Assembly: GCA_018819205.1 (NCBI GenBank)
Contig: JAHJQE010000070.1
Coordinates: forward strand, 1-41,824
Direction of reading: 5' to 3'
Length of the DNA stretch: 41,824 nt
Source: Gammaproteobacteria bacterium
GTDB taxonomy: Bacteria; Pseudomonadota; Gammaproteobacteria; Burkholderiales; Gallionellaceae
Numbering within the stretch: position 1 is the stretch's first letter; each line of letters starts with the position of its first letter. Under the pieces are notes generated by a model. It was given only the letters and a program-made list of their open reading frames with translations, did no database searches and was not told the DNA's origin. The position numbers and the translations under genes are program-made. Positions 1-41,824 of the stretch are shown here, in pieces.

Positions 1-765
1 GAAGCCGATATAAACAACGATGGGAAGCCAGTAAGACTTAGACTTCTCCAGGTCGATGTCGCTATTAAAGACAAGGAAAGTAAAGAACATAGTGGCTGGA
101 TTTTCGGAACATTTGTATTTGATGCGAGCCAAAAAAAATCAAACTACTGGGAGAACTTGGTGCCAGTTGGATTGGAGTGGGGAAACTCGCCTAAACTCAC
201 ATATACGGAATTCTCAAAAGGACTCAGTGCATATGAAGGCTGGGTAAATCCATATATGAAGCGTCTCTTTGGTAGCCGTCCTCCTGATGGCCTCATGGGA
301 TATCTCGGCCGCATGAACGGTCCTGTTGATAGTCCTCTATCCAGTTGCATGAGTTGTCACAGTCGAGCGTTAGACTCGAATGGAAAAAATGCACCAGCAT
401 TTAATCCACCAGAGTCATCAATGTGCATTGCACGTGTCCAGACCGAAAACAACAACGAGACTTATCGCAGGATCAGTAACTGTGTTGTCGATGAGAACAC
501 AGTCAAGCCGTTTTATCGAAATCTAAAATCCAATGAGCCATTCGTACCAGGCTTTAATTCTGTTGACTACTCCCTCCAATTGGCGCTTGGTATTGCTAAC
601 TGGCATGCGTGGTACAAGAGCAAGTTCCCCAATGAATACGAATTGATTTTTCCAACTAAAAAACCTGACAATTCGTTAAACCTAAAAATGTTTGGACTAA
701 ACGCCAAGAAGAGTACAAACATTCCGATGATGCCTGCACAGGAAGCATTTCATCGAGGTGATTAA
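1..765 (+). CDS. Partial CxxCH (haem-binding-like) protein in an integron cassette
   Basis: The frame is open from the first base, so this is the C-terminal 254 residues of a longer protein whose start lies outside the window. One CMSCH sequence (CxxCH) suggests a single c-type haem. The surroundings are rich in Trp, Tyr and Asn, with WIFGTFVFDA and PVGLEWGN segments, but I recognise no named family. The coding sequence is clearly more AT-rich than the dsr genes to its right. The stop codon is followed directly by an attC-like palindrome (767-853), so the gene is the payload of a mobile cassette. If the missing N-terminus has a signal peptide the product would be periplasmic, but that cannot be checked here. 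The open frame and CxxCH are seen directly; the haem assignment is family-level inference. Confidence 0.75.
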   Translation, partial: EADINNDGKPVRLRLLQVDVAIKDKESKEHSGWIFGTFVFDASQKKSNYWENLVPVGLEWGNSPKLTYTEFSKGLSAYEGWVNPYMKRLFGSRPPDGLMGYLGRMNGPVDSPLSSCMSCHSRALDSNGKNAPAFNPPESSMCIARVQTENNNETYRRISNCVVDENTVKPFYRNLKSNEPFVPGFNSVDYSLQLALGIANWHAWYKSKFPNEYELIFPTKKPDNSLNLKMFGLNAKKSTNIPMMPAQEAFHRGD

Positions 766-766
766 G

Positions 767-853
767 ACATAACATGGCGCTCAACCTCGCTCCCTTTGGT
801 CGCTGGACGCTGCGCGATAAAGCCTCGCAGCGCCGGTTAGGTCTACGTTATGT
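767..853 (+). repeat. attC-like integron recombination site 1
   Basis: The outer boxes ACATAAC (767-773) and GTTATGT (847-853) are perfectly complementary. Inside them CT-C-AACC (780-786) pairs with GGTTAG (835-840), leaving C782 unpaired, as expected for the extrahelical base that sets recombination polarity in attC sites. The centre contains a further GCTGCG/CGCAGC stem. Length (87 bp), nested palindrome and position between a stop codon and the next cassette gene all fit. The R boxes depart slightly from the RYYYAAC/GTTRRRY consensus. No integrase gene is in the window. Confidence 0.75.
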
Positions 854-878
854 GTCTGTAGGTAATGGAGGGATCAAT

Positions 879-1196
879 ATGCGTATAGCCTTCACTTTGC
901 TCATGTCTTTAGTGCTCGCTTCTTGCGAGACTATTCCTGTATCTACATCCGCCCTGCCTTCATCGTTTACAACAGAAAATATTATGAAGGTACATCAAGG
1001 CATGAGTTCAGGCGAGATTCTGCAATTATTCGGAGAGCCAAAGAGCATCAATTCAGCAGTTTGTGGCCGTGCCCCTAATCAATGGATATGCACCACTTGG
1101 AAGTACGGTGAATTCCCTTATGACCGTGCAAGTTTTACATTCAGTGGCGAACATGGCTCTTATATCCTAAACAACTTTGACGTAGATAGAGATTAG
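879..1196 (+). CDS. Small lipoprotein with SmpA/BamE-like fold (cassette gene)
   Basis: A 105-residue protein. The ATG at 879 is preferred over upstream starts because a GGAGGG ribosome site lies just upstream at 866-872 and a signal sequence begins there. The first 16 residues form a lipoprotein signal ending in a LASC lipobox, so the mature protein should carry an N-terminal lipidated Cys. The body has the pattern MKVHQGMSSGEILQLFGEP, typical of the SmpA/OmlA/BamE-like small beta-alpha fold, whose members usually bind partner proteins at the outer membrane. There are two further Cys, in CGRAPNQWIC. It lies between two attC-like sites, so it is a complete gene cassette. It has no recognisable specific function and is AT-richer than the chromosomal genes nearby. 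Confidence 0.75.
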   Translation: MRIAFTLLMSLVLASCETIPVSTSALPSSFTTENIMKVHQGMSSGEILQLFGEPKSINSAVCGRAPNQWICTTWKYGEFPYDRASFTFSGEHGSYILNNFDVDRD

Positions 1197-1206
1197 TCAT
1201 GACCAC

Positions 1207-1266
1207 ACTTAACAAGTCAGCCCAGTCCGACGCGCTGACGCACGCGGCAGGCTTCCAACGTTAATG
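1207..1266 (+). repeat. attC-like integron recombination site 2
   Basis: ACTTAAC (1207-1213) matches RYYYAAC exactly. GTTAATG (1260-1266) pairs with it over TTAAC/GTTAA and fits GTTRRRY except at the last base. Inner boxes AGCC (1219-1222) and GGCT (1250-1253) pair, with spacers of unequal length, and a CGCG...CGCG stem closes the centre. The site starts 11 bp after the stop of the cassette gene. At 60 bp it is at the short end for attC and weaker than site 1. It appears to be the last site before host DNA. The 80 bp that follow, up to the dioxygenase stop, hold nothing I recognise. Confidence 0.6.
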
Positions 1267-1349
1267 TCTGCTGTGGTCAGCTAAGCTGCCAGATTCAAAT
1301 ACACGATGTGCTGTCCGCAAAGGCCGAAATACAGCCGAGTATCCCTTGC

Positions 1350-2222
1350 TTAACCTAGCGCGATCCGATCCAGATACCTGGCCCGATAAAGCAATCGAGG
1401 GTTTTGCGCATCGTCGGTGAAGGCGCTGCGGTCGTGCAGGATGTTGTTGCAGAGCAGGCCCATGCCGGGCTGCAGGGTGGTTTTGAATACTTGCGGGACA
1501 TCGGAGGCGAGCAGGGCTTCCAGAGCGGCAACAGCGGCTTTGGTGGCTGCGTCGTCTTTCCATTCGATGCTGCGCGTGCGGGCGGTGTAGCGCATGTGCA
1601 GATTGCCGTCTGCATCTATGGAGAACACCGGGCCGCTTTGTGCGGGGCGCACGCCGTCTGCCACGTCCACGCGCTCGGGGATGGTCATTGCTCCAGGGTG
1701 CATCAGCGCCTCGATGTGGTCGGGGTTCTCGTCGCGCAACAGCAGGTAACACAGCTCGTGATCCATCAACCTGTTCTCACCGCCGCTGAGCGCATCGCGC
1801 ACGCAGTGCAGCACCATGGCGCGTATCTGCCGCTCGGGTGGGTTGTAGTAGCCGTCGGTGTGCCACTTGATGGGTTTATCGGTGTAGGGGATGTAGTGCT
1901 TGCGCGTGCCGCCGTCGAACACGCGGATGGCTGAGACGCCGTCCTCGCCGGCCAGCCAGTTGGCATCCAGATGATCCAGGCCGAACTGTGTGCCCAGCTT
2001 GCGCAGGATATCGCTGTCCTCTTCCAGCATGGGGCTGGCATAGATGGCCATGTTGCAGCGGCGGATGCGGTCTGCAAGTGCGCCATGTTCGGCGGCACTG
2101 AGCGCGCGCGGGTCTTTGACTTCGACGATAAGGTCTTCCGCAGTGCGCGGGGCGCTGGCCAGCTTGGCGTCGCGCCAGCGCTGGTAGGTTTTCTCGTCGG
2201 TGAGGTCGAATGGGCTGGACAT
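1350..2222 (-). CDS. TauD/TfdA-family Fe(II)/2-oxoglutarate-type dioxygenase
   Basis: A 290-residue protein with the non-haem iron facial-triad signature. WHTDGYY supplies the HxD pair near residue 120, ILHDRSAF supplies the distal His, and the following RLLYRARY arginines are where 2-oxoglutarate is normally bound. The length is typical for TauD relatives. TauD itself releases sulfite from taurine, but the substrate cannot be read from the sequence. It is the last gene of the six-gene unit divergent from dsrA, and its start directly abuts the stop of the gene upstream. Release of sulfite or oxidation of an organosulfur compound would fit the context, but that is inference. No transporter for sulfonates is adjacent. 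Confidence 0.8.
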   Translation of the reverse strand: MSSPFDLTDEKTYQRWRDAKLASAPRTAEDLIVEVKDPRALSAAEHGALADRIRRCNMAIYASPMLEEDSDILRKLGTQFGLDHLDANWLAGEDGVSAIRVFDGGTRKHYIPYTDKPIKWHTDGYYNPPERQIRAMVLHCVRDALSGGENRLMDHELCYLLLRDENPDHIEALMHPGAMTIPERVDVADGVRPAQSGPVFSIDADGNLHMRYTARTRSIEWKDDAATKAAVAALEALLASDVPQVFKTTLQPGMGLLCNNILHDRSAFTDDAQNPRLLYRARYLDRIALG

Positions 2223-2858
2223 TCAGTCTCCGCTGGTGCCGCTGCGACGACGTGCCGGGCGCGGCTCTTCTTCCCACAGGCCGCGCAATGTCTTCTCTAC
2301 CAGTTTCACGGAATCCGGCGCTTCGAAGCTGATCATCGGGTCGATGATCCATTTGGCATCTTCTTCGCTGAGGATCTGGCTGATGCACCAGGCGAGATAA
2401 CGATAGAAGCCGTAGTCGGGGCCGTTCTCGTCGTAGTCGAAATCGGCGTATTCACCGGCGCGGCGGTTGAGCAGGTCGATGAAGTCCTGCTTGCAGGTCT
2501 TCTGGTCGCTCTCCAGCAAACGGCTGCGGTTCTCGGCGTAGGTCTCGCCGCTGCGATTGGCCAGATTGCCGGTGAATATCTGCCGGTCTTCCGCGGAAAG
2601 TTTGCGATAGGCGAGGCGGTCCGCGACGAGGATGAGGAACACCAAGTATTCGGCGAGGAAATCCAGATACTGCGGACCGACCTCGATGGCGAAATCGTCC
2701 TTGCGCGTGCGGCGCAAGGCTGCATCGGCGATACGCCACAGCGTGAAGGCGAGCGCGTCCGAGATCTCCTGCGGCGAACGCTCCCGGCCATCCTTGAACC
2801 AGTTGCTCTTGATGCGGATGGCGACGTGCGCTTTATCCCTTGCGGATGTAGAACTCAT
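2223..2858 (-). CDS. Conserved hypothetical protein of the dsr-divergent operon
   Basis: A 211-residue, largely helical, charged cytoplasmic protein with no signal peptide. I do not recognise its family. The start MSSTSARDK is chosen because it gives a 26-bp overlap with the upstream TusA-type gene; an earlier in-frame ATG seven codons upstream is also possible. It contains a short apolar stretch (YLDFLAEYLVFLILVADRLAYR, shown only to mark the position near residue 70) that looks like a buried helix rather than a membrane anchor. There are only two Cys, and no metal motif stands out. The C-terminus is Arg/Pro-rich. Tight packing with TusA, a DsrC paralogue and a dioxygenase suggests a role in sulfur handling, with no direct evidence. 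Confidence 0.7.
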   Translation of the reverse strand: MSSTSARDKAHVAIRIKSNWFKDGRERSPQEISDALAFTLWRIADAALRRTRKDDFAIEVGPQYLDFLAEYLVFLILVADRLAYRKLSAEDRQIFTGNLANRSGETYAENRSRLLESDQKTCKQDFIDLLNRRAGEYADFDYDENGPDYGFYRYLAWCISQILSEEDAKWIIDPMISFEAPDSVKLVEKTLRGLWEEEPRPARRRSGTSGD

Positions 2859-3315
2859 GTACGCCTGCCGAGGTTTCAAGGGTTTCCAGCACGGTCATGC
2901 CGGTGGTGGCGGCCCAACCTTCGATATCCGATGCCACACCGGGGCAGTCGCTGATCAAACGCAACACTTCCTTCGCCTGCATGCCGTTCAGTAGCTTCTT
3001 GGCTTCGACGATAGGGCCGGGGCAGACCGCGCCACGGATATCCAGCGAGACATGCGCATGCGGGTGTTTTGCGCTCTTGCCGCCCTTCTGGATGTGATAG
3101 CCGGTGCTGCCACCTTCCATCTTCTCGGTCTTGATGATCGAGTTGCCGGTCAGCTCTGCCCAAGAGAACAAATCGTCCGGCGTGCCTGGGCAGTTGGAGA
3201 TCAGCAGCAGCACCTGACCCGGGTTCAACTCGTCCACCATGCGCTTTGCACCGATCAGTGGCTTGGGGCAGGACAGGCCCTTCATGTCCAGTACTACATG
3301 CACGTTATCCATCAT
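2833..3315 (-). CDS. Tandem TusA-TusA fusion (two sulfur-carrier domains)
   Basis: A 160-residue protein made of two TusA/SirA-like domains. The first has the active-site sequence LSCPKPLIGAKR near residue 15, the second AVCPGPIVEAKK near residue 100. Each continues with the family's beta strand and SNCPGTPDD / SDCPGVASD segment, so each domain keeps both the catalytic CPxP Cys and the second Cys. A His/Lys-rich linker (GGKSAKHPHAHV) joins them. TusA proteins carry persulfide sulfur between rhodaneses, DsrE-type proteins and DsrC in oxidisers. The start is one of two adjacent ATGs (3315 or 3312) behind an AAGGAGA ribosome site. Single-domain TusA is about 80 residues, so a tandem form is unusual and could hold two persulfides or dock two partners. 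Confidence 0.88.
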   Translation of the reverse strand: MMDNVHVVLDMKGLSCPKPLIGAKRMVDELNPGQVLLLISNCPGTPDDLFSWAELTGNSIIKTEKMEGGSTGYHIQKGGKSAKHPHAHVSLDIRGAVCPGPIVEAKKLLNGMQAKEVLRLISDCPGVASDIEGWAATTGMTVLETLETSAGVHEFYIRKG

Positions 3316-3325
3316 CTCGTTCTCC

Positions 3326-3655
3326 TTAGTAGCCGCCCTTGCCATAGGGCTGGGGCAGTCCGGCGACCTTGGCGGCCTGCTTTGCCGGGCCGGTGGGGAA
3401 CAGATCATACAGCGCCTTGCTGTCCGCCTCGGGCCAGAATTCGTTCACGCCCTTCAGCATGTTGCGGAAGTTGGGGGTGTGTCCTTCTTCGCGATATTGG
3501 TCGCGCATGTAGTTGATGATCTCCCAGTGTTTCGGGGTCAACTCGATGCCTTCGGCAGCGGCGATCACGCCTACCACTTCTTCGCTGTAATCCGGCTCCA
3601 GCAGAAAGCCGTCGTCATCGGTTGCAAGTTCGTTACCAGCCACTACGTATCCCAT
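3326..3655 (-). CDS. DsrC/TusE-family paralogue lacking both redox cysteines
   Basis: A 109-residue DsrC/TusE-fold protein, clearly related to DsrC (8340-8675): it shares the GFLLE...LTPKHWEIINYMRDQY core and the GPAKQAAKVAGLPQPYG tail. In canonical DsrC the tail has two Cys ten residues apart that form the substrate trisulfide. Here the matching positions are Ala95 and Lys106, so it cannot carry sulfur that way. Cys-less DsrC relatives have been called RspA-like and proposed to be regulatory; that name is family knowledge, not proof. The start ATG at 3655 follows AAGGAGG. The gene lies 10 bp upstream of the tandem TusA gene. It may act as a decoy or adaptor for DsrC partners. Confidence 0.88.
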   Translation of the reverse strand: MGYVVAGNELATDDDGFLLEPDYSEEVVGVIAAAEGIELTPKHWEIINYMRDQYREEGHTPNFRNMLKGVNEFWPEADSKALYDLFPTGPAKQAAKVAGLPQPYGKGGY

Positions 3656-3695
3656 CGTTGCCTCCTTGGTGTGTTGAGTCAAAGTTGAAAGAATG

Positions 3696-4283
3696 TCACT
3701 CCAGACCGGAGATGACTTTGTACGGCACGAAAATGCCGCAACCCAAATTGCGTCCGCTACCCATGCCGGCGTATTGGACGCGTAAAGAATCTTCCGGTGT
3801 CAGATCGTGCATCACCAGACTGAAACCACTGATGTCCTGTTCATCTATGTTGAGGGTGTTGTGCCGGCCGCAGATCAGCTTGCAGCGCACCTCGAGCGTA
3901 TCGAGCGCGGCATTCACCATCGCCATGAATTCGACTTCGTCAGCCGGCCCCACCACCAGATGCGCATGCAGGGTGGGGTAGGGCTGTATCTCGCGCGTCT
4001 TGCCTTGCCCCAGCCGTAAAGTGCCTGCGCCTATCTGCAATTCCTGTTCGGACAGTGTATGGGCCGCGTCCAGCAAGGCCAGCGGCAGGCGAAGCGCCAA
4101 CTTGGCACGCTTGGGCAGCAGCAGTTCGCCGTTGTTGTTGGGGCCGCGCAAGGGGATCACGCCGACAGCTTCGCTTTCTGCCAGTGCCGGTGCGATGCGC
4201 AGCAAGGCTTCCCACAGTTTATGGGGATAGTCGGCGGGGATGCTCTCGCCGTGCAGGTCGAAGCTGATCTCTATCGCGCTCAT
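3696..4283 (-). CDS. Cas6/Cmx6-like RAMP-fold protein without CRISPR context
   Basis: A 195-residue protein resembling the Cas6/Cmx6 (type I-MYXAN) group. Features are an N-terminal segment (EISFDLHGESIPADY), the GVIPLRG segment, LHAHLVV, FSLVMHDLTPEDSLRVQ, and a C-terminal glycine-rich loop GMGSGRNLGCGIFVPYK. That loop fits the RAMP consensus GhGxxxxxGhG exactly. Cas6 proteins cut CRISPR precursor RNA at repeat hairpins. No repeats, spacers or other cas genes are in the window. Instead the gene overlaps the 71-aa gene by ATGA and precedes DsrC- and TusA-type genes. The start at 4283 is chosen for this overlap. It may bind or process a cellular RNA, or be a structural relative with another job. 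Family confidence is fair; function is unknown. Confidence 0.7.
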   Translation of the reverse strand: MSAIEISFDLHGESIPADYPHKLWEALLRIAPALAESEAVGVIPLRGPNNNGELLLPKRAKLALRLPLALLDAAHTLSEQELQIGAGTLRLGQGKTREIQPYPTLHAHLVVGPADEVEFMAMVNAALDTLEVRCKLICGRHNTLNIDEQDISGFSLVMHDLTPEDSLRVQYAGMGSGRNLGCGIFVPYKVISGLE

Positions 4284-4495
4284 GACTGTTGCTGGGATTT
4301 CGCCCAGTCTTGCATGACGGTCGCCCACTTGCTGGCGGTGGCCGGGTCGATATCGAAGATGGTGAAACGCTTGCCTTCGCGGATGCGAACGCGCAGCATG
4401 TTCAAGCCCCCTTCGTCATGATCGACATGCTGCAGTTCGATCTGTTGTTTTCCGATCGGCGCGGTGAACTGGTCGAGTGCTTTTATATGTGCCAT
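4280..4495 (-). CDS. Small conserved protein leading the dsr-divergent operon
   Basis: A 71-residue cytoplasmic protein without Cys. The sequence begins MAHIKALDQFTAPIGKQQIEL and continues with a basic/hydrophobic LRVRIREGKRFTIFDIDP segment that looks like a small beta sheet, then a helical C-terminus (ATASKWATVMQDWAK). It may belong to a small domain-of-unknown-function family, but I cannot name it with certainty. It is the first gene of the six-gene minus-strand unit and overlaps the Cas6-like gene by four bases (ATGA), so the two are probably translationally coupled and may form a complex. Its promoter must lie in the 279-bp region shared with dsrA. Confidence 0.7.
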   Translation of the reverse strand: MAHIKALDQFTAPIGKQQIELQHVDHDEGGLNMLRVRIREGKRFTIFDIDPATASKWATVMQDWAKSQQQS

Positions 4496-4584
4496 GGCTG
4501 TCCTGTGTGAGTTTCCCGCGTGCCCTAGTTAATGGGTCGGGTAATAGGGCAAGTCTAGCCGCAATGCCCCCTGCATTGGAATAC

Positions 4585-4598
4585 TACCGGGGAAGGTA
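4585..4598. promoter_or_regulatory. TACC/GGTA palindrome in the shared dsrA/divergent-operon region
   Basis: TACC-N6-GGTA at 4585-4598 forms a short dyad in the intergenic region. It is related to, but weaker than, the TACCC/GGGT dyad at 4628-4642. A half site TACCCGACCC occurs on the minus strand near 4533-4543. Such spaced half sites would fit a LuxR/NarL-type response regulator acting on both divergent units. Weak evidence on its own. Confidence 0.35.
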
Positions 4599-4627
4599 AA
4601 AGCACCCCCCATTAGAGTTACCTAACA

Positions 4628-4675
4628 TACCCGCTCAGGGTGATGGTTTGACTGGTGACACCCTCGTAATATGCT
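4628..4675 (+). promoter_or_regulatory. dsrA promoter with upstream ACCC-N5-GGGT operator
   Basis: TTGACT (4648-4653) and TATGCT (4670-4675), 16 bp apart, make a good sigma-70 promoter about 100 bp upstream of the dsrA ATG. The perfect dyad ACCC-GCTCA-GGGT (4629-4641) lies immediately upstream, centred about 47 bp before the predicted transcription start. That position is usual for an activator touching RNA polymerase at the -35 region. Similar dyads occur upstream of sqr and next to the kinase gene. The leader of roughly 90 nt shows no strong terminator or riboswitch. Confidence 0.6.
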
Positions 4676-4774
4676 CAACCATTAGAAACCGGGACGAAGA
4701 GCCTGGACGTGATCAACCAACCCTGCCGAGCACTGCATAAGCCAGAGGCACAGCAAATCGAAAGGAAAGACATT

Positions 4775-6070
4775 ATGGCCAAGAAAATGCATGACACGCC
4801 CAACCTGGATCAACTGGAGTCCGGCCCTTGGCCTAGCTTCGTCACTGGCCTGAAGCATCTGGCTCAGGACAAGGACTATGTGGTTGACCTGCTGGGTCAG
4901 CTGGAAGAGTCCTACAAGACCAAGAAGGGCTACTGGAAGGGTGGCACAGTCGGCGTGTTCGGCTACGGTGGCGGTGTGATTCCGCGTTTCACCGAGCTGA
5001 AGAACGAAGACGGTTCTGCCAAATTCCCTGACGCAGCCGAATTTCACACCCTGCGTATCATGCCGCCACCCGGCATGCACTACGATACCGGTACGCTGCG
5101 CAAGTTCTGTGACATCTGGGAAGAGCATGGTTCCGGCCTGATCGCTTTCCACGGCCAGTCCGGCGACATCATGTTCCAGGGCGCAACGACCGAGAACGTA
5201 CAAAAGTCCTTCGACGAGTTCAACGAGATGGGCTTCGACCTCGGCGGCGCTGGTCCTGCTGTGCGTACCTCCATGTCTTGTGTGGGTGCTGCACGTTGCG
5301 AGCAGTCATGCTACAACGAAGCACAAGCGCACCGCGCCGTGCTGAACACCTTCCTCGACGACATCCATCGTCCTTCGCTGCCTTACAAGTTCAAGTTCAA
5401 GTTCTCGGGTTGCCCGAACGACTGCATGAACTCTGTGCAGCGCGCTGACATGGCTGTGATCGGAACCTGGCGCGACAACATCCGTACCGACGAAGGGCTG
5501 GCCAAGACATGGTTCGCCAAGCACGGCATGGATGAGCTGGTGAATGATGTGGTGGCACGCTGCCCGACCAAGGCCTTCCAGGTCAAGGAACTTTCCAAGA
5601 TCAAGGCTGGTGAGCACACCTCTACTGTGGCTGTGAGCGATACCCACGGTATCGAGATCAGCAATCAGGATTGCGTACGCTGCATGCACTGCATCAACGT
5701 CATGACCGGCGCACTGGCTCCGGGCAAGGACAAGGGCGCGACCGTGCTGGTCGGCGGCAAGAGCCACCTGAAGATCGGCGGCCTGATGGGTACCGTGGTG
5801 CTGCCGTTCATCAAGCTGGAAACGGAAGAGGAAGTCGAGAAGCTGGTCGATTTTGCACAACGCACCATCGACTTCTTTGCCGAGAACGCACTGGAGCACG
5901 AGCGTACCGGTGAGATGATCGAGCGTATCGGTCTGACCAACTTCCTTGATGCGATGGAAGTCGATGTCGATGCCTCCATGATCAATTCGCCGCGCATGAA
6001 CCCCTACGTCCGTACCGACGGTTGGGACGATGAAGTCGCCAAGATCAACGCCAAGAAGCAAGCAGCCTGA
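4775..6070 (+). CDS. dsrA: Reverse-type dissimilatory sulfite reductase subunit alpha
   Basis: A 431-residue catalytic subunit of cytoplasmic siroheme sulfite reductase, which in sulfur oxidisers runs towards sulfite with DsrC trisulfide as substrate. The siroheme-[4Fe-4S] ligands are in CVGAARCEQSC and SGCPNDCMNS. A ferredoxin insert follows, with CVRCMHCINVMTGALAPG near residue 300. The start MAKKMHDTPNLDQLESGPWPSF follows AAAGGAAAG at 4761-4769; upstream in-frame ATGs lack this site and family conservation. Length and motifs are normal. It is the first gene of the long operon, 12 bp before dsrB. Oxidative rather than reductive type is inferred from dsrEFH, dsrL and sqr in the same window. 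Confidence 0.97.
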   Translation: MAKKMHDTPNLDQLESGPWPSFVTGLKHLAQDKDYVVDLLGQLEESYKTKKGYWKGGTVGVFGYGGGVIPRFTELKNEDGSAKFPDAAEFHTLRIMPPPGMHYDTGTLRKFCDIWEEHGSGLIAFHGQSGDIMFQGATTENVQKSFDEFNEMGFDLGGAGPAVRTSMSCVGAARCEQSCYNEAQAHRAVLNTFLDDIHRPSLPYKFKFKFSGCPNDCMNSVQRADMAVIGTWRDNIRTDEGLAKTWFAKHGMDELVNDVVARCPTKAFQVKELSKIKAGEHTSTVAVSDTHGIEISNQDCVRCMHCINVMTGALAPGKDKGATVLVGGKSHLKIGGLMGTVVLPFIKLETEEEVEKLVDFAQRTIDFFAENALEHERTGEMIERIGLTNFLDAMEVDVDASMINSPRMNPYVRTDGWDDEVAKINAKKQAA

Positions 6071-6081
6071 GGAGATAGAAG

Positions 6082-7176
6082 ATGAATCAAGCCGTCCAAG
6101 CCGCACCCGCAGCAAAGCGCAAGCCGAAGGAGACAGGTGTACCTGACAATACCCAGTACCTGCACCCGACGCTGCTGAAGAACTATGGCAACTGGCGTTA
6201 TCACGACCGTCCGCGTCCGGGTGTGCTGCATCACGTGGCACACAGCGGCGACGAGGTATGGTCCGTGCGCGCCGGTACCCAACGTCAGATGGACGTTTAT
6301 ACCATCCGCAAACTGTGTGACATCGCTGACAACTTCGCCGAAGGTCGTGTGCGTTTCACCATCCGTTCCAACATCGAGTTCATCGTGACTGACGAGAAGA
6401 AAGTCGCGCCGCTGATCGCAGAACTGGAGAAGAATGGCTTCCCGGTCGGTGGTACCGGCAACTCGGTCACCATGATCGCCCACACCCAGGGCTGGTTGCA
6501 CTGCGACATCCCTGGTACCGACGCTTCCGGCGTGGTGAAGGCGCTGATGGACGAGCTATACGACGAGTTCCGTCGCGAAGAGATGCCGAACCGCGTGCAC
6601 CTGTCCACCTCCTGCTGCGAGATCAACTGCGGCGGTCAGGCTGACCTGGCCATCATCGTGCAGCACACCAAGCCGCCGGTGATCAACCATGATCTGGTCG
6701 CCAACGTGTGCGAACGCCCGACAGTTGTGGCGCGTTGCCCGGTCGCTGCGATCCGTCCCGCCATGGTCAACGGCAAGCCTTCGCTGGAGATCGATGAAGC
6801 TAAATGTATGTGCTGCGGTGCCTGCTATCCTCCGTGCCCGCCGATGCAGATCAATGATCCGGAATTTTCCAAACTGGCCATCTGGGTCGGTGGCAAGAAC
6901 TCCAACGCACGTGGCAAGCCGACCTTCATGAAGATGGTTGCTGCCGGTCTGCCCAACAATCCTCCGCGCTGGCCTGAAGTGGGTGCTGTGGTGAAGAACA
7001 TCCTCACCGTGTACAAGGAAGATGCGCGCCCATGGGAGCGTCTGGCCGACTGGATCGATCGTATCGGCTGGCCGCGTTTCTTCGAGAAGACCGGTCTGCC
7101 GTTCACCAAGTACCTGATCGACGACTGGCGCGGCTCGCGTTACAACCTGAACGCTTCGGCACACATCCGTTTCTAA
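6082..7176 (+). CDS. dsrB: Reverse-type dissimilatory sulfite reductase subunit beta
   Basis: A 364-residue beta subunit pairing with DsrA in an alpha2-beta2 enzyme that also binds DsrC. The siroheme-cluster cysteines are in STSCCEINCGGQAD near residue 175, and a ferredoxin domain has CMCCGACYPPCPP near residue 250. The C-terminal NPPRWPEVG and DDWRGSRYNLNASAHIRF segments are typical of DsrB. An AGGAGA ribosome site precedes the ATG. The gene follows dsrA by 11 bp and precedes dsrE by 13 bp. No unusual feature was seen. Confidence 0.97.
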   Translation: MNQAVQAAPAAKRKPKETGVPDNTQYLHPTLLKNYGNWRYHDRPRPGVLHHVAHSGDEVWSVRAGTQRQMDVYTIRKLCDIADNFAEGRVRFTIRSNIEFIVTDEKKVAPLIAELEKNGFPVGGTGNSVTMIAHTQGWLHCDIPGTDASGVVKALMDELYDEFRREEMPNRVHLSTSCCEINCGGQADLAIIVQHTKPPVINHDLVANVCERPTVVARCPVAAIRPAMVNGKPSLEIDEAKCMCCGACYPPCPPMQINDPEFSKLAIWVGGKNSNARGKPTFMKMVAAGLPNNPPRWPEVGAVVKNILTVYKEDARPWERLADWIDRIGWPRFFEKTGLPFTKYLIDDWRGSRYNLNASAHIRF

Positions 7177-7189
7177 GCGAGGTGACTGA

Positions 7190-7549
7190 ATGAAGTTTGG
7201 AATCGTAGTCAACGAGGGGCCGTACCAGCATCAGGCGAGCGATTCAGCTTACCTGTTCGCCAAAGCGGCCATCGAGGCGGGACATGAAGTGTGGCGTGTG
7301 TTCTTCTATCACGACGGCGTGAACAATGCTTCACGCCTGACTGAGCCGCCGCAGGACGACCGCAACATCGTCAACCGCTGGGCCAAGCTGGCGGAAGAGC
7401 ACAAGGTCGATCTGGTGGTGTGCGTGGCGGCAGCATTGCGTCGCGGCATCAAGGAAGAGAACCTGGCGCAGGGCTTCCGCATCTCCGGTCTGGGTCAACT
7501 GGTCGAGTCTGGTATCAAGTGCGACCGTCTGGTCACCTTCGGCGATTGA
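7190..7549 (+). CDS. dsrE: DsrE sulfurtransferase subunit
   Basis: A 119-residue member of the DsrE/DsrF/DsrH family. In oxidisers DsrE2F2H2 is a cytoplasmic heterohexamer that hands sulfane sulfur to DsrC. The sulfur-binding cysteine lies in DLVVCVAAALRRG at position 78, the same position as the active Cys of Allochromatium vinosum DsrE. Presence of DsrE with this Cys, rather than the reductive gene set, is one of the markers for the oxidative pathway. RBS GAGGTG lies just upstream. The gene is spaced normally between dsrB and dsrF. Confidence 0.95.
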   Translation: MKFGIVVNEGPYQHQASDSAYLFAKAAIEAGHEVWRVFFYHDGVNNASRLTEPPQDDRNIVNRWAKLAEEHKVDLVVCVAAALRRGIKEENLAQGFRISGLGQLVESGIKCDRLVTFGD

Positions 7550-7559
7550 GGAGAGCGAA

Positions 7560-7925
7560 ATGAGTGACAACAAGAAATTCATGTTCGTGAACCGCAAGGC
7601 GCCTTACGGCACGATCTACGCGCTGGAGTCGCTGGAAGTGGTACTGATCACCGCGGCCTTCGACCAGGACGTGTCGCTGGCCTTCCTCGACGATGGTGTC
7701 TATCAGTTGAAGAAGGGCATGCAGACCAAGGGTATCGAGACCAAGAACTTCTCGCCTACCTACCGTGCGCTGGAAGACTACGACGTCGAGAAGCTATACG
7801 TTGAAAAGGAAGCGATGGAAGCACGCGGTCTGAACGAAGACGACTTCATCGTCGGCGTCACCGTGCTGAGCCGTGCCGAGATGGGCAAACTGATGGACGA
7901 GCAAGACGTCGTCCTGAGTTTCTAA
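7560..7925 (+). CDS. dsrF: DsrF subunit of the DsrEFH sulfurtransferase
   Basis: A 121-residue DsrF-type protein (KKFMFVNRKAPYGTIYALESLEVVLITAAFDQDVSLAFLDDG). It has the expected DsrE-like fold but no catalytic cysteine, consistent with a structural role in the DsrEFH hexamer. GGAGAG precedes the ATG. It lies 10 bp after dsrE and 10 bp before dsrH, in the usual order. Confidence 0.94.
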   Translation: MSDNKKFMFVNRKAPYGTIYALESLEVVLITAAFDQDVSLAFLDDGVYQLKKGMQTKGIETKNFSPTYRALEDYDVEKLYVEKEAMEARGLNEDDFIVGVTVLSRAEMGKLMDEQDVVLSF

Positions 7926-7935
7926 GGGGGAGAAC

Positions 7936-8235
7936 ATGCTACATATCGTGAACAAATCCCCGTTGACCAGCGGCACGCTGGAAAGCTGCCTGAACACCAT
8001 GGTCGACGGCGGCGATGTCCTGCTGATCGAAGATGCGGTGTATGCCGCGACCAAGGGCAACGCCTTTGAATCCAAGCTGAGCGCGGCCATGGGTCGTTGC
8101 AAGGTGCACGTGCTGATGCCAGACCTGGAAGCACGCGGTCTTGCTGATCGCCTCATGGCAGGTGTGGCATCGATCGACTATGCGGGATTCGTCGGTCTGA
8201 CGGTCAGCAACAAGAATTGCCAATCCTGGCTGTAA
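7936..8235 (+). CDS. dsrH: DsrH subunit of the DsrEFH sulfurtransferase
   Basis: A 99-residue DsrH/TusB-like protein, MLHIVNKSPLTSGTLESCL, with the conserved N-terminal Cys at position 18 (Cys20 in A. vinosum). It completes DsrEFH, the cytoplasmic sulfur-relay complex that interacts with DsrC. RBS GGGGGAG lies before the ATG. A 104-bp gap follows before dsrC, longer than other gaps in the operon, and contains a hairpin. Confidence 0.93.
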   Translation: MLHIVNKSPLTSGTLESCLNTMVDGGDVLLIEDAVYAATKGNAFESKLSAAMGRCKVHVLMPDLEARGLADRLMAGVASIDYAGFVGLTVSNKNCQSWL

Positions 8236-8262
8236 CAAGAATCGCGTTGCGATACGGTTCGT

Positions 8263-8283
8263 CCCTCTGCCGCAAGGTGAGGG
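8263..8283 (+). promoter_or_regulatory. Hairpin in the dsrH-dsrC gap
   Basis: CCCTC (8263-8267) pairs with GAGGG (8279-8283) around an 11-nt loop in the only sizeable gap of the dsr operon. No T-run follows, so it is a poor intrinsic terminator. It could be an RNA processing or stability element that raises dsrC mRNA relative to upstream genes; DsrC is usually much more abundant than DsrAB. Function inferred only. Confidence 0.35.
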
Positions 8284-8339
8284 GCGGAATGAGGGAAGAG
8301 TAGTCAGTAGCAACCATTATTCATAGAAGGAGATACAAC

Positions 8340-8675
8340 ATGGCTAGCATCGAAGTCGGCGGCAAGAGCTACGAAACAGACGAAGAAGGATATCTGGTCA
8401 ACCTGAGCGAGTGGAACGCAGAAGTCGCGGACTACATCGCCAAGACCGAGAACATCGAGATGACCGATCAGCACTGGGAAGTGATCAACTTCCTGCGCGA
8501 GTATTTCGACGAATACCAGATCGCACCCGCAGTGCGCGTGCTGACCAAGGCGATCGGCAAAAAGCTGGGCGCAGAGAAGGGTAACAGCGAGTACCTGTAC
8601 GGCCTGTTCCCGTATGGTCCCGGCAAGCAGGCATGCAAGATCGCCGGTCTGCCCAAGCCGACCGGTTGCGTTTAA
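8340..8675 (+). CDS. dsrC: DsrC sulfur-carrier protein with both redox cysteines
   Basis: A 111-residue DsrC. The flexible C-terminal arm GKQACKIAGLPKPTGCV keeps both conserved cysteines (99 and 110, ten residues apart). They accept sulfur from DsrEFH or TusA, form the trisulfide or persulfide acted on by DsrAB, and are reoxidised or reduced by the DsrK site. AGAAGGAGA is a strong ribosome site. It is the functional counterpart of the Cys-less paralogue at 3326-3655, giving a direct internal comparison. It has its own upstream hairpin gap. Confidence 0.97.
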   Translation: MASIEVGGKSYETDEEGYLVNLSEWNAEVADYIAKTENIEMTDQHWEVINFLREYFDEYQIAPAVRVLTKAIGKKLGAEKGNSEYLYGLFPYGPGKQACKIAGLPKPTGCV

Positions 8676-8702
8676 TCTGACGCAAGGAAGGGTGACCACA
8701 CG

Positions 8703-9428
8703 ATGAGCGTGATCTTCGCAATCCTGTTCTATCTCGCGACGCTGCTGTTCGTCGTGGGGTTGCTCTCCCGTATCACTCTGTATGCGCGCACACCTGCGCC
8801 GCTGAAGATACCGACGACACCTGCGCCCACCACCAGGACCGGTGTGGTCTTCCGCATGACGCGTGAAGTGGTGTTCTTCGAAAGCCTGTTCAAGGCCAAT
8901 CTGTGGACGTGGTCCATGGGCTGGTTGTTCCACGCCAGCCTGTTGCTGGTAACCCTGCGCCATCTGCGCTATTTCACCGATCCCGTCTGGGGTTGGGTCG
9001 CATTCATCCAGCCGTTCGGCATCTATGCAGGCATCACCATGCTGCTGGGGCTGTGCGGGCTGTGGGTTCGCCGCCTGTTCGTCGAGCGCATCCGTTATAT
9101 CTCCACACCGTCCGATCATCTGTGGCTGGCGCTGCTGATCGTCATCGCCATCTCCGGCCTGATGATGCAGTTCGTCTCGCACACCGACGTGGTTGCGGTG
9201 AAATCCTATTTCCTGGGCCTGCTGCATCTCCAGATCGGCACACTGCCGGCGGATGCACCGCTGATGCTGCACCTGTTCCTCGTTTTCGCACTCCTGGCAC
9301 TCTTCCCTCTAAGCAAGCTGTTACATGCGCCAGGAGTCTTTTTTTCGCCCACCCGCAACCAGACCGACGATTGCCGCGAACATCGCCATCTGAGTGCATG
9401 GGCCGGCAAGTTGGAATCGGAGAAATAA
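8703..9428 (+). CDS. dsrM: DsrM membrane cytochrome b subunit
   Basis: A 241-residue inner-membrane protein of the NarI-like family in the DsrMKJOP complex. Hydrophobic segments begin at the N-terminus (VIFAILFYLATLLFVVGLL) and continue near residues 65-85, 100-120, 140-160 and 180-200. His residues in FHASLLLVTLRHLRYF and near MLHLF are candidate haem b ligands. It connects DsrK on the cytoplasmic side with the quinone pool. The length equals that of DsrM in sulfur oxidisers. Its stop lies one base before the dsrK start. Confidence 0.93.
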   Translation: MSVIFAILFYLATLLFVVGLLSRITLYARTPAPLKIPTTPAPTTRTGVVFRMTREVVFFESLFKANLWTWSMGWLFHASLLLVTLRHLRYFTDPVWGWVAFIQPFGIYAGITMLLGLCGLWVRRLFVERIRYISTPSDHLWLALLIVIAISGLMMQFVSHTDVVAVKSYFLGLLHLQIGTLPADAPLMLHLFLVFALLALFPLSKLLHAPGVFFSPTRNQTDDCREHRHLSAWAGKLESEK

Positions 9429-9429
9429 G

Positions 9430-10959
9430 ATGGCTGACATCACCGCACCAGCCTATCGCACCATCCCTATCGTCCCAGCTTTGAAACCGGGCGCAATGGA
9501 AGGCAAGGGCCCCTTCATCGCCAGCGACAAGCATCAGGAAGCGCTGGGTTTCCCTGGCCAGCTGGTGGACGACTGGCACGACAGGGCCATCGCCAAGATG
9601 GGCGATCTGCTCGGCAAGTTCCGCTCGCTGCGCGTGTTCCTGGATGCCTGCGTGCACTGCGGCGCCTGCTCCGACAAGTGCCATTACTTCATCGGCACGC
9701 AGGATCCGAAGAACATGCCGGTGGCGCGCCAGGACCTGCTGCGCAGCGTGTACCGCCGCTATTTCACCTTCGCCGGCAAGTATTTCCCCAAGCTGGTCGG
9801 CGCACGCGACCTGACCCGTGAAGTGCTGGACGAGTGGTACAACTACTATCACCAGTGTTCCGAATGCCGCCGTTGCTCGGTGTTCTGCCCCTATGGCATC
9901 GACACAGCCGAGATCACCATGGCCGCGCGCGAGATCCTCGCCACGGTCGGCATGGGCCAGAAGTATTCCAACGAGATCATCGGCAAGGTGCACAAGATCG
10001 GTAACAACCTCGGTCTGCCGGAACCGGCACTGGTCGACACGCTGGAAGGTCTGGAAGAGGACGTCAAGGAAGATACCGGTCTGGACATCAAATTCCCGGT
10101 GGACGTGAAGGGCGCGGAAGTGCTGCTGATCACGCCGTCTGCCGACTTCTTTGCCGAGCCGCACATCGACGGACTGATCGGCTACGCCAAGGTGTTCCAT
10201 GCCACCGGTACCAGCTGGACACTGTCCTCGATGGCTTCCGAAGGCGCGAACTTCGGCATGTTCATCGGCAGCTACGAACAGTTGCGCAAGATCGCGTTGC
10301 GCATCCGCGAGGCCGCGCTGGAGCTGGGTGTGAAGCGCATCGTGGTGGGTGAGTGCGGTCATGCCTGGCGCGTGGCGTACAGTTTCTGGAACACGCTGTC
10401 CGGCGTGGGCGACGGTGCGGACGAGACCGACCGTTTCGCACAGATGCTGCAAAAACAGCTCGACCATCGCTACAAGCAGCCGACCCATATCTGCGAATTC
10501 ACATGGGATCTGATCCAGCGCGATGCGCTGAAATTCGACAAGTCGAAGAACGACAAATTCGTCATCACCATGCACGACTCTTGCAACGTGGCACGCGGTT
10601 CACGCATGGGCGACCTGCCGGGCGGACAGTTCGAGATCCCGCGCAACATCATCAAGGCGGTGGCCAACAACTTCGTCGAGATGGACGCCAACACCACGCG
10701 CGAACGCACCTTCTGCTGCGGCGGCGGTGGTGGCCTGCTCACCGACGACCTGATGGATCTGCGGGTGAAGGGTGCCTTGCCGCGCATGGAAGTGTTGAAT
10801 CAGGCAGTGCAGGAACACGGTGTGAACTACATGGCAGCCATCTGTGCCATCTGTAAGACACAGTTCTCAAAAGTCATGCCCGTCTACGGTTTCGACCGCA
10901 GGATGGTGGGCGGTGTACACCAGTTGGTCAGTAACGCGATCATCTTGGGCGATAAGTAA
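9430..10959 (+). CDS. dsrK: DsrK, HdrD-like iron-sulfur catalytic subunit
   Basis: A 509-residue cytoplasmic subunit related to heterodisulfide reductase HdrD. Two [4Fe-4S] ferredoxin motifs occur in CVHCGACSDKC and CSECRRCSVFCPYG within the first 170 residues. The C-terminal half has CCG-type motifs (HDSCNVARGSRMGD, TFCCGGGGGLL and CAICKTQF) that bind the special cluster acting on DsrC cysteines. The start MADITAPAY at 9430 is chosen because it follows the dsrM stop by one base, with GGAGAA upstream. Expected role: exchange electrons between DsrC thiol/disulfide and the DsrM haems. Confidence 0.95.
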   Translation: MADITAPAYRTIPIVPALKPGAMEGKGPFIASDKHQEALGFPGQLVDDWHDRAIAKMGDLLGKFRSLRVFLDACVHCGACSDKCHYFIGTQDPKNMPVARQDLLRSVYRRYFTFAGKYFPKLVGARDLTREVLDEWYNYYHQCSECRRCSVFCPYGIDTAEITMAAREILATVGMGQKYSNEIIGKVHKIGNNLGLPEPALVDTLEGLEEDVKEDTGLDIKFPVDVKGAEVLLITPSADFFAEPHIDGLIGYAKVFHATGTSWTLSSMASEGANFGMFIGSYEQLRKIALRIREAALELGVKRIVVGECGHAWRVAYSFWNTLSGVGDGADETDRFAQMLQKQLDHRYKQPTHICEFTWDLIQRDALKFDKSKNDKFVITMHDSCNVARGSRMGDLPGGQFEIPRNIIKAVANNFVEMDANTTRERTFCCGGGGGLLTDDLMDLRVKGALPRMEVLNQAVQEHGVNYMAAICAICKTQFSKVMPVYGFDRRMVGGVHQLVSNAIILGDK

Positions 10960-10980
10960 CTTCAATCTGGAGGCATAGCG

Positions 10981-12951
10981 ATGTCGGCAACAATTGATAC
11001 CCCACAAAATCTGACTTTCCGTCGTTACAAGGACGGCGACAGCAAGGTGAAACGCTGGAACGAAAAGATCTTCCAGTCCAGCTATTCCTACAAGTGCCCG
11101 ACCTATATCCAGTCCACGCCGCCTTGCCAGGGCAGCTGCCCGGCCGGTGAGGACATCCGTGGTTATTTGGCGATCGTGCGCGGCACCGAGAAGGTGCCAA
11201 ACGGCGCCGACGGCAAGCCGATCATGCCGTGGCAGGAATACGCCTGGCGTCGTCTGACCGAAGCCAACCCGTTCCCGTCGGTGATGGGTCGTGTCTGCCC
11301 CGCACCGTGCGAATCCGGTTGCAACCGCAACGAAGTGGAAGACCACGTCGGCATCAACTCGGTCGAGCATTTCCTTGGCGAATATGCGATCGCCAACAAT
11401 CTGAAATTCAACAAGCCGAACGTCGCCGCCACCGGCAAGAAGGTCGCTGTGTTGGGCGGTGGCCCGGCCGGCCTGTCTGTTGCCTATCAGCTGACGCTTA
11501 AGGGTCATGAAGTCACCATCTTCGACGACCACGAATTCCTCGGCGGCATGATGCGTTACGGCATCCCCGGTTTCCGTACCCCGCGCGACGTGCTGGACGC
11601 AGAGATCCAGCGCATCATCGACCTGGGTGTGAAGACCCGCATGAAATGCCACGTTGGCAAGGACATCACGCTGGAACAGATCCGCAAGGAGTTCGATGCG
11701 GTGTTCCTCGGCATGGGCGCACAAGCCGGCCGTGCACTGCCTATCGCCGATTCCGATGCACCGAACGTAGTGACCGCGACCGCCTTCCTGAAGGCGTTCA
11801 ACGACGGCCGTCTGCAGCATGTGGGCAAGCGCGTGGTGGTGGTCGGCGGTGGCGACACCTCCATCGACGTGGCGACTGTTGCGCGTCGTCTGGGTCACAT
11901 CAGCCATGCCAACCAGACCGACACCGAGCTGGCCATCACCGGCCAGTTGGCACACGACGTCGCCGAGATCTCCGCCAAGGAAGGCGCGATGGTCACGCTG
12001 ACCTCCGTGTTCCCCATCGACAAGATGCAGGCCAACAAGCACGAGATCGAGCAGGCACTGGCTGAAGGCATCCACATCAAAGGTGGTTTGGTGCCTATCG
12101 GCATCGTGCGTGATGCGAACGGTCGTGCCACTGCGCTGCGCGTGATGCAGTGCGAGGCCAAGTTCGTCGGCGGCAAGCTGGAGATCAAGAACGTCGAAGG
12201 CAGCGAACAGGACATCGAAGCTGACCTGATCGTTTCCGCGATCGGCCAGGCTGTGGACTTCACCGGTCTGGAAGAATTCAACAACGGCAAGGGTGCAGTC
12301 TCTACTGACCGCAACTATGTGGTGGCAGGCAAGCCCGGCGTGTTCGCCGGCGGCGACGTGATCCGTCCGCACCTGTTGACCACTGCTATCGGCCACGGCT
12401 CCATCGCTGCCGACGGCATCCACAACTTCCTGCTGGGTATCGATCTGGAGAAGCGTCCCAAGATTGATGCGCACCAGTTCGATCTGATGCGCAAGATGGC
12501 GGAGAAGGGCCTGGAGATCAAAGATGCAACCGAGCCACTACGCGGCACCTGCGACACCAATGTCGCCGTGCACAACTTCGACAACCGTTCGGATCGCTAC
12601 ATCATTCCGCACGACAAGCTGTTCCTCGGTCACTTCGGTTTCACACCGCGCAAGCAGCGTCACATCATCACGCTGGATGAGCAGACCGCACTGGGCAACT
12701 TCGAAGAGCGTCTGAATCCTCTGCCTGAGGCGGATGCCGTGGCCGAAGCCAAGCGCTGCATGAGTTGCGGTATGTGCTTCGAGTGCGACAACTGTGTGGT
12801 GTATTGCCCGCAGACCGCGGTATACCGCGTCAAGAAGAGCGAATCGACGCTGGGCCGCTACGTCGCGACCGACTACGACAAGTGCATCGGTTGCCACATC
12901 TGTGCCGATGTGTGTCCGACCGGTTACATCCAGATGGGTCTGGGTGAGTGA
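10981..12951 (+). CDS. dsrL: DsrL iron-sulfur flavoprotein, NAD(P)H:acceptor oxidoreductase
   Basis: A 656-residue protein related to the small subunit of glutamate synthase. The N-terminus carries cluster cysteines (CPTYIQSTPPCQGSCPAG and CPAPCESGCNR). The FAD fold is marked by VLGGGPAGLSVAYQL near residue 155 and the NAD(P) fold by VVVGGGDTSIDVA near residue 285. A C-terminal two-cluster ferredoxin domain follows (CMSCGMCFECDNCVVYCP and CIGCHICADVCPTG). In oxidisers DsrL takes electrons from DsrAB and is required for sulfur-globule oxidation. It is a strong marker for oxidative direction. Its stop overlaps the dsrJ start (ATGA). Confidence 0.95.
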   Translation: MSATIDTPQNLTFRRYKDGDSKVKRWNEKIFQSSYSYKCPTYIQSTPPCQGSCPAGEDIRGYLAIVRGTEKVPNGADGKPIMPWQEYAWRRLTEANPFPSVMGRVCPAPCESGCNRNEVEDHVGINSVEHFLGEYAIANNLKFNKPNVAATGKKVAVLGGGPAGLSVAYQLTLKGHEVTIFDDHEFLGGMMRYGIPGFRTPRDVLDAEIQRIIDLGVKTRMKCHVGKDITLEQIRKEFDAVFLGMGAQAGRALPIADSDAPNVVTATAFLKAFNDGRLQHVGKRVVVVGGGDTSIDVATVARRLGHISHANQTDTELAITGQLAHDVAEISAKEGAMVTLTSVFPIDKMQANKHEIEQALAEGIHIKGGLVPIGIVRDANGRATALRVMQCEAKFVGGKLEIKNVEGSEQDIEADLIVSAIGQAVDFTGLEEFNNGKGAVSTDRNYVVAGKPGVFAGGDVIRPHLLTTAIGHGSIAADGIHNFLLGIDLEKRPKIDAHQFDLMRKMAEKGLEIKDATEPLRGTCDTNVAVHNFDNRSDRYIIPHDKLFLGHFGFTPRKQRHIITLDEQTALGNFEERLNPLPEADAVAEAKRCMSCGMCFECDNCVVYCPQTAVYRVKKSESTLGRYVATDYDKCIGCHICADVCPTGYIQMGLGE

Positions 12952-13322
12952 TGAGACTGCTCGTATCCCTGTTGCTGACTCTGTGTGTCTCGCTGGCCTG
13001 GGCCAGCGAGGCGGCATCGCCCAAGCTTGATATCGGCAAGGGTGGACAGTGCGTGGAAGATACGCAGTGGATGCGCAAGAACCACATGCACCTGCTCAAG
13101 CACGGGCGCGATGATGCTTTGCGTCATGGTATCCGTGACGAGAAACACAGTTTGAAGACCTGCATCGAGTGCCATGCCAGCACTCAGGACAACAGCGTTA
13201 CCGCACGCGCAGACAGCTTCTGCGTCGGATGCCACAAGTATGAGGCGGTGAAACTGGATTGTTTCGAGTGCCACTCCGGCACGCGCAAGAGTGCATGGTT
13301 GCAACAGAGGAACGCCAAATGA
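12948..13322 (+). CDS. dsrJ: DsrJ periplasmic triheme cytochrome c
   Basis: A 124-residue protein with a Sec signal or membrane anchor (MRLLVSLLLTLCVSLAWA) and three CxxCH motifs: CIECH, CVGCH and CFECH. DsrJ is the periplasmic cytochrome of DsrMKJOP; the A. vinosum protein has unusual mixed His/Met and His/Cys haem ligation. A further Cys lies in GQCVEDTQWM. Its start overlaps dsrL and its stop overlaps dsrO, both by four bases (ATGA), so translation is coupled. Confidence 0.95.
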   Translation: MMRLLVSLLLTLCVSLAWASEAASPKLDIGKGGQCVEDTQWMRKNHMHLLKHGRDDALRHGIRDEKHSLKTCIECHASTQDNSVTARADSFCVGCHKYEAVKLDCFECHSGTRKSAWLQQRNAK

Positions 13323-14035
13323 GCGACATGGACATGGATCGTCGTAACTTCCTCAAGACTTCGGTCGGTGCGGCAGCCGTCGCCATCGCGCCGGGCATGA
13401 TGCTGTACTCCGTGGCGCAGGGTAAGAGCGAAGGTGCCTCGAGCCGTGTACGGTGGGGCATGCTGATCGATACCAACCAGTGCAAACCCGGTTGTAACGA
13501 TTGTGTCACCGCCTGCAACCGTGAGAACGGCCTGCCCGGCGAGACCAAGGCGACCGATTCGCAGTGGATACGCAAGATCGAGATCAAGGACATCAGCAGC
13601 GGTCGCGAGATCTCGTTGCCCATGATGTGCCAGCACTGTGAAAATCCGCCTTGCGTGGATGTGTGCCCGACCAACGCTTCCATGAAGCGCGCCGACGGTA
13701 TCGTGCTGGTCGACAAGCACCGCTGTATCGGTTGCCGTTATTGCATGATGGCCTGTCCGTACAAGGCGCGCTCCTTCGTGCACGAACCGCAGCACGACCA
13801 GAACCCGGACGTGCCGCGCGGCAAGGGCACCGTCGAGAGCTGCACGCTGTGCGTGCACCGTATCGACGTGGGCGGCAAACCAGCCTGTTCCGAGGCATGT
13901 CCGAACCAGGCCATCATCTTCGGTGATCTGAACGATGAGAACAGCGAGATCGCCCAAAAGGTACGCAGTGTCGCGTCGGTGCAGGTGCGTGCCGATCTGC
14001 GCCTGAATCCCGGCGTCCGCTATCAGGGAATTTGA
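13319..14035 (+). CDS. dsrO: DsrO periplasmic ferredoxin-like iron-sulfur protein
   Basis: A 238-residue protein. The start MSDMDMDRRNFLKT at 13319 gives a Tat signal (DRRNFLK), as expected for a folded exported Fe-S protein. Four cluster motifs follow: CKPGCNDCVTAC, CQHCENPPCVDVC, CIGCRYCMMAC and CTLCVHR...CSEAC. It resembles the NrfC/DmsB type. It is a periplasmic electron carrier in the DsrMKJOP complex, partner of DsrP. Four-base overlap with dsrJ; dsrP follows within a few bases. Confidence 0.95.
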   Translation: MSDMDMDRRNFLKTSVGAAAVAIAPGMMLYSVAQGKSEGASSRVRWGMLIDTNQCKPGCNDCVTACNRENGLPGETKATDSQWIRKIEIKDISSGREISLPMMCQHCENPPCVDVCPTNASMKRADGIVLVDKHRCIGCRYCMMACPYKARSFVHEPQHDQNPDVPRGKGTVESCTLCVHRIDVGGKPACSEACPNQAIIFGDLNDENSEIAQKVRSVASVQVRADLRLNPGVRYQGI

Positions 14036-14037
14036 CT

Positions 14038-15225
14038 ATGTCTACGCCTACACTCGAATCATTGCATTTCAAGAACCGCCTGTACTGGCTGCTGCTTGCA
14101 GCCGGTGGTCTGGTCGCCACTGCAGGCATGTATGCCGTGCACCTGATGGAACATCACGGTCACATAATCACCGGCATGGACAACCAGATCGTGTGGGGCC
14201 TGCCGCATGTGTTCGCCATATTCCTGATCGTGGCGGCTTCCGGTGTGCTCAACGTCGCCTCCATCGGCTCGGTGTTCGGCAAGGCCATCTACAAGGCGCG
14301 TGCGCCGCTGGCCAGCCTGTTGTCCATCGCCATGCTGATGGGTGGTCTGACCGTGCTGATGCTGGACCTCGGGCGTCCCGACCGCATCATCGTGGCCGCG
14401 ACCAACTACAACCTGACCTCGGTGTTCGCCTGGAACGTGCTGCTGTATTCCGGCATGGTCGGTCTGGTGGTGGTCTATCTGTGGACCATGATGGAACGTC
14501 GCATGAACCCGTACAACAAGATCGCCGGCATCGGCGTGTTCGTGTGGCGCTTCGTGCTGACCACCGGCACCGGCCTGATCTTCGCTTTCCTCACTGCGCG
14601 TCAGGCCTATGGCTCGGCATTGTTGCCGCCGATGTTCATCGTGCTGTCCTTCGCCTGGGGCATGGCGGTGTTCCATCTGGTGCAGACCAGCATCTACATG
14701 TGGAATGAGAAGGAGATTGATCCGTCCATCCTGGCGCGCAAGAAGCACCTACTCGGCGTGTTCGTGCTGGGCTCGATGTACATGGTCGCCACCTATCACC
14801 TGACCAATGCCTATTTCTCGCAGCAACAGGGTTTCGAGCGCTTCATCCTGCTGGATGGCGGTATCTATCCGGGCCTGTTCTGGTGGGGCTATATCGTGCT
14901 GGGCAACATCGTGCCGCTGGCCTTGCTGTACGCGCCGGGCATCCAGCGTGACCGCTGGGCGGCGCTGGCTTCCTTGTTGATCATCCTTGGCGGTTTCGCG
15001 CTGCTGTATGTGTTCATCATCGGCGGACAGGCCTGGCCGCTCAACCTGTTCCCCGGTTACGAGGTGAGCAGTACTTTCGCGGACGGACAGATCAGCGCCT
15101 ACAGCCCCTCGATCTACGAGTTCCTGCTGGGTCTGGGTGGATTGTCGATCGCCTTCCTCATCACCACCGTCAGCGTACGCGTGTTGAACTTCATGCCGCA
15201 GGACAAGCCGTACATCGCGGACTGA
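14038..15225 (+). CDS. dsrP: DsrP NrfD/PsrC-type integral membrane subunit
   Basis: A 395-residue polytopic membrane protein of the NrfD/PsrC family with about ten hydrophobic segments from residue 20 to the end. It exchanges electrons between DsrO and the quinone pool. The ATG at 14038 is preferred because AGGGA is well placed upstream; a TTG at 14032 would overlap the dsrO stop. The last segment ends in LNFMPQDKPYIAD on the cytoplasmic side. Positioned after dsrO and before dsrN as in A. vinosum. Confidence 0.94.
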   Translation: MSTPTLESLHFKNRLYWLLLAAGGLVATAGMYAVHLMEHHGHIITGMDNQIVWGLPHVFAIFLIVAASGVLNVASIGSVFGKAIYKARAPLASLLSIAMLMGGLTVLMLDLGRPDRIIVAATNYNLTSVFAWNVLLYSGMVGLVVVYLWTMMERRMNPYNKIAGIGVFVWRFVLTTGTGLIFAFLTARQAYGSALLPPMFIVLSFAWGMAVFHLVQTSIYMWNEKEIDPSILARKKHLLGVFVLGSMYMVATYHLTNAYFSQQQGFERFILLDGGIYPGLFWWGYIVLGNIVPLALLYAPGIQRDRWAALASLLIILGGFALLYVFIIGGQAWPLNLFPGYEVSSTFADGQISAYSPSIYEFLLGLGGLSIAFLITTVSVRVLNFMPQDKPYIAD

Positions 15226-15244
15226 TCCTGCAGGAAAGGCTGCC

Positions 15245-16651
15245 ATGAACCGTATGCTGATCTCGGCAGCACATAAATCCTCCGGCAAAACCATGGTCAG
15301 TATCGGCCTGTGCGCGGCGCTCGCCGCGCGCGGTCATGCCGTGCAGCCGTTCAAGAAAGGACCGGACTACATCGATCCGATGTGGCTGGGGCAGGCCGCT
15401 GGCCATGCCTGCCGCAACCTCGATCTGTATCTGATGGAGAACGACGATGTCGTCGCCACTTTCTCACGCCATGCGTCCGAGGTGAATCTGGTCGAGGGCA
15501 ACAAGGGCTTGTACGACGGACTTGCACTGGACGGCAGCAACAGCAATGCCGCGCTGGCCAAGCTGCTCGACCTGCCGGTGATCCTGGTGATCGACGCGCG
15601 CGGCATGACACGCGGCATCGCACCGCTGATCCTCGGCTATCAGGCGTTCGACAAGGACATAAACATCGCCGGTGTCATCCTCAACAATCTGGGCGGCAAA
15701 CGTCACGAATCCAAGCTGCGCGAAGTCATCGAGCATTACACCGACGTGCCGGTGATCGGCGCCATCCAGCATGACGAACGCCTGTCCATCGTGGAGCGTC
15801 ATCTGGGCCTGATGCCCAGCAACGAATCGCATGTGGCCAACGCCAAAATCAAACAGATCGGCGAGGCCATCGCCGAGCAGGTCGATCTGGATATGCTGCT
15901 GGCGTTGACCAAGAAAGTGCCGTTGCCCGTGCCGCACAAGGCGACGGTGAGTGCCTTGCCGTGCGGCGACAAAGTGCGCATCGGTATCGCGCGCGACCGT
16001 GCCTTCGGTTTCTACTACGCCGACGACCTGGATGCGCTGGTTGCCGCCGGTGCCGAACTGGTGCCGTTCGATGCCTTGCGCGATGCGCATCTGCCCGAGG
16101 TGGACGGCCTGTACATCGGCGGCGGTTTCCCCGAGACCTGCGCTGCCGAATTGGAAGCGAACACGGCCATGCGCGGCGAGATCAGGCAGGCCATCGCCAA
16201 CGGCATGCCGGCCTATGCGGAGTGCGGCGGGCTGATGTACCTGTCGCGCAGCATCGCCTACGAGGGCCGCAGCTTCGACATGGTCGGCGCCATCCCCGGT
16301 GACGTGAAGATGCACGCCAAGCCCATCGGCCGCGGCTATGTGCATCTGAAGGAGGATGCCGAACATCTCTGGCCGCGACCTGATGCGCCGGCCAAGCAGA
16401 TCAAGGCACACGAGTTCCACTATTCGAGTCTGGAGAACCTTCCGCCCGACAGTCGCTTCGCTTACCATGTGGAGCGCGGTTACGGCATCAACGGGGATCG
16501 CGACGGCATCATCGTCAACAACCTGTTGGCCTCCTACACGCATCTGCGCACCATCGGCAGCTGCTATTGGGCCACCCGCTTCGTCGGATTCATCCGTCGT
16601 TGCAAGGGCGAGGCACTGGACTCAACTTCACTGAAAGAGAAAGCACAATGA
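15245..16651 (+). CDS. dsrN: DsrN siroheme amidase (CbiA-like)
   Basis: A 468-residue enzyme related to cobyrinic acid a,c-diamide synthase. It converts siroheme to siroheme amide, the prosthetic group of DsrAB, using glutamine and ATP. The N-terminal ATP-binding domain starts ISAAHKSSGKTMVSIGLCAAL. The C-terminal class I glutamine amidotransferase domain has YIGGGFPE and the nucleophile Cys in YAECGGLMYL near residue 327. AGGAAAGG is the ribosome site. Its stop overlaps the DUF4202 gene by four bases. No cobalamin genes are nearby, which supports DsrN over CbiA/CobB. Confidence 0.93.
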   Translation: MNRMLISAAHKSSGKTMVSIGLCAALAARGHAVQPFKKGPDYIDPMWLGQAAGHACRNLDLYLMENDDVVATFSRHASEVNLVEGNKGLYDGLALDGSNSNAALAKLLDLPVILVIDARGMTRGIAPLILGYQAFDKDINIAGVILNNLGGKRHESKLREVIEHYTDVPVIGAIQHDERLSIVERHLGLMPSNESHVANAKIKQIGEAIAEQVDLDMLLALTKKVPLPVPHKATVSALPCGDKVRIGIARDRAFGFYYADDLDALVAAGAELVPFDALRDAHLPEVDGLYIGGGFPETCAAELEANTAMRGEIRQAIANGMPAYAECGGLMYLSRSIAYEGRSFDMVGAIPGDVKMHAKPIGRGYVHLKEDAEHLWPRPDAPAKQIKAHEFHYSSLENLPPDSRFAYHVERGYGINGDRDGIIVNNLLASYTHLRTIGSCYWATRFVGFIRRCKGEALDSTSLKEKAQ

Positions 16652-17247
16652 ACACCAGCCTGTATCAGGCCGCTATCGCGGCATTCGACAAAGCCAATTC
16701 CGAAGACCCCAATCTGGAAGTGTTCGAGGGCAAGACCTATCCCAAGGAACTGCTGTATGCGCAGCGCATGACCGAGATGCAGGAGCGTTTCGCGCCGGAC
16801 GCATCCGAGGCAGTGAAACTGGCCTGCCGTGCACAGCACATCCAGCGCTGGAAGTCCGCCCGCAGCGACTACCCAATGGACAAGAAGGGCTACATGCTGT
16901 GGCGCACCAACCTGTACAAGTTCCACGCCGAGACTGCCGGTGCACTGATGAAGGAAGTGGGCTACGACGACGAGATGATCGCGCGCGTGAAGACCATCGT
17001 CGGCAAGAAGGACCTGAAGAGCAATCCCGAGACACAGCTGATGGAAGACGTGGTCGACCTGTGCTTCATCGAACACTACATGCTGCACTTCGCCGAGATG
17101 AAGCCGGACTACGACGAAGCCAAGTGGATCCTCATCATCAAGAAGACCTGGGACAAGATGTCCAACAGCGCGCACGAGTTCGCGCTGGCCGGCAAGATCA
17201 AACTGCCCGAGGCACTGGTGCCGCTGATCCTGAAGGCGATCCAGTAA
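16648..17247 (+). CDS. DUF4202 protein within the dsr operon
   Basis: A 199-residue protein of the DUF4202 family, recognised from the order FDKANSEDPN, PKELLYAQRM, ACRAQHIQRWK, YPMDKKGYMLWR, LYKFHAE, and LCFIEHYMLHF. The conserved acidic and His residues (CRAQHI, FHAE, EHY) look like a helical metal-dependent HD-type or DUF fold, but no reaction is established. The ATG at 16648 overlaps the dsrN stop, and its stop abuts cysG. Translation is therefore coupled to siroheme and DsrN genes, pointing to a role in sulfur or tetrapyrrole metabolism. It occupies the place where dsrR and dsrS stand in A. vinosum. Confidence 0.88.
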   Translation: MNTSLYQAAIAAFDKANSEDPNLEVFEGKTYPKELLYAQRMTEMQERFAPDASEAVKLACRAQHIQRWKSARSDYPMDKKGYMLWRTNLYKFHAETAGALMKEVGYDDEMIARVKTIVGKKDLKSNPETQLMEDVVDLCFIEHYMLHFAEMKPDYDEAKWILIIKKTWDKMSNSAHEFALAGKIKLPEALVPLILKAIQ

Positions 17248-18627
17248 ATGGATTATCTGCCCGTATTCCAGAAGATCGACGGCCGCCTGTGTCTGGTGGT
17301 GGGTGGCGGCGTGGTCGGCGCGCGCAAGGCGGGCGTGCTGCTCGAAGCCGGTGCCCGGGTGCGCGTGGTCGCGCCCGAGATCGACGAAGCGCTGCAGGCG
17401 CAAGCCAACGTCGAAGCGATTCTCGCCCGTTTCGAACCGCAGCATCTGGAAGGGGTGGCGCTGATCATCGCCGCTACCAATGACCGTGCAGTGAACAAGC
17501 AGGTGTCCGAGCTGGCGCAGGCGCGCAACATACCGGTCAACGTGGTGGACGATCCCGAACTGTGCAGCTTCATCATGCCGGCCATCATGGACCGCTCACC
17601 GCTGATGGTGGCGTTCTCCAGCGGCGGTGCATCGCCGGTATTGACGCGCATGATGCGCGGCAAACTGGAGACCGTCATCCCGCAGAACTACAGCAACCTC
17701 GCCGGTTTCGCCGAACGTTTCCGCGAAGAGGTGAAGCAACGCGTGACCAATCCGGCCAAGCGCCGCATCTTCTGGGAGAACGTGTTCGACGGCGTGGTGG
17801 CGGAGAAGGTGCTAACCGGCGACGAGGCAGCGGCCGAGGCCATGCTGCAACAGATGCTGGCCGACGAGGACAACATCGTGCGCGGCGAGGTGTATCTGGT
17901 CGGTGCCGGTCCCGGCGATCCGGATCTGCTGACCTTCCGTGCGCTGCGCCTGATGCAGAAGGCCGATGTGGTGGTGTATGACGCGCTGGTGTCCAAGCCC
18001 ATCGTCGAGATGACGCGCCGCGATGCGGAGCGTGTCTATGTAGGCAAACGCCGTGCCGACCATGCTTTGCCGCAGGAAGAGATCAACCTGCTGCTGGTGC
18101 GTCTGGCCAAAGAAGGCAAGCGAGTGCTGCGGCTGAAGGGCGGCGACCCGTTCATCTTCGGCCGCGGCGGCGAGGAGATCGAGACGCTGGCGGCAGAAGG
18201 CATCCCGTTCCAGGTGGTACCCGGCATCACGGCGGCGGCAGGCGTTGCGTCCTACGCGGGCATCCCGCTGACCCATAGAGACCACGCGCAATCCTGCCTG
18301 TTCGTCACCGGCCACCTCAAGGATGGCTCGATGAATCTGGACTGGGAGCAACTGGCCCGTCCGCGTCAGACCGTGGTGGTGTACATGGGCCTGCATGGTC
18401 TGGACATCCTGTGCGCGAAATTGATCGAACACGGTATGCCGGACACGACTCCGATTGCCATCGTGCAGCACGGTACGCAGCCCACGCAGCGTGTGTTCAC
18501 CGGTACGCTGGCGACCTTGCCTGCCATCGCCGAGCGCGAAAAGCCGGTCGCACCCACACTCATCATCGTCGGTGGCGTAGTCACTTTGCGCGAGAAACTC
18601 GCGTGGTTCCATCCGGAATCCAATTAG
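17248..18627 (+). CDS. cysG: Siroheme synthase (multifunctional CysG)
   Basis: A 459-residue fusion making siroheme from uroporphyrinogen III. The N-terminal 210 residues are the precorrin-2 dehydrogenase/ferrochelatase ([20 protein letters not shown] Rossmann motif). The C-terminal domain is the SAM-dependent uroporphyrinogen methyltransferase ([20 protein letters not shown], then [15 protein letters not shown] and [10 protein letters not shown]). Length matches E. coli CysG. It starts at the base after the DUF4202 stop. Its place in the dsr operon ties siroheme supply to DsrAB expression. Confidence 0.97.
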
Positions 18628-18668
18628 ATTCGCTTCGCAGTCCAATTACAAACAAGGGGAGACAGAAG

Positions 18669-19562
18669 ATGAAGCAGGTGATGAGCAAGGTGTTGTTGTC
18701 CGTGGCGTTGCTGTGCGGCGCAGTGGGTGCGCAAGCGGCCGATGTGAAACTCAAACCGTTCGTGCTGGCTTCCACCAGTGCCGGAACCGTCGCCGAGAAG
18801 TCCGCACAGGTGAAGGGCGCGCTGAGCGCCGCCGGTTTCACCTTGGTCGGCGAATATGCGCCGTTCCCCACCGCCAACATCATCATCGTCACCAATGACG
18901 CGCTGAAGCAGAACGCCGCCGCTTCAGAGCATGGCGGGTATGGCGCAGTGCAGCGCGTGTCGGTGACCGCTGCCGGCAAGGATGTGCAGGTCAGCTATAC
19001 CAATCCGGTGTACATGTCGTATGTGTATCGCATGAAGGGCGATCTCTCCGATGTGTCCGCTGCGCTGGAAAAGGCGCTGGGCCGTGTGGAGGAGTTCGGC
19101 GCCAAGGGACTGACCGAGAAGCAGGCGCGCAAGTATCACTATATGTTCGGCATGGAATATTTCGACGAGCCGAGCGAGCTGGCTGAATACGGCAGCTACG
19201 ATGAAGCCGTGAAGGCGGTGGATGCAAAACTCTCAGCCAACCAGAACGGCGTGAGCAAGGTATACCGCGTGGACGTGCCGGGCAAACAGGAGACGGTGTT
19301 CGGCGTGGCGCTGAAGAGCGGGGACAAATACAAGGACGATACCTTCATCATGTCCGAGATCGACTTCCACGATGTGAAGTCCACCGCCCACCTGCCGTAC
19401 GAGGTGCTGGTGTCGGGCAACAAGGTGTATGCCTTGTATGCGCGCTTCCGCATCGCCATCAATTTCCCCGACCTGTCCATGATGGGCAAGAACAGTTTCA
19501 TGAACATCATGCAGACACCGGAAGCCATCCGTATCGCGCTCGAGGGTGCAGTGAAGAAATAA
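18669..19562 (+). CDS. Periplasmic protein of unknown function, dsr-linked
   Basis: A 297-residue protein with a clear Sec signal peptide (KVLLSVALLCGAVGAQAA, cleaved after residue 24). The mature protein has no Cys or haem motif. Its opening, SAQVKGALSAAGFTLVGEYAPFPTANIIIVTNDALK, looks like a DUF302-like alpha/beta domain; the second half (SEIDFHDVKSTAHLPYEVLVSGNKVYALYARFRIAINFPDL) is not recognised. GGGGAGA precedes the ATG. It follows cysG by 41 bp with no terminator, so it may share the dsr transcript. Periplasmic sulfur-globule or DsrJO-related roles are possible but unsupported. Confidence 0.7.
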   Translation: MKQVMSKVLLSVALLCGAVGAQAADVKLKPFVLASTSAGTVAEKSAQVKGALSAAGFTLVGEYAPFPTANIIIVTNDALKQNAAASEHGGYGAVQRVSVTAAGKDVQVSYTNPVYMSYVYRMKGDLSDVSAALEKALGRVEEFGAKGLTEKQARKYHYMFGMEYFDEPSELAEYGSYDEAVKAVDAKLSANQNGVSKVYRVDVPGKQETVFGVALKSGDKYKDDTFIMSEIDFHDVKSTAHLPYEVLVSGNKVYALYARFRIAINFPDLSMMGKNSFMNIMQTPEAIRIALEGAVKK

Positions 19563-19575
19563 GCAGGAGGTAAAG

Positions 19576-20043
19576 ATGACTGAATTGATGATTGCAGCCT
19601 ATGCGGGCGACCTGGACAAGGTGAAGCAACTGCTGGCAGCCGGTACGGACGTGAACGCGACCGACGAGGCGGGCTGGACCGCGCTGATGAAGGCCTGCTA
19701 CAACGCTGAACAGAAGTGCGGCTTCGCCGACGTGGTACAGGTGTTGATCGATGCCGGGGCCAACATCGAGGCGCCCATCGGCTACGGCGTGCGTCCGCTG
19801 ATGCTGGCCGCAGGTTATGGCGAGACTGCAGTCGTCGATACTCTTCTCAAGGCCGGTGCCGATGTGCTGGCCAAGAACGAAGGCGGTTTCACAGCACTGA
19901 TGATGGTGAAGCAGAAGTTCTATGTGGACGTCATCAACCTGCTGCACGAGGCCGAGCAACTGGCCGGTCTGGGCGAGAACAGCTGCGCCAGCAAGAACGC
20001 GCCCGGCAGCAATGTCGTCACCTTCATGAAACGACCTGAATAA
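19576..20043 (+). CDS. Small ankyrin-repeat protein
   Basis: A 155-residue protein with about four ankyrin repeats: LMIAAYAGDLDKVKQLLAAG, then GWTALMKACYNAEQ, RPLMLAAGYGETAVVDTLLKAG and GGFTALMMVKQKFYVDVINLL. No signal peptide was seen, so it is cytoplasmic. Ankyrin domains bind other proteins. GCAGGAGG is a strong ribosome site, 13 bp after the preceding stop. The C-terminus (NSCASKNAPGSNVVTFMKRPE) is unstructured. Its partner is probably encoded in this cluster, but I cannot say which. Confidence 0.82.
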   Translation: MTELMIAAYAGDLDKVKQLLAAGTDVNATDEAGWTALMKACYNAEQKCGFADVVQVLIDAGANIEAPIGYGVRPLMLAAGYGETAVVDTLLKAGADVLAKNEGGFTALMMVKQKFYVDVINLLHEAEQLAGLGENSCASKNAPGSNVVTFMKRPE

Positions 20044-20054
20044 GCGAGGACGCC

Positions 20055-20282
20055 ATGCCCTATTACATCTACCGCATCACAGAGCGACCGATCCGTATGC
20101 TGGAGAAACTGGAACAGCACGAGGTCTACAAGGAAGCCTCCACGCGAGCCAAGGAACTGCGCAAGGAAGAGGTGTGGGGCGAGAACGGCCAGATCAAAAT
20201 GATCCATGCCGAGAATGAACTGCAAGCCGAAGACCTGCTGAACGAGGTGCGCGAACCGGCGCCGCAACTGGGCGACGACTAG
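20055..20282 (+). CDS. Small charged hypothetical protein
   Basis: A 75-residue cytoplasmic protein, MPYYIYRITERPIRMLEKLEQH, followed by a highly charged helix (EASTRAKELRKEEVW) and an acidic tail. No Cys, no known motif. GCGAGGA lies ahead of the ATG, and the gene is 11 bp after the ankyrin gene, so they are probably co-transcribed. Likely a partner or regulatory peptide. I do not recognise the family. Confidence 0.65.
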   Translation: MPYYIYRITERPIRMLEKLEQHEVYKEASTRAKELRKEEVWGENGQIKMIHAENELQAEDLLNEVREPAPQLGDD

Positions 20283-20295
20283 GGCGCTGTCCACA

Positions 20296-20730
20296 ATGGA
20301 CGAGTCGGCATACAGGCAGACTCTGGAAGCGACACATCCCTTGTTGTGTCCGTTCGGCAAGGCCTTGTTCTCGGGTTGCGTCGCCTGTACCCAGGCTGGG
20401 CGGATGAACCTTGCTGAGCGTGAGTTGATCGTGTGTCGTGCCACCGATCTGCAAGTGCGCTGTGCCAATATGCACGATGCCTTGCGCCACAACTTTGGTT
20501 TCGCCATCCACATGCTGCACGATGATGCTCCCATCCCGCATGGTCAGGAGATGCGCATCCAGTGCGGCGGGCTGCGCGGCTTGCAGGACGTGTTGCGCGA
20601 CGATGCCGAGGTAACGGACGTGGACGAACTGATGCGTGCGGTAATGCAACGCTGGCCAGAGGAGGGGAGCATCCCATTCTCGGCCGTAGTACATGCCGCC
20701 CATCTGCATTACAAGGGCAGACATGGCTGA
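20296..20730 (+). CDS. Cys/His-rich hypothetical protein
   Basis: A 144-residue soluble protein with a cluster of cysteines in the first half: CPFG, SGCVAC, IVCRA, VRCANMH and later QCGGLRG. This spacing could bind an Fe-S cluster or zinc, but does not match a motif I can name. The C-terminal half is helical. No signal peptide. The ribosome site is weak (AGGGCG). It ends the block of four unknown genes between cysG and moaA, and 60 bp separate it from moaA. Confidence 0.65.
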   Translation: MDESAYRQTLEATHPLLCPFGKALFSGCVACTQAGRMNLAERELIVCRATDLQVRCANMHDALRHNFGFAIHMLHDDAPIPHGQEMRIQCGGLRGLQDVLRDDAEVTDVDELMRAVMQRWPEEGSIPFSAVVHAAHLHYKGRHG

Positions 20731-20790
20731 ATTAAAGCCCCGCAACCGCTACAATCAACCCGACTTCGCCAACAACGAGCCACCCACTGA

Positions 20791-21777
20791 ATGAACGACG
20801 CTGCCACATTGCAAGACCGCTACGGCCGCCGCATCGATTATCTGCGATTGTCGGTGACCGACCGTTGTGACCTGCGTTGCAGCTACTGCATGCCGCAGGG
20901 TTTCAGCGACTACGAGCTGCCCTCGGACTGGCTGACCTTCGACGAGATCGAGCGCGTGGTGGCCGCCTTCGCACGCAAGGGCACCTCGCGTTTCCGCATC
21001 ACCGGCGGCGAACCGCTGCTGCGTCGCGACCTGAGCGGCTTGGCCGCGCGTTTGTCGGTGTTGCCGGGCGTGGATGACCTGTCGCTCAGCACCAACGCCA
21101 CCCATCTCGCGCAGCACGCCGCAGCCCTCAAGACGGCGGGTGTCACCCGGCTCAACATCAGCCTCGATTCCCTGTGCGCCGAACGTCTGCAACAGATCAC
21201 GCGCCGCGATGCGCTGGACGAGATACTGGAAGGGTTGCTGGTCGCCAAGGCCAGCGGCTTCGCGCCGATCAAGATCAACATGGTGGTGATGGCCGGTGTG
21301 AACGAGGACGAAGTGGAGGACATGGCCGCGTTCTGTTTCCGCCACGGTTTCGTGCTGCGCCTGATCGAGACCATGCCCATGGGCGAGACCGGCCGCAACG
21401 CGGCTTATGTCGATCTGCAACCCATCCGCCAGCGCCTGCAGACGCGCTTTGGTCTGGTGGACGGCATCATCGGCGGCGGCGGCCCGGCGCGCTACCTGGT
21501 CACGCCGGACGGCAAGTCCAGCATCGGCTTCATCACGCCCATGTCGCAACACTTCTGCGAGACCTGCAATCGCGTGCGCCTGTCTGTGGATGGCACGCTC
21601 TACCTGTGCCTGGGGCAGGAGAACGCCTTGCCGCTGCGTCCGCTGTTGCGCGCGGGTTGCAGCGACGAAGAACTGGATGCCGCCATCCGCGGCGCCATCG
21701 AACTCAAACCCGAGCGCCACGAGTTCAGCGAACAACCCGGCAAGATCATACGCATCATGTCGATGACAGGAGGATGA
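20791..21777 (+). CDS. moaA: GTP 3',8-cyclase (radical SAM)
   Basis: A 328-residue MoaA that starts molybdenum cofactor synthesis by rearranging GTP. The radical-SAM cluster cysteines are in [10 protein letters not shown] near residue 30. A second cluster near the C-terminus uses [10 protein letters not shown] and a further Cys in [20 protein letters not shown] is the SAM-binding GGEP motif. One departure: the usual terminal GG is present as ...MSMTGG. First of eight Moco genes with minimal spacing to moaC. Confidence 0.97.
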
Positions 21778-21778
21778 G

Positions 21779-22273
21779 ATGAGCCTGACCCATTTCAGCG
21801 AATCCGGGCGCGCACGCATGGTGGACGTCTCGGGCAAGGAAGCCACCATCCGCGTGGCTATCGCCAGCGGCACCATCCGCATGCATCCGCAGACATTGCA
21901 GCGCATCCGCGACGGCAAGATCGGCAAGGGCAACGTGTTGGCCGTGGCGGACGTCGGCGCGGTGATGGCCGCCAAGCGCACACCTGACATCATCCCCATG
22001 TGCCACGCCATCAGTCTCTCCGGTGTGCAGGTCGAATTCAACGAAGTGGCCGAAGCGGATGCGCAAGGCTGTGTCGGCCTGCGCGCCCAGGTCACCGCAA
22101 GCTGCGTCGGCCAGACCGGCGTCGAGATGGAAGCGCTGACCGCCGTCAACGTCGCGCTGCTCACCATCTATGACATGTGCAAAGCCATCGACCGCGGCAT
22201 GCGCATCGAGAACGTGCAACTCGACGAGAAACGGGGCGGCAAGAGCGGTGTGTGGAAACGCGGGGAGAGCAAA
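21779..22273 (+). CDS. moaC: Cyclic pyranopterin monophosphate synthase
   Basis: A MoaC of 165 residues that acts directly after Moa[30 protein letters not shown] and the catalytic [23 protein letters not shown] segment are all present. AGGAGG lies before the ATG. The stop TGA at 22274-22276 overlaps the moaD ATG at 22273, so the true end including the stop is 22276. Its length is normal for the family. Confidence 0.96.
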
Positions 22274-22512
22274 TGATCAAGGTCCTTTTCTTCGGCCCGG
22301 TCGCCGACCGTGTGGAAATGCGCGAAATGGATATCGACTACTCCGACGGCATGACCCTGCACGATGTCACGCACAAGGTCGGCATGCTCTATCCCGGCGC
22401 ACTCAGCATCGTCAGCTTCATCGCCGTCAATCAGGAACAGGTGCACGACAAGCAGACGGCACTGAAAGACAACGACGAGATCGCCTTTATGGCGAAATTT
22501 TCAGGGGGCTGA
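22273..22512 (+). CDS. moaD: Molybdopterin synthase small subunit
   Basis: A 79-residue ubiquitin-like sulfur carrier ending in the required Gly-Gly (MAKFSGG), which is thiocarboxylated to supply the dithiolene sulfur. The ATG at 22273 overlaps the moaC stop (ATGA); longer upstream frames lack conservation. The next gene of the pathway, moaE, is separated from it by a hairpin repeat. Confidence 0.94.
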
Positions 22513-22538
22513 GATGCATAATGCAAACCACCAACCCC

Positions 22539-22662
22539 GTCATTCCGGCGCAGGCCGGAATCCAGTCCAAACAAAGATCCCGCGCAGCGGACAAACCCGA
22601 ATGGAGTCCTGCTGCGCAGGGGTCATCTTTTCTATCTGGATTCCGGCCTACGCCGGAATGAC
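22539..22662. repeat. Nested inverted repeat (MITE/REP-like) between moaD and moaE
   Basis: Two 27-bp arms, 22539-22565 and 22636-22662, are inverted copies with a single mismatch; each arm is itself palindromic around CCGG. The inner part adds a second pairing (AAAGAT ... ATCTTT with CGCAGC/GCTGCG). The whole 124-bp segment could fold into one long hairpin. The arms resemble the ATTCCGGC-type interspersed repeats seen in many beta- and gammaproteobacteria. It carries no gene and sits inside an operon, where an RNA hairpin could affect transcript stability or moaE expression. Confidence 0.8.
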
Positions 22663-22674
22663 GAAGGGGAATGT

Positions 22675-23100
22675 ATGAGCGAACCTGTTCGCATTCAGAT
22701 TGAAGACTTCTCGCAAGACGCCGAGATCGCCGCCCTCAAGGCATCTTCCAAACGTATGGGCGGCATCGCCACCTTCCTCGGCTGCGCGCGCGACTTCTCT
22801 GAAGGCCGCGACGTCAGCCAGATCAGCTTCGAAGCCTACGGCAGCATGGCGCTGGCCGAGATGCGCAAACTGCGCGAAGAAGCCATCAGCAAGTTCGACC
22901 TGCTCGATGCTCGCATCGTGCACCGCGTCACCACCGTGCAAGCCGGTGACAACATCGTCTTCATCGCCGCCGGTGCCGCCCATCGCGCCGCCGCCTTCGA
23001 CGCCTGTCGCTGGATGATCGACGAACTTAAACAGCGCGTGCCGATCTGGAAAAAAGAGATCACGCCACAAGGGGAATCATGGGTCACACCCCATCCGTAA
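22675..23100 (+). CDS. moaE: Molybdopterin synthase large subunit
   Basis: A 141-residue MoaE, the catalytic subunit that pairs with MoaD. IATFLGCARDFSEG, the SFEAYGSMALAEM segment and the active-site Lys in WKKEI are present. AAGGGGAA precedes the ATG. It starts 13 bp after the inverted repeat, and its 3' end overlaps mobB by 22 bp. Confidence 0.95.
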   Translation: MSEPVRIQIEDFSQDAEIAALKASSKRMGGIATFLGCARDFSEGRDVSQISFEAYGSMALAEMRKLREEAISKFDLLDARIVHRVTTVQAGDNIVFIAAGAAHRAAAFDACRWMIDELKQRVPIWKKEITPQGESWVTPHP

Positions 23101-23582
23101 TATCCATCGTCGGCCACTCCGGTTCCGGCAAGACCACCCTGATCGAAAAGCTGGTGCGCGAACTGACGCAGCGCGGTTTGCGCGTGGCGACCATCAAGCA
23201 TGCGCATCACAAGGTGGAACTGGATACACCGGCCAAGGATAGCTGGCGCTATACGCAGGCGGGGGCGGCGATGAGTTTGCTGGTGACGCAGGGCGGCGTG
23301 CAGTTGGTCGATACGCGGACCGAGCAGCGTGAACCGCAGCAACTGGCCGAACGCTTCCTGGGTGAGGCCGATCTGGTTCTGGCGGAAGGGTTCTCGCATG
23401 CGCCGGGGGCGAAGATAGAGGTGTTGCGTCGTGCGTGTTCGTCGCAGCCGCGTTGCACGCTGGAAGAGGGCGTGGTGGCGCTGGTGACGGATGTGGACGA
23501 AGCGTATCCGCAGTTGCCGCATTTCGCGCTTGACGATGTAAACGGCATCATCGAATTCATCCTGCAACAGGCTCAACAATGA
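23079..23582 (+). CDS. mobB: MobB, molybdopterin-guanine dinucleotide adapter
   Basis: A 167-residue P-loop GTPase-like protein (IVGHSGSGKTTLIEKL) with the AxxKHAHHKVELDTP and DSWRYTQAGA motifs of MobB. It assists MobA in forming the dinucleotide cofactor, or aids delivery. The start overlaps moaE; AAGGGGAA lies ahead. The stop overlaps mobA by four bases (ATGA). Confidence 0.95.
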   Translation: MGHTPSVISIVGHSGSGKTTLIEKLVRELTQRGLRVATIKHAHHKVELDTPAKDSWRYTQAGAAMSLLVTQGGVQLVDTRTEQREPQQLAERFLGEADLVLAEGFSHAPGAKIEVLRRACSSQPRCTLEEGVVALVTDVDEAYPQLPHFALDDVNGIIEFILQQAQQ

Positions 23583-24160
23583 TCACCGATTGCACTGCGC
23601 TCATCCTCGCCGGCGGCGATTCCAGTCGCATGGGGCAGGACAAGGCGGGATTGCTGCTGGAAGGCACGACCTTGCTGCAACGGGCGACGGTCAGCATGCA
23701 GCAGGTATTCCCCAAGGTCATCGTCAGCGTGCGGCAACCGCGCGCGGAGGTGGTGTTGCAGCAGGTGTGCGATGCCGAAGCAGACGGCGGCCCCTTGGCT
23801 GGACTGGTGGCGGGGCTGTCGCAGGTGGATACACACTGGATGTTTGCGGTGGCTTGCGACATGCCGTTCATCCAGCCTGCCGTCATCGCGCGCATGGCCG
23901 ACTTGCGCGACGAACAGCAGGCAGTGGTGCCGATGATCAGCGGCCATCCACAACCGCTGTTCGCGTTCTATTCGAAACAGGCGCTGTCAGTCATGCGCGA
24001 AGCACAAGCAAGTGGCGAGAAGCGTGTGCGTGCCGTACTGCAGCAGCTGGACGTGCGCTATGTGAATGAGGCGGAGTTGCGCGACTACGATCTGCAGTTC
24101 CGCAGTTTTTTTGATTTGGATACGCCGCAGGATTATCAAGCGGCACAGGAGTTGAAGTGA
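23579..24160 (+). CDS. mobA: Molybdenum cofactor guanylyltransferase
   Basis: A 193-residue nucleotidyltransferase, with LILAGGDSSRMGQDKAGL at the N-terminus for GTP binding and VACDMPFIQP for metal and substrate. It adds GMP to molybdopterin to make MGD, the form used by DMSO-reductase-family enzymes. It overlaps moeA by four bases. The presence of mobAB implies an MGD-type enzyme elsewhere in the genome. Confidence 0.95.
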   Translation: MITDCTALILAGGDSSRMGQDKAGLLLEGTTLLQRATVSMQQVFPKVIVSVRQPRAEVVLQQVCDAEADGGPLAGLVAGLSQVDTHWMFAVACDMPFIQPAVIARMADLRDEQQAVVPMISGHPQPLFAFYSKQALSVMREAQASGEKRVRAVLQQLDVRYVNEAELRDYDLQFRSFFDLDTPQDYQAAQELK

Positions 24161-25389
24161 GTGATCTGACCGTAGCAGCGGCGCAGCGATGCGTCATCGA
24201 AGCGATGAAGAGACTGGGTACGGAGTCCGTGCCCTTGCAGCAGGCGTTTGGCCGGGTGCTGGCGGCCGACATCAAAGCCAACCGCGACCAGCCGCCGTAT
24301 GACGTGTCGGCGATGGACGGTTTCGCCATCCGCAGTGCAGACGTGGCGAACGCACCGGTCGTGCTGGAGATCATCGAGGACATCAAGGCGGGCGACATGC
24401 CGCGCAAGACCGTGCAACCCGGACAGTGCGCACGCATCATGACCGGTGCGCCGGTGCCGTCTGGTGCGGATGCGGTGATCCGTGTGGAAGACACGGAGGC
24501 GGTCAGCGAGACGCAGGTTCGCATCAACGTCGCGGTGAAGCCGCACAACGACATTCGCGACCAAGGCGAGAGCATGCGAACGGACGAGGTGGTGCTGACG
24601 GCAGGCACGACGATCACGCCGGGCGTGGTCGGCATGCTGGCGATGGTGAAGGCGGCGAGTGTCGAAGTGTGGCGTCTGCCGCGCGTGGCCATCCTTTCCA
24701 CCGGTGATGAGCTGGAAGGGCTGGAGGAGCCGTTCGATGCCAACAAGATCCCCGATGCCAACAGCTATGCGCTGATGGCGCAGGTGCAGGCGTTGGGTAT
24801 CGAACCCGTGCTGCTCGGTATCGCGCGCGATGAACCCTCACACTTGAAAGAGATGCTGCAACGCGGTTTGCAGTTCGATGTGCTGCTGGTCTCCGGCGGC
24901 AGCTCGGTCGGCGTGCACGACTATGTGCGGCCCACGCTGGAGGCGCTGGGTGTGCAGATGAAGTTCTGGCGCGTGCAGATGAAGCCGGGCCATCCAATGG
25001 CGTTCGGTGTGGCACCGCTGACCTGGGTGTTCGGTCTGCCGGGCAATCCGGTTTCCGGCATGGTCTGCTTCGAGGAGTTCGTCGGGCCCGCGCTGCGTTA
25101 CATCACCGGGCACGCGAACCTGTTCCGTCGCACGGTGATGGCGAAACTGGCGCGCGATGTGAAACACAAGCACAGCCGCACCGAGTTCGTGCGCGTGATG
25201 CTGGGCAGGGATAGCGACGGTTTCACGGCCACGCCGACCGGCGATCAGGGTAGCGGCATCCTGCGCTCGATGGCGATGGCCGAGGGGCTGATGATCGTTC
25301 CTGCCGAGTGCAAGGGCCTCGTGGCCGGCGAGCAGGTGACGGTGCAGCTGCTGGATGGCACGGCCTATCAGGATGAAGCAGGGGAGTGA
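24157..25389 (+). CDS. moeA: Molybdopterin molybdenumtransferase
   Basis: A 410-residue MoeA, inserting molybdate into adenylated molybdopterin. It begins at GTG 24157, overlapping the mobA stop (GTGA). Signature segments are YDVSAMDGFAIR, ARIMTGAPVPSGADAVIRVED, ILSTGDEL, VSGGSSVG and the C-terminal WVFGLPGNPVSG. The order of domains and length are normal. The next gene, mog, starts one base after the stop codon. Confidence 0.96.
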   Translation: MSDLTVAAAQRCVIEAMKRLGTESVPLQQAFGRVLAADIKANRDQPPYDVSAMDGFAIRSADVANAPVVLEIIEDIKAGDMPRKTVQPGQCARIMTGAPVPSGADAVIRVEDTEAVSETQVRINVAVKPHNDIRDQGESMRTDEVVLTAGTTITPGVVGMLAMVKAASVEVWRLPRVAILSTGDELEGLEEPFDANKIPDANSYALMAQVQALGIEPVLLGIARDEPSHLKEMLQRGLQFDVLLVSGGSSVGVHDYVRPTLEALGVQMKFWRVQMKPGHPMAFGVAPLTWVFGLPGNPVSGMVCFEEFVGPALRYITGHANLFRRTVMAKLARDVKHKHSRTEFVRVMLGRDSDGFTATPTGDQGSGILRSMAMAEGLMIVPAECKGLVAGEQVTVQLLDGTAYQDEAGE

Positions 25390-25390
25390 G

Positions 25391-25933
25391 ATGAAAGCAC
25401 GTATCGGTTTCGTGACGGTATCCGACCGCGCCAGTCGCGGTGAATACGAAGACAAGGGCGGCCCTGCGATGCAGGCGTGGTTCGCGCGCGTGTTGACGAA
25501 TGAATGGGAAGCCGTGGCGCGCGTCATCGCCGATGAACAGCCGTTGATCGAACAGACGCTGATCGAACTGGCGGACAGGGAAGGCTGCAGCCTCATCGTC
25601 ACCACCGGCGGCACCGGCCCCGCGCTGCGCGATGTCACGCCGGAAGCGACCGAAGTGGTATGCGAGAAGATGATGCCGGGTTTCGGCGAGCTGATGCGTG
25701 CCGAGTCGCTGAAGGTTGTGCCCACCGCGATCTTGTCCCGCCAGACCGCCGGCATTCGCGGTAAGAGCCTGATCGTGAACCTGCCTGGTAAACCCTCCGC
25801 GATAGACGATTGTTTGAACGCGGTTTTCCCCGCGATTCCCTATTGCATCGACCTCATCGAAGGCGCTTGGCTGGAAGCCGATCCGGCACAGTGCAAAGTG
25901 TTCCGCCCGGCGCACGCGAAACAGTCGAAGTAG
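25391..25933 (+). CDS. mog: Molybdopterin adenylyltransferase
   Basis: A 180-residue MogA-type protein that adenylates molybdopterin before MoeA acts. IGFVTVSDRASRGEYEDKGGPAM at the N-terminus and VTTGGTGPALRDVTPEAT with NLPGKPSAI are diagnostic; the start-region sequence fits Mog better than MoaB. The ATG at 25391 is one base after the moeA stop, with AGGGGA ahead. Last gene of the Moco block; 67 bp follow before the next gene. Confidence 0.93.
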   Translation: MKARIGFVTVSDRASRGEYEDKGGPAMQAWFARVLTNEWEAVARVIADEQPLIEQTLIELADREGCSLIVTTGGTGPALRDVTPEATEVVCEKMMPGFGELMRAESLKVVPTAILSRQTAGIRGKSLIVNLPGKPSAIDDCLNAVFPAIPYCIDLIEGAWLEADPAQCKVFRPAHAKQSK

Positions 25934-26000
25934 AATCGCGCGGTATGCAGCAGACGTTCTACCTGCTGCAAGGACGAACGGCATGTCATGGAGGGATGGA

Positions 26001-27020
26001 ATGGTGCGTATCAGTCTGCTCGCATTGCTGTGTCTATTTACCAACTCTGTGCAGGCGGCCACCTCGGTCGGCCCGGTCGAGTTCGAGCAGTTATGGTTGC
26101 TGAACTACCAGCGCAATCTTGCCGCCCGCTATCAGCAGCACTCAGACCTGATGCGGAAAGATCCGCGTCCTTTCTATCTGATCGGTCTCGATTCCAGCGT
26201 CAATCAAACGATCCGTACCTCGGCGGGGGACAGGGATGCGACTTTGAGCCGGATGAACCTCCATTTTCAGAATGATGACTATCTGTTCATGCTGGATTGG
26301 CTGTCTCTGATACCCCAGCCGCAAAGCACGGAAGGATTCACCTACGGCGATATGGTGCTGGCTCGCAGCTGGCAGATCGACGATCGGCTGGGCTTGACGC
26401 TGGGTGGCCGGATGCAGACACGTCCCAACACTACACAGGTGGTCGGACAGACGGCATTCAACCTGAGCGACAATGCCAGCCATGACACAGTCGGCGGCTT
26501 CGTTCACCTCCGCTATGGGGCGTGGAATCTGGGGAGCTACTATTCATCTCAAGATGGCAATCAGGCGAACATGCTCGAGTTCACCGTTATCGATACGGAG
26601 GCGCGCAGGTTGTCCGCCACGTTCAGCCACCTTACGGGGTTGGCAGAACGGAACATCCCTTCCCGCAACGAGTTGGGGTTCAATTTGAAAGAAGACCTCG
26701 ATGGTCAGGAGATGCAAGTCGGCGCTACTGCATCTTCGATCAATGGCAGTGGACGAACCGGATTGGGGAATGCCTTTCTCGCATACCGATATGCGGCTGA
26801 GTCTGGATTCCGCTATAGCGGAGGGCTATATCACACGCGCATCATGGAATCCGATGAGAACTTACGCGGCTTCAAGCTTGGGCTTGAATATGTCTTTGAG
26901 TTGCAGGGTGAGGCCAGTGTGGGCATCTTCCTGCGCAAGAACGCGATGGGTGATATCGATGCCATGGCAATCAGGGATGAGAACGTGTTCTCTTTCAGAC
27001 TGCAAGGCAGAGCAAACTAG
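26001..27020 (+). CDS. Predicted outer-membrane beta-barrel protein
   Basis: A 339-residue protein with a Sec signal (MVRISLLALLCLFTNSVQA). The mature part alternates short polar/aromatic strands with turns (VHLRYGAWNLGSYYS, AFLAYRYAAESGFRYSGGLYHT) and ends in SFRLQGRAN, consistent with an outer-membrane barrel though the last residue is not aromatic. The ATG at 26001 is preferred over 25983 because GGAGGG lies at a proper distance before it. No family recognised. It is convergent with sqr and shares its terminator. Confidence 0.65.
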   Translation: MVRISLLALLCLFTNSVQAATSVGPVEFEQLWLLNYQRNLAARYQQHSDLMRKDPRPFYLIGLDSSVNQTIRTSAGDRDATLSRMNLHFQNDDYLFMLDWLSLIPQPQSTEGFTYGDMVLARSWQIDDRLGLTLGGRMQTRPNTTQVVGQTAFNLSDNASHDTVGGFVHLRYGAWNLGSYYSSQDGNQANMLEFTVIDTEARRLSATFSHLTGLAERNIPSRNELGFNLKEDLDGQEMQVGATASSINGSGRTGLGNAFLAYRYAAESGFRYSGGLYHTRIMESDENLRGFKLGLEYVFELQGEASVGIFLRKNAMGDIDAMAIRDENVFSFRLQGRAN

Positions 27021-27064
27021 CCTGGATTAGGGCGGTATTTTCAGAGCGCTCTTTCAGAATGACA

Positions 27065-27096
27065 AAAGGCCGCCGACTTTGCAGTCGGCGGCCTTT
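27065..27096. terminator. Bidirectional intrinsic terminator
   Basis: A perfect 14-bp stem (AAAGGCCGCCGACT with its complement) around a TTGC loop, flanked by A and T runs on both sides. It lies between the convergent stops of the barrel gene (27020) and sqr (27115), and should end transcription from both directions. Confidence 0.9.
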
Positions 27097-27114
27097 CAGT
27101 TCGAGGGAGCTGGA

Positions 27115-28386
27115 TTACTTCAGCTTTTCGATACCCAGCATCTTCATGATGCTGCCTTCATAGAACGGCTCGGAAGTACCTTTCTTCATTTTGCGGATGA
27201 AGTATTTCTCGAACGCGACCTTGGCCAAATGTACCCACTTTCCTTCGGAGAACCAGTTCACGTTGCGTGGCGGGATCTGCGGGATGGCGACGAAGGCGAC
27301 GCCGCTCTCGCCGAAGTCGGCCAGGCAGACGGCGTTCCAGGTGGCTTCCTGATCGGCCGGCTGGTTGGTGAGGTCGGCCTTGATGTTGTGCACGGTGGCG
27401 GTGACCATGGACTCGATCATGTAGCCGGTCTTGGGTGTGCCGACCGGAATCGGTGTCGGTTCCACCGGCGGGATCGCGACACATACGCCGACAGCGAAGA
27501 TGTTCTTGTATTTCGCGTTGCGCTGGTGTTTGTCCACAGTGATGAAGCCACGCGGGTTGGTCAGCCCTTCGATGCCGAACACGGCGTCGATGCCTTTGAA
27601 GGCCGGCAGCATCATGCTGTATTTGAAGGGCAGTTCGTGCTTCTTCTTCTCCTGGCCCATGTCGTCATGCTCGGTGACGTACATCTTGCCGTCTTCGACC
27701 TTGGTGACCTTGGCGTTGCAGATCCACTTGATGTGCTTGTCGCGCATGCCGGATTCCAGGATGCCCTTGGAATCGCCTACGCCGCCCAGTCCGAGGTGGC
27801 CGATGTAGGGCTCGGAAGTGACGAAGGTCATCGGCACTTTGGTGCGGATCTTGCGCTTGCGCAGGTCCGTTTCCATGATGAATGCGTATTCGTAGGCAGG
27901 GCCGAAGCAGGATGCGCCTTGCACGGCGCCGACCACGATGGGGCCCGGGTCCTTGCAGAAGTCGTCCCAGACGTCATGCGATTTCATCGCGTGATCGACG
28001 TGACAGACGGAATGTGTGAAACCGCCGTGCGGGCCGAGACCTTCTACTTCATCGAATGCCAGCTTGGGGCCGGTGGCGATGACGAGGTAATCGTAATCCA
28101 TCATGCTGCCGTCATTGAGTTCGAGCTGGTTCTGGTCCGGATGGACGCGCTTCACGCCGGAGGAATTGAATTCGATGCCCTTGCGCTGCAGATAGGTGCG
28201 CACCGGGAATTCGATGTGTTTGCGCTCACGCCATTTGACACCGACCCACGGGTTGGAGGGCGTGAAGTGGAAGTTCTCGCCGTTGTTGACTACGGTGACT
28301 TTGTGTTTGCTGTCCAGCTGCTCGCGCATTTCGTAAGCTGCCGGCATGCCGCCGACGCCTGCACCCATGATGACTACATGTGCCAT
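27115..28386 (-). CDS. sqr: Type I sulfide:quinone oxidoreductase
   Basis: A 423-residue membrane-associated flavoprotein oxidising sulfide to polysulfide or sulfane sulfur and reducing quinone. The FAD motif MGAGVGGMPAAYEM is at the N-terminus. Three cysteines, Cys128 (SVCHVDH), Cys160 (GASCFGPAYEYA) and Cys354 (AVCLADFGESG), match the essential Cys127/159/353 of Rhodobacter capsulatus SQR, which supports the type I class. The C-terminal amphipathic segment (VHLAKVAFEKYFIRKMKKG) is the usual membrane attachment. GGGGGA precedes the ATG. Upstream lie the shared TACCC/GGGT dyads and the two-component genes on the same strand, which points to sulfide-responsive control. Confidence 0.93.
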   Translation of the reverse strand: MAHVVIMGAGVGGMPAAYEMREQLDSKHKVTVVNNGENFHFTPSNPWVGVKWRERKHIEFPVRTYLQRKGIEFNSSGVKRVHPDQNQLELNDGSMMDYDYLVIATGPKLAFDEVEGLGPHGGFTHSVCHVDHAMKSHDVWDDFCKDPGPIVVGAVQGASCFGPAYEYAFIMETDLRKRKIRTKVPMTFVTSEPYIGHLGLGGVGDSKGILESGMRDKHIKWICNAKVTKVEDGKMYVTEHDDMGQEKKKHELPFKYSMMLPAFKGIDAVFGIEGLTNPRGFITVDKHQRNAKYKNIFAVGVCVAIPPVEPTPIPVGTPKTGYMIESMVTATVHNIKADLTNQPADQEATWNAVCLADFGESGVAFVAIPQIPPRNVNWFSEGKWVHLAKVAFEKYFIRKMKKGTSEPFYEGSIMKMLGIEKLK

Positions 28387-28496
28387 GTGTGTTCCCCCGT
28401 TAGGTTGATGTTGAAGAAATTACCCCGGTTTCTTTCCGGATGTTGCTCTCTCTCCCGGTCCGTAATTAGGCGCAATAAGGTATGGGAGTGTCTATA

Positions 28497-28530
28497 ACCC
28501 CATTGGGTAAAGTGGGTAACCCGTATGGGC
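28497..28530 (-). promoter_or_regulatory. Paired ACCC/GGGT dyads upstream of sqr
   Basis: Two dyads, ACCC-CATT-GGGT (28497-28508) and ACCC-GTAT-GGGC (28519-28530), have centres 22 bp apart, about two helical turns. On the minus strand TACCCAC and TACCCAA are close to the NarL-family heptamer TACYYMT. The adjoining GGTTATAGAC recurs at the kinase-side site (30580-30589). No strong -35/-10 pair was found; activator-dependent initiation is plausible. Confidence 0.5.
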
Positions 28531-28538
28531 ACTGTTGC

Positions 28539-29201
28539 TTACTCGTCGTCGCTGGCGTGTCCTTGCTCCTTGGCGAACAGGACTGCAGCTTTGACGCGGG
28601 AAGACAGATTGAGTTTGTTCAGGATATGGCGCACGTGTTGCTTGACGGTGTCATAACTGATGGAAAGTGTCTGCGCGATGGCCTTGTTGCTCTCGCCGCG
28701 TGAAAGCAGTTGCAGGATCTCTTTTTCGCGTTCGGTCAGCAGGTTGAGTGAATGTCTGGGTTCGCTGCCGGGCTGTTTGCCTTTGAGCATGTCGATCATT
28801 TTCACCGTCATCGACGGGGCGACCACCATTTCTCCTGCGGCGACACGGCGGATGGCATCCACCACGTCTTCCGGTGCCATGTCTTTCAGCAGGAAACCGC
28901 GGGCGCCGGCCTTGATGGCATTGGAGAGATCGGTCTCGGAATCGCTCATGGTGAGGATCACGGTGGGGATGGTGCAGCCATCGTCGCGTATCTGCTGCAG
29001 CATGGCGATGCCGTCCATGGGCTTCATGCGCAGGTCCATCACGATGACATCGGGTTCCAGTTCGATCAGTTTCTGTAGTGCTTCCAGACTGCCGACCGCA
29101 CCGAGTACGTCGAAACCGTAGCCTTTGCTCAACAGTTCACACAATCCCATACGGCAAAGGTTCTGGTCATCCACCAGGGCGATCTTCAGCGTCTCACTCA
29201 T
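28539..29201 (-). CDS. NarL/LuxR-family response regulator
   Basis: A 220-residue two-component regulator. The receiver domain (residues 5-125) has the acidic pocket (LVDDQ), the phospho-acceptor Asp in PDVIVMDLRM and the Lys of FLLKDMAP. The C-terminal LuxR-type helix-turn-helix is LTEREKEILQLLSRGESNKAIAQTLSISYDTVKQHVRHIL. It overlaps the kinase stop by 8 bp. It probably controls sqr directly downstream, and possibly dsrA, through TACCC/GGGT dyads. That target set is inference. Confidence 0.93.
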   Translation of the reverse strand: MSETLKIALVDDQNLCRMGLCELLSKGYGFDVLGAVGSLEALQKLIELEPDVIVMDLRMKPMDGIAMLQQIRDDGCTIPTVILTMSDSETDLSNAIKAGARGFLLKDMAPEDVVDAIRRVAAGEMVVAPSMTVKMIDMLKGKQPGSEPRHSLNLLTEREKEILQLLSRGESNKAIAQTLSISYDTVKQHVRHILNKLNLSSRVKAAVLFAKEQGHASDDE

Positions 29202-30414
29202 TCAGCGTTCTCCAGTTGGCTTCCGGTTCGGGGAAGTAAAATTGTACGCAGGTTCCCAGTCCTTTGGTGCTTTCGACGCGTATCTCGCCGCCGATCCGTT
29301 GTGCGCGTTCGCGCATGATGACCAGACCGTAATGGCCTTCGGCGGGTGTGAAGGTGCCGACTCCATTGTCTTCTACCATGAATACATAGTAGCCGCAGAC
29401 ATAATCGACGATCACTCGGGCATGCGACGCGTTGGAATGCTTCTCGATATTGGAGAGTGCCTCGCGCACGATGTTGTAGGTCTGTATCTCGTGCTCCAGC
29501 GGCAGGTCCAGATCGGCGATGCGCACCTTCCAGTCGAGCACGATATGGTTACGTCGGTTGAATTCGCCACACATATCCTGCAACGCATACAACAGGCCGG
29601 CCGGGTTCATCTCGCTGCGGAAGTCGGTGATCAGTGCGCGCACCGCCTTCTGGCCGATCACCAGCGCATCCTCGATATCGCCTACGTATTTGTTGGCATT
29701 GCCATTGTTGCTGCGCACCGCTTCGCGCAGCAGGGTGGTGTTCATGCGCGCGTAGTTCAGGGTCTGCGCCAGCGAATCATGTATCTCGTTGGCGATGGAC
29801 TGGCGCTCCATCAGCAGTTCGGCGCGGCGCGCTTCGCGTCCGGCCTGGGTGTGTTCGATCAGCGCGGCCAGCATGTCGGCGAAGTTGACCGCCATCTGTG
29901 CGGACGGGCTGGAAGCGGTTTGTGGGGTATCGAAGAACAGGGTGAATACGCCCAACAAGGTGTCGGCCGCCGCCCGGCCTTCCAGCGGGATGGAGATCAC
30001 CGATTGCATGCGCTGGCTGACCGAACCGCATTGCCGGGTCTCGCATTTTTCGATGGTGGTGGCACACAAGCCGTGGCGGAAGGCGTCGCGACTGCAATCC
30101 TCACAGGCCAGATCGCTCACGCGCTCGGAATCCAGTTCTTCGTTCGAGAGGCCGATGGTGCTGATGATGGGCAGCGTCTGCTCGTCCGGCAGCAGGATAC
30201 GGATCACTCCCGCGCGTGCGCGCAGCATGCCGAGGGCGGATTCCAGGCAGTGGTTGAGCAGTGTTTCCAGGTCGCTGGCGCGCTGGGAAATGAAGTTCTG
30301 CTCCACGCAAGCATCCACGCCGCCGTCAAGGTCGGGCGGAATGAACTCTGGCTCACTCGTCCAGAAGAATTCGGTTTCATCCGAAAGCTCTGCAGGTATG
30401 GATAGTCGATTCAT
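29194..30414 (-). CDS. Soluble NarX-type histidine kinase with Cys-rich GAF domain
   Basis: A 406-residue kinase without membrane segments, so the signal is sensed in the cytoplasm. A GAF-like domain covers residues 45-190 and contains five clustered Cys (104, 107, 117, 124, 129: C-x2-C-x9-C-x6-C-x4-C), a pattern that could bind an Fe-S cluster or react with persulfide. The HisKA_3 dimerisation region has the phospho-His in ANEIHDSLAQTLNYARM. The HATPase follows with REALSNIEKHSNAS and VEDNGVGTF. It overlaps the regulator gene. Redox or sulfane-sulfur sensing is suggested by the Cys cluster and by sqr next door. Confidence 0.92.
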   Translation of the reverse strand: MNRLSIPAELSDETEFFWTSEPEFIPPDLDGGVDACVEQNFISQRASDLETLLNHCLESALGMLRARAGVIRILLPDEQTLPIISTIGLSNEELDSERVSDLACEDCSRDAFRHGLCATTIEKCETRQCGSVSQRMQSVISIPLEGRAAADTLLGVFTLFFDTPQTASSPSAQMAVNFADMLAALIEHTQAGREARRAELLMERQSIANEIHDSLAQTLNYARMNTTLLREAVRSNNGNANKYVGDIEDALVIGQKAVRALITDFRSEMNPAGLLYALQDMCGEFNRRNHIVLDWKVRIADLDLPLEHEIQTYNIVREALSNIEKHSNASHARVIVDYVCGYYVFMVEDNGVGTFTPAEGHYGLVIMRERAQRIGGEIRVESTKGLGTCVQFYFPEPEANWRTLNE

Positions 30415-30569
30415 TGAGACTCTGCTTGAAAGGTTCGCTAGGTCCGGCTATGAAGACATCTGTGGTACTTGAAGTACTCTTATTCTTTTAAGGTTATGTC
30501 GCTTTGCGATAAATATCAACCGTTAGGAAATTGTGTCTGTACATTCCCACACTTGGGGAGGGGTGAGCC

Positions 30570-30590
30570 TACCCGATATGGTTATAGACC
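30570..30590. promoter_or_regulatory. TACCC-type site between the kinase and phosphodiesterase genes
   Basis: TACCC-GATAT-GGTTA (30570-30584) followed by TAGACC matches the minus-strand site at sqr at 17 of 21 positions, including GGTTATAGAC. It lies between the divergent kinase gene (starts 30414) and the phosphodiesterase gene (starts 30645), so it could serve autoregulation of the two-component system, the plus-strand genes, or both. The rest of the 230-bp region shows an AT-rich stretch near 30475-30530. Confidence 0.5.
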
Positions 30591-30644
30591 AGCAGCCTGT
30601 TATTCGGCCTAATGCGGCCTGATTTCCGACACATAACCAAGGGT

Positions 30645-31178
30645 ATGAAGATCTGCATCGTTTCAGATAGTCACGACCGTTCCGAAGCACTGGTGCATGC
30701 CATCACCATAGCCAAAGACGAAGGCGCGCAGGCCGTGATCCACTGCGGCGACCTGATCGGTGCCAATACCCTGCGTGCTTCCCTCAAGCTCGGACTGCCC
30801 ATCCATGCCGTACACGGCAACAACCTGGGCGATATCGCTGCGCTATACCGCATGATGATGAAGAACTCCGGCGTGTTCACCTATCACGGCGCAGAGGCCG
30901 AACTGGAACTGTGCGGGCGCAGGATATTCGTCACCCACATGCCGAACCACGGCCATGCCTTCGCTTGCACCGGCGATTACGACCTGGTCTGCCACGGCCA
31001 CAGCCACACCGCGCATGTAGGCCTGCAAAGACACGTCAAGGACGGCGAATGCTGGCTGGTCAACCCCGGCTCGGTGGCCGGCATCGACGCGCCCGGCATC
31101 AACGCCATCCCCACCTGGATATCGGGCGACCTGTCCGATATGACTTTTGAGATACGCCAATTGGCGGAGGTGCGATGA
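30645..31178 (+). CDS. YfcE/MJ0936-type metallophosphodiesterase
   Basis: A 177-residue calcineurin-like phosphoesterase. The start MKICIVSDSHDRSEAL gives the first metal motif (D-x-H); VIHCGDLIG, GNNLGD, and then CHGHSHTAHVG and NPGSVAG are the remaining motifs of the small YfcE/MJ0936 class. AAGGGT lies before the ATG at 30645, whereas the earlier in-frame ATG has no such site. The natural substrate is unknown in this class. First of three plus-strand genes followed by a promoter-like region. Confidence 0.9.
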   Translation: MKICIVSDSHDRSEALVHAITIAKDEGAQAVIHCGDLIGANTLRASLKLGLPIHAVHGNNLGDIAALYRMMMKNSGVFTYHGAEAELELCGRRIFVTHMPNHGHAFACTGDYDLVCHGHSHTAHVGLQRHVKDGECWLVNPGSVAGIDAPGINAIPTWISGDLSDMTFEIRQLAEVR

Positions 31179-31232
31179 ACGCGCCTGTCGCCACCAGGCA
31201 GGACGTACTCGTCGCCCGCCAAACGATAGGGC

Positions 31233-31238
31233 TATAAT
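31233..31238 (+). promoter_or_regulatory. -10 element upstream of the rhodanese gene
   Basis: A perfect TATAAT lies 34 bp before the rhodanese ATG, with GGAGCGACG as the ribosome site. No good -35 hexamer is found 17 bp upstream, so the promoter is probably weak or activated. Confidence 0.5.
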
Positions 31239-31272
31239 CCTTCCATCTATTTACAGATCAGGAGCGACGACC

Positions 31273-31659
31273 ATGCAACATCTGACCCCGAAAGAAGCCT
31301 ACGACTTCCTGCAAGCCAATCCGGAAGCCGTGTTCGTGGATGTACGCAGCGAGATGGAATACATGTTCGTCGGTCACCCGCGCGGCTCTATCCATATCCC
31401 TTGGGTGGACGGCCCGGACTGGGAGATTGACCCGATGTTCGTCGCGCATGTGCGCAAGGCAGCCAGCGTGAATCGTCCCGTGGTATTGATCTGCCGCTCC
31501 GGTCGCCGTTCTGCTGATGCGGGTCTGGCGTTGGAGAACGCCGGGCTGAAGGATATCTACAATGTCACGCACGGCTTCGAAGGCGATCTGGACGATACTC
31601 ACCATCGCAACTCGCACAATGGCTGGCGGTTTGAAGGTTTGCCCTGGGCCCAGACTTGA
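31273..31659 (+). CDS. Single-domain rhodanese
   Basis: A 128-residue rhodanese. VFVDVRSEMEYMFVGHPRGSIHIPW gives the family core; the active-site loop is LICRSGRRS with the catalytic Cys. It would transfer sulfane sulfur, for example from polysulfide made by Sqr to TusA or DsrE carriers. No signal peptide, so cytoplasmic. It is 41 bp upstream of the 388-aa unknown, probably co-transcribed. Confidence 0.93.
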   Translation: MQHLTPKEAYDFLQANPEAVFVDVRSEMEYMFVGHPRGSIHIPWVDGPDWEIDPMFVAHVRKAASVNRPVVLICRSGRRSADAGLALENAGLKDIYNVTHGFEGDLDDTHHRNSHNGWRFEGLPWAQT

Positions 31660-31700
31660 TGGATGTTCCTGTTCTCGACGAAGCTGGGCAGGACTGAGCA

Positions 31701-32867
31701 ATGCGATCCGGCCCGCGCGAGATCGTCACACCGTTCCGTCCCATCCCGCTCGACGTTCCCGAGGGCCTGAAACACAACGAGTTCTTCAACAGCACGGAGA
31801 ACCTCAACGACCTGGCGAACAACAACGGCCTGCTGATCAACCCGGAGAACCTGCTGTTGTATCGCAAGGCATTGGGGCACAGCACCGAGTTCGACTGTTC
31901 CATCATCTACAACACATCCAAGACCATCCTCAACCCGCTAGGTCGCCCGGTGCGGCGCACGCAGGTGGCTGAGAACGTGAAGCAGATCTGGAACCGCATG
32001 AACCAGATCGTCATCGACTACATGCTGGAACAATATCCAGACCCGGACGAGGCGCTGATCCTGGCGGGCGAAGCCAGTCTGGACGCGACCTGGCCGCTGA
32101 CCTCGCCCGGCGTGCCGAGCATCCGCATGCTGCACAACCATTTCGTCGTCTTCCCCAAGCAGGTGTTGCGCGATGCGAAAGCGGCCGATCCGAACGATCC
32201 CAACCTGACCGACGGCGGACAGCACAGCCTGTTCCAGGCGTATATGCGCGATGTGTACCGCGATTTCTTCGACCAGGCCTTGCACCTGCGGATACTCAAA
32301 CCGGCCAGCGAAGCAGATGCGCGCATCGCCTTGACCGGTTACCCGCAGGGGCTGCCGAGCTGGGAGGTGCAGGGCGGCGCGGCGGCGCTCAAGGATGTGC
32401 GCTTCTGGAAAGAGTACGACGAGGTGCTGAAAGGCTTCATCGACTTCTACCGCAGCTTCTTTTCGCAGGTTTCCACGCACAACGCGCCCATGCTGCCCGA
32501 CGTGTATTTCCCCGAGCAGGTGGAGAGCGTGCTGTTGTTCAACAACGACTTCATGAAGACGGCCAAGAAGGTGCGTGACCACTGCATCGTCGACGCGAAA
32601 TATGCCAACGCCATCCGCTGGCAGCCCGCCTTCAAGCAGCTCATCTACCGCAACGATGAAGGCAAGCTGATCGTCACCATCAGCCAGAACTCCATCGGCA
32701 ACGCTATCACCGAGTTGCTCGGCGTGGTGGTGAAGCGCATCCCGGATGCCGATGCCTACGCGTCACACGAACCCGCGCTGATCGCACGCCTGCTGGAAGT
32801 ACGCCGCCGCCTGATCGAGGCGGATCTGGGCGAGGGCGTGGCGACGGCTTATTGGAAGAAGGAATGA
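31701..32867 (+). CDS. Conserved hypothetical protein, 388 residues
   Basis: A cytoplasmic protein with no family I can name. Features seen are an N-terminal LKHNEFFNSTENLNDLANNNGLL segment, IRMLHNHFVVFPK with an HxH pair near residue 145, and a long helical region rich in aromatic and acidic residues (FWKEYDEVLKGFIDFYRSFFSQV). The C-terminus is a helix ending ATAYWKKE. There are few Cys. It probably shares a transcript with the rhodanese, which links it loosely to sulfur transfer. GGACTGAGCA is a poor ribosome site. Confidence 0.65.
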   Translation: MRSGPREIVTPFRPIPLDVPEGLKHNEFFNSTENLNDLANNNGLLINPENLLLYRKALGHSTEFDCSIIYNTSKTILNPLGRPVRRTQVAENVKQIWNRMNQIVIDYMLEQYPDPDEALILAGEASLDATWPLTSPGVPSIRMLHNHFVVFPKQVLRDAKAADPNDPNLTDGGQHSLFQAYMRDVYRDFFDQALHLRILKPASEADARIALTGYPQGLPSWEVQGGAAALKDVRFWKEYDEVLKGFIDFYRSFFSQVSTHNAPMLPDVYFPEQVESVLLFNNDFMKTAKKVRDHCIVDAKYANAIRWQPAFKQLIYRNDEGKLIVTISQNSIGNAITELLGVVVKRIPDADAYASHEPALIARLLEVRRRLIEADLGEGVATAYWKKE

Positions 32868-32898
32868 TAGGATCGGATGAGTGACGGCGATCACAAGA

Positions 32899-33231
32899 TT
32901 AAACGAGCACTTCAAGACCGTGTTTTTCAACCACACTCAACAAACGAAGCGCCATCCCACTCGGGCGTTTCTGGCCAGTCTCCCACTTTTGGACGGTAGA
33001 CTCACTGGTGTTCAAATAGCGCGCAAATACGGGTTGGCTAACGTGAGCATGCTCGCGAATACGTTTGATGTCCTCGGCATTGAATTCCGGAACCGAATCC
33101 AAGCAGAGCGCGTCGTATTCACGCAGTGTTGTTTTGGTGATAGCACCAGCGCGGTGCAATCCTTTTGCTGCACTATGAATGGCTGCAAATGCATCGCTCT
33201 TGGGTTTTGCTGTAGTAGTTTTAGTCGTCAT
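32899..33231 (-). CDS. HigA-type XRE antitoxin
   Basis: A 110-residue antitoxin. The Cro/C1-type helix-turn-helix is at the C-terminus: DIKRIREHAHVSQPVFARYLNTSESTVQKWETGQKRPSG in outline. The N-terminus is basic and flexible. The start overlaps the toxin stop by 11 bp, the usual toxin-first order of HigBA-type systems. It should repress its own operon by binding upstream of the toxin. It appears intact although the toxin frame is not. Confidence 0.85.
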   Translation of the reverse strand: MTTKTTTAKPKSDAFAAIHSAAKGLHRAGAITKTTLREYDALCLDSVPEFNAEDIKRIREHAHVSQPVFARYLNTSESTVQKWETGQKRPSGMALRLLSVVEKHGLEVLV

Positions 33232-33598
33232 GGCAGATCTCCAATAATTCCGTGTTTCTCAACAGTGCGGCAATTCTGTCTTCTCCGGCACTTGCATAGT
33301 CTTTCGCCAACTTCTTGAAGGCGGTCAATTCATTCGGCGTGATGTTCTCACGGTCTTTCTTGGCATAGAGGTAGGCATATATCCAATACTTACCTGCCTT
33401 GGCCAAAATGATAGATCGGTGCATGTTGTCGTTCAGTCGTTTCTTGAACACCCCACCACCAAGATCATCAGCCAGTCCTTGACTGGCTTGCTGGACGGCT
33501 CGACACAGATCCCCATCGGATATCTTCGCTTTGCGAGCTTCTTTAGCAAACCACGCCGTCTAAAAGGCTCGAACCGTTATTTGAGACTTTTTAGTCAT
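33221..33598 (-). pseudogene. HigB/RelE-type toxin interrupted by an amber codon
   Basis: Read from ATG 33598 the frame gives MTKKSQITVRAF, then TAG (33560-33562), then continues TAWFAKEARKAKISDGDLC and the conserved DDLGGGVFKKRL and KYWIYAYLYAKKDRENI segments to the stop at 33221. Homology clearly runs through the stop, and family members usually have a residue such as Lys (AAG) there. A single AAG-to-TAG change would explain it. A GTG at 33451 could restart a 76-residue fragment lacking the N-terminal third. The toxin is therefore probably inactive, unless suppressed. Confidence 0.8.
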
Positions 33599-33713
33599 GA
33601 TAAATGGTAGTACCGAGTGCTACCTCAATCAACCATTCCTTTGGGCCGTTGGATTGCTGTCTGGTGCGTGACGGCACTATCCGCCGCCGCGCTTTTGCGG
33701 CTATATTGCGGCC

Positions 33714-34877
33714 ATGGACCCGCGCTTTGATTCATCTCCCGATCGCCGGCACACAGCCAGCCTGAAATACGATGCACGACAGGCCGTGTTCGGCCGCGCC
33801 GATGTCATCCCGCTGTGGGTAGCCGACATGGATTTCGCCGTGCCGGACGCGGTGCAGCGCGCACTGACGCAGCGCGCCGCACATCCGGTGTTCGGTTACA
33901 CCATCTTCCCTACATCGCTGAACGACGCGCTGATCCACTGGCTGGCCACGCGTCACCATTGGCACATCGCCAGCGAAACCATCCTGTTCTGCCCCGGTGT
34001 GGTGCCCTCGCTGCACGCCTGCATCATGGCGCTGACGCAGCCCGGCGACGGCGTGATCGTGCAAACGCCGGTGTACGCGCCGTTTCTCTCCGCCGCCGGG
34101 ACTTGCGGGCGCAAATCGCTGCTCAATCCGCTTAAGTTCGAGGCGGGCCGATACAGCTTCGATCTGGACGATCTTGAACGCTGTGCGCAGGCGGGCGGAC
34201 GCTTGCTGATCCTGTGCTCGCCGCACAACCCGGTCGGGCGCGTGTGGCAGCGTGAAGAATTACAGGCGCTGCTGGCGGTATGCGAGCAGCACGACATCAC
34301 CGTGGTGTCGGACGAGATACACGCCGACCTGATCTACCCCGGCTACCAGCATGTGCCATTGGCCACGCTGAACGACAAAGTGAACATCGTCACCGCCGTC
34401 GCGCCCAGCAAGACCTTCAACATCCCCGGCCTCGGTTTGTCTGCACTCGTCGTGCCGCAAGCCGCAGATCGTAAAGCCATCACGCAGGCCTTCGACACCC
34501 TGCACGTCAGCGCCAGCAACCCGTTCAGCATCGCCGCATTCGAAGCCGCCTATCGCGAGGGAGCGCCTTGGCTGGATGATCTGATGATGTATCTGGCCGC
34601 TACGCGCGACATGGTGCGCGAATATCTGCAACAGCATCTGCCGCAGATCAAGATGGTCGAGCCGGAAGGGACGTATCTGTTGTGGCTGGATTGCCGTGAG
34701 ATGGGATTGAACGACAAGCAACTTAAAGACTACTTCGTGCAGAAGGCAGGTGTCGGTTTGAGTCCGGGCGCGATGTTCGGCACCGAGGGCAGCGGCCACA
34801 TGCGCATGAACATCGGCGCTCCGCGCAGCGTGATCAAGCAGGCGCTGGAGAATATCTCAGCCGCGGTGAGAGCCTGA
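33714..34877 (+). CDS. PatB/MalY-type PLP-dependent C-S lyase
   Basis: A 387-residue fold-type I aminotransferase-like enzyme. The catalytic Lys is in APSKTFNIPGLGLS; other marks are PLWVADMDFAVPDAV near the N-terminus, LCSPHNPVGRVW and VVSDEIHADLIYPG. PatB/MalY proteins cleave cystathionine or other cysteine conjugates, giving thiols or sulfide plus pyruvate. TATATT lies only 7 bp before the ATG, so the message could be nearly leaderless or transcribed from farther upstream. The stop faces the convergent EamA gene stop one base away. Confidence 0.92.
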   Translation: MDPRFDSSPDRRHTASLKYDARQAVFGRADVIPLWVADMDFAVPDAVQRALTQRAAHPVFGYTIFPTSLNDALIHWLATRHHWHIASETILFCPGVVPSLHACIMALTQPGDGVIVQTPVYAPFLSAAGTCGRKSLLNPLKFEAGRYSFDLDDLERCAQAGGRLLILCSPHNPVGRVWQREELQALLAVCEQHDITVVSDEIHADLIYPGYQHVPLATLNDKVNIVTAVAPSKTFNIPGLGLSALVVPQAADRKAITQAFDTLHVSASNPFSIAAFEAAYREGAPWLDDLMMYLAATRDMVREYLQQHLPQIKMVEPEGTYLLWLDCREMGLNDKQLKDYFVQKAGVGLSPGAMFGTEGSGHMRMNIGAPRSVIKQALENISAAVRA

Positions 34878-34878
34878 A

Positions 34879-35718
34879 TCAGCGCTTGCCGTAACGCAGT
34901 ACCAGCCATATCCCGCCCAGTATCAACACCGACGACACCAGCAGGTCGCGCGTGACGGCTTCGCCCAAGAGCAGGATGCCCGCGATGGCAGCCAGCACCG
35001 GCGCGGAGAGTTGCACTGTCGAGGCCGTCATCGCGCGCATGTGTTGTAGTACGCGATACCAAAGCACATAACCCAAAGCCGACGTCACCGCGCCGGATAG
35101 CACGGCATACAACACGCCCTGTGCATCCAGTTGCAGCTGGGGCAGGGCGAGCAGCGAGAGTGCGATGGTGAGCGGCGCGGCACGCAGGAAGTTACCGGCG
35201 GTGGCGGCAGCGGGGTTGGCTTGGCCACGACCGAACAGCGAATACACGCCCCAGGCGACACCGCTCGCCAGCATCAGCAGCGAATCCAGCACCGATGGCG
35301 CTTCCACGCCGGGCGACACCAGGATCACCAGACCGATCACCGCCGCCACGAAGCCCGCACTTTGCATGGCCGTCATGCGTTCACCCGCGATGAATCCGGC
35401 GATGAGCATGGTCGCCTGCACCGCGCCGAACAGCATCAGCGCGCCCGCACCGGTGTCTATGCTGCGGTAAGCGAAGGAGAGGGTGACGGCATAGATGAAT
35501 AAAGCCGTCGCGCTGCGCCAGTTGCCGTGAGCCAATGGAGCCTGTCTTTGCAAACTCATCAGCAGCCACAACATCGCCGCCCCGGACAACAGGCGCACGC
35601 TGGTGAAAGTGGCCGCGTCGATGGTGGTCTCTTTCAGTGCCATGCGACAGAACAATGAATTGCCCGCGAAGGCGATCATGGTCAGCGTGGTGTAGGCGGC
35701 GAGGCGAAGCTTGGTCAT
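34879..35718 (-). CDS. EamA-family drug/metabolite transporter
   Basis: A 279-residue inner-membrane protein with about ten hydrophobic segments in two EamA repeats (TLTMIAFAGNSLFCRMAL... and LMLASGVAWGVYSLFGRGQ...). It exports metabolites or amino-acid-like compounds; substrate unknown. The start MTKLRLAAY at 35718 is preferred over an upstream ATG that encodes a basic, non-conserved leader. It is convergent with patB. The C-terminus VLILGGIWLVLRYGKR ends on a positive cytoplasmic tail. Confidence 0.9.
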   Translation of the reverse strand: MTKLRLAAYTTLTMIAFAGNSLFCRMALKETTIDAATFTSVRLLSGAAMLWLLMSLQRQAPLAHGNWRSATALFIYAVTLSFAYRSIDTGAGALMLFGAVQATMLIAGFIAGERMTAMQSAGFVAAVIGLVILVSPGVEAPSVLDSLLMLASGVAWGVYSLFGRGQANPAAATAGNFLRAAPLTIALSLLALPQLQLDAQGVLYAVLSGAVTSALGYVLWYRVLQHMRAMTASTVQLSAPVLAAIAGILLLGEAVTRDLLVSSVLILGGIWLVLRYGKR

Positions 35719-35764
35719 GCGGACTTTCCGGGAAATGCGGGTGTGGGATGCTAACCGAAACACG

Positions 35765-35780
35765 GGCGGCGTTTGCCGCC
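35765..35780 (-). terminator. Short hairpin terminator after egtD
   Basis: GGCGGC/GCCGCC (6-bp stem, 4-nt loop) lies 7 bp beyond the egtD stop, followed on the minus strand by GTGTTT. Short but well placed. Confidence 0.45.
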
Positions 35781-35786
35781 TCCTGT

Positions 35787-36776
35787 TCAGCGCGCCAGCT
35801 GCAGCGGTTCTGAGGCGGACTGGCTAAGGTAATGCACGTTGAACAACTCATTCTCATCGTGCCAGGTCGATCGCAGGTGCCAGCCAGCCGTGCGCGCCAG
35901 TTGCCGGAATTCCCGCGCGGTGTACTTGTAGGAGTTCTCGGTGTGGATGCTCTCGCCCGCGTTGAACTCGAACGATTCTCCGTTCAGTCGTATCACTTGT
36001 CTGCAGCGGCTGACCAGATGCATCTCGATGCGCCCGTGCGTTTCGTTGTAATACGCATGGTGCGAGAATTGATCCGCATCGAGTTGCGCGCCGAGTTCGC
36101 ATTGCATGCGCGTCAGCAGGTTCAGGTTGAACGCGGCGGTGTGACCTGCTGCATCGTTGTAGGCGGCATTCAGCACATCCGGCGATTTCTTGGCATCCAC
36201 ACCGATCAGCAAACCACCGCCGGGGCCGACCAGTGCGGCGACGCGCTGCAATAACTGCACGGCTTCTTCCGGTGTGCAGTTGCCTATGGTGGAGCCGGGA
36301 AAGAACACCACCTGCCGCCGACTCGCATACCGCTTGAAAGCATGGCCGGGAAGCTGGTGGTAGTCGGCGCACAAAGGCAGCATCTTCAGTTTCGGGAACA
36401 TCGTTTGCAGGCGTTGTGTGCTTTGTTGCAAGTGCGAGTCGCAGATGTCGATAGGGATGTAAGCGGCATCGTCGTCCAGGTGCTGCAGGATCAACGGCGT
36501 CTTGATCGCGCTGCCGCTGCCCAGCTCAATCAGCGTGCAGGAAATTCCAATCATCTCTGCCATCTCAGCGCCGTGACGTTCAAGGATGGCGGTCTCGGTG
36601 CGCGTGGGGTAATACTCCGGCGTGGTGCAGATCAGGTCGAACAGGTGCGAGCCATGCGCGTCGTAGAAATATTTCGGCGGGATGGTCTTGGGACGACTGC
36701 GCAGACCTTCGCGCACGCTGCAGAGAAAATCGTCTTCTTCCTGTTCTGGTGATGGGGTGGGCGATTCGTTTCTCAT
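35787..36776 (-). CDS. egtD: L-histidine N-alpha-methyltransferase
   Basis: A 329-residue SAM-dependent enzyme that makes hercynine, first step of ergothioneine synthesis. PPKYFYDAHGSHLFDLIC, TPEYYPTRTE, LIELGSGSAIKT and FFPGSTIGN are EgtD signatures. The start at 36776 overlaps the egtB stop (ATGA), while the longer in-frame extension reads through egtB DNA and is not conserved. It is the last gene of DUF427-egtB-egtD. Ergothioneine is a thiol antioxidant. Confidence 0.96.
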   Translation of the reverse strand: MRNESPTPSPEQEEDDFLCSVREGLRSRPKTIPPKYFYDAHGSHLFDLICTTPEYYPTRTETAILERHGAEMAEMIGISCTLIELGSGSAIKTPLILQHLDDDAAYIPIDICDSHLQQSTQRLQTMFPKLKMLPLCADYHQLPGHAFKRYASRRQVVFFPGSTIGNCTPEEAVQLLQRVAALVGPGGGLLIGVDAKKSPDVLNAAYNDAAGHTAAFNLNLLTRMQCELGAQLDADQFSHHAYYNETHGRIEMHLVSRCRQVIRLNGESFEFNAGESIHTENSYKYTAREFRQLARTAGWHLRSTWHDENELFNVHYLSQSASEPLQLAR

Positions 36777-38026
36777 GTGATGTCCTCCGCCAGACGCAGA
36801 CCGGAGAACATCCAGCGGTCCGCCGCCCGGAAAAAGTTGCGATAGCTGGTACGCATATGATCCTGCGCGGTGACGCAACAACCGCCGCGCAACACCATCT
36901 GATCGCACATGAATTTGCCGTTGTATTCGCCCAGCGTGCCGGGCAGGGGTTTGAAACCGGGGTAGGGCAGATAGGCGCTCTGCGTCCATTCCCACAGGTC
37001 GCCGAACATCTGCGTCAAGCCTGTCTGCTGCGCGGGACGCGGCACATACAGCCCGCTGTCGAAAAAGTTGCCAGAGATGGGCTGCGTGCTGGCGGCATGC
37101 TCCCACTCCGTCTCAGTCGGCAGCCGCTTGCCCGCCCAGCGCGCATAGGCGTCCGCCTCGTAATAACTCAGGTGCGACACCGGCTCGTCCAGGCGCAGTT
37201 CATGCGCGCCGGTCAGGTCGAAATGCATCCAGTCACGGTCTTGCCTGAACCAGTACAAGGGCGCTTGCCAGTGCTGTTCTTTGAGCGTGCGCCATGCATC
37301 GGACAGCCACAGCTCGACTCGCTCGTAGCCGCCATCGTCGATGAAGGACAGATATTCCGCATTGCTGACCAGCCGCGTAGCGAGACGGAAATCCTGCACG
37401 TAAGTCTTATGGCGCTGTCGCTCGTTGTCGTAGGCGAATGCATCGCCGTCATGGCCGATCTCGACAATGCCTGCAGCAAAATCCTGCCAGCCCATCTTCG
37501 CAAGAGGTGAAGCAGAGCGTAGTTTGATCTGGTGATAGACCGGATGCAGCGGATTGATGGAGAAGTTGTAGCATGTATCCATCAGCAGCAGTTCCTGATG
37601 CTGTATTTCGTGTTCCAGTCCCAGTTGCAGTCGCTGCATGATATCGGCCGCATGCTGCTCGGGAACATCGCTCAGCAGCTCCAGCAGCGCGCCATCGACA
37701 TGATGACGGTAGTCGTATATTTCCTGCACAGTGGGGCGCGACAGCATGCCGCGCTGCGGGCGTGGGAAGAAGGTGCCCGCCGTCTCGTAATAGGAATTGA
37801 ACAGGTGCGCGTATTCCTCGCGCAGCATGCGGTAGCGTTTGGCATACGGCACGAGGATGAACATCTCGAAGAACCAGCTGACATGCGCCAGATGCCACTT
37901 GGGCGGACTCACGCTCTCCATCGCCTGGATGCAGTAGTCCTCGACTTGCAGCGGTGCACACAACGCCTCGGAACGTGCGCGCACCGTGCGGTAACGCTCG
38001 ATCAGTTCATCCATCGTCTCGGCCAT
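36773..38026 (-). CDS. egtB: Ergothioneine sulfoxide synthase
   Basis: A 417-residue non-haem iron enzyme joining hercynine to a thiol. The N-terminal DinB-like domain holds HLAHVSWFFEMF and the metal motif GLEHEIQHQELL near residue 135. The C-terminal FGE-sulfatase (formylglycine-enzyme-like) domain has YLSFIDDGGY, PVSHLSYYEADAYARWAGKRLPTE, the LWEWTQSAYLPYPGF stretch and VLRGGCCVT. Whether it uses cysteine or glutamylcysteine cannot be told from sequence alone. No egtC or egtE lies in the window. The start overlaps the DUF427 gene by 20 bp. Confidence 0.95.
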   Translation of the reverse strand: MAETMDELIERYRTVRARSEALCAPLQVEDYCIQAMESVSPPKWHLAHVSWFFEMFILVPYAKRYRMLREEYAHLFNSYYETAGTFFPRPQRGMLSRPTVQEIYDYRHHVDGALLELLSDVPEQHAADIMQRLQLGLEHEIQHQELLLMDTCYNFSINPLHPVYHQIKLRSASPLAKMGWQDFAAGIVEIGHDGDAFAYDNERQRHKTYVQDFRLATRLVSNAEYLSFIDDGGYERVELWLSDAWRTLKEQHWQAPLYWFRQDRDWMHFDLTGAHELRLDEPVSHLSYYEADAYARWAGKRLPTETEWEHAASTQPISGNFFDSGLYVPRPAQQTGLTQMFGDLWEWTQSAYLPYPGFKPLPGTLGEYNGKFMCDQMVLRGGCCVTAQDHMRTSYRNFFRAADRWMFSGLRLAEDIT

Positions 38027-38312
38027 CCTCTACCTTGACGCCGTGCCAGAACGCGACGTGATCCTTGATGCGGGCCGCCAGCGCGGACGGCTCGGGGTAA
38101 TACCATGCTGCATCTTCGTTCACCTTGCCGTCAACCACCACGTCGTAATAACTGGCCTCGCCTTTCCAGAAGCAATGTGTGTGCGTCGCGCTTGGTTTGA
38201 GATACTCACGCTTCACCGCGCTGAGCGGAAAATAGACGTTTCCTTCCACACGGTGGATATCCTTGCTTGGTGCTTCGGCAATGACCTGATCGTTCCATAT
38301 GGCTCTTGGCAT
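38007..38312 (-). CDS. DUF427 domain protein leading the ergothioneine operon
   Basis: A 101-residue single-domain DUF427 protein: RAIWNDQVIAEA, VEGNVYFP, THCFWKGEASYYDV and AWYYPEPSALAARIKDHVAFW are conserved. Function unknown; the fold is a compact beta barrel. It overlaps egtB and is the first gene after an ECF-type promoter (38369-38398), so it shares regulation with egtBD. GGAGAG lies ahead of the ATG. Confidence 0.9.
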   Translation of the reverse strand: MPRAIWNDQVIAEAPSKDIHRVEGNVYFPLSAVKREYLKPSATHTHCFWKGEASYYDVVVDGKVNEDAAWYYPEPSALAARIKDHVAFWHGVKVEDGRDDG

Positions 38313-38368
38313 GTTGCTCTCCTTGGAATTTTTCAGCGCAACTGTGTTGACGATTTACGCTGTGGGCA

Positions 38369-38398
38369 TTGGTCGGTCAATGCAGCTATAACCTTACA
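38369..38398 (-). promoter_or_regulatory. ECF-type promoter of the DUF427-egtB-egtD operon
   Basis: On the minus strand TGTAAGG (from 38398) and CGACCAA (ending 38369) are separated by 16 bp. The same two boxes occur at three other promoters in this region with a 15-bp gap. It lies 57 bp before the DUF427 ATG. Recognition by the ECF sigma factor encoded at 38628-39191 is inferred. Confidence 0.65.
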
Positions 38399-38448
38399 AC
38401 CATATTAAGGAGGTCGCGATACAGTGTGCGTGGTCTCCGCTGATGGGG

Positions 38449-38625
38449 TCACAGTTTGCGCGGCAGTTCGCGTGCCGCCTTGCGGAGGAAGGCGAGCTGC
38501 TTCTCGAAATTACGGCAGCCGCGGCACATCAGCAGATGCATGCGCATCGCGATGCGTTCGCGCAGCGTGATGGGGCGGTCGTATGATTGCGACAGCAGTT
38601 CAGTGTTGTGTTTGCAGTCCAGCAT
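38449..38625 (-). CDS. Small zinc-binding anti-sigma factor
   Basis: A 58-residue soluble protein with the ZAS-type motif H-x3-C-x2-C (MHLLMCRGC) plus an N-terminal Cys-His (DCKH). It starts 2 bp after the stop of the ECF sigma gene. No membrane segment, so it probably senses a cytoplasmic signal such as thiol oxidation at the zinc site and then frees the sigma factor. The start at 38625 is chosen for its GAGGT ribosome site; an upstream ATG is inside the sigma gene. Confidence 0.85.
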   Translation of the reverse strand: MLDCKHNTELLSQSYDRPITLRERIAMRMHLLMCRGCRNFEKQLAFLRKAARELPRKL

Positions 38626-38627
38626 GA

Positions 38628-39191
38628 TTACCTCGCATTTCCAAACCAGTTCATATCCAGGCACTCGCGCAATGCCAGCCGCGCACGGTGCAGGATCACC
38701 CAGCAGTTAGTCGACGAGATCCCCAGTTCCTGACAAATCTCGTCCGTCGTCATATCCATGAATTCGCGCATCATGAAGGCGCGGGCGGTGTTGAGCGGCA
38801 TGCGCTGGTTGCATTGCTCGAAGATCTTCCAGAAATGCGCATTCTCCAGCGATTGCTCCGGCGCGTTCCAGCTTTGCGGCGGGTCGGCCCAGTGCCCGTT
38901 CTCCTTGAACAGCGCATCCACCAGTTCGTTCTCGTCCTCGCCCTCGGCCACATTCAGTTGCGGTTCGCGCGCACGCTTGCGCAGCAGGTCGATGATCTTG
39001 TGCTTGAGGATGCCCACCAGCCAGGTGCGCGGCGACGACTGTGCGGCGAATTTGGCCCGGCTCTCGATGGCGGCCACCAGCGTCTCCTGCACCACGTCCT
39101 CGGCCAGGTTCGGGTCGCGCAGTTGCAGCATGGCGTAGCGTATGAGGTGGCTGCGATGTGCTTGCAGTGCTTCTGGATCAATGTCGCTCAT
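38628..39191 (-). CDS. ECF-family RNA polymerase sigma factor
   Basis: A 187-residue sigma-70 family protein. Region 2 spans residues 12-70 (LRDPNLAEDVVQETLVAA, WLVGILKHKIIDLLRKR) and binds the -10 element; region 4 is DMTTDEICQELGISSTNCWVILHRARLALREC and binds -35. An acidic linker lies between. A zinc anti-sigma follows it by 2 bp. Four promoters in the flanking 2.5 kb share GTAAGG and CGACCAA boxes and are the likely targets. Its own upstream region has no such box, so autoregulation is not evident. Confidence 0.95.
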   Translation of the reverse strand: MSDIDPEALQAHRSHLIRYAMLQLRDPNLAEDVVQETLVAAIESRAKFAAQSSPRTWLVGILKHKIIDLLRKRAREPQLNVAEGEDENELVDALFKENGHWADPPQSWNAPEQSLENAHFWKIFEQCNQRMPLNTARAFMMREFMDMTTDEICQELGISSTNCWVILHRARLALRECLDMNWFGNAR

Positions 39192-39250
39192 TCAATCTCC
39201 GGTTGGCTGGCGAGATGCACTGCATGGTAGCACTCGCGGAAACGCAAAAC

Positions 39251-39271
39251 ACCCGCCAGGCGAGGGCGGGT
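39251..39271 (-). terminator. Intrinsic terminator after the Cys-repeat gene
   Basis: ACCCGCC (39251-39257) pairs with GGCGGGT (39265-39271); on the minus strand the stem is followed by GTTTT. It lies 20 bp beyond the repeat cytochrome stop and separates it from the sigma gene. Confidence 0.8.
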
Positions 39272-39292
39272 GCATGGGGAAGCTGAAAGGGA

Positions 39293-39934
39293 TTAGTGGC
39301 GTGTCGCGGCACAAGGATTGGCCGCCGCGCAAGGGTTCATCGCGGCACATGGATTCTGCGCTGCGCACGGGTGCTTGGCTGCACAAGGATTGACCGCACG
39401 GAAACCTTTTTGCAGCGAACCGGTGTACGCGGTCAACGCAGCCAATCGTTTGCTGTTCCAGGGCAGTGGTTTGGCCGCCATCGGCACCACCATGCAGAAC
39501 TGCACCATCTCATCCAGATGCACCGACTTTACACCGGCGCGTTCGTCGGTCATCTGCACATGATGTGGATAGGGTTCTGCGAACGAGTTCTGGAACGCGC
39601 CGTTGTCACTATGGCAAGTGTTGCAGCTCATGCCGTTGCTGCTCAGGCGCGTGTCGCTGAACAAGCGCTTCCCATAAGACAGCAACTCTTTATTGTTGCC
39701 CCGGTAAGGGCGATAGTTGACCGGGCGCATCACGCCCTTGATATCCATCTTCATCATCGCGGCGGCGCAAGGGTTGGCAGCCGCGCAAGGGTTCTTCGCC
39801 GCACAGGGATTCATGCGCGTGCTGCGCGGGGCGCAGGGGTTGGCGCGACAGGGCGCGGCCATCGCTATGCCGCCGACCGACAGGCTCAGCACGCCGGAGG
39901 CGATCAGGGTATGCATCAGGCGGGTGCGTTTCAT
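39293..39934 (-). CDS. Cytochrome-like protein with NPCAA pentapeptide repeats
   Basis: A 213-residue exported protein with a signal peptide (MHTLIASGVLSLSVGGIAMAA). The mature protein starts with about five PCA-type repeats (RANPCAP, MNPCAAKNPCAAANPCAAA), has a central domain with one CNTCH haem motif, and ends with five repeats (NPCAAKHPCAAQNPCAAMNP, then CAAANPCAATRH). The central domain resembles di-haem peroxidase-like cytochromes (LLSYGKRLFSDTRLSSNGMSCNTCH). The Cys repeats could bind a soft metal such as copper or act as a redox thiol array. The start at 39934 follows AGGAGAA. An ECF-type promoter lies just upstream. No named family. Confidence 0.88.
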   Translation of the reverse strand: MKRTRLMHTLIASGVLSLSVGGIAMAAPCRANPCAPRSTRMNPCAAKNPCAAANPCAAAMMKMDIKGVMRPVNYRPYRGNNKELLSYGKRLFSDTRLSSNGMSCNTCHSDNGAFQNSFAEPYPHHVQMTDERAGVKSVHLDEMVQFCMVVPMAAKPLPWNSKRLAALTAYTGSLQKGFRAVNPCAAKHPCAAQNPCAAMNPCAAANPCAATRH

Positions 39935-39979
39935 TTTGTTCTCCTCGAATGATTTTGGATTTTTCAGCAGTGACATGTC

Positions 39980-40008
39980 TTGGTCGTGCGAGTCGTGCAA
40001 ACCTTACG
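39980..40008 (-). promoter_or_regulatory. ECF-type promoter of the NPCAA cytochrome gene
   Basis: On the minus strand CGTAAGG and CGACCAA are 15 bp apart, 46 bp before the gene's ATG. The upstream box overlaps the last codons of the AhpC-like gene, so the repeat gene can be expressed separately from it. Confidence 0.65.
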
Positions 40009-40573
40009 CAGTCGCCATCTGGTTGGTGGCAGGGCGTGAAGCCATGCCACGCACCGCGAACAGTTCCACGCGTTCCATCGGGATGTGGTCGCCAGCATCC
40101 TTTCCGTAGTAGGTCTCGACGATGGTGCCCTGTTCGTCGATGAGGAAGTCTGCCGGCATCAGGTTGCCGCTTGCCATGCCGCGCATGCCGACCATTCCCA
40201 TGCCGCGCAGCATGGTGGGCATGCGCAGCAGCATCGCCTTGAGTTTGCCCAACATCGAATGGTTCACCTCGAACAGTTGATGCGCATCGCCTTGCGGGTC
40301 TGCCACCATGCGGAAGGGGCGCGGGCGACGGGCGATGAACTGGCGCACATCCTCCGCTTCGGATTTGAAGATCACCACGATATCCAGCCCGAGGCTGTTC
40401 AGGCCGGGATAGTTATTGGTCAGGTCATACACTCTGAAGTTGCAGAAAGGGCAGGTCGCTTCGCGGAACAGCGAGAGCAGCACTTTTCTGCCCTGACCGA
40501 TCTGGATCGGTAGGCCGTGGATGTCCTGCAGCTGGCGCAGCGGGGATTGGGTCGGGGCAAGTAGCTGCATCAT
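40004..40573 (-). CDS. AhpC/TSA-family peroxiredoxin-like protein
   Basis: A 189-residue thioredoxin-fold protein. FREATCPFCNFRVYDL has a CPFC active-site pair at the position of peroxiredoxin/TSA redox Cys; VVIFKSEAEDVRQFIARR and PADFLIDEQGTIVETYYG are typical of the family. A Met-rich stretch (MLLRMPTMLRGMGMVGMRGM) near residue 120 is unusual and may contact a metal. No signal peptide. Two ATGs are adjacent; AGGAGAA precedes them. Expressed from a divergent ECF-type promoter. Confidence 0.88.
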   Translation of the reverse strand: MMQLLAPTQSPLRQLQDIHGLPIQIGQGRKVLLSLFREATCPFCNFRVYDLTNNYPGLNSLGLDIVVIFKSEAEDVRQFIARRPRPFRMVADPQGDAHQLFEVNHSMLGKLKAMLLRMPTMLRGMGMVGMRGMASGNLMPADFLIDEQGTIVETYYGKDAGDHIPMERVELFAVRGMASRPATNQMATA

Positions 40574-40608
40574 GGTTCTCCTGATCGGTCATGTGGTGGA
40601 TGTGTGAG

Positions 40609-40637
40609 TTGGTCGAACGCAGTGCGGATTCCTTACA
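40609..40637 (-). promoter_or_regulatory. ECF-type promoter of the AhpC-like gene (divergent half)
   Basis: TGTAAGGAA and CGTTCGACCAA, 9 bp apart (15 bp between GTAAGG and CGACCAA), read on the minus strand towards the AhpC-like gene, 36 bp before its ATG. It is paired head to head with the plus-strand promoter at 40649-40677. Confidence 0.7.
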
Positions 40638-40648
40638 AACAATATTCA

Positions 40649-40677
40649 TGTAAGGAAATGCGTGTTCGTTCGACCAA
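40649..40677 (+). promoter_or_regulatory. ECF-type promoter of the thioredoxin-ccdA pair (divergent half)
   Basis: TGTAAGGAA-N9-CGTTCGACCAA reads on the plus strand, identical in both boxes and spacing to the minus-strand partner. The two -35-like boxes form an inverted repeat (40629-40657) around an 11-bp centre, so one divergent region drives both units. It ends 38 bp before the thioredoxin ATG. Confidence 0.7.
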
Positions 40678-40715
40678 GATGTATCGGACCAACCGATGCC
40701 CCTAAGGAGATTGCC

Positions 40716-41090
40716 ATGTTCAAGAAACTGTTCTTATCGCTGCTGCTGTTGCTTCCCCTGTTCGCCCACGCAGCCGGTGAACCCTACACGCAGAACAAAC
40801 TGGACGCGTTGAACAAGTCCGGCCAAGCAGCGCTGGTGTTCATCCACGCCCCATGGTGTCCCACCTGCCGCGCACAGGATGCGGTGCTGGACAAACTGTT
40901 GCCGACGGACGAATTCAAATCCTTCACCACTCTGAAGGTCGATTTCGATGGCCAGCATGATGTGGTCAAAGCATTCGGCGTGCGTTATCAGAGCACGCTG
41001 ATCGTGTTCAAGGGCGGCCATGAAGTGGCGCGCGTGACCGGTGAGACGGATCGCGACAAGATCGCCGCATTGTTGCGCAAGGCGCTGTAG
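40716..41090 (+). CDS. Periplasmic thioredoxin-like protein
   Basis: A 124-residue protein with a Sec signal (MFKKLFLSLLLLLPLFAHAA) and a thioredoxin fold whose active site is FIHAPWCPTCRAQDAV (CPTC). VRYQSTLIVFKGG holds the cis-Pro region, although Ser/Thr replaces the usual Pro neighbourhood (YQST). Probably a periplasmic thiol reductase fed by the CcdA-like protein downstream, 2 bp away. GGAGATT precedes the ATG at 40716. Reduction of the Cys-repeat protein is a possible job, by context only. Confidence 0.9.
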   Translation: MFKKLFLSLLLLLPLFAHAAGEPYTQNKLDALNKSGQAALVFIHAPWCPTCRAQDAVLDKLLPTDEFKSFTTLKVDFDGQHDVVKAFGVRYQSTLIVFKGGHEVARVTGETDRDKIAALLRKAL

Positions 41091-41092
41091 AG

Positions 41093-41818
41093 ATGGAACT
41101 GACCGCAGCCAGTTACGGCTTGTCCTTCCTCGCCGGCGTGCTGTCAACACTGTCGCCGTGCGTGCTGCCGCTGGTGCCGATCCTGATGGGTTCCGCGGCG
41201 GGTAAGCATTTTCTCGGCCCGTTCGCGCTGGTGGGCGGCTTGATGATCTCGTTCACCGCCATTGGAGTGGGTCTGGGTTCGCTGGGCGGCAGCATTGGTT
41301 TGGAACAGGACACTTTGCGTGTGGTCGGCGGCGTGCTGTTGTTGCTGTTCGGCGCGTTGCTGGTGTCCAGCCGGTTGCAGGATCGATTCAGCGCGGCGGT
41401 CAGCCGTCTCGGTGTGGGGCAGGGCATGCTGGCGCATTTCAATCTGGACGGTCTGCACGGCCAGTTCCTGCTCGGTCTGTTGCTGGGCGTGGTGTGGAGT
41501 CCGTGTGTCGGGCCCACCCTGGGGGTGGCGATCACGCTGGCGAGTCAGGGAGAAGCCTTGGTGCAAGTCGCCTCGGTGATGGCGGTGTTCAGCCTGGGCA
41601 CTGGCCTGCCGCTGCTCGCGCTCGGTATGTTGTCCCGCCAGGCGATGGGCAAATGGCGCGGGCGTATGATGAACGCCGGTCAGAAGGCCAAGAAATTATT
41701 CGGAGTGGCTTTGTTGCTGATCGGCGTATTGGTGTTATCGGGCGCGGATAAAGGATTTGAGAAGTGGGCAGTCAACGCCATGCCCGAGTGGATGGTTAAC
41801 CTGACGACGCGCTATTAA
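41093..41818 (+). CDS. CcdA/DsbD-type membrane thiol-electron transporter
   Basis: A 241-residue protein with about six membrane segments matching the DsbD transmembrane domain. The two half-site cysteines occur in TLSPCVLPLVPILMG near residue 22 and VWSPCVGPTLG near residue 134. It passes reducing equivalents from cytoplasmic thioredoxin to periplasmic partners, here most likely the thioredoxin encoded immediately upstream. The C-terminal VNAMPEWMVNLTTRY is short and periplasmic or cytoplasmic. The stop is 6 bp from the end of the window, so it is complete. Confidence 0.92.
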   Translation: MELTAASYGLSFLAGVLSTLSPCVLPLVPILMGSAAGKHFLGPFALVGGLMISFTAIGVGLGSLGGSIGLEQDTLRVVGGVLLLLFGALLVSSRLQDRFSAAVSRLGVGQGMLAHFNLDGLHGQFLLGLLLGVVWSPCVGPTLGVAITLASQGEALVQVASVMAVFSLGTGLPLLALGMLSRQAMGKWRGRMMNAGQKAKKLFGVALLLIGVLVLSGADKGFEKWAVNAMPEWMVNLTTRY

Positions 41819-41824
41819 CTCAGC

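Follow-up and report, generated by a model that had tools for sequence, protein, structure and literature searches.

A probable local ECF sigma factor regulon with a putative promoter for the anti-sigma gene inside the helix-turn-helix codons of the sigma gene

The sequence data suggest that an ECF sigma factor, a small zinc anti-sigma factor and the adjoining redox and sulfur-protection genes form one self-contained regulon in which (i) the sigma factor probably turns on these genes via four matching start sites (P1-P4), (ii) P2 would also make the system autoregulated, and (iii) a fifth site (P5) located inside the sigma gene would provide feedback by driving the anti-sigma gene. We assign this reading a probability of roughly 0.8. 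On balance we also favor the farther-reaching proposal that the codons for the sigma factor's helix-turn-helix double as a promoter recognized by the sigma factor itself, that this promoter drives the anti-sigma gene as a built-in negative feedback, and that across an order it has locked in the choice of synonymous codons and possibly also amino acids of the DNA-binding domain.

The relevant genes in the window, i.e. the whole stretch of 41,824 nucleotides that was analysed, are as follows:

34879..35718, minus strand: EamA/DMT-type transporter gene, after egtD on the same strand (open reading frame; family name by sequence resemblance)
35787..36776, minus strand: EgtD, histidine N-alpha-methyltransferase, 329 aa (TIGR03438, 390.8 bits, cut-off 290.9)
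36773..38026, minus strand: EgtB, ergothioneine synthesis, 417 aa (TIGR03440, 557.2 bits, cut-off 360)
38007..38312, minus strand: DUF427 protein, 101 aa (PF04248)
38449..38625, minus strand: zinc anti-sigma gene, 58 aa, C4/H30/C34/C37 (NF052368, 73.2 bits, cut-off 50)
38628..39191, minus strand: ECF sigma factor gene, 187 aa (TIGR02943, 259.2 bits, cut-off 162.2)
39293..39934, minus strand: monohaem cytochrome c of 213 aa that has a signal peptide and carries NPCAA repeats near each terminus (PF21342, PF03150, alignment)
40004..40573, minus strand: AhpC/TSA-like redox protein, 189 aa, CPFC (PF00578, PF13911; SelL-related, below cut-off)
40716..41090, plus strand: thioredoxin-like protein, 124 aa, signal peptide-like N terminus (PF00085)
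41093..41818, plus strand: CcdA/DsbD-type membrane protein, 241 aa (PF02683)

The ECF sigma factor is the sole match above the TIGR02943 cut-off in its own genome. The anti-sigma gene starts 2 nt after the sigma stop codon, and its product carries the ZAS signature C-X23-26-H-X3-C-X2-C as C4-X25-H30-X3-C34-X2-C37, with all four residues invariant across 12 aligned sequences. When solved structures were searched with the alignment of the NPCAA cytochrome, nothing was matched beyond the stretch that binds haem in MauG/peroxidase-type proteins (best E 0.0044); its structure prediction was unusable (mean pLDDT 34.9, pTM 0.32), and the papers listed in a literature search for NPCAA were, judged by title, unrelated. 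The host is an iron-oxidizer-like bacterium.

In the preliminary description, four promoters with GTAAGG and CGACCAA boxes separated by 15-16 bp had been proposed. Pattern searches, combined for P5 with an analysis of codon conservation, give the following sites:

38369..38397, minus strand: P1, GTAAGG-N16-CGACCAA, before DUF427-egtB-egtD
38707..38734, minus strand: P5, GTCAGG-N15-CGACTAA, within the stretch encoding ICQELGISSTN (sigma residues 152-162)
39980..40007, minus strand: P2, GTAAGG-N15-CGACCAA, before the NPCAA cytochrome gene, then the sigma and anti-sigma genes
40609..40636, minus strand: P3, GTAAGG-N15-CGACCAA, paired divergently with P4, before the AhpC-like gene
40650..40677, plus strand: P4, GTAAGG-N15-CGACCAA, before thioredoxin-ccdA

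In the window, the pattern GTAAGG-N14..17-CGACCAA is matched at exactly four places, and in 100 dinucleotide shuffles of the window at none (mean 0.00, largest 0). The divergent copies P3 and P4 are identical as claimed, both having TGTAAGGAA and CGTTCGACCAA at N15; their -35 boxes lie 13 bases apart, 11 of the 13 being A or T. Each of P1-P4 is followed 35-56 nt downstream by a start codon with a ribosome-binding-like sequence. In the genome-wide scan that had been proposed (2,147,380 bases, 103 contigs, completeness 100), the four GTAAGG-N15/16-CGACCAA sites of the window were the total for the whole genome, and looser patterns (GTAAG-N15..18-CGACYAA and a version allowing CGAC or CGTC at -10) again gave only these four; the same patterns read backwards had 2 matches for GTAAGG-N14..17-CGACCAA, 3 for GTAAG-N15..18-CGACYAA and 2 for the CGAC/CGTC version. 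GTMAGG-N15/16-CGWCYAA has five matches in 2.15 Mb, all within 2.3 kb at the locus (reversed control, 1). The four sites of the preliminary description stand but the size of the set does not: with a fifth, similar site inside the ECF gene, the set comprises five sites. At P2, the -35 box (40002-40007) runs into the end of the AhpC-like gene and overlaps its stop codon, which was missed in the first reading of the sequence.

The motif recurs before orthologous genes in relatives. It precedes the NPCAA cytochrome gene in all 10 close relatives having that gene, DUF427-egtBD in 4/4 close relatives (L008, L010, L014, L022; the P1 position is also matched in L105 and L106), and thioredoxin in seven of the nine relatives with that gene, L010 and L011 having no strict motif there. 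Among 120 genomes, a match is present in 22/29 sigma-positive and 10/91 sigma-negative genomes (Fisher p 7.6e-11), or in 20/29 versus 10/91 (p 4e-9) when genomes hit solely inside the sigma gene are left out; the reversed control shows no such association (11/29 and 34/91, p 1.0), and seven of the 29 sigma-positive genomes lack the strict motif. The motif per se is not enriched over the 120 genomes (32 with a match versus 45 for the reversed control), and its distinction is one of placement and association only, not of abundance across these genomes. Of its 66 places, 40 lie within 15 kb of the sigma gene but outside it, five inside it and 21 elsewhere. The NPCAA cytochrome occurs in 15 of the 120 genomes, all 15 sigma-positive. 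In the wider order, the fetched flanks of just 9/104 loci contain the strict motif (reversed control, 1).

The sites also resemble a known promoter. The published Neisseria meningitidis sigmaE consensus is GTMAGBWTT, 12-13 nt, CGTCTAAH, and its regulon is very small and autoregulated (PMC2893595). Since the 12-13 nt follow GTMAGBWTT, the distance from GTAAGG to CG equals that of the window sites. All five window sites have GTMAGG, with only P2 matching all nine letters of the neisserial -35 element; they differ from CGTCTAAH at -10, where they have CGACCAA or CGACTAA. The partner of neisserial sigmaE (NMB2144), MseR (NMB2145), is likewise a small ZAS anti-sigma factor with Cys4, His30 and Cys37 at positions identical to those here. 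Locus confinement, recurrence before orthologues, association with the ECF gene that the reversed pattern lacks, and likeness to meningococcal sigmaE promoters together strongly support the claim of a local ECF regulon. Promoters and operators look alike in sequence, and the shared boxes could in principle be operators of another regulator; we consider this highly improbable given paired boxes at a fixed 15-16 bp spacing with start codons 35-56 nt downstream, the neisserial likeness and the association with an ECF gene.

P5 lies within the helix-turn-helix codons of the sigma gene, 81 nt upstream of the anti-sigma start. In a discovery set of 25 genes (26 before removal of near-identical ones), P5 is present in 19 versus 1.16 expected from synonymous shuffling. 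In a test set of 104 genes it is present in 45 versus 4.04 expected, or in 44/103 versus 3.88 without one duplicate of a discovery gene. The test genes are part of the sigma homologues found in 164/399 genomes: 28 came with loci, 60 were taken in list order with some of the same genus skipped, and 16 were picked individually, none by P5 status; genes whose protein disallows P5 were retained. L187 and L188 (own genome, G028) were excluded, and L189, identical to L020, was later dropped. P5 occurs in 25 of 65 representatives whose proteins share less than 70% identity both among themselves and with the discovery genes, versus 2.57 expected (tail 2e-25), and the site is found in 24 of 35 families. 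A ZAS-motif open reading frame starts near the sigma stop codon in 102/104 test genes. P5 is missing from B-type paralogues, from Aggregatibacter homologues and from all nine genes of family f44. The possibility that loose-pattern matches inside ECF genes are coding coincidences was rejected after the codon tests.

When the 117 columns are ranked by excess codon identity, the box codons xCG, xAG, TGT and GAA of P5 take places 1, 2, 4 and 8, and the scored spacer codons places 51, 102 and 108. We suggest that P5 is probably an autoregulated promoter for the anti-sigma gene that is kept by synonymous codon choice. Alternatively, P1-P4 would be true sigma promoters but P5 would not, its codons being kept for some other reason, for example the speed of translation, the structure of the RNA or a different binding factor. 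Consistent with this alternative, conservation of the -10 centre codon AC[CT] is unremarkable (rank 43/117; the last codon ranks 90/117) and the protein sequences of some homologues are incompatible with P5. We nevertheless regard it as unlikely: constraint falls on the letters of the two promoter boxes, which stand at promoter spacing, and leaves the spacer free, the residue before the -10 box varies (A, P, S, T) yet its codon ends in CG in 49/54 representatives, and the K or Q codon ends in AG in 54/54. Moreover, another conserved cysteine, residue 127, is encoded by TGC in 22/25 discovery genes, unlike the TGT of P5, and 57,651 bases of sigma genes contain no P5-type site elsewhere, nor an antisense or reversed one or one with spacing 14 or 16. 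A point against P5 is that the leucine codon TTG at residue 174, outside the boxes, ranked third in the discovery set. Within single genomes, P5 and the external promoters had the same -10 variant, CGAC rather than CGTC, at every usable locus, so that the variants offered no contrast, and because so few flanks (9/104) contain the strict motif, P5 is not linkable to external promoters in the wider order.

In Corynebacterium glutamicum, a SigH-controlled promoter inside sigH drives the anti-sigma gene rshA alone (PMC3489674), so that the principle of an intragenic anti-sigma promoter is not new; in the literature consulted, this was the sole case found. That system is actinobacterial and its promoter sequence is unlike those in the window, but the principle is common to both: here too, boxes of the system's own type lie inside the sigma gene and upstream of the anti-sigma gene. 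New are the placement in helix-turn-helix codons and the conservation of the intragenic site. If our reading is true, a bacterial stress switch has its off-ramp among the codons of the domain with which it reads DNA and has retained it across many families, which would be a clean and testable case of one DNA stretch under dual selection as protein code and promoter, and anti-sigma feedback could be found in genomes via codon choice alone.

In the circuit for which we infer sigma binding, transcription starts, inducer and feedback, the cytoplasmic zinc anti-sigma factor would, by analogy with its family, hold the sigma factor in unstressed cells. Oxidation of the zinc-cysteine site, or its capture by a thiophilic metal, would free the sigma factor to read GTAAGG-N15/16-CGACCAA promoters. 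This would induce periplasmic reductant supply by thioredoxin and CcdA, the CPFC redox protein, ergothioneine synthesis and the NPCAA cysteine-repeat cytochrome and, via P2, also the sigma and anti-sigma genes. Reading of P5 would generate extra anti-sigma transcript and in that way close a negative-feedback loop.

The thiol- or metal-stress role suggested in the preliminary description is plausible. In relatives, genes for bufferins, which buffer copper, and for the repair of methionine sulfoxide follow the motif. A tentative but serious alternative is that the real task is buffering of copper or other soft metals, with the NPCAA cytochrome replacing bufferins and the redox genes keeping its cysteines reduced. 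This would fit with the motif before DUF2282 genes next to ECF/ZAS pairs in L015, L017 and L152, with a gene for a 40-42-aa cysteine-rich peptide between the motif and the NPCAA cytochrome gene (L006, L007, L012, L022, L145) or DUF2282 (L158), and with the profile search of the own genome, in which neither MNIO (PF05114) nor DUF2282 (PF10048) was matched. Among the 29 sigma-positive genomes, 15 have NPCAA, 14 have DUF2282 and only four have both (lower tail 0.02); those four nevertheless carry the two together, the association of DUF2282 with the sigma gene is weak (14/29 versus 25/91, p 0.04), and an msr gene in L150 and msrPQ-like genes in L157 that follow the motif point to oxidants instead. 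In Cupriavidus metallidurans, the bufferin-like gigPABT operon is divergent from the ECF/anti-sigma pair RpoQ/RsqA, with a membrane-bound anti-sigma factor (PMC10304878); the relatives L015, L017 and L152 share this layout, whereas the genome of the window has no bufferin genes of the MNIO/DUF2282 kind.

As judged from its sequence, the window system represents a new form of the MseR/HrsE type, and its set of targets is unusual. The predicted targets here are egtBD, the NPCAA cytochrome, the AhpC-like protein and Trx-CcdA, as opposed to the DoxX-like operon and msrA/msrB in N. meningitidis, and if this is true, an MseR-type regulon would come to include the synthesis of ergothioneine as well as a cytochrome with cysteine repeats that has not been described before. 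In Haemophilus influenzae, RpoE2/HrsE controls msrAB and responds to hypochlorite (PMC7907618). Methionine sulfoxide reductase targets, a trait of MseR/RpoE2-type systems, were not found in the own genome, where all motif matches are at the locus before other genes. Aggregatibacter homologues are 40-42% identical, lack P5 and have a CGTCTAA-type motif in three of four cases. In the H. influenzae system, as here, an ECF sigma factor goes together with a small ZAS anti-sigma factor, and the targets are redox genes nearby and a gene for a DMT transporter (PMC7907618). In the window, the EamA/DMT-type transporter gene may belong to the egtD operon; a homologue follows egtD in L022 and the anti-sigma gene in L006.

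The window makes up contig 30 of a 2.15 Mb genome that has Sideroxydans, Gallionella and further Gallionellales MAGs as its nearest named relatives. On the minus strand the genes follow in transcription order as AhpC-like, NPCAA-repeat cytochrome, ECF sigma, anti-sigma, DUF427-egtB-egtD and then a transporter gene, and thioredoxin-ccdA lies divergently on the plus strand. The preliminary description had placed GTAAGG-N15/16-CGACCAA sites before DUF427-egtBD (P1), the NPCAA cytochrome (P2), the AhpC-like gene (P3) and thioredoxin-ccdA (P4). It is right, and better than stated: all four sites are present at these places, a genome-wide scan gave no further match and looser boxes added none. With GTCAGG permitted, one extra site appeared, within the ECF gene, giving five genome-wide, all inside 2.3 kb, and the reversed pattern (the motif read backwards) occurred once. 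The central features are:

38449-38625, minus strand: zinc (ZAS) anti-sigma gene
38628-39191, minus strand: ECF sigma gene (TIGR02943)
38707-38734, minus strand: fifth site, GTCAGG-N15-CGACTAA, inside the sigma gene

The sigma factor passes the TIGR02943 cut-off and the 58-aa anti-sigma protein has the arrangement C4-X25-H30-X3-C34-X2-C37; Cys4, His30 and Cys37 are the MseR residues named in the available part of PMC2893595. The neisserial sigmaE consensus given there (GTMAGBWTT, 12-13 nt, CGTCTAAH) shares the geometry of the window's promoters but has a different -10. Because of the sigma family, the anti-sigma Cys/His positions and this shared geometry, the window is predicted to work like the MseR/HrsE systems, with promoter and targets that are not identical. 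In the accessible portions of the respective papers, neisserial sigmaE showed no response to peroxide, diamide or singlet oxygen (PMC2893595), RpoE2 responds to hypochlorite (PMC7907618) and gig responds to copper and gold (PMC10304878).

The association with the sigma gene was measured in 120 genomes from the family, an even sample of a larger group: GTAAGG-N15/16-CGACYAA occurred in 32 and the ECF gene (E 1e-30 or better) in 29. The motif was found in 22/29 ECF-positive versus 10/91 ECF-negative genomes (p 7.6e-11), and in 20/29 versus 10/91 (p 4e-9) when two genomes with the motif solely within the sigma gene were removed; the reversed pattern was found in 11/29 versus 34/91 (p 1.0). Since the reversed pattern is the commoner of the two (45 versus 32 genomes), raw frequency proves nothing; placement does. 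Fifteen of the 120 encode the NPCAA cytochrome, and each of these has the ECF gene.

Placement was scored in 11 close loci (ECF at least 77% identical; fetched loci L005-L014 and L022) with GTAAG-N-CGAC[CT]AA, a looser pattern than that of the preliminary description. The NPCAA cytochrome is present in 10 of the 11, with a same-strand upstream motif in 10/10; thioredoxin is present in nine, preceded by the motif in seven; and DUF427-egtBD, within the fetched range in four, is preceded by it in 4/4. Because these placements recur, the divergent promoter pair is most probably ancestral, and it seems that the AhpC-like gene came to its present place, along with the extra promoter P2, by an insertion that occurred later in the lineage of the window. 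The P2 -35 box (40002-40007) overlaps the AhpC-like stop codon, which likewise suggests that the gene entered a promoter layout that was already there.

Of the whole finding, the intragenic site is of greatest interest. The sigma gene codons TGT CAG GAA ... TCG ACT AAC (CQE...STN) spell GTCAGG-N15-CGACTAA. Scored as GT[AC]AGG-N15-CG[AT]C[CT]AA against per-gene synonymous-codon shuffling with the protein fixed, the site was present in 19/25 discovery genes (1.16 expected) and in 45 of another 104 sigma genes, gathered by searching across the order (4.04 expected), or 44/103 (3.88 expected) after one gene identical to a discovery gene was dropped. It was present in 25 of 65 representatives that shared less than 70% identity with the discovery genes and with one another (2.57 expected, tail 2e-25), and 24 of 35 families included at least one gene with it. 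Elsewhere in the same genes, in antisense, reversed, or with boxes one base closer or wider, it was never found.

Codon usage was compared column by column in 54 representatives with C-K or C-Q, taken from the 104 with L189 (the identical copy of discovery gene L020) included. The cysteine codon is TGT in 49/54, the following K or Q codon ends in AG in 54/54, and the codon before the -10 threonine/serine ends in CG in 49/54, be the residue alanine, proline, serine or threonine. By excess codon identity the TGT, AG and CG columns rank 1, 2 and 4 of 117 and GAA ranks 8; the -10 centre codon ranks 43, the last codon 90 and the spacer codons 51, 102 and 108, one spacer column being unscored. Given these ranks, most but not all box letters stand out. 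Outside the boxes, leucine 174 of the ECF protein is TTG in 22/25 discovery genes, ranking third in codon conservation.

The fifth site points towards the anti-sigma gene, which in the 44 test genes starts a median of 83.5 nt (42-214) behind it. On the simplest reading of this sequence evidence it would be an autoregulated promoter that adds anti-sigma while sigma is active; C. glutamicum offers a precedent, its sigH gene containing a SigH-dependent promoter for rshA (available part of PMC3489674). The protein disallows the site in B-type paralogues, Aggregatibacter and family f44, so that these groups must do without it. Because the strict external motif occurs in just 9/104 wider-order loci, external promoters are identified in close relatives alone.

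Other genes stand behind the motif in relatives. DUF2282 bufferin genes do so divergent from or adjoining the ECF gene (L015, L017, L152), and in L150 the motif precedes msrB, which is accompanied by msrA and a DsbD-like gene. In L157 it precedes, by Pfam matches, a molybdopterin oxidoreductase and ferric-reductase-like pair, which we take to be msrPQ, with a thioredoxin. Radical SAM genes, presumably ArsS-like, follow it in L146, L149 and L155, the first two loci also having an AhpC-like gene behind it; B-type sigma genes (~43% identical) lie beside these motif-bearing operons in all three. Small secreted NPCAA-repeat proteins also follow it (L005:1468-1835, L014:1415-1773, L143:1702 onwards, L162:2872-3243), with a DUF6969 gene next in several; no second NPCAA match was found in the window's own genome. 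Peptide genes of 40-42 aa (MSMMCKMN.SC....GMC.HEKMM plus a hydrophobic tail; no Pfam match for two tested) intervene in six loci:

L006:5129-5257, between motif and NPCAA cytochrome
L007:5095-5223, between motif and NPCAA cytochrome
L012:5092-5220, between motif and NPCAA cytochrome
L022:5044-5169, between motif and NPCAA cytochrome
L145:3777-3905, between motif and NPCAA cytochrome
L158:2296-2418, between motif and DUF2282 gene

In the window the gaps from P2 and P3 to the next gene are too short for such a gene. In Aggregatibacter a GTAAGA-CGTCTAA motif (L024:5412-5440, L025:5398-5426, L027:5400-5428) lies before the gene for a peptide that is rich in methionine and looks secreted, itself upstream of an RpoE2-like sigma gene. 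The gene after egtD encodes an EamA/DMT-like transporter (window 34879-35718; L022:12215-12550), which in L006 (6740-7576) follows the anti-sigma gene instead; according to the available part of PMC7907618, a DMT gene is also controlled by H. influenzae RpoE2.
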